Source: Lasiosphaeris hirsuta
Taxonomy: Eukaryota; Ascomycota; Sordariomycetes; Sordariales; Lasiosphaeriaceae
Direction of reading: 5' to 3'
Length of the DNA: 64,000 nucleotides
NCBI GenBank assembly: GCA_030549175.1
Contig: JAUKUA010000010.1
Span: forward strand, 310,001 to 374,000
Shown: positions 1 through 64,000 of the stretch, one piece after another
Position numbering within the stretch: position 1 is the first letter of the stretch
How the letters are laid out: the number at the start of each line of letters is the position of its first letter
The notes under the pieces: generated by a model
What the model saw: the letters and a program-made list of their open reading frames with translations, nothing else
Database searches by the model: none
What the model was told of the DNA's origin: nothing
Program-made: the position numbers and the translations under genes

Positions 1-618
1 GGAGGGGGTTGGATATCAAGGCTGATGTTGGTTAGATGGGGGGACTGAAATGGGTACCTGATTTGTTCAAGGATCAATGCAACTGGGGGAAGAAAGCTGT
101 GAGACTTGAGATTGCGTGTAGACTGCTTGACTACCTGTGATCAACCATCACCTTTGATCAACCATTTAGACCTGTGGAAATTATTTGGCTTACTTGAAAG
201 AGGAATAACAGGTAACTTGACATAAAATAGTGCCATTTTTTTATTTGTACCAAAAACAAATTCTTTCGCTTTCCTCCTTATTATGGCAATAAATGTAGGT
301 ATACAAAAGCCCTCTCCCCTCAAGTTCTCCAGCTATCCTGGCTTAGGGCTCTTGTTGCCCTCGGTGGTCAAGGGCGTCGTTGATGGAAAGCTGTTGGCGG
401 GCCCCCCCGCAGGTGTGGCCCATGCCCACCACTGGTGCCAGCCAACCTTCCTAGCGATAGCTTAGCTATCTTCCTGCACACCACTACTAGAATACATCAC
501 TCACTTTATCATCCCGACCTGCCCTGCCCACGTAACTACGCCGCCCTCTCGCTGGAGCCCGAAAGCTACCACATATCCCGCCTCGACCAGATCCCATACC
601 CCGCAGCTGCTCTCGTCC
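1..618. other. intergenic, downstream of the NRPS
   Basis: No convincing gene is seen. The stretch is AT-rich over 120-300 and short reading frames there have no recognisable protein pattern. It contains the 3' flank of the minus-strand NRPS, whose stop codon is at 619-621, so its polyadenylation signals should lie here, although I cannot point to one with confidence. Confidence 0.5.
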
Positions 619-3600
619 CTACTCGTGGTTTTGATCCACGTCTGCGGCCAAGCTGCGCCCGCCGACGCCAAGCCACTTGTCGCCATCCTCTCCAAGGAGC
701 GAATCCAACAGCATCCCCCCCGATGATTCCGCCGCTAGCAGCTCAATCGCGGCACACAGACAAGACAATAACCGGTCCGCCACCTCGGCCGAAACTGCCC
801 CCTCGCGATACCCGAACGCGACTTCAATGTGGTTGGGGGCATGCGAGACCGATGTGATGGCGATGTCCGAGGGGTCCTGCGCGCCGTCTGGCAGGCTGAT
901 GCTTGCGCGGTACGTGGCTCCGCCGATATCCAGCGTCCACCGCGGCGCACGGTCAAGATGATTGACGCGCGTGGTAAAGAATGTGGCTGTACTACCACCA
1001 CCACCACCACCACCACCCGCCACCTCCGCCCCGAAACACTCGGCGAGGATGGAGCGAAACCCGACCGTCTCGTGCTGAAGCCGTGTGATGTACTGGTCCT
1101 GGATGGCGTCGAGAAAATGGCGGACCGGCACGTCGCCGCCGAGAACCGTGCGCACGGGAACGATATTGGCGCAGCAGCCGGCGGCGCGGGCTGCCACGGG
1201 GTGCCCTGTGTTGCGGCCCGAAACAACCTCTCCAAAGACCACGTCGGTCATGCCCGTGTAGCGGGCGATTGTGAGCCCCCAGGCGGCCCTGATGAGCGTG
1301 GCAGCAGTGGTGGTGGTGGTGCTTCCCCCTGGACGCGATCCAAACTGGCTCGGTAGGGAGGTGGTGCGTGTGGCGTGGTGGATGAGCTTTGACGGAGCAC
1401 GTTGGTCCCGCGGAGCGATACGCGGCATCGATGAGCCCTCCAGGAGGCTGCGCCAGTAACGGACGCTCTCCTCCTTCGATGTCTCAGGGGTGGCCGAGAG
1501 TGCGGAAATGTAGTGTATGAAGTTGGAGGGCTCGGCCGAGGTCGCTCCACCCGCATAGATTGCCCTTAGGTCGTCGAGGAAGTACGACATGGAGATGGCG
1601 TCATACTCTGCGTGGCTGAGGCGGAACAGGATGCGATGCCGCGACGGGCTGGTGATGATGGCGAACTCGACAAACGGCCGGCCGAAACATGGTGGGCGGT
1701 TCATGTCTTGCGCAACCAGCCTGTTTGTGAACTCGTCCATGGTTATGTCATCATCATCCGTCTCGAAATGCGCGATGTCGGGTTGCCACTTTTGCAGCGC
1801 TACCTGCAGCAGCTGTTCCCTCGCAAAAACGTATGCCGTCCTCAAGATGCCGTGCTGTCTGACGAGCTGCCAACAGCTGGCTCTCCATTTCTCCAAGTCG
1901 CAGGGGCCCTCCCGGTCCAGGGTGACGTGTGCGAGCAGGTCGCGCGACGCCCGCAGTGCCGACGTGACGGAAAGAGCCTGGAAGTCAGTGACCGGGGCAG
2001 CATCAGTGACAACGCATCGCTCCACGAGAAGCGGCTCGATGGACTGCGCGATGAACTGGTCGGGGTCCGCAAGCGCAAGCCCTAAGGTGGAGAAGGGCTG
2101 ATAGCTTGCCCGTGGGAGGATGCTATCCGCACTTCTCGTCTCGGGGATCGCTGCTGCTAGGTCCGACAGGATAGGATGCCGGAAGATGTCGGCAACCGTC
2201 AGCGGAAGCTGGCCGGCCTCGCGGGCCTTGGCCACTAGACGCATCGCCGATATAGAGTCGCCGCCAGACAGGAAAAAGTCGTCGCCAGAACCAATCTCTT
2301 GAGGCGGTATTCGCAGCACCGCCGCCCAAAGCTGCTGCAGCTGCCTCTCCGTGTCGGTACGCGGCGCCTCTCTCGGCCGGTCAGTGGCCAGGGAGTAGCA
2401 GTGGGACGACAGGCGAGAGCGTTGGATTGTTGCCCATATTACCCGACGGTCCAGCTTGCCCGAGTCCGTCGTGGGGAGCTTGCCCACCGGGATGTACAGC
2501 CGAGGCACCATGTACGACGGCAGGGTTTCCAGCAGCGAGCTTCGCAGCTGACCAAACATGCGGCGTAGATCTTCAGAGAGTGGTAGCAAGGAGAGTGGCG
2601 TTTGCGCTCCCTGCTCCCTTGCCGGCCTTGGTCCTAGTCCGCCCCATATCTCCATGTCCACTTCCACGGCGATGGCCAGGACCGGTTCGGCTACGGGCGC
2701 GCTGGCCTCCTCGTCGGGAGCCAAGAGGCCCACCACCGCCGCGCCTGCTTGGACACCGAGTATCTTGCCGGCCCAGTGCTCGATCTCCCCAATCTCTAGC
2801 CTCTGCCCGTGTAGCTTGGCTTGGGTATCTCGTCGGCCGAGATAGGTGATTGAGCCATCCGGGGCTTGCTGTACGAGATCCCCCGTCCGATAGAACCGCC
2901 TTCCCTGTACCGGCCCAAAGTCGAAGCACTCCAGCCACGCCGGGTCGGTTACAAAGGCGTCGGCCGTCTTCTTATCGTCGCCTAGGTAGCCGCGGGCAAG
3001 GAGTGGGCCTTCAATGAGAAGCTCGCCGGGGATGCCGACAGGGACGAGATGGTGGTAGTCGGACGGGTCGACGACCCACAAGTTGCTCCCGGCGATGGCT
3101 GTCCCGATGCTGGGCGCCTCGCTCGCGTCGGTGATCTGGCGACTCGAGGTAGAAAGGATGCTGCACTCTGCCGGCCCGTATGCGTTAAACACGCGTACCC
3201 GACCACCCATCCATCTCGCCGCGGCCTCGGACCGAAGGGCTTCGCCGATGAGCACCAGAGTCTCGAGCGAGGGCACTTGCTGGGGTTGGAGCAGGCCGGC
3301 AACCGTCGGCGTCAGGTAGGCGAGGTTGACGCCCATCGCCTCCATTGCCGCCGCGAGGTTGCTCACACGGTCGTCCTCCGAGGCCACACAAACGCAGCCG
3401 CCCGTGATCAGGGGCACAAAAGTCTCTGCGATGCTGACGTCGAACGTGTAGGAAGAGAACTGGAGCGCCCTCACATTAGGTCCCGCGAAAAGGTCTCCCT
3501 CGGCTGCTAGACTTGTCGCCAATGCCCCGTGTTCCAGAACTACGCCCTTCGGGACGCCTGTGCTCCCAGATGTGAAGATGATGAATGCGGCGTTGGCCGG

Positions 3601-6600
3601 GCTTGCGTCGCAGGCCGGTCCATGCTCGGCCGTCGAGGGTAGCCCGCGCAAGAGGTGCTCATCTACAACCAGAACATGGGAAACTAGTAGCCCGTCACGT
3701 TTATCCCAGTGCTTGGATACGAGCACGACCTCGGCGCCGGTCGCTCGGGTGATGTCTTGGACCCGTTGGATTGGGTGCTTGTGGCCGATGGGTACGACGA
3801 CGCCTCCTGCCCTGAGGACAGCCAGCTGTGCGACGACAGCCCAGAGCGACTTCTCCAAGATCATGGGCACAGGAACTTCGGGGGCAACACCGAGGCTGAC
3901 AAGGTGACGGGCAAGTCGGTGGGACAGGTCGTCCAGCTCGGCATATGTCAGCTTTCCATCCCATGCACAAACAGCTTGGCTGCCGGGCTGGACAAGCTGC
4001 TGCCGGTGAACAAGCTCGTGGACGCACGCGCTGCTCCTGGGCGCTGCCGCTCGGTCCCACTTGTTCCATGCGCGGATTCTCGCAGCATCTTGGGGGCCTA
4101 GTGTGTCGATGCGAGCGAGCAGACGGCCGTCCCCGTTAGGGTGCCCTGTTGAAGATGCCACGGCGCGAAGCTGGACGAAGACGTGGCCAAGCCGTTCTAG
4201 GATGGTCCGGACCTTTTCGGATGAGATGGCCACCGGGTCAAAGCAGGCCTCGAGCTCAACGCTTTCGTCCGGTCCCGGTCCCGTGTTGCACTCTACCACG
4301 AGCGGATACCTGTGGAATGCAGAAACGGCGCTAGATCTCACCGGTTCCAGACCCGGCGGTAGCAACGACGAGGCATCCTGGCCTAGACGGTCGGCAAACG
4401 GTTGGACGACGAAGAGGTGGCCGATGCCGAGTGCCTTGTCGTCAGCTAGCATCTGGTTGATACGCTGAAGACCGACGTGCTCAAATGGTATCATCTCGGC
4501 AGCTTGTCTCTGGACAGCGCCCAGATAGTCGGCAACGGAACCGCCCCGGTCGATGCTGATGCGAACCGGCACGGTTGCGAGTGTCGGGGCAGCGATGTCC
4601 AGGATTCCTGGCACCGGCGAAGTGCGCCCCGAGAGCGGCGCCGCGAAGAGGACGTCGCGGCTGCCCGTTTCCTGAGACAGCACGAGCGCCCATGCCGCTC
4701 TGAGGAGGGTGGCGGTTGTGATGGTACTGCTCGCCCCAGCGACGGCGGCGGCAGCGGTAGTAACGCGCAGGTTGATAGTCGATGACGGCCGTGGCTGGTG
4801 GTTCGGCGACGGCATGGCAGGGAAGACAGAGCTGAGGACGCCCTTGAGCTGGGCGCGCCAGTACCCTTTGGCGTCCGAGCTTGCGTTGGCCCGCTGGAGG
4901 TACCGGATGAACCGCGTATAGGGTACGAACGTGGGCGCAGGTCGTCCCGAGCACACGTCCCGGACAGCTTCGAGCAGCTTTCGGGTGGTCCACCCGTCGT
5001 ATATGCTATGGTGGGCTGTCCAAACAAAGAAGCGAGTAGAGGAAGGGGTTATCACGACGGCGAGCCGCGTGAGCTCGGTACCAAAGTCCATGGGCTCCTC
5101 TCCGTCTTGGGAGAGATACGCCTCCAGGTCCGACGAAACCGTTCTCCACGGCACCGGGTCTCGAACGACCACCTGGGTTCCGGCCTGGGAGCCATCACCC
5201 GCAAGGATTCGTGTCCGTAGAATCGGTGCCACCTCGGATACCTTCTGCCACGCGCTTCGGAGGCGGTCGGCGTCAATGCCCTCGTCCATCTGAAAGACCC
5301 AGCGCCCGACGTAGGCCGCTCGCTCCTGCGCGGTGAGGGCGAGAAGCGCTTCCTGCAGCGGGGTGCATGGGTAGGCGTCTTCGATGGCGTCGGGCGCGGC
5401 CCTGCATTGCGTGGCAAGGCGGACCAAGTTGTCGTGCGTGTTCCATGAGATGGGCATCAGCGAGAATGGAGCGGCATCCATCTCGGCCGGGCCCGCGGGG
5501 TCCTTCCCATCGACGAGGCGAAGGCGGCTGGCAACGGTATTGGCCATGTTTTTGAGAACTGGATTCTGGAATATGTCTGCTACGCCGAGGCGGATGGCGG
5601 GCTTTGTGTCGTCTCCAGCCATGGCGACCAGGCGCATAGCGGTAACTGAGTCGCCCCCGAGGCGAAAGAAGTGGGAGGCGGGTCCGACATTGCGGGTGGT
5701 GCCGAGGACAGAGATCCAAAGATCCCGTAGCCGTGATTCCATGTCGGTCAAGGATCGCGTGGGGCTGGCCTCATCGACCAAGGCATAGCTAGCAAGCTGA
5801 TCCTCGGCCAGCGAGTTGAGAAGGGTCTTGAGTTGGCCGCGGTCCAGCTTCCCGGAAGCCGTCAGCGGCATCCGTTGTACCGGAACGTACAGCGTTGGAA
5901 CCATATACGAAGGGAGCGCTTGCGTGAGTGCGTCTTGGAGCGTGGAGAGCGAATAACGCAGAGAATCGGTGAGTGGTAGGGGCAGAGGCCCGTCCAAGAC
6001 GGCTTTGCGCTGGCTCCCATGCGTACCCTGAGCTGGGAGCTCCAGGATGGCTGCCAGGATGGGCTCGCCGCTCCGAACGCGTGGCATGGCGAGGTCGACC
6101 GCCACCGCCTGTGCTTGGTGGAAAGCTCGTTTGGTCCAGTATTCAATCTCGCCGACCTCAAGCCTTTGGCCGCGAATCTTGACCTGGCCGTCTCTTCGCC
6201 CGACATAGGTGATGGAGCCGTCGAGAGGGCTCTGTCTGACAAGGTCACCGGTTCGGTACATTCGCCGTTGCACTTGTCGGTCCGGTCGCACGAAGCCGTA
6301 CCTGGAAATGAAGGCGGGATCGGTGATGAATGCCGCTGCCGTCCTCTCCGGGTCGTGGAGGTATCCGCGAGACAAGAGGGGGCCTTCGATCAACAGCTCT
6401 CCAACGGCGCCGATGGGTACGAGGCTGTGGCCGTCTTGATCGGTAACCCACAGTGTAGCGACCAAGGGACTGCCCACGTTGCGAGATTGATCCTTATCGG
6501 TGAGGGGGCCGTTGATGGCGGCTAGGACGGTACACTCGGCGGGTCCGTACCCGTTGAACAAGATGACGCGGCCTGACCACGTTTCAACAACTGCCGGCTG

Positions 6601-9600
6601 GACCGCTTCCCCCGCCAGAACCAAGGTGCGCAGGGATGGGACTCTTGCAGGGTCGACGATGCTGGCAACGGTTGGGGTCAAGACGGAAAAGTTGACCTTC
6701 ATTGCCTCCATCGCGGTCGCTAGCCGGCTGGGGTGCATCCTGTCCGCCTCCGAGGCCACGCAAACGCAGCCACCGAACCGAAGCGTGCCGAAGATATCGA
6801 GGAGGCTGAGGTCGAAGACGTAGGCTGAATATTGCAGCGCTCTGGCACCGACACCGAGGCCAAGCCTCGCGCCATGCGCGTCCAAGCTGGCGCAGAGGCC
6901 ACCGTGCGTGAGGACGACGCCTTTGGGAAGACCCGTGGACCCTGAGGTGTAGATGACAACGGCAGCGTTCTCTGGGGTCGGACCCGGCCGAGCCGGTGGG
7001 CCGGCGCCCCCCCGGAGTGTCGCGAACAGGGCGGCGTTGACCGCCAGCTTGTGTGTGACCTCTATATCGTCTAATTTGGCCATGCACTGCTCCGATGTCA
7101 ACACGATGGGTGCCTCGGCATCGTCCAGGATGAGGCGAAGACGTTGCGTCGGGAGGTGGAGGCCCAGAGGCACAACTACTCCGCCGGCCTTGACGACTGC
7201 CAACATGGCAACAATGGTCCACATGGACTTCTCGAAGCAGAGCCCAACCATGACCTCCTCGCGGACCCCAAGGCCCTCGAGATGCGAAGCTAGCTGATCG
7301 GATAGCGCATCCATCTCGGCATATCTCATCGTGCCATCCCATGCGCATACAGCCTGGGCGTCCGGTTGCGAGAGGCACTGCTGGCGAATGCCGTGGTGGA
7401 CGCAATCCCTTGGCGCGGCGTGCCGGACATCCGAGTTCCATAGCCGCAGCTTCTCCACGTCCGAGGGAGCCAGGGCGTCTAGCTCGTCCAGTCTAGCCTC
7501 GGCGCTGCTGGCGATGGTGAGCAGTGCGTGCCGGAAGCTCTCGAGCACAAGCCTGGCCGACTCTTGGTCCATAAAGGACGTCGAGTACTGGAGAGAGAGA
7601 TGGATGCTGTCTTCACCTGCTAGGATGCTAAGACCCGCGTCGTACTCGGTGGGGTCCTCGCCAGAAATGCTTCGTATTGTCAGGCCGGAAGAGCTTGGCG
7701 CGTGTTCCGGAGACCGGCGGAAGTACGACATGGTTGTGTTGAAAAGGCTCCGCTCAGACAGTCGGATGACGTGCTGGATGCTGCTCAACGACGTCCTCTG
7801 GTGGGCAAATGCCTTCAAGAAGTCGTCCTGCACCTGCTGTGCCGCATGGGCTACCGTCGCCGGCAGCTCGCCGAGCCGTATCCGCGAAACCATCATGTTA
7901 ATCATGGGGCCAACTATGTCGTTGGCGCCTGGGACGGGCGCATCCCTGCCATTGGTCAGGTAGCCAAAAGTGATGTCTCTGGATCCCGTGTACCGCGCCA
8001 ACACGACAGCCCATGCCAGCTGCATCATGTTGGCCATGGTCACGCCATGGGCGTCGCGGAAGCCGTGCAGGGCCGCGGGACTCTCCACCCGCGCCGCCAC
8101 GGTTGCCAGGGATCTTGTCTTGGTTGTTGGGGTGGTCGACGGTGGGAGGTAGCACGGCTGCACACCAGCGAGCCGATCAGTCCAGTAGGTCAGGGATTCG
8201 GCTTCCGGTGTCTGCTGCAGAAAGTGTACGTAGGTGCCGTACGAGGGAGCAGGCGATTCCGGTAGAGACCCGTGGTACGCGCTGACGACGTCCCGAAGGA
8301 TCAGGCTAAGCGAGGCGGCATCTACGAGAGCGTGGCTGGCCTCGAGCTTCGCATACGTCGCCCCCGACTTGGCTACGCAGAGAGTTAGGCGATGGGGCGG
8401 CTGGCCGTCTCTATATGTGGCCGGCTCCTCCCGGGAAAGCAATACGGCGACATCGCCTATCCCATGGTGCTGGACGGTGCGGATCTGCGGCCTCCACCGT
8501 TTCAGTACCACCTGGTAGAACAAGTGATCTTGGCTGGTCGAAGTTTGGACAAATGTCGTCCGCAAGATCGAATGTCGTCTGACAACCGCTTCCCAGGCTT
8601 GTGAGAGCCTGCCGAGGTCGACCCGGCTGGCCGCCTCGGAGGTCTGTAGTTCGCATATCTGCTGCACATTGTATGTCGCGTGGCCCTTGATCTGGCTTGT
8701 GGCGATGCCTTGCTGGATCGGAGAGCAAGGATACACATCCTCAACCTCGTCCAAGTCGGTGATTCCTGCTTGAGTGGTGAGGTCGGCCCGTATTCGGGAA
8801 AGTCCCTCGTACGTGAGGTTCATCCCTACGAGATCGCCTGGGTTGATATGTGGCGGTGAAGCAGCAAGCTGCCTGAGAATCTTCTTCAAGGAAAAGCTGC
8901 GAGTTTGAATTCTCGCATCTTGTAAATTGCCATCGGCCGTATCCGCCTTGGCTTTCAGAGCGAGCCGAGCTATGGACGCGCTCTGTAGGACGTCTCGGAC
9001 GGTTATGGAGATAGCATGCTGATTGCGACTTTGGGAGACCACCCGCATTGCGCTGATGGAATCTCCGCCCATGCTGAGGAACGACCGATTCATGGCTACC
9101 TTTTCAGCTGGTAGCCTCAGCACCTCGGCTACAACGGCATGGAGCTTTCGCTGCAAATCATTCTCAGGGGCCTCCGGAGCATCCACCTTGCGGCCCACAG
9201 CGATGCTTTCGAGGTCATCGGTGCTCATCCCCTCAAGCCATTGCATCAGCCTTCGGCGGTCGATCTTGTTGGAGCTGTTCTGGGGTAGGGACCGCAGGGA
9301 TATCCAGGTGCTCGGAATCATGTATGAGGGGACATGTTCGACGAGCTGCTCATGCACGCGCGAGACGAGGGAGTTTGCGAGCTGGGCTTGATCTGGTGCC
9401 GTTGGTTGAAGCTCTTGGATGGCCGGACCCGATGCCTTTAGCTTGCTAAAAGTCAGCAATGCGACGAGACGGGACTCGGCGGGGCCTCGTGTAGGATAAA
9501 GGACGACAGCATCACCGACAGACTCGTGTCGCTTCAGGTGATGCTCAATCTCCCCTATCTCGACTCGCTGACCGCGGATCTTGACCTGGCTGTCCCTCCT

Positions 9601-12600
9601 GCCGACATATGTAAGTGAGCCGTCGCCGTTCTGCCTCACCAAGTCCCCGGTTCGGTAGAAGCGGCGCGCACCACTCGAGGTCCCGCTAGCATCGGCGAAC
9701 CCGTACTGTGCCAGCCAGCCGGGATTGCTGATGAACGCCGCTGAAGATTTCTCGGGGTTGTTGAGGTAACCGCGCGCGAGGAGCGGCCCTTCAATGAGTA
9801 GCTCACCAACAGAACCGATGGGAAGTAGGCGATGGAAATCTTGCTCGTCTACGACCCAGAGACCTCCGGCAACAGCGCGGCCGATGTTTGGCGTCTCTGC
9901 AACGTCGGTAAGCTCGTTACACGTCGAAACGATGCAGCATTCTGCAGGGCCGTACGCGTTGAAGACGCGCATCCGGCCGAGCCAGGGCTCGATGTGCTCG
10001 GCTTGGGTGGCCTCTCCACCAACGACCAGCGTTCGCAACCCCGGCACATCAGATGGGTTGAGGGTGGGGAGGACTCTTGGGGGCAAAAAGGTGTAGTTAA
10101 CATCCATCTTCCTCATCGCCCCTGCTACGTCGCCCAACCGTTCCTCCTCTGACGGCATGCACACGCACCCGCCGAACTGGAGTGTCGTGATCATGTCGTG
10201 CAGCGAGATGTCAAAGGTGAAACTGGCAAATTGGAACGCGCGGGTCTCGGGATCCATACCGAACCTCGCACCATGGGCCTGCATCCCGGTCGACATGCTG
10301 GCGTGCTCGAGCACCACGCCCTTCGGTGTCCCCGTGGAGCCAGAGGTGTAGATGATGAAGGCGGCGTTGCTCGGGCTGGCCCGGCTCTCGACGCGGCGCT
10401 GGGGTGGGTTGGGTAGGGACCTAAGTAGGTCATCATCGACCGCTAGAATGTGACCTATACCGGGGAAGCGAGATATGTGCCGCTGCGTTGTCAGCACGAC
10501 TCGGGCCCTGGTGTCGTCAAGGATGGCCTGTACACGCTGGGCCGGCTCGGCAGCCACAGGAACTACGACACCGCTGGCCTTGAGAACCGCAAGTATGGAT
10601 ACGACGGCCCACTTGGACTTGCCGAAGCATACTGGCACGGCGACCTCAGGTCCAACGCCTAGACCGACCAGCTTATGTGCTAACTTGTCTGCGAGGGCAT
10701 CTAGCTCGCCGTGGCCAAGGTCGCCATCCCAGGAGCAGATGGCTGGTGCGTCGGGACGAGTGAGCCCAGCCTCCCTCACCAGCTCGTGGACCAAGGTCTG
10801 CTTCTTGTTCGGGATCTGGGCGTTCCATCGGACCAGCTGCGCTACTTCCTCGGGGCTGACGATGCTGAGATCGCCGACGAGCACATCCCCCTCCCGCCCT
10901 CCATTCTCTCCATTCTTCTCCAGGATCTGGGCCAGCTGAGTGAGCGTGTGCTGAAACCTGCCGAGGAGGCGACCGAGGAGGGCGCTCGAGACAATTGCCT
11001 CATCGAACCGGACGCTGACCTGCATTGCCGAGGAATCACCGCCCAGGCCCGTTATGCACTCAACGGAAAGGCCATAGTCATCAGCCCCCGTGCTTGGCGC
11101 GCTGTAGAGCTCTAACCCGAGCAGAGGCGCAGTCATGAGGCTGCTTCGAACTTCGGCGGGCTGTACGGTGAAAAGATGGCCAATGTCCAGTCTGACGCCG
11201 ATAAGACGGTGTATGTTCTGCAGCCCTGTATGCTCTACACGGCAGCGTCAGTGTTTTCTGTTTCGAGCCGTGCCGTGCTAGAAGCAAGCCGGGAGGGACA
11301 TAACATATACGTACCAAAGGGTATCATCGACACCATCTGCTGCTGTACGGCAGCTAGGTAGTCGACGACTGGTTCTGTCTTGTCGATGCACATGCGCACT
11401 GGCACCGTTGTTATTGTCGGCGCTAGCATATCAAAGATGCCCCTGACGGGCGCGGTCCGCCCTGTGAGAACAGTTCCAAAGACCACATCAGCACCGCTTT
11501 GCGAAGAGATGACCAGCGCCCATGCCGCTCGCAGAAAGGCGGCCATGGTGATGTGGCTCGGCCTTGGTGGTATTGTGAACTCGCGTGTCATCGTCTGGGT
11601 TGGGTTGGGCTGGGGGGATGACTTTGGCTGCGGAGGGAACGGGTCGGGGACTTTGCCGCCCAGCTGCGACCGCCAGAAAGATTCAGCTGCTACTATGCTG
11701 CACTTGGTCAGGTAGCTGATGAATCTGTTGAATGGTGGCGAGGGAGGGATGCTGTATTGTCCATGATACAGGTGCGCGGCGGCGTCGAACAGTCTCGCCC
11801 AGCTCCAGCCATCATAAACGCCATGGTGTGCAGTGAATGCGAAATACTGCTGGCCCTTTGCGACACCAAGGATGGCAAGACGTACCAGGGGCGACCCGTA
11901 CGTCATCAAATCCTTGATGCTATCCGCCAGATATTGGTCCAGGTCGGGGCCAGAGAACCATGTAATGTCGTCACGTACAACCACCTGCAGAGCCCGGCTA
12001 AGCTCTCCTGGCACGATTCTCGTTCTCAGCAAAGGCGCGGCCCGGGCAACAGCGACCCAGGCCTCTTGAAACCGCGCGCAGTTCATGGTCGGGGGGATCC
12101 GGTACACCCACCTGTTTACGTATGCGCGGGGCTGTTGGGCCGTAATAGCCATCAGACCCTCCTGAAGAGGCGTGCATGGGTAGACGTCTTCAATGGCTTC
12201 AACAGGTATCCCGCACCGCTCAGCAATGCGATGCAATCGCTCGTCGAGCGTTGACGATGCATTACCGCCTCCTTCGCCTTGAAAACGCTCAAGTTCTTGC
12301 CAGAGGGCAAACTGCGGCGGTCCCCTGTCATCTTGGCCGTCCTCCCTCGCCTCCGCCTCTCCCTCCCCTCTCTCTTCCCGGTTCTTCCCCTCTCCACTAC
12401 GCAGCATTGTCTTGCCCTTTTGGTCGATGAAGCTTGCCATATCTGCCAGTTTTGGGCAGCGGAACACATCGGCCACAGTGAGCGCAAGGCCGGCGGCATC
12501 GGCCCTGGACACGAGGCGCATCGCCGTGAACGAGTCACCACCCGAGCGGAGGAAGTGGTCCTTAACGCCAACCTGCCCGAGCTCGACGCCGAGGACATTA

Positions 12601-15600
12601 GCCCAGATTGTCTGCAGGGTTTTCTCTGTAGTCGTAGTAGGCGGGAAAGCCTTGCCAGCAGCGCCAAAAAGGCCGTACTGGGTGAGAGAATGCTCGGGTA
12701 AGCCTTGCAGAACCTGGCACAGCGCACGGCGGTCGAGCTTGCCCGAACTGGTGCATGGTAGCCGTGAAAAGGGGACGAAAAGCCGTGGCACCATGTATGA
12801 GGGCAGTGCCTCGCTGAGTGAGGCATGTAGGCTGGAAAAGGTAACCCTCAGCTCGTCAGACATCGGGAGCAGTCCCTCAGGGGATCGGCTGTTGGGGGCG
12901 TGTTCGCCGTGCGCCTCGACCGAAACCGCCAGCGCGGGATTGCCGGGCTTGCCACCGGGCATAATGAGGCTGACGGCCACCATCTTAAAGGCTTCCGGTA
13001 GCGCCTTCTTAGTCTTGTGCTCGATCTCGCCCATCTCAACACGCTGCCCTCGTATCTTGACCTGTGTATCCTTGCGGCCAATGTAGATGATCTCGCCCAC
13101 GGCGTTCTGCCGTACCAAGTCGCCGGTCCGGTAAAACCGGCGTCCATACGTTTCGGGATTCGCTGCGGCCCAGGAAGGGTTGGTGACGAATGAGGCGTCT
13201 GTTTTGGCCTTGTCGTTGAGATAACCACGGCCTAATAGGGGGCCTCCGATCCACAGCTCACCGATGCCACCGATAGGGCAGACAGCACCATATGTGCTGT
13301 TGATCACCCACACCCCACCGACCAAGACGCGCCCGATATTGGAGGGCTGAGTGGTGGGGCCCAAGGGCCCGTTGCAAGTCGTATAGACGGAGCATTCCGA
13401 AGGGCCGTACCCATTTATGACACCAACCCTGCCGTCTGCAAGGAAACCCTCTACCAGAGCTGCCTTGACAGCCTCGCCGCCAAGGACAAGTGTCCGCAGG
13501 GTGGTCAACTTCGGCACGTCCAACAGCCCTGCCACGGTGGGAGTGAGCTGGGCGAGGTTAGCAGCGTAGGTATTGATGGCCCCCTGAAGGTTGTTCATGC
13601 GCTCGTCCTCGGATATGACGCACACGCAACCGCCGCGCGTAATGGTGGCCCAGATGTCGCTGATGCTTGCATCAAATGTGTACGCGGCGAATTGGAGCGC
13701 CCTCGTGCTCGAATTCATCCCGTAGGCCTCGCCGTGAGCTTGGAAGCTCGCACACAGGGAGGAGTGCGTCAACACAACCCCTTTCGGTACGCCTGTGCTG
13801 CCCGATGTGTAGATGATGAATGCAGCGTTTTCTGACTTGACCGACTCCCATACTGGGTTCGATGGGGCAGGAGGCAGCTGAGAAAGCAGATCCTGGTCGA
13901 CGGGGACGACGTGTGGGATCACATCACCAAAGCGGGGAGCATAGCGGCGTGTTGTGAGCATTACGGGGGCCCGTATATCAGTCAAGATCCCATGAAGGCG
14001 CTGCGTGGGGTGCTTCGGGTTGACCGAGACGACGACGCCGCCTGCCTTGAGAACTAAAAAGGGAACACGTCAGCTAGGATTTCCTCTGACGAAAAAAAAA
14101 AAAAACCACAGTTAGGGAGTCGGGGGCGGGGGGAGGGACACGTACCGGCTAACTGGGCCACGACAGCCCACCGAGACTTATCAAGACAGAGCGCCACCGT
14201 AACTTCTGGACCCACGGCCAAGTCTGCCGCCAGATGGTGAGCGAGTTGGTCAGCCGCGTCTTCCAGTTCTCCGTACGTCATATCCCCATCCCACGCACAC
14301 ACTGCCTTGGCTTCGGGCCGGACCAGCCGCTGGCGGCGTACGAGGTCGTGGATGCAATCCCGCTCACCAGCCTCACCCGGCGAGGGGCTGTTCCATTCGC
14401 AGAGTCTTGCCACATCGCGGTCCGCCACGATGCGTGCATCGCGAAGTGGTGAGTCGATATTCCTTATTATCCACTGCACCGCCTGCAGCAAGCAGGCTAG
14501 GGCCCGGGACGCCCCGTCTGCAGAAATGTAAGTAGGCGAGTGCTGTAGCATCACGGTGATGTTTCTGTCGGATGCAAAGACGTTGACGTTGGCGTCGTAC
14601 TCGGTCGGGTCTTCGACTGTGACAATATCCATCGTGACGCTGGCCCCATCGGCGCCCTGCGGCGGCGCGTGGCGATACGACAAGGACGTATTAAAGAGGC
14701 TTTGACCCTCAAGCCGCAGGGAATGCCAGATGTCCACCAGGGCGGCATGTTGGTGGTCGAAGCCGTCGAGAAAATCGGTTTGCACTTGCACAAGACCCTG
14801 TCGAGTGCTCATCTCGGGACGAAGCTGGATGCGAGCCGCCATGATATTGATAAGCGGGCCGACGAGGTCGTTGACCCTGTCGATCGGCGCATCCCGACCG
14901 CTGGTGAGGTAACCAAACGAAACGTCTTGGGAGCCCGTGTATTGAGACAGCACCAAAGCCCAGGCGAGCTGAAACACGGTTGCTACGGTCACGCCGTGCG
15001 TCTTACCAAACTCCTGAATATGTCTGGCGTTTTCGAGCTCCTGTGTCACCATCCCTTGGGGCTGCCGTTCGGCTGCTATCTCGGCCGTCGCTCCGGGGAA
15101 GCCGCTTTCCGTCAACGCCGGTAAGTAGCACGGCTCAGCGCCAGCCAACCGAGTGCTCCAGAACCCGACAGCTTCAAGAGCCGGAGTTTGCTGCAGGTAC
15201 GACACATAGGTGCGATAGTGTGGAGGTGCAGGGCCCTCCGTCGTAAGGAGGCCGTCGTAGGCCTGGGTGAGCTCCCTCTGTAGCAGACTAAGCGATGATG
15301 CGTCAACAAGAGCGTGGCTAATCATGAGCCGCGCATAGACGCGGCCCGAAGTGGTAGAGTACACGGTCAGTTGGTGGCTAGGCTCACCAGCGCCGCCAAT
15401 GGAGATATCTGTCTTGACAGCGAGCTCCGATTCCATCTTGTTGTCGTCGCAGTGGACGTGTTTCACGCCGCCACGGTATGACCTGAGCACCAACTGATTG
15501 AATAGGCCGTGCTCCGAGTCGGATGCAGCGGGCAGGAAAATTGTTCTCAGTGTCGAGTGACGATCCACGAGAGTCTGCCATGCTTTGAGGATCCCTTCGG

Positions 15601-18600
15601 CGCTGACGGAAACGGCTGATGAGCTGCTCGGCCGAACCTCGAACGACTGCTGGATCAAGTATGCTGACGGTGACTTTGCTTGGCTGACGAGGATGCCCTG
15701 CTGTATCGGCGAGCAGGGATAGATGTCTTCGACGTCGTCTAGGTGAAGACCCAGCCCCGGTAGGACCTTGTCGAGCATCTTCAACTCCTTGGATCCGAGC
15801 CCTGCAACAGCGACGGGGACGGTCTCGTGTACTGCTGTCTGGACTCCATCGGCTCCGGCGGCCAGCTCCGTGATTGACTTGCTCTGTAGAACCCCACGCA
15901 CGCCAATAGAGATACCCTGTGCCCTACATTGGGAGACCACCTGCATGGCAGCGATAGAATCGCCGCCACAGCCTAGGAAAGACCGGTTCTTGATCGGGAT
16001 CTGATGGGTCGGTACCTTCAACACCTTGGCCCATATCCCCTGGATTTGCAGCTCGAGGGGTGTTCCAGCCTCGGCCGGGCCGGTGTGATGTTGGAAAGCG
16101 GCAATGGCCTCGTAGAGATGGTTGTCCATCTCCTCGGCCCAAATGCCCAGCCGCTTCCGGTCCAGCTTGCCCGAGTCGTTTTGTGGCATCATGCTAGCCA
16201 GTGGGATCCAAACCTTTGGGATCATGTGCTCGGGGACGCGAGCAGACAAGTAGTCGGAGAACTCGTTTGCTTGGAGCTTAGCTACCGACAGCTTGTCCGC
16301 AGATACGGGTGTGACGTCTGACTTGGCGCCTCCAGAGGTCAGGAAACCGCCAAGAGTCACGAGTCCGACTAGGCGATCTTTGCAGGGGCCCCGATGGGGG
16401 AAGACGACAGCCGCGTCCAAGGCATGTTCGTGTTGGATAAGGTGGTGCTCGATCTCGCCAAACTCGACACGCTGTCCGCGGACTTTAACCTGCGTGTCAC
16501 GGCGTCCGATATAAGTGACCGAGCCGTCGGGATTCTGGCGGACTAGATCACCCGTACGATACAAGCGTCGAGTGCCGTCGAATCCGTACTTGAAGACCCA
16601 AGCCGGACTGCTGATAAAAGCTGCAGACGTCTTCTTCGCATCATTCAGATATCCCCTCGCGAGAAGCGGACCCTCGATGAGCAGCTCACCAGGTGCACCA
16701 ACAGGCACCAGACGATTGCAATCATTGGCGTCCACAATCCAGAGCGCGCCAGCCAGCGCGTAGCCAATGTTCAGGGCGTCACACTCGGGCGTCAGCTCGT
16801 TTACGCTCGACTGGATCGAACACTCGGATGGGCCATAGGCGTTGAATACGTGTGCGCTCGGAATCCACTTGTCAACCACCGCCGGCTTGACTGCTTCGCC
16901 AAGCAGAACCAGCGTCCGAAGGCTGGGCACCTCGTTGGGCGAGACGAGCCCTGCTACCGTCGACGTCAGGCCAGCGCAGTTTACCGCGTACAGGCGCATG
17001 GCGGCACCCAAGTTGACGACCCGATCTTCCTCGGAGATGACGCACAGACAACCCCCTGTCTGCAATGTGGTGTAAATGTCTTGAATCGAGATGTCAAAGG
17101 TGTAAGCGGAGAATTGCAACATGCGCGTTGCCGTGCCGAGTCGGAACTTGTCGGCGAGATGGCGTAGACTAGTGCAAAGACTTGCGTGCGGGAGCACGAC
17201 GCCTTTAGGTATGCCCGTACTGCCCGACGTGTAGATGACGAAGGCGCAGTTATCCGCGACTGCCGGGCACGGGATCGCGCCGGAGTTCGGAAGCTGGATC
17301 ATGAAGCTGTCATCGACTACCAGAACATGGCTGACGATACTGGCGAAGCGGGTGGCATTCTTGGCATCCGCAAGGACGATGGTGGCCCCGATGTCCTTGA
17401 GGATGATCTCGGTTCGCTGTGCGGGTTGCTTGACGCCAATAGGAACGACGCAGCCTCCAGCTTTCAGCACGGCCAGTTGCGAAACCACTGCCCATTTGGA
17501 CTTGTCAAAGCACAAGGGGACCTTGATCTCTGGTCCAAGACCTAGACCTACAAGGTGAGACGCCAATTTGTTTGCCTCGTCATCAAGCTCCTTGTAAGTA
17601 AAGTCACCGTCCCAACCCTGGATGGCGAGCGCGTCAGGTCGAAGAAGCCGCTGCTCATATACCCGATCTTGAATACGAGCTTCCACCCGCGGGGGCATCT
17701 CCCCGCGCCACTCCCGGATCCGCTCGATATGGTCCGAGGGGACAACGTCAAGCGCGGCGAGCAAAGTGGCATCGCTCGTCAGGATGCTTGTGACGGCCTT
17801 CTGGAAGCTTCGCGCCACACTCGCAACCATTTCCTGGTTGATACGAGAGCGCCAAAAGTCAATGGTGACGTGCAATGCGTCGTTACTAACCTGAATGTTG
17901 ACTGAGAGGTCATACTAATGCGTACCGTTAGTCTCGAGGATGACGGAGGTAGGGAGGGCGAAGGACATACTTCGCTGGGGTTGACGACGTCTACCACCTC
18001 AACCACGAGGCCTGTCGGTACGGGAGCTAGTTCGTCTACCCACGCCCTCTGACATGACACCATGGTATTCCCCCTAAGACGCGCAAAATCCCTAGCAGCC
18101 TGTCCGTCCCCCAAGATAAGGGCCGCGGGATAAGCAAATCCTTGAGCAAAATCCCGTTTTGCCTGGGCTAGCGCCTCTGCGATGGCCGTGGCCCCAGCCG
18201 TCCTCAGCCTGAAGATCATCGTTTCGGCGAAAGCGCCGACAGCACCCTCAATGCCAGGTAACGGAGCATGGCGGCCGGAACTGGCATACGAAAAGCAGAC
18301 GTCCTCCGAGGCCGTGTAGGCTCGCAAAACGAGTGCCCATGCTACTTGACATACGTTGGCGACGGTGACGTTGAGCTTCCCACAAAACAGCTCGTGGGCC
18401 GTCTCGATGTGGAAGCGCACTGTATCTAGATCCCGGTGGTCGACGTCATTGCCGGGGACCGGGAAAAACGAGGCTTCGGCACCTGAGAGATAGTTTGACC
18501 AGTATGATATCGCCCCCTGCGTTGAGAGTTGTTGCTGGTACGACACAAAGTTCTGGTACTCCATGGGGGCTGCCGAGGGAACTTCGTCATAAGCCCGGCA

Positions 18601-19569
18601 GAGATCCTGGAGAATGACATAAAAAGACTCGCCGTCAACAAGTGCGTGAGAGACGTCCAGTCGGAAATAGGCTGAGGCTTCCGAGTTTTTGTAGATGGCC
18701 GCGCCGTGTGTCGCCTGGCAGTTGGGGAAGGAAACAGGCCTCCTTGCAGAGAACTCAGCTGCCGTGGATTCCTTTTGGTCTAGGAACCTCAGAGTAGCAA
18801 GACCCCTCTTCATCACCACCTGATCAAAGTGACCTGGCCGGCTCTTGCTGTCGATGAAGACGGTTCTAAGGGATGGATGCCGCTGGACTAGCCGCTCCCA
18901 CGCGTCGCAAAGGCGACCAAAGTCCAGATGACCATCTGGGGTGGTGGGTTGAAACTCGAGCATGGCGGTGATTTGGTACATCTCCGGGCGGACTGCTTGA
19001 GCAGCCAGGAAAATCTCCTGCGTCGAGGAGCATGGAAACACGTACTCGATATCGCGTAGCGGGTTGGGGGTGATAGAGGTGAGCTGAGTCATGGCAGAGA
19101 TGTCCATCTCAACCCGAGGCAAGGCGTCCTGCGGTGCGGATTGCGCCGCTGTTGAGAGGCTATCAGGCACTTTCGTGCGGCCGTTGGACAAAGCTGAGTC
19201 ATTGATGCCATCCACGACCGAGGCCGAGGCCGATAGCGTTCTGCTCTCGGTCGCCTTAGACTTTGCGGACTGGCAGAATTCCCCGATGCTGGCTGCCTGG
19301 AGCAGGTCTTGAATGTTAATGGTGTATCCAACATTGCGACAGCGTGCCATCAACTTGATTGCGAGCAGAGAATCCCCGCCCTGAGCGAGAAAAGACCGCG
19401 TTAACTTGACCTTGTCGACCGGCCGCGAGAGCACTTCGGCGCAGAGTTTTCGAATAACCTGCTCAGTTTGCCCAAGTTCCGTCAGATCTGTAGTTGCGTC
19501 CACTACCACCGTCGCCGGCGCTGGGGAGACAACTTTCGGCATTCCTAGTCTCATTGTGTCCTTGTTCAT
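619..19569 (-). CDS. five-module nonribosomal peptide synthetase, T-(C-A-T)x5-CT
   Basis: My model is complement(join(619..11234, 11315..14053, 14146..17914, 17971..19569)), 18,723 nt or 6240 aa, with every junction in frame. Rough domain landmarks: T0 GGDS near residue 50; C1 SHALVDG near 320; A1 TSGSTG near 770; T1 near 1186; C2 SHALVDA near 1430; A2 near 1872; T2 near 2302; C3 AHHGVYDGW near 2547; A3 near 3003; T3 near 3428; C4 SHALVDA near 3680; A4 near 4075; T4 near 4510; C5 AHHSIYDGW near 4710; A5 near 5165; T5 near 5595; terminal CT with SHAEYDA near 5845. There is no epimerase or thioesterase. The free N-terminal T domain fits loading by an acyl group, and the CT domain fits macrocyclising release; both are family knowledge. 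Start chosen at the ATG at 19569, 14 codons before the T-domain region; an upstream ATG-frame extension to 19653 has no conserved pattern. The layout equals emericellamide synthetase EasA. Product identity is inference. Confidence 0.93.
990..1018 (-). repeat. trinucleotide tract coding poly-glycine in the CT domain
   Basis: A run of ACC triplets on the plus strand reads as about eight consecutive glycines in the NRPS, between the CT-domain alpha/beta core and its last third. A short poly-threonine run, also from triplets, lies nearby around 1305-1322. Such triplets are length-variable, and here they keep the frame. Confidence 0.8.
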
Positions 19570-20734
19570 TTCTGTCGGGATTGGTTGTCGTCGCAGTGGA
19601 AAAGAGAGGTGGATGGGATGATAATTTTTGTGCCAGTGAGTATCATGCAGCAATATGAACAGGCGCTGATGCTGTCAGTTGCCCTACCGCCGCGAAAGTG
19701 AGGTTTTTGTGCTGGATCGTCAAAGCATTAAAAGCACCAACAGCCAGCTATAAGCGATGTCATTTGTTGGTATCGCCAACCTCACTGTTGAGACACCAAG
19801 TGCGACGTAGAGATCTACCCGAAACCTGTGCTAGGTCCCTGCATATCGTCACAAAACCATCAAAGACAGATCAACGAAGCCCCCTTTTTTCATTTTTTTT
19901 TTCATTTTTTTTCATAGAATCTGTCCAATACGCACCCAGATCATGCCGGAATAGTATAAGCCCACCCGCCCCCTCTGCGCCCGAACAACGGCATCTTCCG
20001 AAAGAGGTGGGCGGTTTTCTGGGTCGGAATTTGGCACGTACTGCCAAATACCACGTGTATCAACCAATGTGGCGCAATTGGGGGAGTTATTAGTTGGCGG
20101 TGTGCTTCCGCGCAGGGCCTTGGATTGCTCTGATTGGCGTCGCGCTGTCACCATTACCAGGTCTAATTCGGCCCGGGGCCAGATTTCCGGCCGGGCTCAG
20201 TATTGAAGGCTTGGCAGTGCGCAAGCCAACTAAGCTAGTCTTTGTTGTGCTCCCCCTGAGCCCGTCGCGGACTGATCCGGATCACAACTACGTACCGAGA
20301 CATGCGGCAGTAGCCCCCCCCCCCCGCTCCCGCTCTATTTTCGAATACCCTCATTGCTGCCGTGCACATGCGACATGCTGCATGTGCACCATTAAATGTG
20401 AGCTTGTCTTGCCAATGTTTCACTGCGTTGGTTTGTCCCAGCGATCAGACCCGATGCATGCGGGGTGCAGTCCACCACTGGTCCTGATGGTCCGCAAATA
20501 AAAACCCCCCAAAAAAAAAACTAAAGAGCAACACCGTGACTGGATCCTGGGGTATTTTATTATGCTGGGACACGAGCCGTCAAGGACACCGCAAGGTTAC
20601 CAGTGAGGCTGCGCCAACACCTGACTTTATTTCAAGCTATGTAGATATATACGTACACAGATAATAAAAACGGTGGCCCATATTCAAAACCGAAACCACC
20701 GAGACTGCCAAAGAGTAGACCGGCCATGTCAAAG
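19570..20734. promoter_or_regulatory. NRPS upstream region and acyltransferase 3' flank
   Basis: About 1.17 kb without a gene. The NRPS promoter must lie at the 19.6-kb side, because the next gene is on the same strand with its stop at 20735. T-rich tracts occur at 19886-19913 on the plus strand (A-rich in the direction of the NRPS). A run of about ten C occurs near 20317-20327. I see no convincing cluster-specific activator palindrome by eye. Confidence 0.5.
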
Positions 20735-22174
20735 CTAGCCCCTAAGAGTGGCATACTGGGTGAGCCCATCATCAGCTTTCAGTCTATCCGCTGCCTCCGG
20801 CTCACACAAAACCTGAGCCTCCAACCCTCCTTGTCGGTCAATTGGAAACAGGTAGAGGAGCCCTCCTTCACGGTACGCTAGACGAAGACAGACGGGTGCA
20901 CCTAGCGACGGACCCCAGTCGGTACGTAAGACGTCCAAGCCGGACAAGTCGGTAACGCCAAAGTCAGGCCCGGGGAAGCCGTTATAGTCCCAAGTTAGAT
21001 CGGTGACAGCAGCAAGAGAGTTGATAAGGCCAATGTAGTTGCGTACTGTGCTATCATCGACAGCCTCGGTCGCTGTCCGGATGGCGGATGCGAGCGTGGC
21101 TAGCGACGTTCCGGTGGCAACGGAGCAGACTTCGGAGAGGGGCATCCGCGCGCGGGCATTTGGCTCGCAGATGTTGCCGATGTAGTCACCGCTCAAGGGC
21201 GGCCTGAGGCGAGCGCGGAATTCGAGACGGGTAGTAAACAGCGATGTTGCGTCGCCGCCGGCGTCCAAGAGACGAGCCCGGCTCACGTGCTTCCAGAGGA
21301 GGGCACAAGCGGCCTCGACAGGCGTGAAGAGGGCACCGGAGTCTGCAGCGCCTCCCAGAGCGTCGCGCAAGGATTGCAGGGCTTCAGCGCTGAAATACCA
21401 GGTGCTGATGTTGAACGGGGCCTGCGTAGGATCCTCGCGATCAAGGAGATGCATCGACCCGGCTGACAGCGGGGATCGCGCTCCTGCGTCGACGACATAG
21501 TCAGGAACCTGGGCGATTCTCGCGTTGGCAGTGCCGTAGTTAAGGCGCCAACGTTCGCGCGTCTCCTCTTCTGGTGTGACGGGATCGTCTGGCTTGCCAT
21601 GGAGAATAGAGGCCCTCGTGTGACGTGCCCATGAGCTGAGGAGGACGTTGGCACCGCGGGCGTCAGACACGGTATGGTGCCAGCAAAACGCCATGACGAT
21701 ACCCCCGTCTATCAGACTGAGCTGGATACCGAGCGAAGGGAGCTCCCGCACATCGTCGGGGATGTTGAGAAATACTGGATTTACCAGCCGCTCTGCAGGA
21801 ATGTCCGTGAACGGGAAGTTTCTCGCTGCCAGTTCGTCAAAGCTCCCGAACGGCCATGCGTCCTTGTGTTGCTCGTTGGTGTAGTCGACGACTCGCCATG
21901 AAGCACCAGACTCTGGGTTGATCCGTAGGTGGAGCTCCTTCCTAGTCGAACCCGGAACGGGGGCAACTGTGGAAGCAAAGTCGGGCGTCTCGCTCAGGGC
22001 GGCAGACAGGCCATTCTGGAGGTGCCGGATGACGGGATCGCGAATCCCTTTGTGGTCGAGCTTGAAGAGCAACATCGGCTTCGCATAGTGCCTTTGCGCC
22101 TGCTGGTCCAGACTGGAGAGGTCTATGACCTCTTCGCTGAGCGGCACACTGAGCTTCACCGTGGTTTCGTCCAT
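20735..22174 (-). CDS. BAHD/TRI101-like acyltransferase of the lipopeptide cluster
   Basis: An uninterrupted 479-aa frame starting with a true ATG at 22174. The catalytic HxxxD motif is visible as H167-T-V-S-D171, preceded by a second His and followed by Ala-Arg-Gly. Near the C-terminus a TDWGPSLG block stands in the place of the DFGWG-like structural motif of this superfamily. Family knowledge: in emericellamide-type clusters an acyltransferase of this kind moves the PKS-derived acyl chain from its activated form to the first T domain of the NRPS. I infer the same job from its position between the NRPS and PKS, sharing a divergent promoter with the PKS. It could alternatively acylate the finished peptide. 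No break or missing motif is seen. Confidence 0.87.
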   Translation of the reverse strand: MDETTVKLSVPLSEEVIDLSSLDQQAQRHYAKPMLLFKLDHKGIRDPVIRHLQNGLSAALSETPDFASTVAPVPGSTRKELHLRINPESGASWRVVDYTNEQHKDAWPFGSFDELAARNFPFTDIPAERLVNPVFLNIPDDVRELPSLGIQLSLIDGGIVMAFCWHHTVSDARGANVLLSSWARHTRASILHGKPDDPVTPEEETRERWRLNYGTANARIAQVPDYVVDAGARSPLSAGSMHLLDREDPTQAPFNISTWYFSAEALQSLRDALGGAADSGALFTPVEAACALLWKHVSRARLLDAGGDATSLFTTRLEFRARLRPPLSGDYIGNICEPNARARMPLSEVCSVATGTSLATLASAIRTATEAVDDSTVRNYIGLINSLAAVTDLTWDYNGFPGPDFGVTDLSGLDVLRTDWGPSLGAPVCLRLAYREGGLLYLFPIDRQGGLEAQVLCEPEAADRLKADDGLTQYATLRG

Positions 22175-23189
22175 TGGTAACTGGTCCCCTTCAGTCGGGT
22201 CCGTTCGGCAGAGTTGGCGCTTAGAAAGCCAATAATAGAAATCGAGGAAGCAGCGAAAATGCTGCTAGAATCAGGATTCCAAGAACAGGGAGATGTCAAC
22301 AGAGCAGCTCGGCGTGTCCATCCAACGCAAGCGGCGCGCGTTGAAACAAATATATTTTGCTGACTTTGCAAGTTGTGTGTCACTATGGCTTTCACAGTGG
22401 CAAGAAAATTGGTCGGGAGCGCACACGACACAGCCGACCCTCTTTCGTGACCATGACAAGCAATACGGGTTAGGTGTGTTTCTACATTGCAGGCGAGATC
22501 TGCGGCGGTGTGGCTTGCGGCGACCCGCCAATTGACATCCTCATCAACGCTAGGATTGACAGGCCTAACAAAATCGCTGCATTTTAGTGGGCCTGAGGAC
22601 CGGCAGTTTCGGTCATTTTTGAGATGTTGATTACCGTGATACCTAGGTACGATCTGCACCTGCATCAAGCATCAAGCAGTACACCGAAAGCAGGAGGTTG
22701 AATCGGTGAATGTGGCTTTGGCGAAAAAAATGGACGTTCAACAATTCCTTCCTCGGCGTTTTTCAAGTCACCTTCCGATTGTCCCTGGGGACTAGCAGTC
22801 CAGGAGCCGATCAGGGCCTGAGGTTTTGTTTTGGCCCCATGTTCAGTGATCTACTGCCAAGAATGGAACGATCACCATTTAGTAGAGAGCCATGTCATTC
22901 TTGATGAGACAACAACAGCTAGACATCCTTGATGGATACACGGGATCATCCGCGGTGCCAAATCTTGTTGCGGTATCTGCAACGTGCCTTTTGACGAAGC
23001 ATGACCCTTCGTGCAGATGGAGAGGCTGGGGCGTGATCAGCAAACTACATGAACCGGATCAAGTACCGCAGACATCCATTTTCGCAAATATATCGGCCCC
23101 AGCACTCCTTCGTCCAGAGAGAACGAGCCAAGTTAGAGCACCAATACGACCTCTATAACGTTGAGCAGCAACAGAAGTCAACTACCACG
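22175..23189. promoter_or_regulatory. divergent promoter shared by acyltransferase and PKS
   Basis: About 1.0 kb separates the two start codons, which point away from each other. CCAAT-containing sequence occurs at about 22227 and 22528, and a TATA-like CTATAA lies at about 23152, some 38 nt before the PKS ATG. The TATA-like box may be too close to the ATG to be the core promoter. Co-regulation of the two genes is inferred from the shared interval. No gene is supported here. Confidence 0.6.
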
Positions 23190-26100
23190 ATGCTCGTCGA
23201 CAGAGGCAGCCCGGCCCATACGAGGGCCAGCAGTGAGACGGGGGAGACTGAAGGCTCTCTAAACTCACCATCAACGCCATGGTCGGTGTTAAGCAAGCAC
23301 GAGAGCGGAGGCTCGACTGATAACTCGGTTCGTCACGGTCCTGTCGAGCCGATTGCCATTATTGGCATGAGCTGTAGGCTGCCAGGAAGCGCAAAGGACA
23401 CATCCGCCTTTTGGGACATGCTCGTATCAGGGCGTACGGCATGGACTCCGGGGCCAGGAAGCCGCTTCAATATGGAAGCTTTCCAAGATCCGACTGGAAC
23501 AAGGAGTGGAACCGTAAGCATGGCCAAATTTTGCCGCTACTAGACGCTGCTAACCTGACTTCTGATGATTAGACCAACGCGGGAGGAGGACACTGGCTAA
23601 AAGAAGACGTCGCTGCGTTTGACGCTGCATTCTTCGGCATCAATCCCGTCGAGGCCGTGGTAAGCGATTCTCAGGCACACACATCTAATTACCGAGCCGG
23701 GTCTGACAAGGTTGTGGACAGGCTATGGATCCGCAACAACGGCTGCTCCTCGAAGTCGCGTACGAGTCCTTCGAGAACGCGGGTCTGGACGCCGACACCC
23801 TTTGGGGTTCCAACACGGGTGTTTTCGTCGGTCAATGGACTTCAGACTACCACGAGATGATGACCCGTGACACGGAAGACCCGCCCCTGTATCTCGTCAC
23901 CGGCACAGGTCCGGCCATTACGTCTAACCGAATCTCTTATTGCTTCAACTTGCGTGGACCGAGCTTCACGGTCGACACTGGTTGCTCCTCTAGTTTTGTC
24001 GCCCTGCACCAGGCCGTACAGAGCCTGCGGTCCGGTGAGACGGCCCAGTGCTTCGTCGGCGGTGTCAACCTGCTGTTGGACCCTCAGCGGTTCCACTACC
24101 AGAGCCGCCTCAAGATGTTTTCGGCCGAAGGGCGGTCCTTCGCATTCGACTCACGCGCCAATGGATACGGACGCGGTGAGGGATGCACCGGCGTCGTGCT
24201 GAAACCTCTCTCTGCGGCACTACGCGACGGCGATAATGTCCGCGCCGTTATCCGCAGCTCGGTGCTCAATCAGGATGGGCGCACACAGGGCATCACTCTG
24301 CCCAGCGCTACAGCTCAGCGCGAGGCGATCCTGAAGGCATACCAGCAGGCTCACCTCGAGCCTTACGCCGACTATGTCGAGGCCCATGGGACCGGCACCA
24401 AGGTTGGAGATCCGATAGAAGTCAACGCCATAGCATCTGTCCTGTCACCCAGCCGAGCAAGCAGACGAAGGCTCCCAATAGGCTCAGTCAAAGCCAACGT
24501 CGGCCATACCGAGGGAGCCGCGGGCTTAGCTGCGCTTATCAAGGCGGTTCTCATGCTGGAAAACAGCATGATTCCTCCACAGGCCAACTATAAAAAGACA
24601 AACCCCGAGATCCTCCTGGACGAGTGGAATCTGCGTGTGAGTGAATCGCGTCCTTATGGCCATTGATTTGCTGACGTTGGACCCGAAGATACCTCTTCGT
24701 GCAGAACGGCAGAAATTGCACAGAATCTCAGTAAACAGGCATGACTAGGCTGTCACATGGAACTGCATTGTCCCGGATATGCTAACTGTTGTTTAGTTTC
24801 GGGTATGGCGGCACCAACGCTCACGTGGTCGTCGACGCGGCCGTGGACCACCTAGCTCTCGCTCTACCACCACTGCGACGGATGGTGAGAGGGGACATGA
24901 CGCGGATCCCTCGAGTCTTCGTCATCAGCGCGGCTAGCCAAAGCTCGTGTCAGGAGATGTGCAAACGGATCGCGAAGTACCTAGTGGCGAAACAGCGGGC
25001 CGCGGCCGACACGGACCTGCTGCTGCTGCTGCCCCGGCTGTCGTACACGCTCGGCAAGCACACAATGCTTGCTCACCGCGTGGCCCTCGTGGCATCCGAC
25101 GTCGACGATTTGGTGTCTCAACTGCTGGCAACGTCCTACACCACCGTGCCGGCGCGCGAGAAAAAGAAGACCAGCCGAATCGCCTTCATCTTCAGCGGGC
25201 AGGGTGCGCAGTACGCCGAGATGGGCCGCCAGCTGTTGCATAGCCGCCCAGCCTTCAGAGCTTTGGAGCGTGCCCGCGAGCACCTCTCCCGTCTCGGGTG
25301 CTCTTGGGACCTGGTGAGCGAGTTGTGCCGCCCAAAAGCCGATTCACACATCAACGAGCCTGCTTATGCCCAGCCGCTGTCGACAGCAATCCAGATCGCG
25401 CTCGTCGATCTCTTGGCCGAGTTCGACGTCGTTCCAACTGCAGTTGTTGGCCACTCAAGCGGCGAGATTGCCGCGGCTTACGCGGCCGGGCTTCTGTCCC
25501 TCGAGGACGCCATGGCGGCGGCCTACTTCCGTGGCAAGTTAACCGGGGAGCTGATATCAGCGAGCACATGCGGTGGCGGCAGCTCCGGTGCCATGCTTGC
25601 CGTGGGCGCCTCGCCGGCAACGGTAGAGCAGCATATTTCCAAGATCGGCGGCGAGCATGGACGCATGAGAATTGCGTGCTTCAATAGCCCTGCTAGCGTA
25701 ACTGTCTCGGGAGACGCAACTGCGGTTGACAAGCTAGTCGACGCACTCGAAGCTGAAGGCACGTTCAACCGCAAGCTGATGACGAACGGCGCGGCGTATC
25801 ATTCCCACCAGATGGAACCTCTCGCCAGTGAATACGCAAGTCACTTGGCAGCCCTCAAGCCTAGCCGGGCAGGCTTGTCGCCCGTGCGCATGGTCAGCTC
25901 GGTAACCGGTCAGGAGGTTGGAGATGAGGACGTGCTTGACGGGGAATACTGGGTACGCAATCTGCTAAGCCCCGTTCTCTTCTCGCAAGCCGTCGCGGTC
26001 ATGAGCGAGCAGCGACACGCCGGCGAGCCCGTAGACACAATCGTCGAAGTCGGACCTCATTCACAACTGGGAGGCCCAGTGAAGCAAATCCTCAAAACCC

Positions 26101-29100
26101 GCTCCAAGGACCTCGGGGAGGTGGGCTACACGCACACCCTAAGACGAGGAAGCGACGCCGACGAGTCCTTTTTGAGATGCCTTGGGTTCCTGTGCATCCA
26201 AGGCTCTCCGGTGCGGGTTGGGGATTTGAACCGCAATGACAACGGGAGCCACCAACCCGAGTCGCTCAGGCTCCTGGCTGACCTCCCACCATACCCATTC
26301 GATCACAGCCGCAGATTCTGGCACGAGAGTCGCCTCTCTCGAGACTACCGAAACCGACCGCATCTCCCGCACGAGTTGCTGGGCGCTCTCTCTGTCGATG
26401 TCAACCGTATAGAGCCTCGCTGGCGGCGGTTCCTGAGCCTGAAGGAAATCCCGTGGCTTCGGAAGCACATAATACAGGGGCAGGTCGTGTTTCCCGCGGC
26501 TGGATATCTGACCATGGTTGTGCAAGCGGCCCGGCAGCACATCATGACAACATCCCCTACCGCTCATGTCGATGCTGTATCGCTCCGCAATGTCAACATT
26601 GGAAAGGCGCTCATCCTGTCGGAGGAGGACACTGAAGGCGTAGAGATTACCTTGTCGCTTCGGCCACAGGCACGGACCGCGCGCGAGTCGTCGGGGCTCT
26701 GGAACGAGTTCCGCATCTTCAGTGTAACACCGACAGGGGAGTGGGCGGAGCACTGTCGCGGTTTGGTGCACGTCGAGGCGAACGATGATGATCACCAACG
26801 GGGCGGGATGGAGGATCAAGTCGGGCAAGAGCAAATCGCGCGCATTGCGGAGCAGTGCGGGCGTGAGGTGTCGGCACCCCGGTTCTACACGCTCGCGCGC
26901 GAGGTCGGGCTTGATTGGCAGGACCCGTTTGACAACTTGTACGGCATAAAATCCGGCATCAACGCCTGCCTGGCAGTCGCCCGCACTCCGACCGACCACT
27001 CGGAACCCGGCGGCGTGGGAGACGTTCTCCACCCCGCCGTCTTGGACTCTGTTTTGTTTCACGGCCTTTGCTTCATTGCCATGGGCGAGAGGGGGGCGCG
27101 TTCTGCCCTTGTCCCGACATTCATTAAGCAGCTCCGAATGAGCATCCGCCACCTAGCTGCTGGTGGTGGTCTCATGGCTGCCTCGACAGGCGCCTCGGAC
27201 GGACCAGCATATGACGTCTTTGTTTGCCGCGGAGGTGGTGGTGCGGCCGCAGATAAGATGATGGTTCTACAGGCCCAAGGAGTCTGCCTCACGGCATTGC
27301 CAGGGAACATCGACACCGGCTCGGCGGCGCGGGAGCTATGCCATGACACGGAATGGATCACGTATTCCGAGAGCTGGACGCCGAAACACCGGGAGCGGAT
27401 TTGCAAATCGGCAGTACCGGCAGCCTCGGTGTCGGCGCAGAACCGCATACTGGAGGCCTTGACGCTGCACTATGTGCAACAGGTTCTCACCGAGGTCTCG
27501 ATACATGACATTCCTGAGGGTGCTTATGTTCGTCGATTGTACGAGTGGATGCAGACGCTTGCCGGCTGCCGCTACGATTCGTCGCTCATCTCGGCCGAGG
27601 ACGGCACCAATGTAGGAGTCGTTGGCGAGGCGATTTCCCGCCTGGGGCCGCACCTCGGCGATATCCTCACCCAAAAGACCGACCCTCTGGCCTTGCTCAC
27701 CCCGGACAACCTCCTGTCGCGACTTTACGCCGACGACCGTTGCTCGCGCTGCTACACCCAGATGGCGGCGTGGTGCAAGGAGGTGGGGCTCCAGAAGCCG
27801 GGGCTGCGGGTCCTCGAGATCGGAGCTGGCACCGCGTCCACCACTGTTCCCATCCTGAGTGCGCTGCGCGGCTGCGTCAGTCAATACGACTTTACGGACT
27901 TGTCGTCTGGGTTTTTCGAGAGCGCCAAGGGGCGGCTTGGTGACATGGCAGATTCTGTCGAGTTCAGGGTGCTGAACATTGAGAAGGATGCACGACAGCA
28001 GGGCTTTGACGAGGCCAGCTACGATCTCATTGTGGCCAGCAACGTTCTCCACGCGACGCGGCGAATCGACGACACGCTTGGGAACGTCCGCTCGCTGCTC
28101 AAGCCGGGAGGCAGGTTGATGCTCTTGGAAGTCACCAGCCATCAGGTGTTCTACAACATGGTCTTTGGCGTGTTTGAAGGCTGGTGGGCAGGATACGATG
28201 AGGGCCGCAAGCAGTCGCCATTGCTCGAGCCTGCCGAGTGGCTGAACCGACTGAAGAAGGCTGGTTTCGAAGAGGCCGAGCCATGCTTTGAAGACCATCC
28301 GGAAGCCGAAGGTGGCACCTTGACCGTCTTCCTCGCGAGTGCCCCTCTGCCGTCGCGCCGAGAGCGGCTCCCGAGTATCAGTATAATCACCACCGAGGCG
28401 GAGCAACCAGCTACCGAGGCAGCATCGGAGATGATGGCGTTGCTGTTGTCGCAAGAAACCAAGCTCGGTCGGGTAGCCGTCTCGGTTCAGCAGCTCACTG
28501 CGCTGTCCCCCGGAGGAAATGTTTCTGTGATGCTCCCAGAAGTGGGCAAACAGTTGAGCGATAAGGTCGATGCCGACTCCTGGCGCGGATTTAAAAACTG
28601 GGTCCTAGGTGCACGAGCGGTCCTACTGGTCAGCCAGGAAAACAGCGCAGACGTAGCCGACCCAGGAGTCGCCGGCCTCTGGACCGGATTCGCGCGTTGT
28701 CTCCGTTTGGAGCACCCTGAAATCCGCATTGTCACTCTACAACTCGAGCACACAGACGTCCCAGCCATGGAGAAACTTGGCGAGATTCTTCCCGTCCTGC
28801 TGGGCAGCCAGACTTTTGATCTGAGCTGCGAGAGCAGCGAAGTGGAGACCGAGTTTGCCGAGAGGGATGGCCAGCTCTTTGTTTCACGCCTCGTGTGCCG
28901 GTCCGAGATAACCGAGGACGTCTACCGTAGCGGCCAAGTGGCAGAGCCTGAGCTAGCGCTGTTCCTAGACAACCGTCGCACCCTCACGGCGGAGCTGGGT
29001 ATTCCGGGCCTGCTGGAGAGCTTTCGCTGGAAGGACGACATGGGTGCGCCATCCGTCGGCTCTGATGACGTTAGGATCGAGCTGCGGGCCGCGAGCATCA

Positions 29101-31249
29101 ACTTCAAGGACGTGCTTATTGCGGCCGGCCAACTTGAGGGCATCACCGAGATGCGCAACGACTGCAGCGGCGTAGTTGTCGAGGTGGGGACCAACATGCG
29201 CAAGAGATTCAAGCCGGGAGACCGTGTCTGCGCCCTATATTCACGATCATACACCAACTATCCCGTCGTGCATGGTGACTGCTGCGCAGTCATTCCAGAC
29301 TCCATGACATTTGAGGAGGGAGCTTCGCTACCCATTGTGTGGGCCACGGTATATTACTCGTTGGTCGACCTAGGTCGGCTGAAGCGTGGAGACAGGATTC
29401 TTATTCATTCGGCTGCAGGTGCCGTCGGACAAGCTGCAATCATGTTATCTCAACACCTCGGAGCCGAAATCTTTGCTACAGTCGGCAACTCAGCCAAGCG
29501 CGAGCTGCTCCAGGATACGTACGGCATTCCCTCGGACCACATCTTCTCGAGCCGCACGACCGCCTTCCAAGGTGCCATCCGGCGGCTGACAGGCGGTTAC
29601 GGCATCGACGTCGCTCTGAACTCGCTCGGAGGAGAGCTGTTCCGGGAGTCGTGCAACCTAATGGCTCATTTTGGCCGGTTCGTCGAGATTGGACGCAAGG
29701 ATCTGATGGATGATGCCCTGATGCCCATGAGCTTTCTTCTCAAGAACGTTACATTTGCCTATGTAGATCTGACCGGCGTCATCGAGCACAACAAGCCCCT
29801 CGCCAGGCACATACTCAGCTCGGTAGCGGACCTCGCCGCCGCCGGGCACATTCGGGCAGTGCCATTGACGGTGATGCCCATCTCTGAGATTGAAACAGCC
29901 TTCCGGCTTATCCAGGCCGGCAAGCACACTGGCAAGGTCATCCTCACGGTCGAGGACGGTCAGAAAGTCAAGGTAAGGGGGGGGGGGGGAATAACGAGAC
30001 TGCGAGACTGCCAAATGCTGACAGCGATCTTTAGGCTGTCCCTCCTGCACCCGTTCCAGCACATCTGAAAGCGGACGCGACGTATGCTGTCGTTGGCGGA
30101 TTCGGCGGTCTTGGGCGTGCCGTCGTCTTGTGGATGGCAAGCCACGGTGCGCGGAACATCATCGCGCTCTCCCGCTCGGGCGCCAAGGACCAGCAGAGCC
30201 TGTCCTTCATCCGGGAGATGGGCGCCAAGGGTATCAAGGTCGTCGGGAAGGCGTGCGATGTATCCTCCAAGGAGCGCATCACAAACCTGGTGCAAGAAAT
30301 TGAGCGCGACGGAATGCCTCCCATCCGCGGTATCATCCAATCCGCCATGGTTCTCAGGGTAACATATGCTTCCAAAGTTTCCTACCCCGTTTCTCCTGAC
30401 CAGGCGATTAACCATCGAGAACCATCTCTCTAGGACGCATTGTTCCAAGACATGACAGCCGAAGATTGGAACTCGGCTCTCGCACCAAAGCTACGCGGAA
30501 GCGTGAATCTAGAGACCGTTCTGGGCCAAGACCTCGATTTCTTCATCATGCTCTCTTCGACCGTAGCGGTGTGCGGAAACATCGGGCAGTCCAACTATGC
30601 AGCAGGTTGCGGCTTCCAAGACACGCTGGCGCGGCAGCGAGTCAGGCGTGGTCGGCCAGCCTATTCAATCAACGTCGGTCCTGTCACCGATGTTGGTTAT
30701 GTGAGCGAGAACCCACAAGTCGCCGACGCACTGCGGCGGGCAGGAATGGGGGACATTTCCGCGGCGGATTTGCTCGCCGTGGTGAACCACTCGCTGAAGC
30801 ACCCCCTGGAAGGTGGCTGCGTGGTTGGCGTGGCACCAAACAGCAACGCCAGCGTATCAGGTGGGGGGGGCGGCTGGATGCGGCAACGTCTGTTCGCCCA
30901 CCTGGCGCGGCGTGACGGGGCGTCGCAGCGCGAGAAATGCCAGTCTACAGACGTTGCAACGCTACTCGGCGCCGCTGAGCGCTTTGAGGACGCCGTGGAG
31001 CTCGTGCGCGATGCCATCCTGCAGCAATTGGGCAAGCTGATGGCGACGCCCGTCGAAATGCTCAGCGCGACACGGAGTTTAGACAGCTACGGAGTCGACT
31101 CGCTCGTTGCCGTCGAGCTGAGGAATTGGATCGGCGCGTACCTTGGGGCCAACGTCCAGCTAATGGTATTGAGGGGAGCAAGCAGTATCAATGGGCTTGC
31201 TAAGATTGTGGCTGGAGAGTCGCGACTGGTGTGCTTTGAGATTGTATAG
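23190..31249 (+). CDS. highly reducing polyketide synthase, KS-AT-DH-MT-ER-KR-ACP
   Basis: My model is join(23190..23513, 23573..23659, 23722..24636, 24689..24738, 24797..29972, 30035..30358, 30434..31249), 7692 nt or 2563 aa, in frame throughout. KS carries the DTGCSSS nucleophile, EAHGTGT and GHTEGAAG. AT has GQGAQY near 591 and GHSSG near 678. DH has the HxxxGxxxxP block near 1018 and LHPAVLD near 1208. C-methyltransferase has LEIGAGTA near 1464. ER has AAGAVGQA near 1993. KR has GGFGGLG near 2200 and the SS...SNY catalytic residues near 2345. ACP has GVDSLVAVEL near 2512. There is no thioesterase, so release needs a partner, which fits the neighbouring ligase and acyltransferase. All reducing domains and MT keep their motifs, so a reduced, methyl-branched acid is expected, probably 3-hydroxylated to supply the ring hydroxyl (inference). 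Start chosen at 23190 (A at -3); it gives about 52 residues before the KS. Confidence 0.93.
24689..24738 (+). other. 50-nt microexon in the PKS ketosynthase
   Basis: Conceptual splicing gives the conserved KS segment IPLRAERQKLHRISVN, joined to the preceding DEWNLR and the following SFGYGGTNAHV. The upstream intron 24637-24688 starts GTGAGT, has a CTGAC branch-like box and ends AAG. Without this exon the KS lacks about 17 residues and loses its frame. Confidence 0.88.
24739..24796 (+). other. non-canonical GC-AG intron in the PKS
   Basis: The intron begins GCATGA after exon-end AACAG and ends GTTTAG, with a good GCTAAC branch box 16-21 nt before its end. The only nearby GT (24731) gives the wrong phase to the acceptor that restores SFGYGGTNAHV. 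I therefore read this as a GC-AG intron of 58 nt. Confidence 0.82.
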
Positions 31250-32014
31250 GACTGGAAAGCCATGACAGAAAGACTTGAATCATGTTGGTGGGTGGGATCG
31301 GGCGCCTGAAGGCCGCCCCAGCAGCGCGAAGTTGGCTGCCGAGGGTGGGTGCTCCGCAATACCCACCTAGCCCACATCGCGTGTTGAAGCATTAGAAAAC
31401 CAATTTCCCCGGCGTAAATAGTTTCCCAGATATATCACCAATCACTACTCTAATTTATTATTTGGCATTCGTGCCAAATTATCATCGTTCCGCCGACCCT
31501 GGAAGTTGTGATCTATCTCGTGCGTAGATCTCGGAGCGTCATGGTCACAGGGTAGAATAAAAGAGAATATGTGGTGACTTGCTGTCGCAATTTGACTACA
31601 TAACGGAGAGGGGAGAAGAATCATGAGGCAGGGTTTTCCGATATAAATAAGCATTCCTCACACTCCTCAAAACCTCCACCTACATCTGTTCGACTATCCT
31701 ACTGTCGACCAAAGTCGTTGAGTCGTTGTATGGTAGCGAAGGCGGCAAACAGTTGTAAAAAGATTGTCGGGGCGCGCTGTTGACCGCTGCCCTGCGGGCA
31801 CACCCTAGTCAGTTCCCCCCCCCCCAACTCGGGTGCTGTTGGAATTCAGCACTTTGATCAATTGATTTAACTTGTTCAATTCGTTGTGTGTTTCCTTGTA
31901 TGTTCCTCCCCCCCCCCCCCCCCCCCCCCGCGCTGGAAAATTCTATTGCACGACTAATCTCGCAAGTGCCATTTGCCTAGAGATCTAACATGATTTAAAT
32001 GCCCTTCCGTTCAA
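31250..32014. other. intergenic between convergent PKS and ligase 3' ends
   Basis: No gene is supported. The stretch holds both 3' flanks, an AT-rich middle, and two C homopolymers, one of about 11 at 31817-31827 and one of 22 at 31908-31929. Short reading frames inside show no protein pattern. Confidence 0.55.
31908..31929. repeat. 22-nt poly-C homopolymer
   Basis: Uninterrupted run of C as given, in the intergenic space between two convergent genes. The length may be imprecise because such runs are hard to sequence. It could form i-motif/G-quadruplex structure; no function is claimed. Confidence 0.9.
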
Positions 32015-34037
32015 TCACACAGCACTGAGCGCCCTCAACTCCCTCTTCAACACCTTTCCACTCTGACTCTTCGGGAGCGCCTCGATAAATACGATGCGGT
32101 TGTGCAGCCAGTGAGACTCGTCCAGCCGACTCTGCACAAATTCATCAATGGTGTCTCGAAGCTCCTCTTCGTCGCACTCAGCCCCCACCGACTCTGACCG
32201 GACCACGAACGCCTTGGCCCGTTCCCCAGCATTCTCATCTGGCACGCCTATCACCGCCACGTCAACAACGGCAGGGAGCTCGCGCAGCACAAGCTCAATA
32301 TCAAGAGGAACAACCTGTAGCCCCTAGCGTCTAGTCAGTATCCATCAACCCTGAACGGCAGCAACGAAATCTTGATGGGAAGTCTAGAAAACCCACCTTG
32401 ACTTTGATCATTTCCTTGATCCGGTCTCGGATAACCAAGTGCTCTGTACCGTTGGGGCTCTTCTTAAACATGCCAATGTCCCCTGTCCGTAGCCAGCCGT
32501 GCTCGTCAAAAGAGTCCTTGGTGGCCTCGTCGTTGCCGAGATACCCCTTGAAAAGAGTCGGGGACATGAGAAATATCTCTCCCGGGCTGTCGAGCGTCTC
32601 GACCTCAGCTCCATTTTGATCAACAAGCCGGGCCTGGATCATTGGCAAGAGGGAGCCCGAGGACCCTGCCCACGTATCGTGTGCGCTCGTAAAAGTCGAG
32701 ACGAAAACACTCTCTGTTAGTCCTGTCGCACAGCGCGTCAGTGCCCAGTCGATGGAGAGGAGGGGGTTGGGGCAGGAAGAGGCAGTACCGTATGCAGTAA
32801 GGACCTTCCACCTGGGCTGCTGAACATGCAGCTTGTCTACCAGGCTCTTGTCAAGTCCCGCCGCGCCGTTAACAACAGTCGTTACCGAGGACAGGTCAAA
32901 CACCTCGAATAAGAAAGGGTTGGTAGCCAATGCGACAATAATGGGCGGCACCTGGGACCCATCATATCAGCGTCGACGTCCTCCTCCACCAACATTTGAG
33001 AAAGACGGGGAACATACAAGGTAAAGCCTCCCGATGTGGTACTGCTGGACCGACTGCAGCATGAGCTGCATGTCAAAGCGGGGGAGGACGACGAGCGTCT
33101 CCCCGCGCCACGCTGCCAGATGCCCAATCTCAACTCCATAGCCGTGGGTAAAGGGAATCACTCCCGTGACGGCTTGTGGGCGCCAATCCTTGCCATGGAC
33201 CCCCTCATATGCGGACACTTGCATGACGTTGACTATGATGCCATAGTGTGTAATCATGGCCAGTTTCTTCAGCGCTCGCTATTAGTAGAGAACTCACCCC
33301 CTTCCCTTTCCTCAAAGGGACGTACCTGTTTCCCCGAAGTACCACTTGTCGCACACAAATAGGCAATCTGCTCCTTGGCCTGGCCCTTTTCCCAAGCCAA
33401 CGGCTCTGGTGGCCCCACGCGGGAACCTTCGGCGACCAGCTGCTCCAGGTTCTTGAAACCATCAATTGGCTCGGGATTCTTAAGAAATCCATCCGGCAGA
33501 GGGAGCGTGAACACCCTGCTAGACAACTGCGATGCTACCTCAATCGACGTAGATACAAGTGTTTGACAAGTAAAAATAGTCGCACACTTTGCCGACCTCA
33601 TGTGCGACACCATTTCGCCCACGGAGCTGTTCGGGTGAATCAGCAAGCAGATGCCATTGAGACGATGGATTGCCCAGCTCAACGTAAAGAAGTCGATCTA
33701 ACAAGAGTGTTGGTGAGATGGGTCTGACAACTCCACGCTAGGGTGATGATAAACTCACCGTGTTGAGGCTGTAAATCGCCGCCACCTTGTCCCAAGGAGA
33801 CCCTTTGTTAGTGGACCACCCAAGTTCCTTACTCAAGCCACCGGCTAGCCATTCGACTCTTTCGTGCAAGTCACTCCGAGAATATGATTTGCCAGAGAGG
33901 CCATCCACAATCAGTGCCTCGGTAGCTTCCTGGTGAGAGGCACTCTTCACTCCCTCGAGGACGAACTGGCTCAGAGGAATTGAATCTGGGATTTCCCATG
34001 GTATGTCTGGTACCCAATCTGGGCTCGAGAAGACCAT
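32015..34037 (-). CDS. acyl-CoA synthetase / AMP-dependent ligase of the lipopeptide cluster
   Basis: My model is complement(join(32015..32323, 32397..32722, 32789..32951, 33018..33266, 33326..33697, 33759..34037)), 1698 nt or 565 aa, a normal length for 4-coumarate-CoA-ligase-like adenylating enzymes. Visible motifs: phosphate loop TSGTSGKQK spanning exon 2/3 near residue 213, AYGLTES spanning exon 4/5 near 355, the HGWLRTGDIG block near 450, and the C-terminal catalytic-lysine block SQSGKVLKREL. Start chosen at the ATG at 34037, which has A at -3 and G at +4. Five introns of 59-73 nt all have GT..AG ends. Family knowledge: in emericellamide and beauveriolide clusters this ligase converts the free PKS acid to its CoA ester for the acyltransferase. 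No PTS1-like C-terminus is seen (ends SAV). Confidence 0.92.
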
Positions 34038-35690
34038 CTTTCGCCGCGGCAATGGATTGGAGACGAGGAGCAGAGGTTCTCGCAGCCAGTGGACGCGATG
34101 GTGTAGTCCGTTATTAACCTAAATCGAGGGAAAATTGCCAGCGCTGGGTGACCAGACCCCATGAGAGGGTTTGAATAAGCTCCTTGGTTTTAACCTGCCC
34201 TTGCTGTTCAGGAGCACGGAAGGACCCGAACGATCGGCGATCACTGAGACAAGGGGCTCGGGGGTAACCAATCAATTGTTCTAGTCGCGAATTTCTGCTT
34301 CTTTTGTGTGGCGTAAATGAAAGACATCAAATACCTGGGCAGGGGAGAGGATCTGCTTGACGCACAATCCGGGCCGGTATCATGAAAATCGTCCCGTTGG
34401 CTCAGAGTAAGACAGGAGAGATGGCTACCAACGTGATGAATTTACTGAAGAGGGAGTCATCTGGGTGCGAATGGCCTCTATTATACACAACATATCCAAC
34501 CTCTAACGTCATGGCCAGCATATTCCAGATAGTGGCGCGTTGGTACGTGATTTTGGTATTTAGTTTAGAATACGTGCCAACGTTCGTGCTTCGGCGGTAT
34601 TCCATGTGAGATCCATCCCACCACAGCTCGCTTATTGACAGGATCGGCAACCGCCTATCACGCGATCTATTCCTAAATCTTCATTCGTCGGCGGCTTCCG
34701 CGCAACAGTTGTCACATCCCTGCTTCCGACGATAATCGGATGCTCACAGACGCTGCTGAAGCCCGAAAACGCACCCCATTCTGTCTTGGAGGGACTAGAC
34801 TAGTTCGGCTTGAGGACGCCAGTATAGTGAAGAATCACATGAACTGACTGTATCAAGCGTGTTGCTGTTGTTGACTCGAGCTCCCTAGACTTGAGCCTGC
34901 GATGTTTGTCGAATTCTTTGTTATGAACCGAGCATCGCTTGATGCGAATGTTCGGGGCGAATGTAACTGTTTTTGCTGCGCAGCTCCTCGTGGGTGGCCC
35001 CCCAATTGAGCTGGTGTAGCAACGACAACAAACGAATAGAAGAACACAAGCAAAACCGCATATTAGAGAAAAATGAATACAAACCATCACTAATAGAGGT
35101 GTGATCTGCTCCAATATGGGCGCTTCTGATCGAGTAAGGAGGCATCAGCTAGAGTAGATGGTTCAACAGACCCGCCGAAGCTACCCGCTTCGGCGAGGAT
35201 TATCGCTGATTTGTGTGTCGTGTTGTGGGACTTGACAGTTGAAGGCGAAGGCTCACCGACATCTCCGTGACAAAGGACTCTTGTTTCGCCTAGAAGCGAG
35301 ACAGTCTGGGGTACCGCTTCGGTGGCGAGGTGGGTTGATGGTCAACACAGCCGTGAACTGTTGGAGGGAATGGGAGCTCAAGACTCCTAGCTACAAATGG
35401 ATGTGGGGTTGTAGTCGCTCAATTTCTGGCGCTACATGTATTAAACCTATAACCTATGAGGAAACCTGGTCGTGACAGGATGGTGTGTCCTTAGCGTCAT
35501 GATCGAGGCGGGTGGCATCCCCCTGTCCAATCTGCGAGCTGGTAGGATACCCCTCAATGACACAACCCGAAAACTCAAACAATGACCCAGGCTGATGGCG
35601 TCCCCAGTGCCCTCTAATGTGATGTAGACTCCCTTTCTTCTATCCTGTTACTTTTCTACCCCGAAGACGATCGACCTCCCGTCGTGGGCC
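34038..35690. other. intergenic at the right edge of the cluster
   Basis: The first few hundred bases are the ligase upstream region. The rest is moderately AT-rich, without a supported gene. An imperfect inverted repeat (GTTGGTACGT near 34539 and ATACGTGCCAAC near 34570) is visible. Base composition changes from the GC-rich cluster to the decayed region that follows, so I place the cluster boundary here. Confidence 0.5.
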
Positions 35691-35699
35691 TCCCCAAGC

Positions 35700-37166
35700 C
35701 GCAATCGAGCTCTCATCACTCTCTACTTGGTAACGGCTCCCTCCCCAGCACACAACCCCCCATCAGCTCATTGACCTCGGGATTCCTTGTTGCTGTAAGT
35801 AGCGTACTAAACGAAGAACTCTTCACACAGTACCATCCATTCTCCCGCAGAGCATACACCCCGGCAACCACGGCCAGTAGCGACATCACGGCTGCAATAT
35901 CATACGACACAAGGAGCTAGAAGGGGTGGTATTCCCATCGCTGAACGCCCGAAGACACGATGGAGGGCGTGGGGACGCTGATGCGCTCATTCATATGGTC
36001 CCGTAAGAGGAGGGAAAGGATAACATCGGCAAAGTTACGCTCCAGCTCGCGGGGAAAGTCGGCCACGGGGAAGAGGTTAGACTTAGTGTCGAGAAGGGTT
36101 GTCTTGGCGATGTCGGAGATGGGGTTGGTCTAGGCTGTGAAATTGGTTTGGATGTTTCGGTTTTGTAGGTCACGGTGGAAGTGGAAGCCCAGAACGTGGT
36201 ATGAGCTGTATTTTACTTAATTAAGGGGGGGAGGACGGTTGGTAGGGGGGGGTGTTGTTGGGACTTACGTAAATTGGCGGTATATGCCATTCCAGGGGCC
36301 CATCATCTCGCCCTTGCGAAAGACTGGTTGGAGATGCTCAATATGGGTGACGTTAGTTACCTGGCGCCCTCCAAAGAAGCTGAAGTCGACATGGTACTTG
36401 GCGTGGTGAAGCATGCACTTCAAGATGTACCGCTCCAACGCAAACGGCCAATGTTCGCGGTCTCAGCTGTGCTGGGGGCAGGGAGGGAAGTGTTCCTGAC
36501 ATAACCAATCCACATAGGATACTCCCGGTTGAACACGCCATACACAGGGTGAGACCGGTTGTTAGTGTGCTCTAGCCACGGGATAGGGATACCCCAGTGA
36601 TCAACCTTGTCTGCGTGTTGGGAATTGTTTCTCCTCTCACTCCGGTCCGTGTCAAGCCTAGCCTCAAGCTCAATCCAGGAGCAGGTGTAAGTTTAGTTCC
36701 CTGTGGGAGGGAGGTGGTCAATGTGCTGCCCCGTCGCCCCTTCAAAGTCTGGCATCTCGTCACACTTGAAAGACGGCCCGTCGAAGATGAGACTGTAAGT
36801 GTAGTTGGAACCGGCCGGGCAGGGGTTGGCTGCTTGGAGCGGCGCGTTGTGAGGACCACCACAGGATTGAAATGCACTGAAACAGAAAGAGGGTTGGTCG
36901 TAGTACCACTTCTGTGTCTCATCATCGAGGCCCCAGTAGCAGACTTCAGTGTTTGCTGTACTAGTTGCGCCAACCCAGGGCACCGTGTTGTCGCGGGTGA
37001 AGTCGGCTAAGGAAGCGTTTCGGCAAGTTTCTTGCGTAATATGGATGCTAGGCTTGACAATGATGGCTGAGGGTGCAGCAATGGCACATAAGGGTAGGAG
37101 CCTGAATGGTTGATAGTACATGTTAATGCGGCTGGCAGATAATGTCCCTTGCTTCCTTATCAACAA
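35700..37166 (-). pseudogene. broken fungal membrane glycoprotein of unknown function
   Basis: Minus-strand fragments in the right order match a fungal family I know only as a large uncharacterised membrane glycoprotein. The Cys-rich ectodomain piece lies at 36693-37166, with CYWGL, WYYDQPSFCF and SFKCDEM. Then come RNTSLPAP and the segment with HHAKYHVDFSFFGG near 36370-36440, in a shifted frame. The C-terminal membrane helix and tail at 35716-35910 contain AAVMSLLAVVAGVYALRENG followed by TLLTATRNPEVNEL. The pieces sit in different frames, and a TAG lies just before the last helix near 35920. A signal-anchor-like hydrophobic stretch starts the protein. The coding signal is clear but no intact model can be built, so I call it a pseudogene. 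Confidence 0.65.
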
Positions 37167-38040
37167 ATCGCGGCGAGAAGGACCGAGCCTTTGGCTTTTG
37201 ACATTAGCTCAATACTTAGGACATCGGCTATGCTGCAGCTTACCTGGGAAAATGTGAGAATTAACGTGGAGCCCAAGCGAGAAGATGTACCCGCGGTTCT
37301 TGTGGGTGCCACACTCGCAGGGCTCCTAGGTCCCCCGTAAGATAGAGTGGACCTGATCAACTAACTATAGAACGTAATAGCGATTCCTTTAAAAAAGGGC
37401 AAAACCGGATTTAGAGTTATCATTCGAGGAATCTTCCACGTAACACGCGGACTGAGACAATAGCACTGGAACATTCTCCAGATCTAGCTACGTCAGGAAC
37501 AGTATGTCATAGCCTCACAGGGTACGGAGGAAAGCGACGATGATGACGAGAAGAGTTTGCTTAACGACGCGGCCAGTACTGCCCCTTCGCACATCATACT
37601 GGGTAACTAGCGAATACTTGGTGCTGGGGGATGTATCATTCCTAATGTGAATGACGTGAATCCTCCGGAGGAGCGTTCTCTATTCCTAATGATTGGGTCG
37701 GCGCTAGCTGTTCGGACCGCGCCAGCTCTGGTAATGTCAACCAGACAGGTGGCTGCATCTCCACGTCACTCAGCAACATGATGGCCCAATAAATGCCCGA
37801 CGCCCTGTGGCGTGTGGATAGCGCTAGCCCTCACTCCGCCATATCAACAAATCAACCAAATGCGAATAGAGTGTGTGCCCGCACTGTCTCAAACTACTGC
37901 ATTCTAGAGTGTGCCATAACTTAGTCTTGATCCACGTCCTGGTTGGGACACACATAAGTTGCAAGACCCGCGCACAGAGTTTATCGTATCTCCCCTACTT
38001 AGGACATTGGTACACGCACTAACCCCATTTAACTTAGGCT
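37167..38040. other. intergenic spacer between two pseudogenes
   Basis: About 870 bases of AT-rich sequence between a minus-strand and a plus-strand relic, so probably two former promoters back to back. Nothing else is recognised. Confidence 0.45.
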
Positions 38041-41000
38041 TGACGACAATGCAATGTCCTTTGCATAGCCTAGGCTCGGGTAGCTCTGGTGCCTTGCTCA
38101 CCTGGGGCTGCTTGCCAGTGCCCTTCTCATCGTCTGCGTGCACCCTGTGCGGGCTGACGATGCGGGCGACCCCTTCGCAAATAACCTCTTGACAGACCTT
38201 GCGCCTATTCTCGCTCTGTTCGGCGAGCAAGTCACCAAGCAGTTTATGAGCCGGTCACTCACAGTGTACGACTGCATCATCTTCGCCTCGTGCCCGGTCG
38301 GTATCATGACCGCAGTCGTCAGCGTGATAAGAGTTGCTGCGCCAAATGCTTGGAAAGCGATCGTCGGAAGGGCTATGGAAAGCCGTGCTGCATCCGAGCT
38401 GGAAGTTCTGTCTTCCACATCGGACGAAGTATGCGAGTTGTCGAACGGCAGTGGCGTTGTCAGGGTGATGGGATCGCCACAAGTTCTGGAATTAATTTAC
38501 ATGGATGAGCGTAAGGATGAGGATAGCTGCGGAATTTTTACTTTGGCTGGGGGTGATATTGGTAACGTCATGGTCAATGGTAAGTTCCTCAGAGCTAGAT
38601 GATCGAGAGAATCATTTAACAGTCCCGCCTTCACAGATCGGAACGATCGCCGGGAATCGCCCCGATCCGCTCCCAACATATCACTCAACCTTGGGGCGAC
38701 GTTTAGCGGGGGGATGCTAGGTTGACAGCGTTGGCAGCATTCGGCGTCGTGGCCCAGCTCGGTGTGTTGGTGTATGGCACCTTGATAATATACTACCCTC
38801 CGTGGGCATCTGTATTCACGAAGGACGATGAGCCGGTTGCTCCCGCGGCATTTCCTATTATGGCGGCCGGCGCGCTCATGGTCACGGCTGGCATGTTCCT
38901 CTGCGCCGCAGTTGTCGAAAGAAAAACGGACGAAACCACATGGAGAAGGAATCTAGCTAGGACCGGAGGGGGTCCCGAGACAGAAGACACTGACAAGTTT
39001 TCTTTGCTCTGATTACAGAAGGAGAAGGTCGTCAACGACCAAACTTTCGGATCGTACGCCATCTTCGCCGAGAATTAGCGGGGGTCTATTTTGACGTCTC
39101 GGCTTCAAAATGATCCACCGGCCGACTCTACACCAACTGACTCCATCATGGCCAACTCTGCACTAACTGACTCTGCAATGACCAGCTCTATGCCGACCAA
39201 CCCTGCACCGACCTCTACACCGACCATCTCTGCACCGACCGCCTCTGCTCCGACCCGGGGGCTCTACCATTCTCAGTTACTATCCGAGATAGGAGCGCTT
39301 GTGGCGGTGCCACTTAGCACCCTCGGATTTGCTCTCCAGTTTACCGGGCTGCGACTCATGAATTGGTCGGCGACCATGGCGCAGCTTATCGGCATGGTGC
39401 TTATGACGGCTCTGAGGGTCTGGATCCGTCTAGACCTGGCTGATCGCCCGGCTACGAAGACAGCTGCCACTGGATACGAGCTTGATTGGGTTGCATTGCA
39501 ACTTGCGACAGAGAGACGCGACTTTTGGCCGAAGAAGAGAGGGAGCAGCGGCACCTCCAAGGACGCTCTGTGGTTCATCAGCAATCCAGCCGTCACAGAA
39601 ACAGACCGCCCGATCCACAGTACAGAAGATCAACCCTGGAAAGCGAGACAGCGTCTTGGAAGATTGACCAACTGGCGTGGGGGCCCTCATAGAATGGCCA
39701 AGACCGTTTCGGCAGCTATCACGTGTGTCGTAGAGAATCTAGCCGGCCTCGAGGATCTTCAATGGTCCCTGAACGCGGTCTAGTCTACCGACGAGACCAG
39801 TGAAGGAAACCAGCCATCCCGACTGAAATTTTCTCTTGGAGACAAGCTTGCCGATGAGATTGAAGCAGCTTTGTCATTGTGGGAGTACTCGCTGTCCAAG
39901 GTTCGCTGGCGTCCAGACGGCGCGACACCTCCAGACGTTGCGTCACCACTAAGATTCCTGGGGCCTGCAAGCTAGGCATCTCGCCGGGATATCCTTTGGT
40001 GGGGCGGCGCCTCGGCATATGGCCTCTTGAGACTCGCAAAGCCCAAGGCGACAGGTGGGGAAGGGTCCTACGGATTGCGCTTTTGAGATATCCGGAGCCC
40101 AAGGCTTTGTAAATTCCAGACCGCTGGATGGGATGAGCCCGATAACTACACAGAGAAGCTTCAATCAGAATCATCATGTGACGGGTATGATCTAACATCG
40201 CCATCTCTGAGATCGATGGGAGAATTATTAGCTCAGGATCTGTTTCTGGATTTCATGTTTACCGTCGCAAAGCGTCTTTCAAAGCCAATTTCTGGCGAAC
40301 CGGCAGCAACCATATCGAGGAGCGGCCCCATAACAGGCAGTCATTTCAGCTTGAGCACCGAAAGCTTCAGACAATGGTGCAACAGATCCAGCAGACTGGC
40401 CTCGCAACAGCCGACGAAGCCTGGACTCTGATAATCCCTCCACTCAGCCGCTAGGGGTGCCTTCCCCTACCGACCGGCATCATCGGGCAGATACGAGAAC
40501 GCGCAAGAGGCCATGAAGAAACTAGACGCTGGGACCGGGTTGGTGAAATTTACACAAGTCTCCTAGAGATTTGTAGGACTTTTGAGCCTCAAGACGCAAC
40601 ATACCACAGGGCCGCGGCAGCCATCGTGGATGTCTCTCGAATTATCAGCTCAACACGGAAGCTGCAAGAGGAGCAGCTACGCCGCAGGACAGACTTTGAC
40701 CGATTGAAAATTGCGGAACACAACCTAGAGGAGAAGATCAAGAAACTAGATCCGGTAGTGAAGTTCTACTTGGCAAAGGTTTACGAACTAGAGAAACGGC
40801 TAGATTGCTGCGATGAAGCATGGAAATCGCCTACTGTTCTAACAAACAACAAACCAGCTCCGCTGGAATTCTTTACAGATTCTCAGCTCATTTCTGATGT
40901 CCGAAGGAACAACCGGGACACGAAAACTTCCGACATTTTCGGCTGGACTGCACTACATTACGCCACACAGCGCGGCTCTGCGTGGATACAAAATATTGCG

Positions 41001-42357
41001 GACACAGACCAAAATCCGAGGGCAACTGACCTTGCGGAATGGACACCGCTGCACTACGCGGCTGAACGAGGGGATGAGTCGACTGTTGCACTGCTCTTAC
41101 AACATGGGGCAGACGCGGATATGCGGGGAAGGGATGGGATGGGACCGTTGCATTGTGCAGCGAATGGGGGTTATAGTGGAGTTGTCACGCGTTTGCTTGA
41201 CGCCGGAGCAAACGGGGGTATCCGAGATAACTCTCGAAGTACACCGCTGCATTGGGCGTCATGGCGCGGAGACACGAACACTGTCGCCTCCCTCATGAAG
41301 AAGCGGCCAGATGAAACGGCACGAGATGGTTACGGAAGAACAGCATTGCATCTGGCAGCCCTGAACGGGAACAAAGAAGTAGTGGAAATCCTATCCCGGG
41401 AGAAGGGAGATATCGATGCCAAGGATCGTGATGGCAGAACGCCTTTACACTTGGCAGCGCAAATCGGAAAGAAAGAGGTCGTGGAGAGCTTACTACAAAA
41501 CAATGGTAATGCTAACGCTAAGGATAACGATCAAATGACGGCGATAGTCTACGCAATTGAGTGTGGATCCAACACAATTGTCGAGTTGCTGGTTAACCAT
41601 GAGGCTGAGGTGAACTACTCGTATTTCCCAAATGTGAGCTATCCTAACCCAACAAGGTAGACCCGTCGTGGAATAACTAGCTAACCTTGCATTCTTGGAT
41701 GCTATAGCTTGTAAGTCAGCTCTAGACCTCTTTGTGAAAAAACTAGTTAACCTTACTTTCTTTGGCCATTATAGTATGTAAGTCGGCTCCGGACTTCTTT
41801 GTGAAATAACTAGTTAACCTTGCTTTCTTTGGCTGTTATGGCTGTTATGGCTGTTATAGCATGTAAGTCAGCTCTAGACCTCTTAGTAGAATAACTATTC
41901 AACCTTGCTTTCCTTGGCTGTTATAGGGTGTAAGTCAGCCCTGGACCTCTCTGTGGAATAACTAGCTAACCTTACTTTCTTTGGCTATTATAGCTTGTAA
42001 GTCAGCTCTGGACCTCATTGTGGAATAACTAGTTAACCTTGCATTCTTTGACTGTTATAGATTGTAAGTCAGCCTTGGACCTCTTTGTAGAATAGCGAGT
42101 TAACCTTACCTTCTTTGGCTAATGTAGCGGGTAAACAAGTCTCGTCTGAACTACGCAGAATCTTACTAAAATCATAACTAGTCACCGCTATCGCAAGCTG
42201 TGGAAATCGGGAATAAAGCCATGGTTGAGCTTCTGCTCAAAAGCGGTGCCAAATAGGATCTAAATGGCAACCCTAGACCGACGCCAATAACATTAGCTGC
42301 GCGGGGAAGGAATGATGCTATGATTGCGCTGTTAAAGTCGGAAAACTGCGGCAGGTG
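38041..42357 (+). pseudogene. decayed large membrane/ankyrin-repeat protein
   Basis: Plus-strand pieces are collinear with a fungal family of long proteins with N-terminal membrane helices and C-terminal ankyrin repeats. Landmarks: FGEQVTKQFMSRSL and a helix from 38160; a plausible GTAAGT..CACAG intron at 38580-38637; helices at 38740-38930 and 39280-39420; a coiled region near 40630-40800; ankyrin repeats at 40940-41650. After the intron array, further repeat remnants with VELLLKSGAK and LAARGRNDAM lie at 42182-42357. One frame from 38722 onward is cut by TGA 39010, TAG 39076, TAG 39781, TAG 39973 and TGA 40084, all in the same phase. A frameshift lies near 38710 beside a G run, and another TAG in the last ankyrin piece. 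Three TAG and two TGA stops fit CAG and TGG codons changed by transitions, as RIP would give (inference). Confidence 0.78.
41657..42181 (+). repeat. head-to-tail array of intron-like units with 3-nt spacers
   Basis: Six tandem units start at 41711, 41778, 41863, 41930, 41997 and 42064. Five are exactly 67 bp. One is 85 bp because a 9-bp block (GGCTGTTAT) is triplicated. Each starts GTAAGT, carries a TTAACC/CTAACC box about 38 nt in, a pyrimidine-rich stretch, and ends TAG plus exactly three bases (TAT, CAT, GGT, CTT, ATT, CGG). A partial copy (41657-41710, GTAGAC start, ending TAG then CTT) precedes the array. A diverged intron-like piece (42131-42181, GTAAAC to ACTAG) closes it. Coding ankyrin sequence flanks both ends. 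The array is either tandemly duplicated spliceosomal introns separated by one-codon exons, or a minisatellite inside one larger intron. Confidence 0.9.
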
Positions 42358-42364
42358 ATTCACC

Positions 42365-43040
42365 ACTTGTAACTCTTAGGAACCTAGCAATAATTGGTGA
42401 ATTGGATTGGCTGATCGTCTGTATGATGCACAGCTTGCTGCCCCGACATGGAGCTGCCAGGGCCGACCTTCAGGAGCATGCGTACGACAGCTTGCCTTAT
42501 GCCGCCTTAGACAGGTAGGATCTATGTTCCTCGCTCTCGAGGTTTCGATATCGAGTGTCGACAGGGCCACCCACGTAGCAGCTGGTGGCGCCCGTGGAGG
42601 TTCTGGCGAGAGGGGGTCGCGCAGCGCGCCTCAGTATCATGAAAATCGGCCCTTGCACGCCAAATAGCCTCATGAACAGCCTTAAAACTAAGAACTACGA
42701 GCGGAATCACAGGGAAGCCCCCCAAATCTAGAGTTCTAGAAGCCCTCGGCATACGATGGGCAAGCTAATTGAGAAGATACATTTCACTTGGTCCAAGCCC
42801 CGTAGGTTCCTAAGACTAGACTAGACTAACGATACAACCTCGGGCAAAGTGTTCGCGTAAACAAATGTCAATCGCTCTGGAATGGGGTATCGGCTTTGTT
42901 AGTAATGAAACCAGCTTCTTAGGAGTTTGGCATGTTTGCTTCCGTTCTTATCTAGCTCCCGCTCCACCGTCTTCAGCACACCCGCCAATATGTTACAGGG
43001 TCCGGAGAGGGCCGCCGACGGCATCGCCGCTACAACTTTT
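42365..43040. other. unassigned spacer
   Basis: Short reading frames on both strands have no recognisable pattern. It follows the end of the ankyrin relic and precedes the C-terminal end of the recombinase relic. I see nothing in it that I can name. Confidence 0.4.
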
Positions 43041-43049
43041 TATAACACT

Positions 43050-45020
43050 TCTTCTCTCAGAGCAGGCAGGTCCAACTCCTTTGTCGTCGCCGCGGTTGAC
43101 TTGTCTTCGACGGTGGCATCGTCAGGGGCTGGCGTGGACGGCGTTGACGTAGGGAGTACAGATGTGAGGAGATTCCATGCCTTGCTCGCGTACCGAACCA
43201 ACCGCACCATGGTGCTCTCCGAACGGTCCTCAGCCTCGTTGCCAAAAACACAAGCTCCTCTGAGGTGCCTGTACGGTTGCCGAAGCCAGCCTCGCCGGTC
43301 CAGAGTCGCATCAGGCCACCGACGTCCAGCATGGCATGGTCACAACGGTTGTGGATGGGACTGCCCTCGGCCCTAAGCCTATTAGCCTCAACAAATTACT
43401 TCTCGCGCGCATCTGTGACAAGCAAGTCGTAAAGGCCCCGTCGTCACTGGTCGAGAGCGCCCTTGGCCTTCGTAGCCTCATCCTTATCTCTACTACACTT
43501 GGCCAGCCAGTACGCCTCCCGCCTGGCTGTAAGGTCACGTCGCCCTTCGATGCTCCGTTTCTGCTCGGTTGTTGCCTCGATGGGAGCACGGGAGTCGTTC
43601 TGCTTAGACAAGTCCCGCATAACCTTGCAGAGAGAGGCTCGTTCGACGCACCACCAGCACAAGCACCAAAAACGTTTGTGCTAAAGGTCCTCACGGACAC
43701 GCTCCGTCTAGTATTTGTTCTCGAAGACGTCGGTGGTATGGCTCGCGACGAGATTACGGACCGCCTGCGTCAAAGAGCCGTCGTACTCGGCGAGCGCGCC
43801 GAGGCGGAACGCGCAGATGCGAGCCAGCGTGGGGAAGCCAGCCACGAGAAGGAGCCCGACGCAAGGTACGACAGAAGTTCGTGTAGGACATGTTGAAGGT
43901 CTTCTTTCCAAGCATATTGTCACGCCACTCTAGGTGGATATACTCGACAATTTCGAGGTTGGGTCTATGGAGAAAGTCGTCGATAGACGTATAGCCCGCC
44001 TTGAATGCGTAGAAGTGGATGCCGATGACACAGATCAAGTGCGTGAGGCAGAAGAGCGGGTAGGGTGGAGAGTGCTGATGAACTGGAACTTCTCGCTTGT
44101 GGTGGGCTCCAAGACATTCGCCCTAAGCTTGTTCCGCCAAGTCGTAAAGGTGGTGACGAGTCTCCCCCGGCCTTCGTCGTCACGGATAACAGCCACGATG
44201 ATATACTCGTACTTCAATGTCCATGATAATGCCCTGACGAAAGCCTAGTGAGAAGAGGAGAACGAGGGCGTGGAAGATGACTTGTTGGATGGGAAGGAGG
44301 AATGATATGAGGTCGGCGGAAAGCCGTAGAGTCTTGAGAATGAGGCCGATGTCCGTCACCGTGAATTCGACCTTCTGGTATTCGGGCGTCGTCGAGAGGC
44401 CCATCTCAGCGCCCTCGTGGTAGATCCAGTGACTAATCTCGGTGACGGGCCCTTTGTCTATCGCCCCCGATATGTTTGTGGGACGCTTCAATGTCATCCA
44501 GTGGTTGTCTGGGTTCTGCCTCTTGGGCAATAGGACCTCGGCATCGGCTGCGGCGATCAGAGACTTCCAGAAGGTGTTGAGGGATCTGGACGACTTGATC
44601 GCCCTCTCCCCCACCTCTCTCTATCGTCAAGTACGAGGCGTATACATGTGGAGGTTTCGACGTAGACCTGAAAGGAAAGTCTTGTAATGCTGCATGGTAG
44701 TCACATTGCCGCGGCACAGGTCGACCCAAACTTGGTCGGCGTCGACAGCCGGGGTAGTCATCGCGCATGTAACTGAAAGAGAGTCAAGTAACAACTTGGG
44801 AACAAAGGCTGCACACTCACTCTCCAAACATTAGAAGAGCCCTATCGCGTTGTTTCTCCGTCGACGGCGCGTGGCTCTGGAAAACCTCGGCGGCGCGTTC
44901 CTTGGAGGCAGCGCTTCGTCGAGAGAAGAACGACGACCTGGCGGGCTTCGTGTTGCCACCGTCTACTTTCTTGGTCAACATTATCACAGAGGTGTGATGA
45001 GGAATCGCAAGGGCGAGCAA
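43050..45020 (-). pseudogene. decayed DUF3435 (FluG-annotated, tyrosine-recombinase-like) gene
   Basis: Minus-strand pieces appear in order. The N-terminal basic segment ends in RALLMFG at 44820-45020. A GTGAGT..TTTCAG intron-like gap follows. Then VDADQVWVDLCRGNV near 44725; HALVLLFSLGFRQG near 44250; IIVAVIRDDEGRGRLVTTF near 44160; GIHFYAFKAGY and RPNLEIVEYIHLEW near 43960; GALAEYDGSLTQAVRNLV and ASHTTDVFENKY near 43750; and a coiled AKREAYWLAK-like stretch near 43500. The pieces need several frame changes, so the gene is dead. From memory of the family, DUF3435 proteins are crypton/Starship-captain-like tyrosine recombinases, often mislabelled FluG. I cannot verify the catalytic R/K/H/R/Y set here because the central part is scrambled. 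Confidence 0.62.
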
Positions 45021-45689
45021 GAGAGAAGGAGGGAGGACTTGTGCTGGGACTGGTGGTATGGCCGGCCTTTTAACTTACCCGCTTATAACTGTCAGAGCTT
45101 GGGCATGATGGCATCGCCATCGCCGTCGTCAATTCCCTAGAGTCAACTGCTTCCATCGTATTCTAGGCGGTGCAGAGGTTGTCACTCGTTACCGTGTCGA
45201 TCGTTGATGGTTATTTTGGAAAGGGGGTCTCGGGGGTGGCCATGCACGTAACCACATGCTCTCTGGCGAAGGGTATGCCGCCAACCCCCGCAAATGTCTG
45301 CCGACATTGCCGTCGTAGTGAGCAAAGTCATTCTGGCACTCCAAGAACTGGTCCGCGAGGTCAGCCAGGGTGGAGGCCGAGGAGATGCACGCCGGCGAAC
45401 CAGGAGCTGACTGGGTCAGCCATGCCGACATCGTCTTGGATGTCAAGGCATATGATCCGGTGATCCGATCCGCAATTACTGGACAGCATCAAAAGGATCG
45501 ACGAGCGAGAAGCATCGAATACCAAGTCCGGTGCTGCCAAGCCACCCCAGATCCCTAATTAATTACATCGGTGCGGGCACCCTCTTGACACCACGAACAA
45601 TCCCAAGCTATCGGAACAGCTGCGGGGTGTCTTTACGAAGTTCTTCAGCCACGATAATGTGTTGTGGTGGCAATAGTTGGTACTGCTGC
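45021..45689. other. spacer between recombinase and copia relics
   Basis: No gene is supported. The part nearest 45690 may be the 3' non-coding end or a decayed LTR of the copia element, but I find no matching second copy on the other side of the element. Confidence 0.4.
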
Positions 45690-47690
45690 TATCTGCTCTC
45701 GAGGGTAGGTGTAAGATCTTGGAGATGGATCTGCACCTGCACGTGGGAAAAGGTGGTGGGCTGGAGCACTGGCCCAAGTGGCCTGTGCTGGATATCTAGG
45801 CATCTTGTTCTTGCAGAGTTGTACGGGTTCAATACCACAAGTCGTGCGTTCGCACTATCTGTGTATAATACTAATGGTGTTGGCTGTTCCGCACCGAACT
45901 CGCTGAGGATCTCGGCCACCCTACTTGATGGCTTGTGCTGCTGGTGACAGATTGGCAACTCTGCCTCTGTGGTACTGTGAGTTACAAAGGTTTGTAACCT
46001 GCTTTTCCACAGCACTAGTTCTCCAGCCCAGGAAGATGACATGCCCAGCCGTTGAATAACGAAAACATCAGATCGTCGGCGAAAGATGCGTCTGCGAATG
46101 TACGAAGGCACATGTCTTCCAGGTGCATTTTTGCCGCCATAGATAATGCCCAGCGATGTTGTTACAGGCAGGTAGCGGAATAGGTGCTTCGTGATGGCCA
46201 AGTGCTTGCCAGAGGGCCCGTTGTTGGCCGAGGACAGTTTGGAGACGGTGTACGTGATATCTGGCCTTGTGCCCCATCGAGAGGTAGTTTAACGATCCTG
46301 TTTTTCTTGATAATTCCTTGGTGCCTTGGCCGAACTCTGGGCCGCCATCAATGCCGATGATGATCTTGATCCTTCTTCCTGTCTGGGTGTAGAGGAACTT
46401 CCATAGCTCCTTGATGTGGTTGATGGCTTTATCTTTTGACTTGTTGAAGCGAACCCGGTGGAATCTAGACCTGTCATCGATAAAGTGTGTTATGTATCGA
46501 TAGCCTAGATACCCTGGTGTTGAGTGGGGGATGAGGCCGGCCCTGAGGAAATCTAGCGCATGCTCAGTGGCCTTGCCAGCCACTTTGTGGATAATATCAG
46601 TCATTTTTTTCCTTGAACGCATGGTTCACAGAAGATATCCCATTATTCCATCTAGTTGTATTCCAGCTCTTTTACAGGCTTTGAGGACTGTTGCCTTGCC
46701 TGTATGCATGATTCTGTAGTTGGTGGATAAAAGAATGGGCATAGTTCGGATTCTGAGGAATATCTGGGGATACCATTGCTGGTATAACTGGGATGCCGCC
46801 GAAGTAAGAGAGTTGTGTTCTTTGTGAGGGATCCTTTTGCTGACGATGCAGTTGCTGAGGTTACCCCAGTGGTATCCTGCATCTAAGAGAGCGAAGTTGC
46901 TGATCAGATTGAGTGGGCTTCCTGGAAAGTAAGTTACGCCCTTGAACTCGATTTGGAGTGTTGTTCCGTCGATGGCTGGCGTTGTTAGCTCAACTGCGCC
47001 TACGTGGTAGGCATATCCTTCTCCACCGTTGGCTGCGGTGAATACTAGAGGGCTCGGCAATGGGTGTAGCTCTGTAAACCACTTCAGATCGTTGGATGTA
47101 GGCGATTAGGCGCCTGTACCGTAGATAACTGTGTTTAACACATCTTTGACTGCACTATTATTTGCCTTGAGAGCCTGTTGGACTTTGGCGCCGATGTGTG
47201 ATGTCATCGTTGCCATGGGCTCTAGTGAAAACCCTGGCCTATCGAGGCTAGATTGAAGGTATCACTTTGATAGAGAAGGTTGGAGGTTGTTGATGGATTG
47301 GTGAGGCCGTTGCCTGTGTGTGTCAACGGCGCTGTTGTTGATCCTCGCGATCCTTGGCTCTGAGCCATCTTTGCCAGTTGCCCTTTGTTCTTCAAAGTCC
47401 ACCACTGCGGGGCTTCATCAGGGTTGCACCAGCACTGTTTTTTCCTCTGACGTAGTGTCTGCCACAAGGATCGTGATGCGCCATTGTTTTCTTGATGTCT
47501 GCATTGCAGCCGTTGGTAGGGCATTTGACAAGGGCTTTGTCTTTGGACTCTTTGTCTTCCTTAGCGATTGTCGGAGCGTTTCCATGTGGGGTGGTGTAGG
47601 CTCACATCGTTGTAACGTTAGCTCGCTTGGTAGTTGTAATTTCATTGAGGAGTCTAGCCATGTTGGCTTTCGTGATGCCCACCTATGACT
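45690..47690 (-). mobile_element. Ty1/copia retrotransposon relic with internal deletion of reverse transcriptase
   Basis: Minus strand. A probable gag 3' part with a Cys/His-rich piece lies near 47420-47540. A protease/GAG-pre-integrase-like stretch at 46626-47060 contains YFPGSPLNLISNFALLDAGY. An integrase core at 46330-46560 contains ITHFIDDRSRF and IIIGIDGGPEFG. This joins almost directly, at about 46285, to YLSMG, the end of the RT region, followed by KHLAITKHLFRYL. The RNase H segment has LWKSRLQTFVTHSTTEAEL near 46000 and VLYTDSANARLVVLNPY near 45860. The RT catalytic block (YVDD-type) is absent and frames shift, so the element cannot move by itself. No terminal LTR pair is identified. 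Confidence 0.8.
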
Positions 47691-48589
47691 TCCTTGACAA
47701 GATCAGACGGGGATGGCGGGAGAGTCACCCACAGCGAGAGTGAGGGCAAGTTTAGGGCCATCAAAGGGAGGTCGAGAGCGAAGTCGAGGATCCTAGGCGA
47801 GTAGTGCTGGGAGCTGAGTCGTTGAAGGCGGCGTCTTTGTGGGTGTGGAAGTTCCGGACTCTCCTCTAGGAAATGTACAAGCGACGAGGGTAGGAGCGCA
47901 AAAGAGTGTAACCAACTATGTCTCTTCGCATCGATGACTTCGTTTCGTTCGGCGGCGGGCTCACGGGGCGGGCCCACGGGGCAGGAGTACTATCGTGGCA
48001 CTTTTTTCGCAGAGAGAGGTCTCGGGGACGCCCACTGCCAAGTGTCGGGGATCCGGGCTTGTCGCATGGACTGTCTTTTCAGTGTTTGCGCTCCTTCTGC
48101 CTTCGTAGCGGTGGCCGCGCACGCAAGCGATGCGCGATGGAGTGGATTCGGTGAGCACGATGGTGTTGGGGTGATGGCTAGCTTGGAGTGATAAGGATAA
48201 AGAGGCGCCAGTCTTTTGGTTACTCCGCACTGGCGCCTCACCGCAACCAAACATCAAAACCTGGCGGGCCAGACAAGCGTAGGACAGCGCACTCAGCTCC
48301 AATGACATGTGCCAGACCTAAAATCCTTGCTCTGTACATTACAATCTCATTATGACTCCACCCTCCCAGTTAATGTCGCTGGCTATGGATGTTACTCTCA
48401 TTGGCGTCGCCCCCGCTGTTGCTTCTTTCCCTTGCTGCTGATCTTCCTCCGTCGCCCTCTATCTAATGACTGCCCCTATCTACTCCTTCCCGTCCCTAAC
48501 TACGACCTCTCCGCCTTTGAAGTCGTTAGTTTGTCCTTTGGAATCTTCCTCGGAATTTTTGGATGGTAGGTCGCCGACCTACAAGCTGG
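47691..48589. other. unassigned stretch with a hairpin
   Basis: Short frames on both strands look non-coding. The one clear structure is the perfect inverted repeat at 48202-48239, listed separately. It may include the 5' non-coding end of the copia relic. Confidence 0.4.
48202..48239. repeat. perfect 11-bp inverted repeat, 16-nt loop
   Basis: GAGGCGCCAGT at 48202-48212 is the exact reverse complement of ACTGGCGCCTC at 48229-48239. The arms are GC-rich in an ordinary background. It could be a transposon end structure or a transcript hairpin; I find no flanking helicase or CTRR-type terminus that would make it a Helitron. Confidence 0.8.
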
Positions 48590-48976
48590 TTAACAGGTGC
48601 ATTGGGGAGGGGGGGAGGGGGGGGCAGGGCATCTGCTGACAGAGCGTACAAAAACTGGGAAAGTAGGACAGTTGCGAATACGTTCATGAACAACTGATGT
48701 AGGTACGAAATAGGGACTGATCTTGGTAAAGTTCTTCCTTATTTGAAACCCCCTAACTGTGCAGTCGTCGTGTTCAGGATTGTCGTAGTCGAACGCGATC
48801 CAGAGTCCGCGTCCCACAGAGAAATAAAGCAACTCTGCCTTATGCGCATCGAGAGATTCGCGATCTAAAATCCTTTGGATTATTGGCTTTAAGGCATCGC
48901 AGTTATCTTGGAGGGACCTTTCGGTGTTTATAGGCGTTGTATTTCGCGAATAAATGACAAAACGGGTGGCAGCCAT
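48590..48976 (-). CDS. possible small protein, unrecognised, 128 aa
   Basis: An open frame from ATG 48976, with A at -3 and G at +4. The first 100 residues have protein-like composition (FVIYSRNTTP, LLYFSVGRGLWIAFDYD). The last 25 are Pro/Cys-rich and come from a G-rich low-complexity tract near 48605-48625, so the true end may differ or an intron may precede it. I do not recognise a family, and no signal peptide or membrane segment is seen. It stands alone among relics and could also be chance. Confidence 0.35.
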   Translation of the reverse strand: MAATRFVIYSRNTTPINTERSLQDNCDALKPIIQRILDRESLDAHKAELLYFSVGRGLWIAFDYDNPEHDDCTVRGFQIRKNFTKISPYFVPTSVVHERIRNCPTFPVFVRSVSRCPAPPSPPPQCTC

Positions 48977-49262
48977 TGTTACGGGGCTAAGGAAACTGGG
49001 AAAGTTTGTCGAGAGATGGAGGGCAGCAGTATAAGTTTACCGCGGGTCGGATATTATTAATCCCGCTACCCCTCAGTGGGGTTCTGGACTTCACAACAAC
49101 GGTGACCTCATAGTTAGTGCAGAGGGTGGTCGCACTTGGATGGTTTGCGAATTATGCCATTCGAGTCTTTAAGAACCACTAATCTGGGGTCCTGCCTAGT
49201 CGCTCAGCCCCTCTTAGCTCTCTGATATGTCGCTAGATCCGCTGCTCGTTGGCAGAGTGGGC

Positions 49263-49448
49263 TGTTGAGGTGTGTGATTATCACAGTACATAGCTGCGTC
49301 CCTATCAAGCTACTCATCGTGACGGATATTACTCCCGGTACAACTTCCCCCGTAACCATTACTCGCCACTCTCCCTGGTTTGTCGCACCGGCAGCCGAGG
49401 TAATGGATTATATATATATATATATATATATATAACAAATTGCTAACA
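49263..49448 (+). repeat. possible solo-LTR-like block
   Basis: The segment starts TGTTGAGG and ends GCTAACA, giving imperfect TGTTAG-type terminal inverted repeats, and has a TA-rich core. That fits a short copia-like LTR. No matching target-site duplication is seen at the ends and no second copy in the window, so this is weak. Confidence 0.25.
49409..49434. repeat. (TA)13 microsatellite
   Basis: Twenty-six bases of uninterrupted TA dinucleotides, directly visible. Confidence 0.95.
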
Positions 49449-51314
49449 GTTATACGGTTATTGAATAAGTTCTTCGGTGGCACGGAAACAGAACAGACAA
49501 GCATACCTAGAAGAGGAAGACAGAATTCTTGGGCACAGGTTTTACAGACACAGGTCTTATACTTTGTTAAGGCTCTGTGGGAGCCTTATGTACCCCTCTC
49601 CCGTTCTGCATCTTGACATGGCCAGTACGCCCGACTTCTGCGGGTCAATTCCTACGTTGCATATGGGACGTCTTTAAAGTGCATTGACTGCAAGCTTGGA
49701 GCGACCTGGGGTAGCCAAGTAGGGCTTCCTAGTGATGCACACCACTTTCGTGCGCATTGGTATGTGTGTCATCCGCCGGTGGTCGTGTATGCAGGACAGC
49801 GGACCCCTTCCTTTGTGAACGATTCACCGAAGCAATTGCTTCTTTGGGAGGAAGGGGTGGCTCGCTCGCTCGACCCGCGCGTCGTCGTTCCGGGTTGCGA
49901 GTGTCCTTGAGATTGATCGCGGTGGCATAGCGGCAACGATACGACGAGGATGGTGAGGCCCCTAGCGCTGCCGGAGAAGATTGCCGGCCTCAGCGATGGG
50001 CTACCTGAAAACAACGTTGTGTATTCTGCCGTCTCGATCCTTGGTAAGGCAGTGGAACGGCAGTGGCGGCAGCGAGACTTGGAGGATGAGAGGGCTGATC
50101 TCCTTCGCAGTATGGTGAGCACACTGGAGCCTTGCTTCCAATTGACACTAAAAAAATCTGCGCCAGCGCCGCCATGCAGCATACTCAAGCCTGCGGCTTG
50201 GGTGTCGACGAAGCCCTGGGCAGCCGTTTGCCGGCAACGCGTTGCTAGTTGGTTACCTCGGCGGCGTAGGAAGCGCCCGCCCGCCCCCTCGACCACGAGC
50301 GTGCAGACACGTCGTCCCCGCAGGCGGTGACCACGATTTCGGTATGCCAACAGGTCGGGCGGCCTTCCACGCATAGTCGTGGTACCCGCCCGTCCCTCGC
50401 CGCTCGTGGCAGATGGCACCCAGAGTGGGCCATGCCAAAGGTGGTCCTCCAAGACTCGAAAAAATCTTGCAAGCCCCGATGGGGAATTTTAATCACCCAT
50501 CGGCGTTCCGCCATATTTGTGTTTTCAGTGCCCTGTTTGTGCTCCTTCTGTCTCTTGGCTGGGGGTGCCTTGGTCACTCTCCGCGCAGTCCAGCGGGCTG
50601 GGATTGGACGAGCCCGACCTCTGTCGCATCCGATCCGTTATCCCGCGTCGGTTCACGCGACCGCTCCCTCGTCATTCCCACACACGAGGGCTGCTAGCCG
50701 GAGGATCGAGTTGAGCGCTGAACAATCCCTTTGGCTGCCGCTGGCCCCTCCTACCCGACAACGACCTCAGAACTTACTGCCCCCGCTTCCGCCGAGGCAC
50801 TTATTGTCAGAAACACGGCACACTGGATTCAATCAAATTGATGGCGTTGCAACTGCTTGATTGTCTTGCTTTTGTGTCCTGTCTTGTCGAAGTTCTGGCT
50901 TGCAACGGGAACCATTTTCTTTTATAGACCTTTTCCCAGGATTCGGCCTTCGTCAAACGGCTGAGGTAGGTAGGATACCTAGGTAAACAGTCAGACTTAC
51001 TCGACCTTGGTCTTATTCTCATATTATATAGGAGATAGCTGAGTAAAATATCGAAAAGTCTTGGTCGACACGGACACGCCTTTGATCTTTCCTGTGATCT
51101 TACCAGAGACCTGTTGCCATTTGGCCCGTGCCCGCGCACCGACTCCTTTGGGCGCGGTGACCTTACCGAAGAACTCTAGCGAGAGCCCGTGCTTTCGCGG
51201 GGTCTTCTTACCTTTGATTTCCAAGCCTCGCTTTCTTCTCCCTCTCTCCTTCACACTCTTCTGGCTTGGTGTCTCGAAGCCCGAGGCGTTCCATCGCTCC
51301 AGAACTCTCCTAGC

Positions 51315-53405
51315 ATGTCGGCCAAGATCAACATAGTAAGTCCTTGTTTTGTTTCCCTGTTGGACCAGCAGAGCACAACGCGGTTGCTTGTTTCCTTGCC
51401 GGATGTGTTGCTTCTTTCCTTGTCGGACCAGCATGAGCACAGCGTGGCTGCCTTGTTGTGCCCTTGTCGGACCACAAGCACAGCGCGGCTGCGTTGTTGT
51501 TCCCCTGTCGGTAGCGTTGTTTGATTCCCTGGGACCACAAGCACAGCGCGCAGCGCACGCAATCAAACCCAGATCCAATCGTCGGCCGCTGACATTCCAC
51601 TTGACAGGTTGCTGCTCCTCAGGCCTCTCAGCTTGCCATCGTTGCCAGAACTCCCAAGATGTCGGCTCAGATCAACACGGTAAGCCTTGTTGTTCCTTGT
51701 CGGTTGTTTCCTTGTCAGCAGCCTTGTGTCCTTGCCACGGGCACTGCGGCAGCGCCGTCATTCAGACCCCAGATCCCATTGGCAAAACTTTCCTTTTGCC
51801 TGTCGGGACAAGCACTGAGCACAAGGCAGCGTTGTTTGATTCCTGTTGGCAGCGAGCGTTGTTGATTCCCTGCGGCAGCGCTGTTTGATATTCCCTGCGG
51901 CAGCCTTGTTCCTTGTCGGCAGCCTTGTTTGTTGTCTTGTCGGACAAGCACTGGCGGTAGCGCACGTCAATTAAAACTTGAGATCCAATCGGCCGTGCCG
52001 CTAACATTGACTCGTAGGCCACGATCCCCAGTGAATCGGCCGCCAAAAATGACGAGCAAGCTGCTCCTTCGAACCCCATCGGCACTCACTCGCACGCTGC
52101 TTCTTTGAACCCCACCAAAATTGACGAGCAAGCTGCCGCTTTGAACCCCGCCGCCTCCACAATCCTGGAAGCAGAAGAGGCTGCCATCGCTACGCTCTCG
52201 CTCCCCAGCGAACTGGTCGCGGTACAAGCCATTCTGGACGTTTATAAACCCCAGCGCCTTAGGCAAATCTTTGCGTCCGTCTGCTACCTCCTTACGTACA
52301 ATACCGACCCCCGGGACTACTACTTCATCGTCGATCCTATCGACAGACCGATTCTTACTGGCCGTGGCATTAAAAAATTCGAGCGGCTCATCAACACGTC
52401 TACCAATAGTACCATCCGAATAGTACGTACCGGAGATCCTATCTACCTTTCAGCTCAGTCGTAGCATAATAGCTAATTACCCCTCGGGGACTCTAGGGTT
52501 TCATCACCGAAACTGGCGAGATGACCATCATGACCATGCCATACTTTCTCGACCTTGCCCTCCGTGGCGAGTTGATTCATTGGGTCCGTAAAAACATTGC
52601 TGGAGTACATGGTCTCACGCTATGGTACCCTGATGATGATGAGCTTCTCGGAGGACCCCAGTACGTCTGTACCGTCAACTCCCACGGCAAACCTTATGCT
52701 GTGTTTCTGCTTGCCAACTCCGGCAAGCAGGCGGATGCCGACGAGGTAGTCCGCTCGATGCTCCCTGTGATCACACGCGACTATCCCTCGATCAAGATGG
52801 TCGTTCAACTCCAGCTCCGTGGCCTGGATACCGGCACCCACACGCGAGACGCAGACATCAAGGCTCAAGATGTTGCTGGGAAATCTTGCATCGAAGTCTG
52901 GGCTCACAACGGCGTTAAATTGGAAAAGGGTCATCCTTCCTCGGCAGGTGACCTTAAAGATGGCGAATTCCGTCTTCACCTACTCGGCGAGGGTGCCGAG
53001 GACAAGACCGTGCCGGTCTTTCAGTTCTCCGACATTCTCGATATAATTCGCGAGCACTGCAAACAGGGTGTTCCGCTTTCGGCCCACCCCCGCAACGAGG
53101 ATCCCCGGGCCCCCAACAACAACAAGGGCCTGCAGGCCTCGGCATTCCCACTGAATGCCTTGAAGTCTCGCTTCACAGCTATCACCACCAAGTTCCCTGG
53201 TCCGCGTGTAGTGGAGAACAAGCCGTTCTCGTCCCTGTCCGGCGGCGCTCTCGCCACGCGCCGCGGCATGCTGCCCACAGGCACTGCAGGCCTCGGTCCG
53301 ATCAAGGCAGGCGGCAACGGCCGCCGCATCCACGGCACCGCCAGAAACACCCTGGGGAGCCTCTTTCCGGCCCGCCATCTCGTTGGCCGCCTTGTTCGCC
53401 GCTAA
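51315..53405 (+). CDS. unrecognised 468-aa protein with duplicated first exons
   Basis: My model is join(51315..51335, 51608..51679, 52018..52422, 52497..53405), 1407 nt. Exon 1 reads MSAKINI. Exon 2 ends in the near-copy MSAQINT. Exon 3 contains two imperfect copies of a DEQAA-x-x-NP unit. Exons 3 and 4 give a continuous protein with ILDVYKPQRLRQIFASVCYL, FITETGEMTIMTMPYFLDLA and HWVRKNIAGVHGLTLWY, then a basic Gly/Arg-rich tail. Splice sites are GTAAGT, GTAAGC and GTACGT donors with TTGACAG, CTCGTAG and CTCTAG acceptors, plus CTGAC and CTAAC branch boxes. Translation from the second ATG at 51659 is an alternative, giving 444 aa. There is no signal peptide or membrane helix. I do not recognise the family. 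The gene is intact while almost everything around it is broken, which argues that it is under selection or recently arrived. Confidence 0.7.
51336..52017 (+). repeat. minisatellite-bearing paired introns of the 51.3-kb gene
   Basis: Introns 51336-51607 (272 nt) and 51680-52017 (338 nt) are unusually long for this window. Both are built from imperfect repeats around CCTTGTCGG and AGCACAGCGCGGCTG. Their last 35 bases also match (GATCCAATCG.., GGCCG.., CTGAC or CTAACATT, then the acceptor). The exon between them repeats the first exon and its upstream sequence, so exon plus intron was duplicated as a block. Confidence 0.8.
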
Positions 53406-53597
53406 ACGGTTTGGACAGGAGCAACATGAGCATGGTATGGAGTTTTGTTAGGTTTGGGATGTGAAGAGGGGGACAAGGGAAGCGAGACTTGGTTGCCAAA
53501 GGGAGGCTGGCTCGTCAGCGTGATAGAACCCTTCTACTCTTCTCTCTTGACTTTTACCCACCTCGGTCATAGCTAGGTAGTGCTAGCCAGCGTAATA

Positions 53598-53764
53598 GAA
53601 ACACTCTGCTCTTTCTTAGTCTGTTGATTTCTGCGAAACACTATGGTGATACTAGAAACACTTCGCTCTTTCCTAGTCTGATTTCTACGAAACACTACGG
53701 TGGCACTGGAAACACTCTACTCTTTCTTAGTCTGTGATTTCTACGAAAACTCTGGGTGACACTA
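53598..53764. repeat. three tandem copies of a 54-57 bp unit
   Basis: Units begin with GAAACAC at 53598, 53655 and 53709 (57, 54 and 56 bp). Each contains CTCTTTC, TAGTCTG, ATTTCT and CGAAA in the same order. A more diverged partial copy may precede it from about 53522. The array lies 190 bases downstream of the stop of the 51.3-kb gene. Confidence 0.85.
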
Positions 53765-54790
53765 GTGGCAGGGGTCCCCCGTGAATACGGCTCTCACAAG
53801 AACCGTAGGCATAGCTTCTCATGCAAAGCTGAAGTGGTCTCGGCAGATTACGCAAGTTGCTTCGGGCCATTGTCATCGATCGCCGATCCTTCTACAGCGA
53901 CCTCAAGTACGAAAAAACATGGTCCTATACTCCCCAACTCCTGGACAGTGGGACATGATCCTCGTCGAATTTGAGCAAAAACTGGAGCAGGTTCCGACTA
54001 ACACTATTTAGCAAAAAGAAACCCTCTTACTGGCAGGCCTAATCCACTATTATCCCCATATGCCGGCTATGCGATATACTCCCTAGTTCTTAAAGAACTA
54101 GAGGCCTAAGACGCCGGAGATGGTAGAGCGGATAAGGTCGATGACGATACTATAAGGTGTTAAAGACGTCGGGGAATATCTCGAACAATTTTCTAGCTCC
54201 TCAATACTCCATGCGATAGTTGAGGGGCCTAGAGAGTTTTTCTCACCGTCTCAATGAGTGCTAATATTCCTTCCCGGCTATAAAAAGCCTGACAGTGCTC
54301 CATTCAGTGTATGGCAACCTCCGCGCAATGCCGCGCAGCGGCTGTCTGGATTCGAGACTGCTTCACCATAACGTGGTAGTATTCGAAGGTGGGAACAACG
54401 TGCCCGCATCTCGCTCGATTCTCGCAAGCTTCCCCATGCGTATTCCGGTTTTATTCTTCACGAGTATCTTCCCGAGCCTTCCAACCCCTTCCTATTAGAG
54501 GACAGGCTACAGAATACAGAGTACAGTAGCATTTGCTGCCACCTTTGCTTTTGTCTTATATCCAGCTTACTGCGCCCGGTCTAACTACTCTCACTGGTGC
54601 AGAGCCTTCTCAATGTCGAGACCCTCGCAAAAATACCGAAGCGATATGAAAATCTCAGACCTCTTCGGGTTGGCGTCTCTTTTACCATCATAGCTGGTTC
54701 TATAGTGAGGCTATAGTCGGCCAGTCCCACTGCTTTTTATTATAGTCACAAAATATAGTTGATCGACATGAAATACACAGTTCACAATTT

Positions 54791-54807
54791 GGGAGTGGGG
54801 CACTCCC
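54791..54807. repeat. 7-bp hairpin, 3-nt loop
   Basis: GGGAGTG, loop GGG, CACTCCC. It sits in a short GC-rich island (54790-54860) that also contains GCACAG..CTGTGC and GGCC..GGCC arms, within otherwise AT-rich sequence. Confidence 0.7.
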
Positions 54808-55031
54808 AGGAGCACAGGCACACAGGGGGCTGTGCTTGCACGGGCCAACAGGCCTATGCTCCAGCCACCACCTATCTCCTATCTCCTCGCGCAGGTGCAA
54901 GACTACTTCCTGGATCTTATACCTATTCTCCATAGCAGATGAGTAGCAATACACCACATTGCCACTCTAACATTAATGTTTCAATACCTTAAGGTTTATC
55001 ATGATAAATGGGATGATGTCAATGTCCCGTC

Positions 55032-55079
55032 AGGGTCGGGATACAGTCAAAGGATCGGGACATGACGCATCCCGACCCT
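55032..55079. repeat. 11-bp inverted repeat with an overlapping second pair
   Basis: AGGGTCGGGAT at 55032-55042 is the exact reverse complement of ATCCCGACCCT at 55069-55079. A second pair, ATGTCCCG at 55022-55029 and CGGGACAT at 55056-55063, interleaves with it, so the two stems would compete or form a pseudoknot-like fold. The motif resembles the GC-rich ends of some hAT-type elements, but no transposase is present. Confidence 0.7.
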
Positions 55080-57897
55080 TAGTCAGCATCTTGACTCCGG
55101 GTGTATTTAATTGACTGCCCCGCATTTCCTCCAGCCAATCAATAAGCCAGCCAGCCAGCCACACCTTATTGTTGCTTAAACGAGCAGTTTGAAGTATGAT
55201 GTTCCACCACAACAACAACAAAAGGCTAGTCAACACCCGCTTCAATCTAACGATGTTGCTCCTACGCCCCTCCGCACATGCGCGCGTTACCCTCGCGCCA
55301 GCGAAGCCGACACGTGAGCCAGGGAGCAAGAGCCCCGCTAACACCCACCCGCCAGGCCACCATCCCTCAAATTGTAGCTCCTCACTCTCGCGACCTCTTC
55401 AACTTGATGATCTTCCTTCCTACGCGCTGGCCTTGCTCACACAAGCGAGTCAGGTACGCACACACAAATATCTTAGAATCTTTGGAACCTACGAACTTGC
55501 TGCGGCCGTGTGCCGAGGCGTGTGCCACTAGGCGCTTATCAAGATCAAGCAGAAAGAGCCACGTCAACGGGGCTACCGGCCAGTCAAGATCTATTTGAGT
55601 CACTAGCACCACTTCCAGCCAACGCGCTCTCCTTGCGCCTACGTGAGCCAGACCTTGACAAACTCACCGGCCAAGCCTTCATTCCATCTTTCACGACAAC
55701 TCGGCTCTCCATGCTCAATACACATCTTTGAATGAAAAAGAGAGCTTTGATTCAACACCTTACTCAACACAGTGTCCTGACGGCGACCCGTCCGTCCCCC
55801 GTGGCAACAAGATTTACCATGGCGAAAGCACCTCCGAGGCACTCTCTGCAAACCTTCAACAGCGCGATCTTCCAACGCCACCTCCCCAACGACGAACTTG
55901 CTCACTTGTACGCCCACAACGCGCACAACGCGGGACCTTTGTCGACAAATAAGCCTACTAGCCAAGCTCTTACCCTCTACCTCTCGCTCGCAAGAAGAGC
56001 AGTTAGCCAAGAACATTCACAGCACTACTTTCCAAAAGGAACTGGAAAAGCGGCTTTAATCCAGCCTTTCGCCAGCTCTATACTTAAGCGGGCGCCCGGA
56101 AGGCAGAGTCCTCCCGCTAGGGAGCTGAGCTCCCACTAGAATATGGGAGGCGTGACTCCTTCCTAGCGCAGGCTATCTGTAAAGCTTTTAGCCATCTCAG
56201 TCAGGGGACCGGTGAGACCCCCACAATGCGGCAGTTGGTCAAAGAGCGCAACGCCGTCGACGTTTGAGTCGGCTGCCCAGAATCTCCCGGCCTCCTCAAA
56301 ACCGGCAAAAGGCATAGGTAGTGGGAATGATGCTAGAAGACGCGCCGAAGTTGTTTGCCAGTGGAATTATGCTTGCCAAACTAATCTCGCGTGATGATTG
56401 TGCCCTCAGCACCCAGCCGCTCCAGCTCTTCAGTAATGACCTGTGGGTCTAAATTCGCGCCTCCTCTCCGCGTCCATAATTGTGGTAAAAAGCGACGGAA
56501 GGTTTCAATGCCGAAGAACTCGTTGGGCTAGATCCTTGGCTAGGTCTTTGAATAGTAACTTTACTTCGGGTGCGGCATCCCTCAGTCTCTTTGCGGAACG
56601 TTTTCCGCCGCGGGTGTCCTGTCCACGACTCTTCTTTTCCGGCTCGGTTCCCGGATCATGACATTACGTTCCTCCTCCTCTCCCTCCTCCTCCTCCATCG
56701 CGGCAAGCCCCAGGTGTGTCTTGGTAAGGAGTTTTCGCCCAGTGCACTTCTTATCACGAGAGACCTAGTTGGCCAGGAAGATGGACGAAAGAAGCTCCTA
56801 GTTGACTACGAGCGCTAAATTATTGCGCATATTGACGACCTGGTGGTAAACGGGGCTCGGAAGAGTCGTAAACTCTTTGCTGGGCTTATACACACAATGT
56901 CATAATCTAAATTCTACTGATCTAAAGTGAGCGTCCTCCATGTGGATGGGGGTGATGGTCACCCCTCCCCCTCCGCGGAAATAGCAAAGTATTAGTATGC
57001 CGTATTGATACCCGGAAGATCTTCGCCCATATTCCGTCGCCGGATCTTATTCTCGTCGTAATGCTCTATGAAGGGAAAGCTGACATTCCCAATCACATAG
57101 GACGACTCGGCTGCCACATGCTATAGGGAATGCTCGATAAACCCCTTGAGCTGCTCGTAACTCCAGTCAGTCCTTTCCGTCGGTGGCGATTCATACTGAG
57201 GAGTGACAGCGGCCTGAGCTCCGCTCTCCGCCAACGTGGGCTCTTTATGGTCTACTCTCAGAAGTTTACTGTAGGCCATGTTCGGCCGTCAGCGTGTCGG
57301 AGACAGGTACTCTTTCTGTCCGCTCCACAATAATAGAGCAGCGGGGGGCAATTTTACACACCGGGCTCAAGGTCATTTGGTGTTATCCGTACTAGGCATA
57401 TCAAGTGTGAGAAACCTTTGCCGAAAGTTAGAGAGTAGGACTAATCATGCCATTGGAGAGTAGGCTAGGCTCCTCAACGCACTGCCTCAGTGTGGTGAAA
57501 TACGCCTCTAATATATGATTACTGGGAAACCTCTTACTCAGCTCCTTTTCCACACCCTGCAGGAGATACCGGACGTGTAAAGTGCTGTATGCGAGGTTGG
57601 GAGGAAGAGGCTTTCGGCGATTGCGAGGCGTGTTGTCGAGTGTTGTGGCATATCAGTCCCAACTTCCGGCGCAAGGACCGTAAACCCGACAGCCAAGGCC
57701 TTGGCGTCACTCGCGCTACCCAGTGTTCAAGATTAATATTGGTACGGTATATATTAACGATCTGTATTTTATAACATCCCATGTTCTATGTAGCTTCCCC
57801 CATCATTATGTGTTGGAGGTGGTGCCCCACCTCGAGGGTGCAGGGCGCACACGCCACCTCGCCTAGCTAGTGCCCTTTGGGCCACACCAAGATAGCT

Positions 57898-57928
57898 GTT
57901 GCAGGCCAGGGAAATCCTGGCCCGCAAC
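57898..57928. repeat. 12-bp hairpin with one mismatch, 5-nt loop
   Basis: GTTGC-A-GGCCAGG, loop GAAAT, CCTGGCC-C-GCAAC. It lies immediately past the 3' end of the broken transporter. Another pair, GAGGTGG..CCACCTC, is just upstream near 57815, so this is a second hairpin-rich GC island like that at 54790. It might form part of a shared repeat family. Confidence 0.75.
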
Positions 57929-57974
57929 ACCACAGAATCTATCACCGTTTTCCCTTTGCTCTGTCTTGCCCACA

Positions 57975-59896
57975 TTATGGGCCCTCTCTCCCAGGCTCAG
58001 CTGGCCCAATAATCCGGCGGCGAAGTGTCTCTAGGCCGGTACGATGGTCTTGGTGGTCTCGACTCAACTTCAGGTGGCTGATGAATAAACTACTCACGAG
58101 TCCTGCGCCAGCAAAGACTGTGTACACAACACGCATTTGGCGGAGGCATATATGATACGCCTGGCGAGCAACATTGGCCTCATCCGCAGGCAAGTCGGCA
58201 ATCCAGGAGACACTAGCAACCGCCCTACCGCTTGAGAGGGCGTTAACTAGGTCTGGGCTACCCTGCGCCGATATAGCTTGGTACTGCTTTTGCATCTCGT
58301 CGCTAAAGACAATCCCGCCAACCATAATGGAGATAGCCGTCGCCATCTGACGCATAAAGGCAAACATCGAAGTGACCGATGCCATGTCTTGGGGTTCGAC
58401 TGTTGTCTGCAGCGCGATCAAGGGCGCTTGTGAGTTAGGGCCGATGCCCGCCCCGGCTATGAGCTAGTATGTGATGATCTTGACGAGGTTAGGCGATGGA
58501 CCGGGGCCTAGATCTACCAACAGCCCAAACCCCAGTACGGTAATCACCATAGCCCCAACGATCATGGGTACGTAGCGGCCCGTCTTCTTCATCAGCCAAC
58601 CGCCGACAGCTGACGTTAAGGATAACGAGAGGGCATATGGCAGTAGATAGACGCCTGACTGGAGCGGGCTGGCACCGGCAACGGCCTGCAGGTATAGGGG
58701 GAGCCAGTAGCTGGCTGAAATTAGGACGAAGCCGTGGAAGAAGGCGGTAGCCAAGGCTGCACAATTGGACCGGCTCGCGAGGAGGTGGAGGGGGATAAGG
58801 GGGTGCGTCGCAAACCGCCACATGTAGGCGCCGGAGAAGCCAATGGTGGCTGTGCTGCCAACCCAGTCAATGGCTTTGAGGCCGTCTCGGATTGGCGTTC
58901 GGGGGTTGTGTAGGTCTAGAACTACCGGGAGCACGACCAAGCCGAGGCCGCAGGTTGGGAGATTTACTGGCATTCTTGGTCATTAGCTTGGCGGTATCCG
59001 CTGGAACTCAGGGCTGGAATCCGTAGCTTGGAAGGCAATAATAGCCTCGCAATGCTGGCACCTACTGTAAAAGCACCACCTATTCAGTGTTGGCCCGGTC
59101 AGCCGCCTGCCAGTCCATTTCAATGTTTGCCATTGCCGCAAATCTCCCCGTGGCCGGCCCTACGTAGGCAGCACAAGGCAATAAAGAGAGGCCGCACAAG
59201 GCAACGAAGAGAGGCAGCAGAGGGGCGGCAGGGAGCCGCGAAAAGGGGAAGGATGGCGTACCTCCAAGTAACCCTGTCTGCAAAAAAACCGCCGAGGACA
59301 GGCCCAACGGCCGATGCGAGCACCCAGACCATACCCATGGCCCCAAAATACAAGCCGCGCTGGCGTACGGAGAAGAGGTCGCTAATACACACGTAAACGA
59401 GGGTGAAAACACCGCCGGCGCCGACGCCCTGGACGGCACGCGCAGCGATGAGTATGGCCATGGAGACGGCCAGGCCGCACAGGAGCGACCCGACCAAAAA
59501 GATAGCGACCGATAGCAGCAGGACCGATTTTCGACCAAAGATGTCTGAGATCTTGCCCCAGGTAGGCATCCAGGCGGCGCAGGCAAGCAGATAGGCGCTA
59601 CCGACCCACGTATACCCCAAACCAGACTGGAACTCTTCGGCAACTGTCGGCACTATCGTCGAAATAATAGTGGTGTCGAGAGCGGCAAGAAAGAGCGCCA
59701 AGCCGAGGGCCCCAACGAGAAGGGCCGTCTTGACCCGGGTTCGGAGCGCCCCAGGTGTCTCTGCGTCAGCCTCGGAGCCCCCCTCTCGCGGCGCCGTTGG
59801 CATGGAGCCTTCGCCCGTTGTTGGCGTGGAGTGGTGGGCGGTGGCGGGCATGACGTCGGCCTCAGGGCTGCCGAGACTCGCCGTGTTCCGAGTCAT
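57975..59896 (-). pseudogene. broken MFS drug:H+ antiporter (DHA2, 14-TM type)
   Basis: The first exon runs from ATG 59896 to about 59261, with LFLAALDTTIISTIVPTVAEEF, SAYLLACAAWMPTWGKISDIFGRK and ARAVQGVGAGGVF, all typical of DHA2 efflux pumps, and ends DRVTWR at a GTACGC donor. The second part (58464-58970) starts in NLPTCGLGLVVL, so the usual WCFYINLP segment is damaged. The interval between is about 290 nt with short internal repeats. It then jumps from IDWVGSTATIG to HPLIPLHLLASRSN, missing about 45 residues and at least one helix. An in-frame TAG at 58464 separates it from the last part (57975-58463), which continues LIAGAGIGPNSQAPLIALQTT in the same frame. CAG to TAG is a plausible cause. 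A functional pump is unlikely. It is 24 kb from the lipopeptide cluster, so any link is unproven. Confidence 0.75.
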
Positions 59897-60542
59897 ATTG
59901 CCGTACAGTCAGGAGACAGCGAAGACGGTGTGAAACTTGGGACCGAGCAGGGACGGGGTGGGTAAAAAGCGTCCCGGGGTGCTCTCTGCCTTCAGTACCT
60001 CAAAGGTACCTCCAAGGTTGGGGTGGGTAGATGGTACCGGGCTAGGTAGGTAAAGTGAGGTAGGCATGGAGGTAGTACTAGTAGTACCCTGACCCTTCTC
60101 TCTAAGATAAGCCCACATGCCTCAATTCCCCGCGGGAACCGGCCTCCGTGCCTAGAGCCCGTGTACGGCGAAGGTTCAGTTGTATCATGGTTGCATGTGG
60201 CTACCGTAATGGTTTGACATTTCACATTATACTTCTATGTTGGCGAGTCATTGGAATGTTTGTAAGCGTTTGTCGGGGAGATATGGAAGAGAATATTTGA
60301 GCAGGTTTCGTGGGGTCGTGGGGACAGTCACGGCGCTGGGGCCTAGGGCACCGAGTAAAGTTGGTTCATCGGGGGCTCTACAGCGCCTTGGCTTGCTTAC
60401 ATACATAATATATAATGCGAGGGATATGCGCTAGGTACATGTAGGTACATATAGGTAGCCTGCGTGCGCCTGCACATGGCAGGGTACCCTATCAAAGGCA
60501 CCTACCCAAAGGTATACTGGGGTACCTACTTGGTGTGAGTAC
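59897..60542. other. spacer upstream of the transporter relic
   Basis: No gene is seen. The sequence is rich in GGTAC/CCTAGGTA-like short motifs (59995-60120 and 60430-60540), a pattern common in ascomycete promoters, and contains the MFS promoter side. Confidence 0.45.
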
Positions 60543-62260
60543 TTATGGGCCAATCTTCCTCAACTTTACATAGCAGCTCCTAGGTGCTTCGGTCGAGCTG
60601 TCCTCGGCTTCAAAGCTGCTTAGCTCACCATGTATCTCGAGGAACTCAAAGTTCCAGATGAGCAGGGTGAAGGCCACGCGCATTGACAAGTACGCCAGCC
60701 TCCGACCGAAGCAGGATCGCGGTCCCGCACCAAAGGGCAGCTGCAGCCCGGCCTGGATGTCAAACACCTCGCGCAGAGCCCCTGCGTATCCGGTAGCGCC
60801 GTTGCCTGTTTCTTTCCTTAGCCACCGCTCGGGTTTGAACTCGCCAATATCGGCCGGATTCCAGGCCTCGCACCGACTCTTGGCGCGCCTTGAGGCTTTC
60901 GTCCGCCTGGCGCCCGCAACCTCAAAAGCGGGCTGCATGAAACTCGCGGCATTGTTGACCAAGATGACATGCGTACCCTTGGGGATGGCGTGGCCAAGAA
61001 TCTGGGTGTCAACGAGGGCCTCACGGGGCTGCATGGGCACAATATGGCTGTGCCGCAGCGTCTCCTCCATGACGGCGTCGAGGTATGGGATGTGCGCCCG
61101 CACAATCTCGCTAGCTGTCGGGAGGCGGGCTTCGGAGAGCGCAGCAGCATGAGCAGCATGGAGGTCGCTCCGCAGTCGAGTCTGCACCTGCTGAGACCTA
61201 GACATGAACTTGACCCACCACGCCAGCGTCGTCGAAGTCGTGTCGTGCCCACCAACGATGAAACCAAAGAGTTGGAGAGGCGTGGGAAGCAATAGTAAGC
61301 GACGGAGAACGGATACAGACCGCAGGCAAGGTAAACAGGGGAGGAATGTAGCCTTGAACCCACCTCGTCGTATATGGCGCCCTTGTGGAAGTCGGGCTGG
61401 GCGCCACGGCTCTCCGCCGTGGCCATCTCCCGCAGCAAGATCTGATCGACGGCGCACCTCAGCTTCTCCCTCGTGTCGGGGACCTCGATGCGCGCCAAAG
61501 CCCGTTCGATATTCCGCCGGATCAGTTGCTCCTTCAGCCGCAGCGCCCTCCTCGAAGAGGGCTTTTGTAGGTAGAGCCAGAGGGCTGGGTAGGGGAGCGG
61601 TGACTGGAAGGCGACATTGATGCTCTCGGTCAGGAAAACCAGGGCTTGCAGTTCAGGGTCCAACGGCGCACTTGGGAATATAACCGGCTCCAACTCCTGC
61701 CCGTCCTCGGGCTCAGGGGTGGCAGCATGTGATGTCGTGGTGGACTGGACGGCGACCAACTGCTTGGGGATGATGGTGTCGCTCTGGGGGAAATCAAAGG
61801 TGATGGCCATGGTAATATCTAGTGCCATGAAATACAGGTCGAGAGCGGTATGGAAGGGCCTTCCCACGGCCGACTCGGCCTTGGCCGACCATAAGCCCAG
61901 GAGCGAGACTAGTTTGTCGTATATCTCAGGGGCCGACACCTGGTCCAGGAAAGCCGGCGTCATGAGATCCTTGACTAGTTCCCGGTTGTGCTAGTAGCGA
62001 TGGTCCGCCGACTTGATGGCAACCTGATAATTGGGTAATAGGGCGCTGAAGCTGTCTTTGGTCAAGCTGCTCTTGTCAAACTCGCGTGTTCGGCGCATCA
62101 TGATGTCCTGGGCCTCCCAGAAGTCGCTAACCAGGACCCACGGCCGCCCAAAGGGCGTCATAAAGATCTGCACCACGACCACGAAGCTGCTGCTCACCGC
62201 CACCATGGCGAGCGACTGGCCCATGTCGTCAAAGGAGGCGCTGGGCGTGAGTGTGGAGCG
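60543..62260 (-). pseudogene. cytochrome P450 inactivated by a nonsense and a lost splice acceptor
   Basis: Minus strand. N-terminal-side segment VQIFMTPFGRPWVLVSDFWEAQDIMMRR at 62000-62224; MTPAFLDQVSAPEIYDKL from 61963; I-helix GGHDTTSTT near 61240; EETLRH (ExxR) near 61060; and heme loop FGAGPRSCFG near 60725 with the cysteine present. The frame is cut by TAG at 61991. A phase-0 intron from 61363 (GTGGGT) should end just before LFGFIVGG at 61271. The expected AG reads AA (61272-61273) and no other AG fits. The membrane anchor exon upstream of 62260 is not found. Apart from these defects the sequence is well preserved, so the loss looks recent. It sits beside the broken MFS gene. Confidence 0.78.
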
Positions 62261-62963
62261 CTCTATGGCTTGGCTGGCAATAATTTACATATAGACCTGG
62301 AAAGCAAGGTTCTGGTGGCCGGAAGAGGGCAAAGGCAAGCCCCAGCCAGCCAGCAGCAGCGAGACTTGCAGTCTGCCTTTGTATCGCTCGCTGCAGGTGG
62401 AGCAAGCTGCTCCAGTACCGGCCGCCAACCCCGCCAACCCCGTAGTCCCCGGGTACTCTCGTGGCAGCCGTGGGACCCCATGTGTGTGTAACAAGGTATC
62501 TCGCAGACCATTGGGTTGCATATGCTGGTTGAGTACATACACGGAGGAGGCCAGTGCCAAGGGGCACCCCTACCGCGGCACCTTATCCGGCGCAGCTCCC
62601 ATTGGCTCTCACGCTGTCTTCTGCTGGTAGGGGGTAGCTGCCGTGGCGCCGCCACAGAGGCACTCATTCGATTTCTGCAGCCCTTTTTTGAGCAGGTTTG
62701 AGCTCGTTTCTCGATCTTGCTGCCAGAGAACGAATAGCGGCGGGCAACCGCCATTGAAAGCCCTGCGAGGTAGATGCCCCGCTCCTCCGACTCCCGTGCC
62801 TTAACTACTACCCGCATATCCTTCCGCAGCTTCCTACCTTGACCGCGTTTCAGTCAACTTTCATGCCCCGACGCTCCTCCGGGCAATAATCATCAAGGCC
62901 GACCACTACTGCCTGCACACCTTGCCTTACCCAACCGAGGCGCCAAGCAATCGAGACCCAAGA
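62261..62963. promoter_or_regulatory. upstream region of the ferric reductase
   Basis: About 700 bases. The left part may contain the missing first exon of the P450 relic, which I could not model. The right part contains the promoter of the divergent ferric reductase. No other gene is supported. Confidence 0.45.
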
Positions 62964-64000
62964 ATGAAGATGCCGTCGGCCGCTTGGCTGGCGCTGCCAT
63001 GTTTGGTCAGCCCTGCTGTCGCCCAGGTCCTCGTCGGCTTCGGCAACGTCGTCTACGACCCGCTGTGTGCTGAGTCATGCCTCCGGTCCCTCACCTCTTA
63101 CATGCTGGACTGCTCCGGCATGGGCGAGGACCATGACGGCATGGAGATGATGTCTATGCCGATGACTGCCGACTGCTATGCCCATAGCACCCCGTTTTTG
63201 ACCTCGGTTGCCTGGTGCATGAGCACCAAGTGTGCCGGACAAGACATTGCCCTTTCCAGGATGGAACACTGGTGGGAGCAGACCGTCACGGGGAGCAGGA
63301 CGCTGGCCGCCAAGTGGTCCTACTCGGCTGCCCTTCTCAACGTCGACCCAAGCCCGCCCACGTACCAGCTCGGCGCCGCAGACACGGCCCTGAACGTCAC
63401 TTCCATCGTCGAGCCGAACACGTACTTGAAGCAGTGGAACGTCCTAGGAGGGGTCCGGGACGAGACGATTATCGAGTCGGCATACAGGTGCGGTTGCCCC
63501 TTGTTTTCCTCCGCTGGGAGCCAACACACTGCAGCCACCCAGGTTGACCTGGCTACAGCTGCTAACCTGCCAGTTACATGCAGCATCGCCATCTTCGTCG
63601 TGGGGGTCGGCCTCCCTCTGGCACTCACATGGATCCCCCACCTGCCCTTCGGGCGCACTCTTGCTGACAAGGTAGGCCAGGTAGCGAGAAACACGCTCCC
63701 GATACGCGCGCCCGTGGTCCCCCTCGTCCAGGTCCATGATTTAGGTTTGCCTTTTTGACGTGGGATTGCACAGCGCTAACGCATTGGCATTTTGATACCT
63801 ACACAGCTCAAGCCGTACCTCGTCTACCCAAGTCTTATCGGCACCTACCAAGTCCGCCCGCTGCCGTTCCTCCTCGGTAATGCTCCAACTGTCGGACAAG
63901 GCTTCTACATGGCCGCCTTCCTTGCCCTCAACGTGGTCCTGACGTCGGTCAACTACCAGTCTAGACAGCCCAGCGCGTGGTTCGGGAGCCAATGGAATGA
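62964..64000 (+). CDS. ferric-chelate reductase (FRE/NOX family), N-terminal part, cut by window edge
   Basis: My model is join(62964..63671, 63807..>64000). Start is the ATG giving MKMPSAAWLALPCLVSPAVA, a signal peptide; the frame extends 14 codons upstream without such a pattern. A Cys-rich ectodomain follows (CAESCLRSL, CSGM, WCMSTKC, YRCGCPL), then a first helix near IAIFVVGVGLPLALTWI. After the intron come LKPYLVYPSLIGTYQVRP, the helix GFYMAAFLALNVVLTSVNYQ and SAWFGSQW, typical of fungal FRE proteins just before the heme-binding ferric-reductase domain. The intron donor is uncertain: GTAGGC at 63672 is my choice, but two other phase-0 GT sites (63681 and 63729) also join in frame. The acceptor is ACACAG at 63801-63806. 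The family moves electrons across the plasma membrane to reduce ferric iron. No break is seen, but the NADPH and FAD domains lie beyond the window. Confidence 0.82.

Follow-up and report, generated by a model that had tools for sequence, protein, structure and literature searches.

It has been reported that the NACHT-ankyrin (nank) genes of the truffle Tuber melanosporum are diversified through the splicing of codon-sized (3-bp) microexons (passages in PMC3689799, PMC4986451 and PMC10197012). As these passages describe it, many such exons lie in genes of the NLR type, diversification of the sensor is proposed, and splicing is alternative. Series of frame-preserving exons of exactly 3 nt are also what we find, from DNA, in five arrays (A1 to A5) of the Sordariomycete Lasiosphaeris hirsuta (Sordariales), one of which, A4, lies in a HET-NACHT-ankyrin gene and could be skipped without loss of frame. 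Tuber is a Pezizomycete, and the abstract of Iotti et al. (2012) on its nank genes reportedly likens them to the microexon genes of Schistosoma. An earlier note on the present locus knew of no array of this regularity; the Tuber exons are a precedent, and the variant features are new. These are another fungal class, the presence of arrays in HET-domain genes where no NACHT was found, homogenised introns combined with codons that diversify in the DNA, and a codon-by-codon match to a conserved peptide, the Tuber genes being compared here as passages citing them portray them. Among the titles listed in literature searches, which excluded subscription papers and preprints, there was no further report of codon-sized exons in HET genes, in Sordariales or in fungal introns.

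Other described systems share part of this design. The Podospora het-d/het-e and hnwd genes are NLR/het genes with repeats of high internal conservation (PMC12222747, PMC2873952 and PMC10197012), and in both cases repeats of allorecognition-type genes evolve in concert and diversify; in Podospora the repeat is a coding unit, whereas in L. hirsuta it is an intron, with one codon varying per unit. The A4 gene (L047) also has ankyrin repeats of this internally conserved kind, with eight LLFSA-type units, of which four are identical across 27 residues, beside its microexon array. In Trichoderma virens, likewise a filamentous Sordariomycete, Xlr2 has a regulated microexon, and functional microexons are called undescribed in filamentous fungi until then (PMC11121469); that is one microexon in a transcription factor, in contrast to arrays of codons. 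The stwintrons and sister stwintrons of Hypoxylaceae (PMC8469720, PMC9024468 and PMC12403724) are unusual adjacent introns in Sordariomycetes, but they are described as nested, with a splice element of one intron interrupted by another, whereas in L. hirsuta complete donors and acceptors flank every codon, and we do not class the arrays as stwintrons. Introner-like elements are near-identical spliceosomal introns in a fungus (PMC4457414) and are described as spreading to many places. A genome search with the window unit, as the earlier note had advised, returned its own locus alone, and the units of the two gene families are not clearly alike, so that we do not class the arrays as introner-like elements either; the same architecture does, however, recur in four further arrays. 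These offer a case, readable in DNA, in which splice boundaries delimit hypervariable codons singly in self/non-self-type genes, and three questions become testable: the splicing of runs of 3-nt exons, the separation of every codon by introns, and the diversification of fungal receptors.

The window, a stretch of 64,000 nt of L. hirsuta (contig JAUKUA010000010.1, positions 310,001 to 374,000), contains A1, read directly as eight introns and seven exons of exactly one codon at 41634-42181, in frame with ankyrin exons upstream and downstream (Table). The six consecutive GTAAGT..TAG units described in the earlier note are present, with donors at 41711, 41778, 41863, 41930, 41997 and 42064, and in every one the terminal TAG is followed by exactly 3 nt. 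Five of these units are 67 bp, as had been said, and the sixth is 85 bp (in order 67, 85, 67, 67, 67, 67), the longer one, at 41778-41862, consisting of 67 bp and two additional copies of the 9-bp GGCTGTTAT in the pyrimidine-rich end of the intron. The spacers are CTT, TAT, CAT, GGT, CTT, ATT and CGG, and the branch-like motif is not constant (TTAAC, CTAAC). Outside A1, a spacing of 3 nt is not enriched in the window (12 matches, against 9 to 18 for spacings 0-12). Further short tandem repeats in the window have periods of 54, 41 and 26 bp (53596-53765, 51418-51511 and 51828-51904), and reading the first two revealed no GTAAGT..TAG unit.

Table. Features of the window array and its flanks (window positions), and of the five arrays of the genome (contig positions in kb).
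Feature	Position	Strand	Remarks
More upstream portion of the gene, with homology to paralogue L027; in-frame stops 39781, 40452	39298..40454	+	
Upstream ankyrin-coding stretch, stop-free frame, ends ..NYSYFPN in phase 0	40455..41633	+	Ank_2 PF12796, E=1.7e-59
Intron 1, GTGAGC..TAG, 74 nt; unit-like in 3' part only	41634..41707	+	phase 0; homologous break point
One-codon exon CTT	41708..41710	+	direct read
Intron 2, GTAAGT..TAG, 64 nt	41711..41774	+	direct read
One-codon exon TAT	41775..41777	+	direct read
Intron 3, 82 nt (9-bp repeats add 18 nt)	41778..41859	+	
One-codon exon CAT	41860..41862	+	direct read
Intron 4, 64 nt	41863..41926	+	direct read
One-codon exon GGT	41927..41929	+	direct read
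Intron 5, 64 nt	41930..41993	+	direct read
One-codon exon CTT	41994..41996	+	direct read
Intron 6, 64 nt	41997..42060	+	direct read
One-codon exon ATT	42061..42063	+	direct read
Intron 7, 64 nt	42064..42127	+	direct read
One-codon exon CGG	42128..42130	+	direct read
Intron 8, GTAAAC..TAG, 51 nt; without resemblance to units	42131..42181	+	
Downstream ankyrin-coding exon (SPLSQAVEIGNKAMVELLLKSGAK, then in-frame TAG stop 42254-42256); paralogue homology on to 42334	42182..42256	+	
Array A1	window	+	6 codons before GTRAGT donor, plus CGG before GTAAAC
Array A2	C2:440.4-441.5 kb		15 codons before GTRAGT donor
Array A3	C7:3364.7-3367.2 kb		36 codons before GTRAGT donor
Array A4	C7:5936.2-5938.1 kb	-	26 codons before GTRAGT donor
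Array A5	C12:249.6-250.8 kb	-	18 codons before GTRAGT donor

The start of the array had been placed at GTAGAC 41657. The upstream ankyrin frame runs in phase 0 to 41633, and since a donor GTGAGC at 41634 keeps phase 0 while GTAGAC 41657 is in phase 2 and breaks the frame, the first donor is GTGAGC 41634; homology among related ankyrin genes likewise stops there. What had been seen as a 5' partial unit does contain unit-like sequence, but forms the 3' portion of a first intron that is complete. The alternative of a single 525-nt intron from GTAGAC fails, as the frame would not be kept, whereas the expectation that splicing unit by unit yields seven one-codon exons and keeps the frame agrees with both flanking ankyrin frames, the downstream one (SPLSQAVEIGNK..) beginning at 42182 in phase 0.

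The in-frame stops of the window gene (39781, 40452 and 42254) fall inside stretches that align to paralogue L027, and the A1 units have diverged, with an intron diversity of 0.141. Because of these stops and the lost homogeneity of its array, the gene is probably a pseudogene whose array is no longer homogenised. Three of its ORFs were scanned for domains, and matches came from the ankyrin ORF alone; a nucleotide-binding domain was not found in the three. As a probable pseudogene, the window gene makes A1 a poor site at which to seek function, yet it led to intact copies.

The L. hirsuta genome contains four more arrays of the A1 design, with 15-36 codons each; one belongs to a HET-NACHT-ankyrin gene and the others to three HET-domain genes. 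A genome-wide search with the pattern GTAAGTN{45,75}YAGNNNGTAAGT gave 60 matches on the forward strand and 43 on the reverse, and its reversed-pattern control 1 and 1, a contrast that excludes a chance origin of the pattern. At least 91 of these 103 matches fall in the five arrays (100 matches listed), and of 101 YAG-to-GTAAGT spacings counted at the five array loci over the range 0-12, 100 are of 3 nt. The nine matches outside the arrays, among those listed, comprise four rows of a 13-bp microsatellite and five isolated pairs. The former, at C7:2956830-2956939, were rejected as an intron array, the microsatellite GTAAGTGCAGTGT fitting the splice pattern through its own repeat, and the latter (L049-L053) belong to no series and are chance-like. 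A donor-variant pattern matched three times on the forward strand and not at all on the reverse, while its control matched 4 and 1 times; the edge of A3 accounts for one of the three, and no extra array of that type was found. A4-like ankyrin paralogues were sought by both flanking segments, and apart from itself the post-array segment has a single weak match.

Units of A2, A3 and A5 are alike, as are those of A1 and A4 (0 of 1000 shuffles each). Across the two families, four of the six pairs show nothing notable (118-501 of 1000 shuffles) and two, A1-A3 and A1-A5, are weakly alike (12 of 1000). From this we infer two founder arrays, each predating the paralogues that bear it. The A4 gene encodes HET (PF06985), NPHP3_N of the NACHT type (E=2.6e-40) and Ank_2 (E=3.3e-58), with NACHT PF05729 below its cut-off; with a predicted nucleotide-binding domain and repeats present, it is on domain content a fungal NLR. 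Arrays A2, A3 and A5 sit directly upstream of HET-domain (PF06985) frames, and the scanned ORF there shows HET alone. These three frames are ranks 1-3 of the 149 HET matches of the genome with A5 as query, and so their genes look like a HET subfamily. Fifteen further HET loci of the 149 matches (L054-L068) were read over 1.4-1.8 kb upstream of each: at least three strict 3-nt-spaced splice motifs occur in one of the 15 (L055), and a looser motif has three scattered matches in each of L062 and L067. A series of one-codon exons is not general for HET genes. The small contig C2 (602790 bases) carries A1, A2 and several HET matches (for example C2:189641, 442112, 452195, 524413 and 554510), and may belong to a subtelomeric or accessory part of the genome. 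Near A2 and A3, frames that by eye resemble transposase helix-turn-helix segments were noted (L045, about 9166-9406; L046, about 9393-9750).

Within the arrays, variation is concentrated in the codons. Nucleotide diversity in introns and codons, respectively, is 0.141 and 0.511 in A1, 0.038 and 0.514 in A2, 0.008 and 0.570 in A3, 0.030 and 0.624 in A4, and 0.0018 and 0.636 in A5. The minimum number of changes per site is higher in codons than in introns by factors of 4, 9, 60, 11 and 130 in A1 to A5, with binomial P values for the codon excess of 1e-2, 6e-4, 2e-9, 2e-5 and 5e-8 that are indicative only, because the codon copies of an array arise by duplication and are not independent; in A1 the excess is weak (P=0.01). 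In A5, 17 introns of equal length have one variable column in 65, and the codons between them are TTC, GAA, AGA, GGA and TTG. Codon pairs separated by a single step comprise 24 that change the amino acid and 1 that is synonymous, where the code itself has 62 synonymous among 264 sense neighbours. No stop codon occurs among the 101 listed spacers, a weak observation given few distinct codons. The predicted peptides are RTRRLRRLAALRPRR (A2), EDRLRFFDNLNNLNFYFFDDNLFFYDWDRFYDDNYN (A3), LRDWWRRWRRRDWIWDRNDDDWWLLR (A4) and FERGGGFFLGLRFRFFER (A5).

Repeated codon triples, a sign of block duplication, are in excess in A3 (P=0.0026) and not in A1, A2, A4 or A5. The 3' half of the first intron is unit-like in A1, A3 and A5 (0 of 1000 shuffles), marginally so in A2 (51) and not in A4 (408), and the 5' half of the last intron is unit-like in A2, A3 and A5 (0 of 1000) and not in A1 (582) or A4 (131). 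Edges are thus shared on both sides in A3 and A5, at the first intron in A1, at the last in A2 (the first being marginal), and on neither side in A4. Since one half of an edge intron is in these cases common to the units, the unit of duplication is likely to be half-intron, codon and half-intron. The earlier note had proposed that an intron itself was amplified head to tail; the edges suggest, if not in every array, this composite unit rather than an intron alone.

Comparative evidence on splicing comes from a sixth gene, a kinase-HET gene (L055/L069; C7:1401.3-1401.8 kb, minus strand) with six one-codon exons between unrelated introns. Its kinase part was identified by eye, and its orthologues carry PF00069. 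The eight introns, of 48-99 nt, have the donors GTATGT, GTACGT, GTAAGT, GTGAGT, GTAAGC, GTAAGT, GTGAGT and GTAGGA, and show no kinship beyond chance in 28 pairs (9-495 of 500 shuffles reach the score). The exons are GAT, GAA, TAT, CGT, AAC, GCT and GTACAG, the last being of 6 nt rather than 3, and the CGT exon requires an unusual AAG acceptor. Strict YAGNNNGTRNGY motifs number five in 620 nt of the locus (shuffles: mean 0.06, maximum 2, 0 of 20000 reaching 5), and spacings of 0-2 and 4-15 yield none there. Read as spliced, the gene gives ..ITRR-D-E-Y-R-N-A-VQ-VDKTEFPVDNKFA.., and EYRNA recurs at the matching place in four of the 79 proteins found, 49 of them anchored, by a homology query built without the DEYRNA residues. 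In these four, (x)EYRNA stands in one run with IDxT(E/N)(F/Y)PVDNKFA: P0173 (KDEYRNATQIDKTEFPVDNKFA), P0174 of Stipitochalara longipes, Leotiomycetes (KDEYRNAAQIDKTNFPVDNKFA), P0176 of a Cadophora (RSEYRNAENIDITNYPVDNKFA) and P0177 (RNEYRNAANIDITEFPVDNKFA). In the same-genome paralogue L054 the DNA encodes the equivalent segment without a break (VDYGNTRLADDWEILVDNEFA, matched by eye). Three of the six closest models (P0168 of Echria, P0169 of Podospora aff. communis and P0171 of Cladorrhinum) pass from TRR to the VDKTEF-like part and omit the DEYRNA segment; the other three (P0167, P0170 and P0172) are of different build and likewise lack EYRNA, and P0191 of Immersiella terminates at ..AKTRR. 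Because the codons spell DEYRNA and match a peptide conserved in orthologues, the comparison argues strongly for both the splicing-in and the translation of single-codon exons; this supports such splicing around unrelated introns, and does not bear directly on the homogenised arrays.

The four further arrays and the DEYRNA match of the kinase-HET gene bear out the earlier note, and the best reading of the locus remains a tandem series of complete introns separated by one-codon, frame-keeping exons. We put at roughly 0.8 the probability that A1 belongs, in decayed form, to a family of one-codon exon arrays in allorecognition or NLR-type genes, whose intact arrays would be spliced intron by intron into a hypervariable peptide. 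The inner introns, of 61-69 nt, would each be removed singly and always in phase 0, leaving the codons joined in a peptide of 15-37 residues, placed in the ankyrin genes in a loop preceding a C-terminal repeat and in the HET proteins at the N-terminus. Array length would change both ways by tandem duplication, probably of the composite unit. Recombination would homogenise the introns and be the cause of their likeness, and selection, rather than targeted mutation, would maintain or drive the codon differences. Removal of the expanded arrays intron by intron, with the codons included, is likely on the DNA evidence, and recognition is a likely role of the hypervariable segment.

It is unlikely that an array is excised in its entirety as a single long intron or that the one-codon exons are always skipped, leaving the codons absent from protein. 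Skipping everything in A4 would also be in frame, and public models omit such regions (P0001, P0131, P0138, P0127, P0132, P0168, P0169, P0171 and P0191), but spacer nucleotides should then match the introns in variability, yet they have 4-130 times more change per site, and the single codons of the kinase-HET gene spell a peptide conserved in orthologues. That same gene, with equal one-codon exons between unrelated introns, makes it very improbable that the arrays are neutral intronic minisatellites with accidental splice motifs and a triplet that is a mutational hot spot. Copy-number arrays with homogenised units do act like minisatellites, but two unit families (A2/A3/A5 and A1/A4) have one design, the 3-nt spacing holds in all but one of the 101 cases, and the absence of stop codons from the 101 spacers points, weakly for the reason given, the same way.

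As to origin, introns may have been inserted, in the manner of introners or by reverse splicing, between the codons of a once continuous peptide, with tandem expansion following in some paralogues, a scenario we hold to be plausible while leaning against it. It would fit the continuous segment in L054, its presence in the protein models P0173, P0174, P0176 and P0177 (proteins only), and kinase-HET introns mutually unrelated in sequence; cDNA recombination stripping all introns from an ancestral microexon gene would, however, give the same pattern, and the expanded arrays resemble tandem duplicates. More tentative still, and rather doubtful, is an extension of intron-by-intron splicing in which the arrays are a two-level diversity generator, with one-residue cassettes in homogenised introns at the DNA level and skipping of subsets at the RNA level. 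If so, strains would differ in loop length and sequence, and identical splice sites with uniform phase 0 would allow one nucleus to make many in-frame loop variants.

The joined A4 reading is ..LLVKASKVDYEYE-(26 residues)-TPLLRAVEKQ.., with the insert between two ankyrin repeats at what we take to be the finger/hairpin position, and the gene reads in frame both with the array codons and without them. Arrays A2, A3 and A5 would be preceded by short putative start exons, placed by eye and checked for splice strings, and are followed by the HET frame; the start exon of A5 needs a GTTCGT donor. In the ankyrin family, five of 46 proteins were read and four of them aligned. The homology of three, P0138 of Lasiosphaeria hispida, P0127 of Podospora australis and P0132 of Cladorrhinum, stops where the A4 and A1 arrays start, and these continue ..IDYNYKPFVSEP.., ..VNYWYRLGVSEP.. 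and ..VNYWYYIV.., respectively. As GTRAGYGARCC would encode VSEP, two of the three models look as if they read into an intron. P0121, a metagenome protein read outside the alignment, has continuous ankyrin repeats. In L. hirsuta itself, model P0131 ends upstream of A4 and the public model P0001 starts downstream of A2, so that the array is ignored. Taken with the above, this suggests that receptor gene models in several Sordariales are cut short or lack their most variable part.
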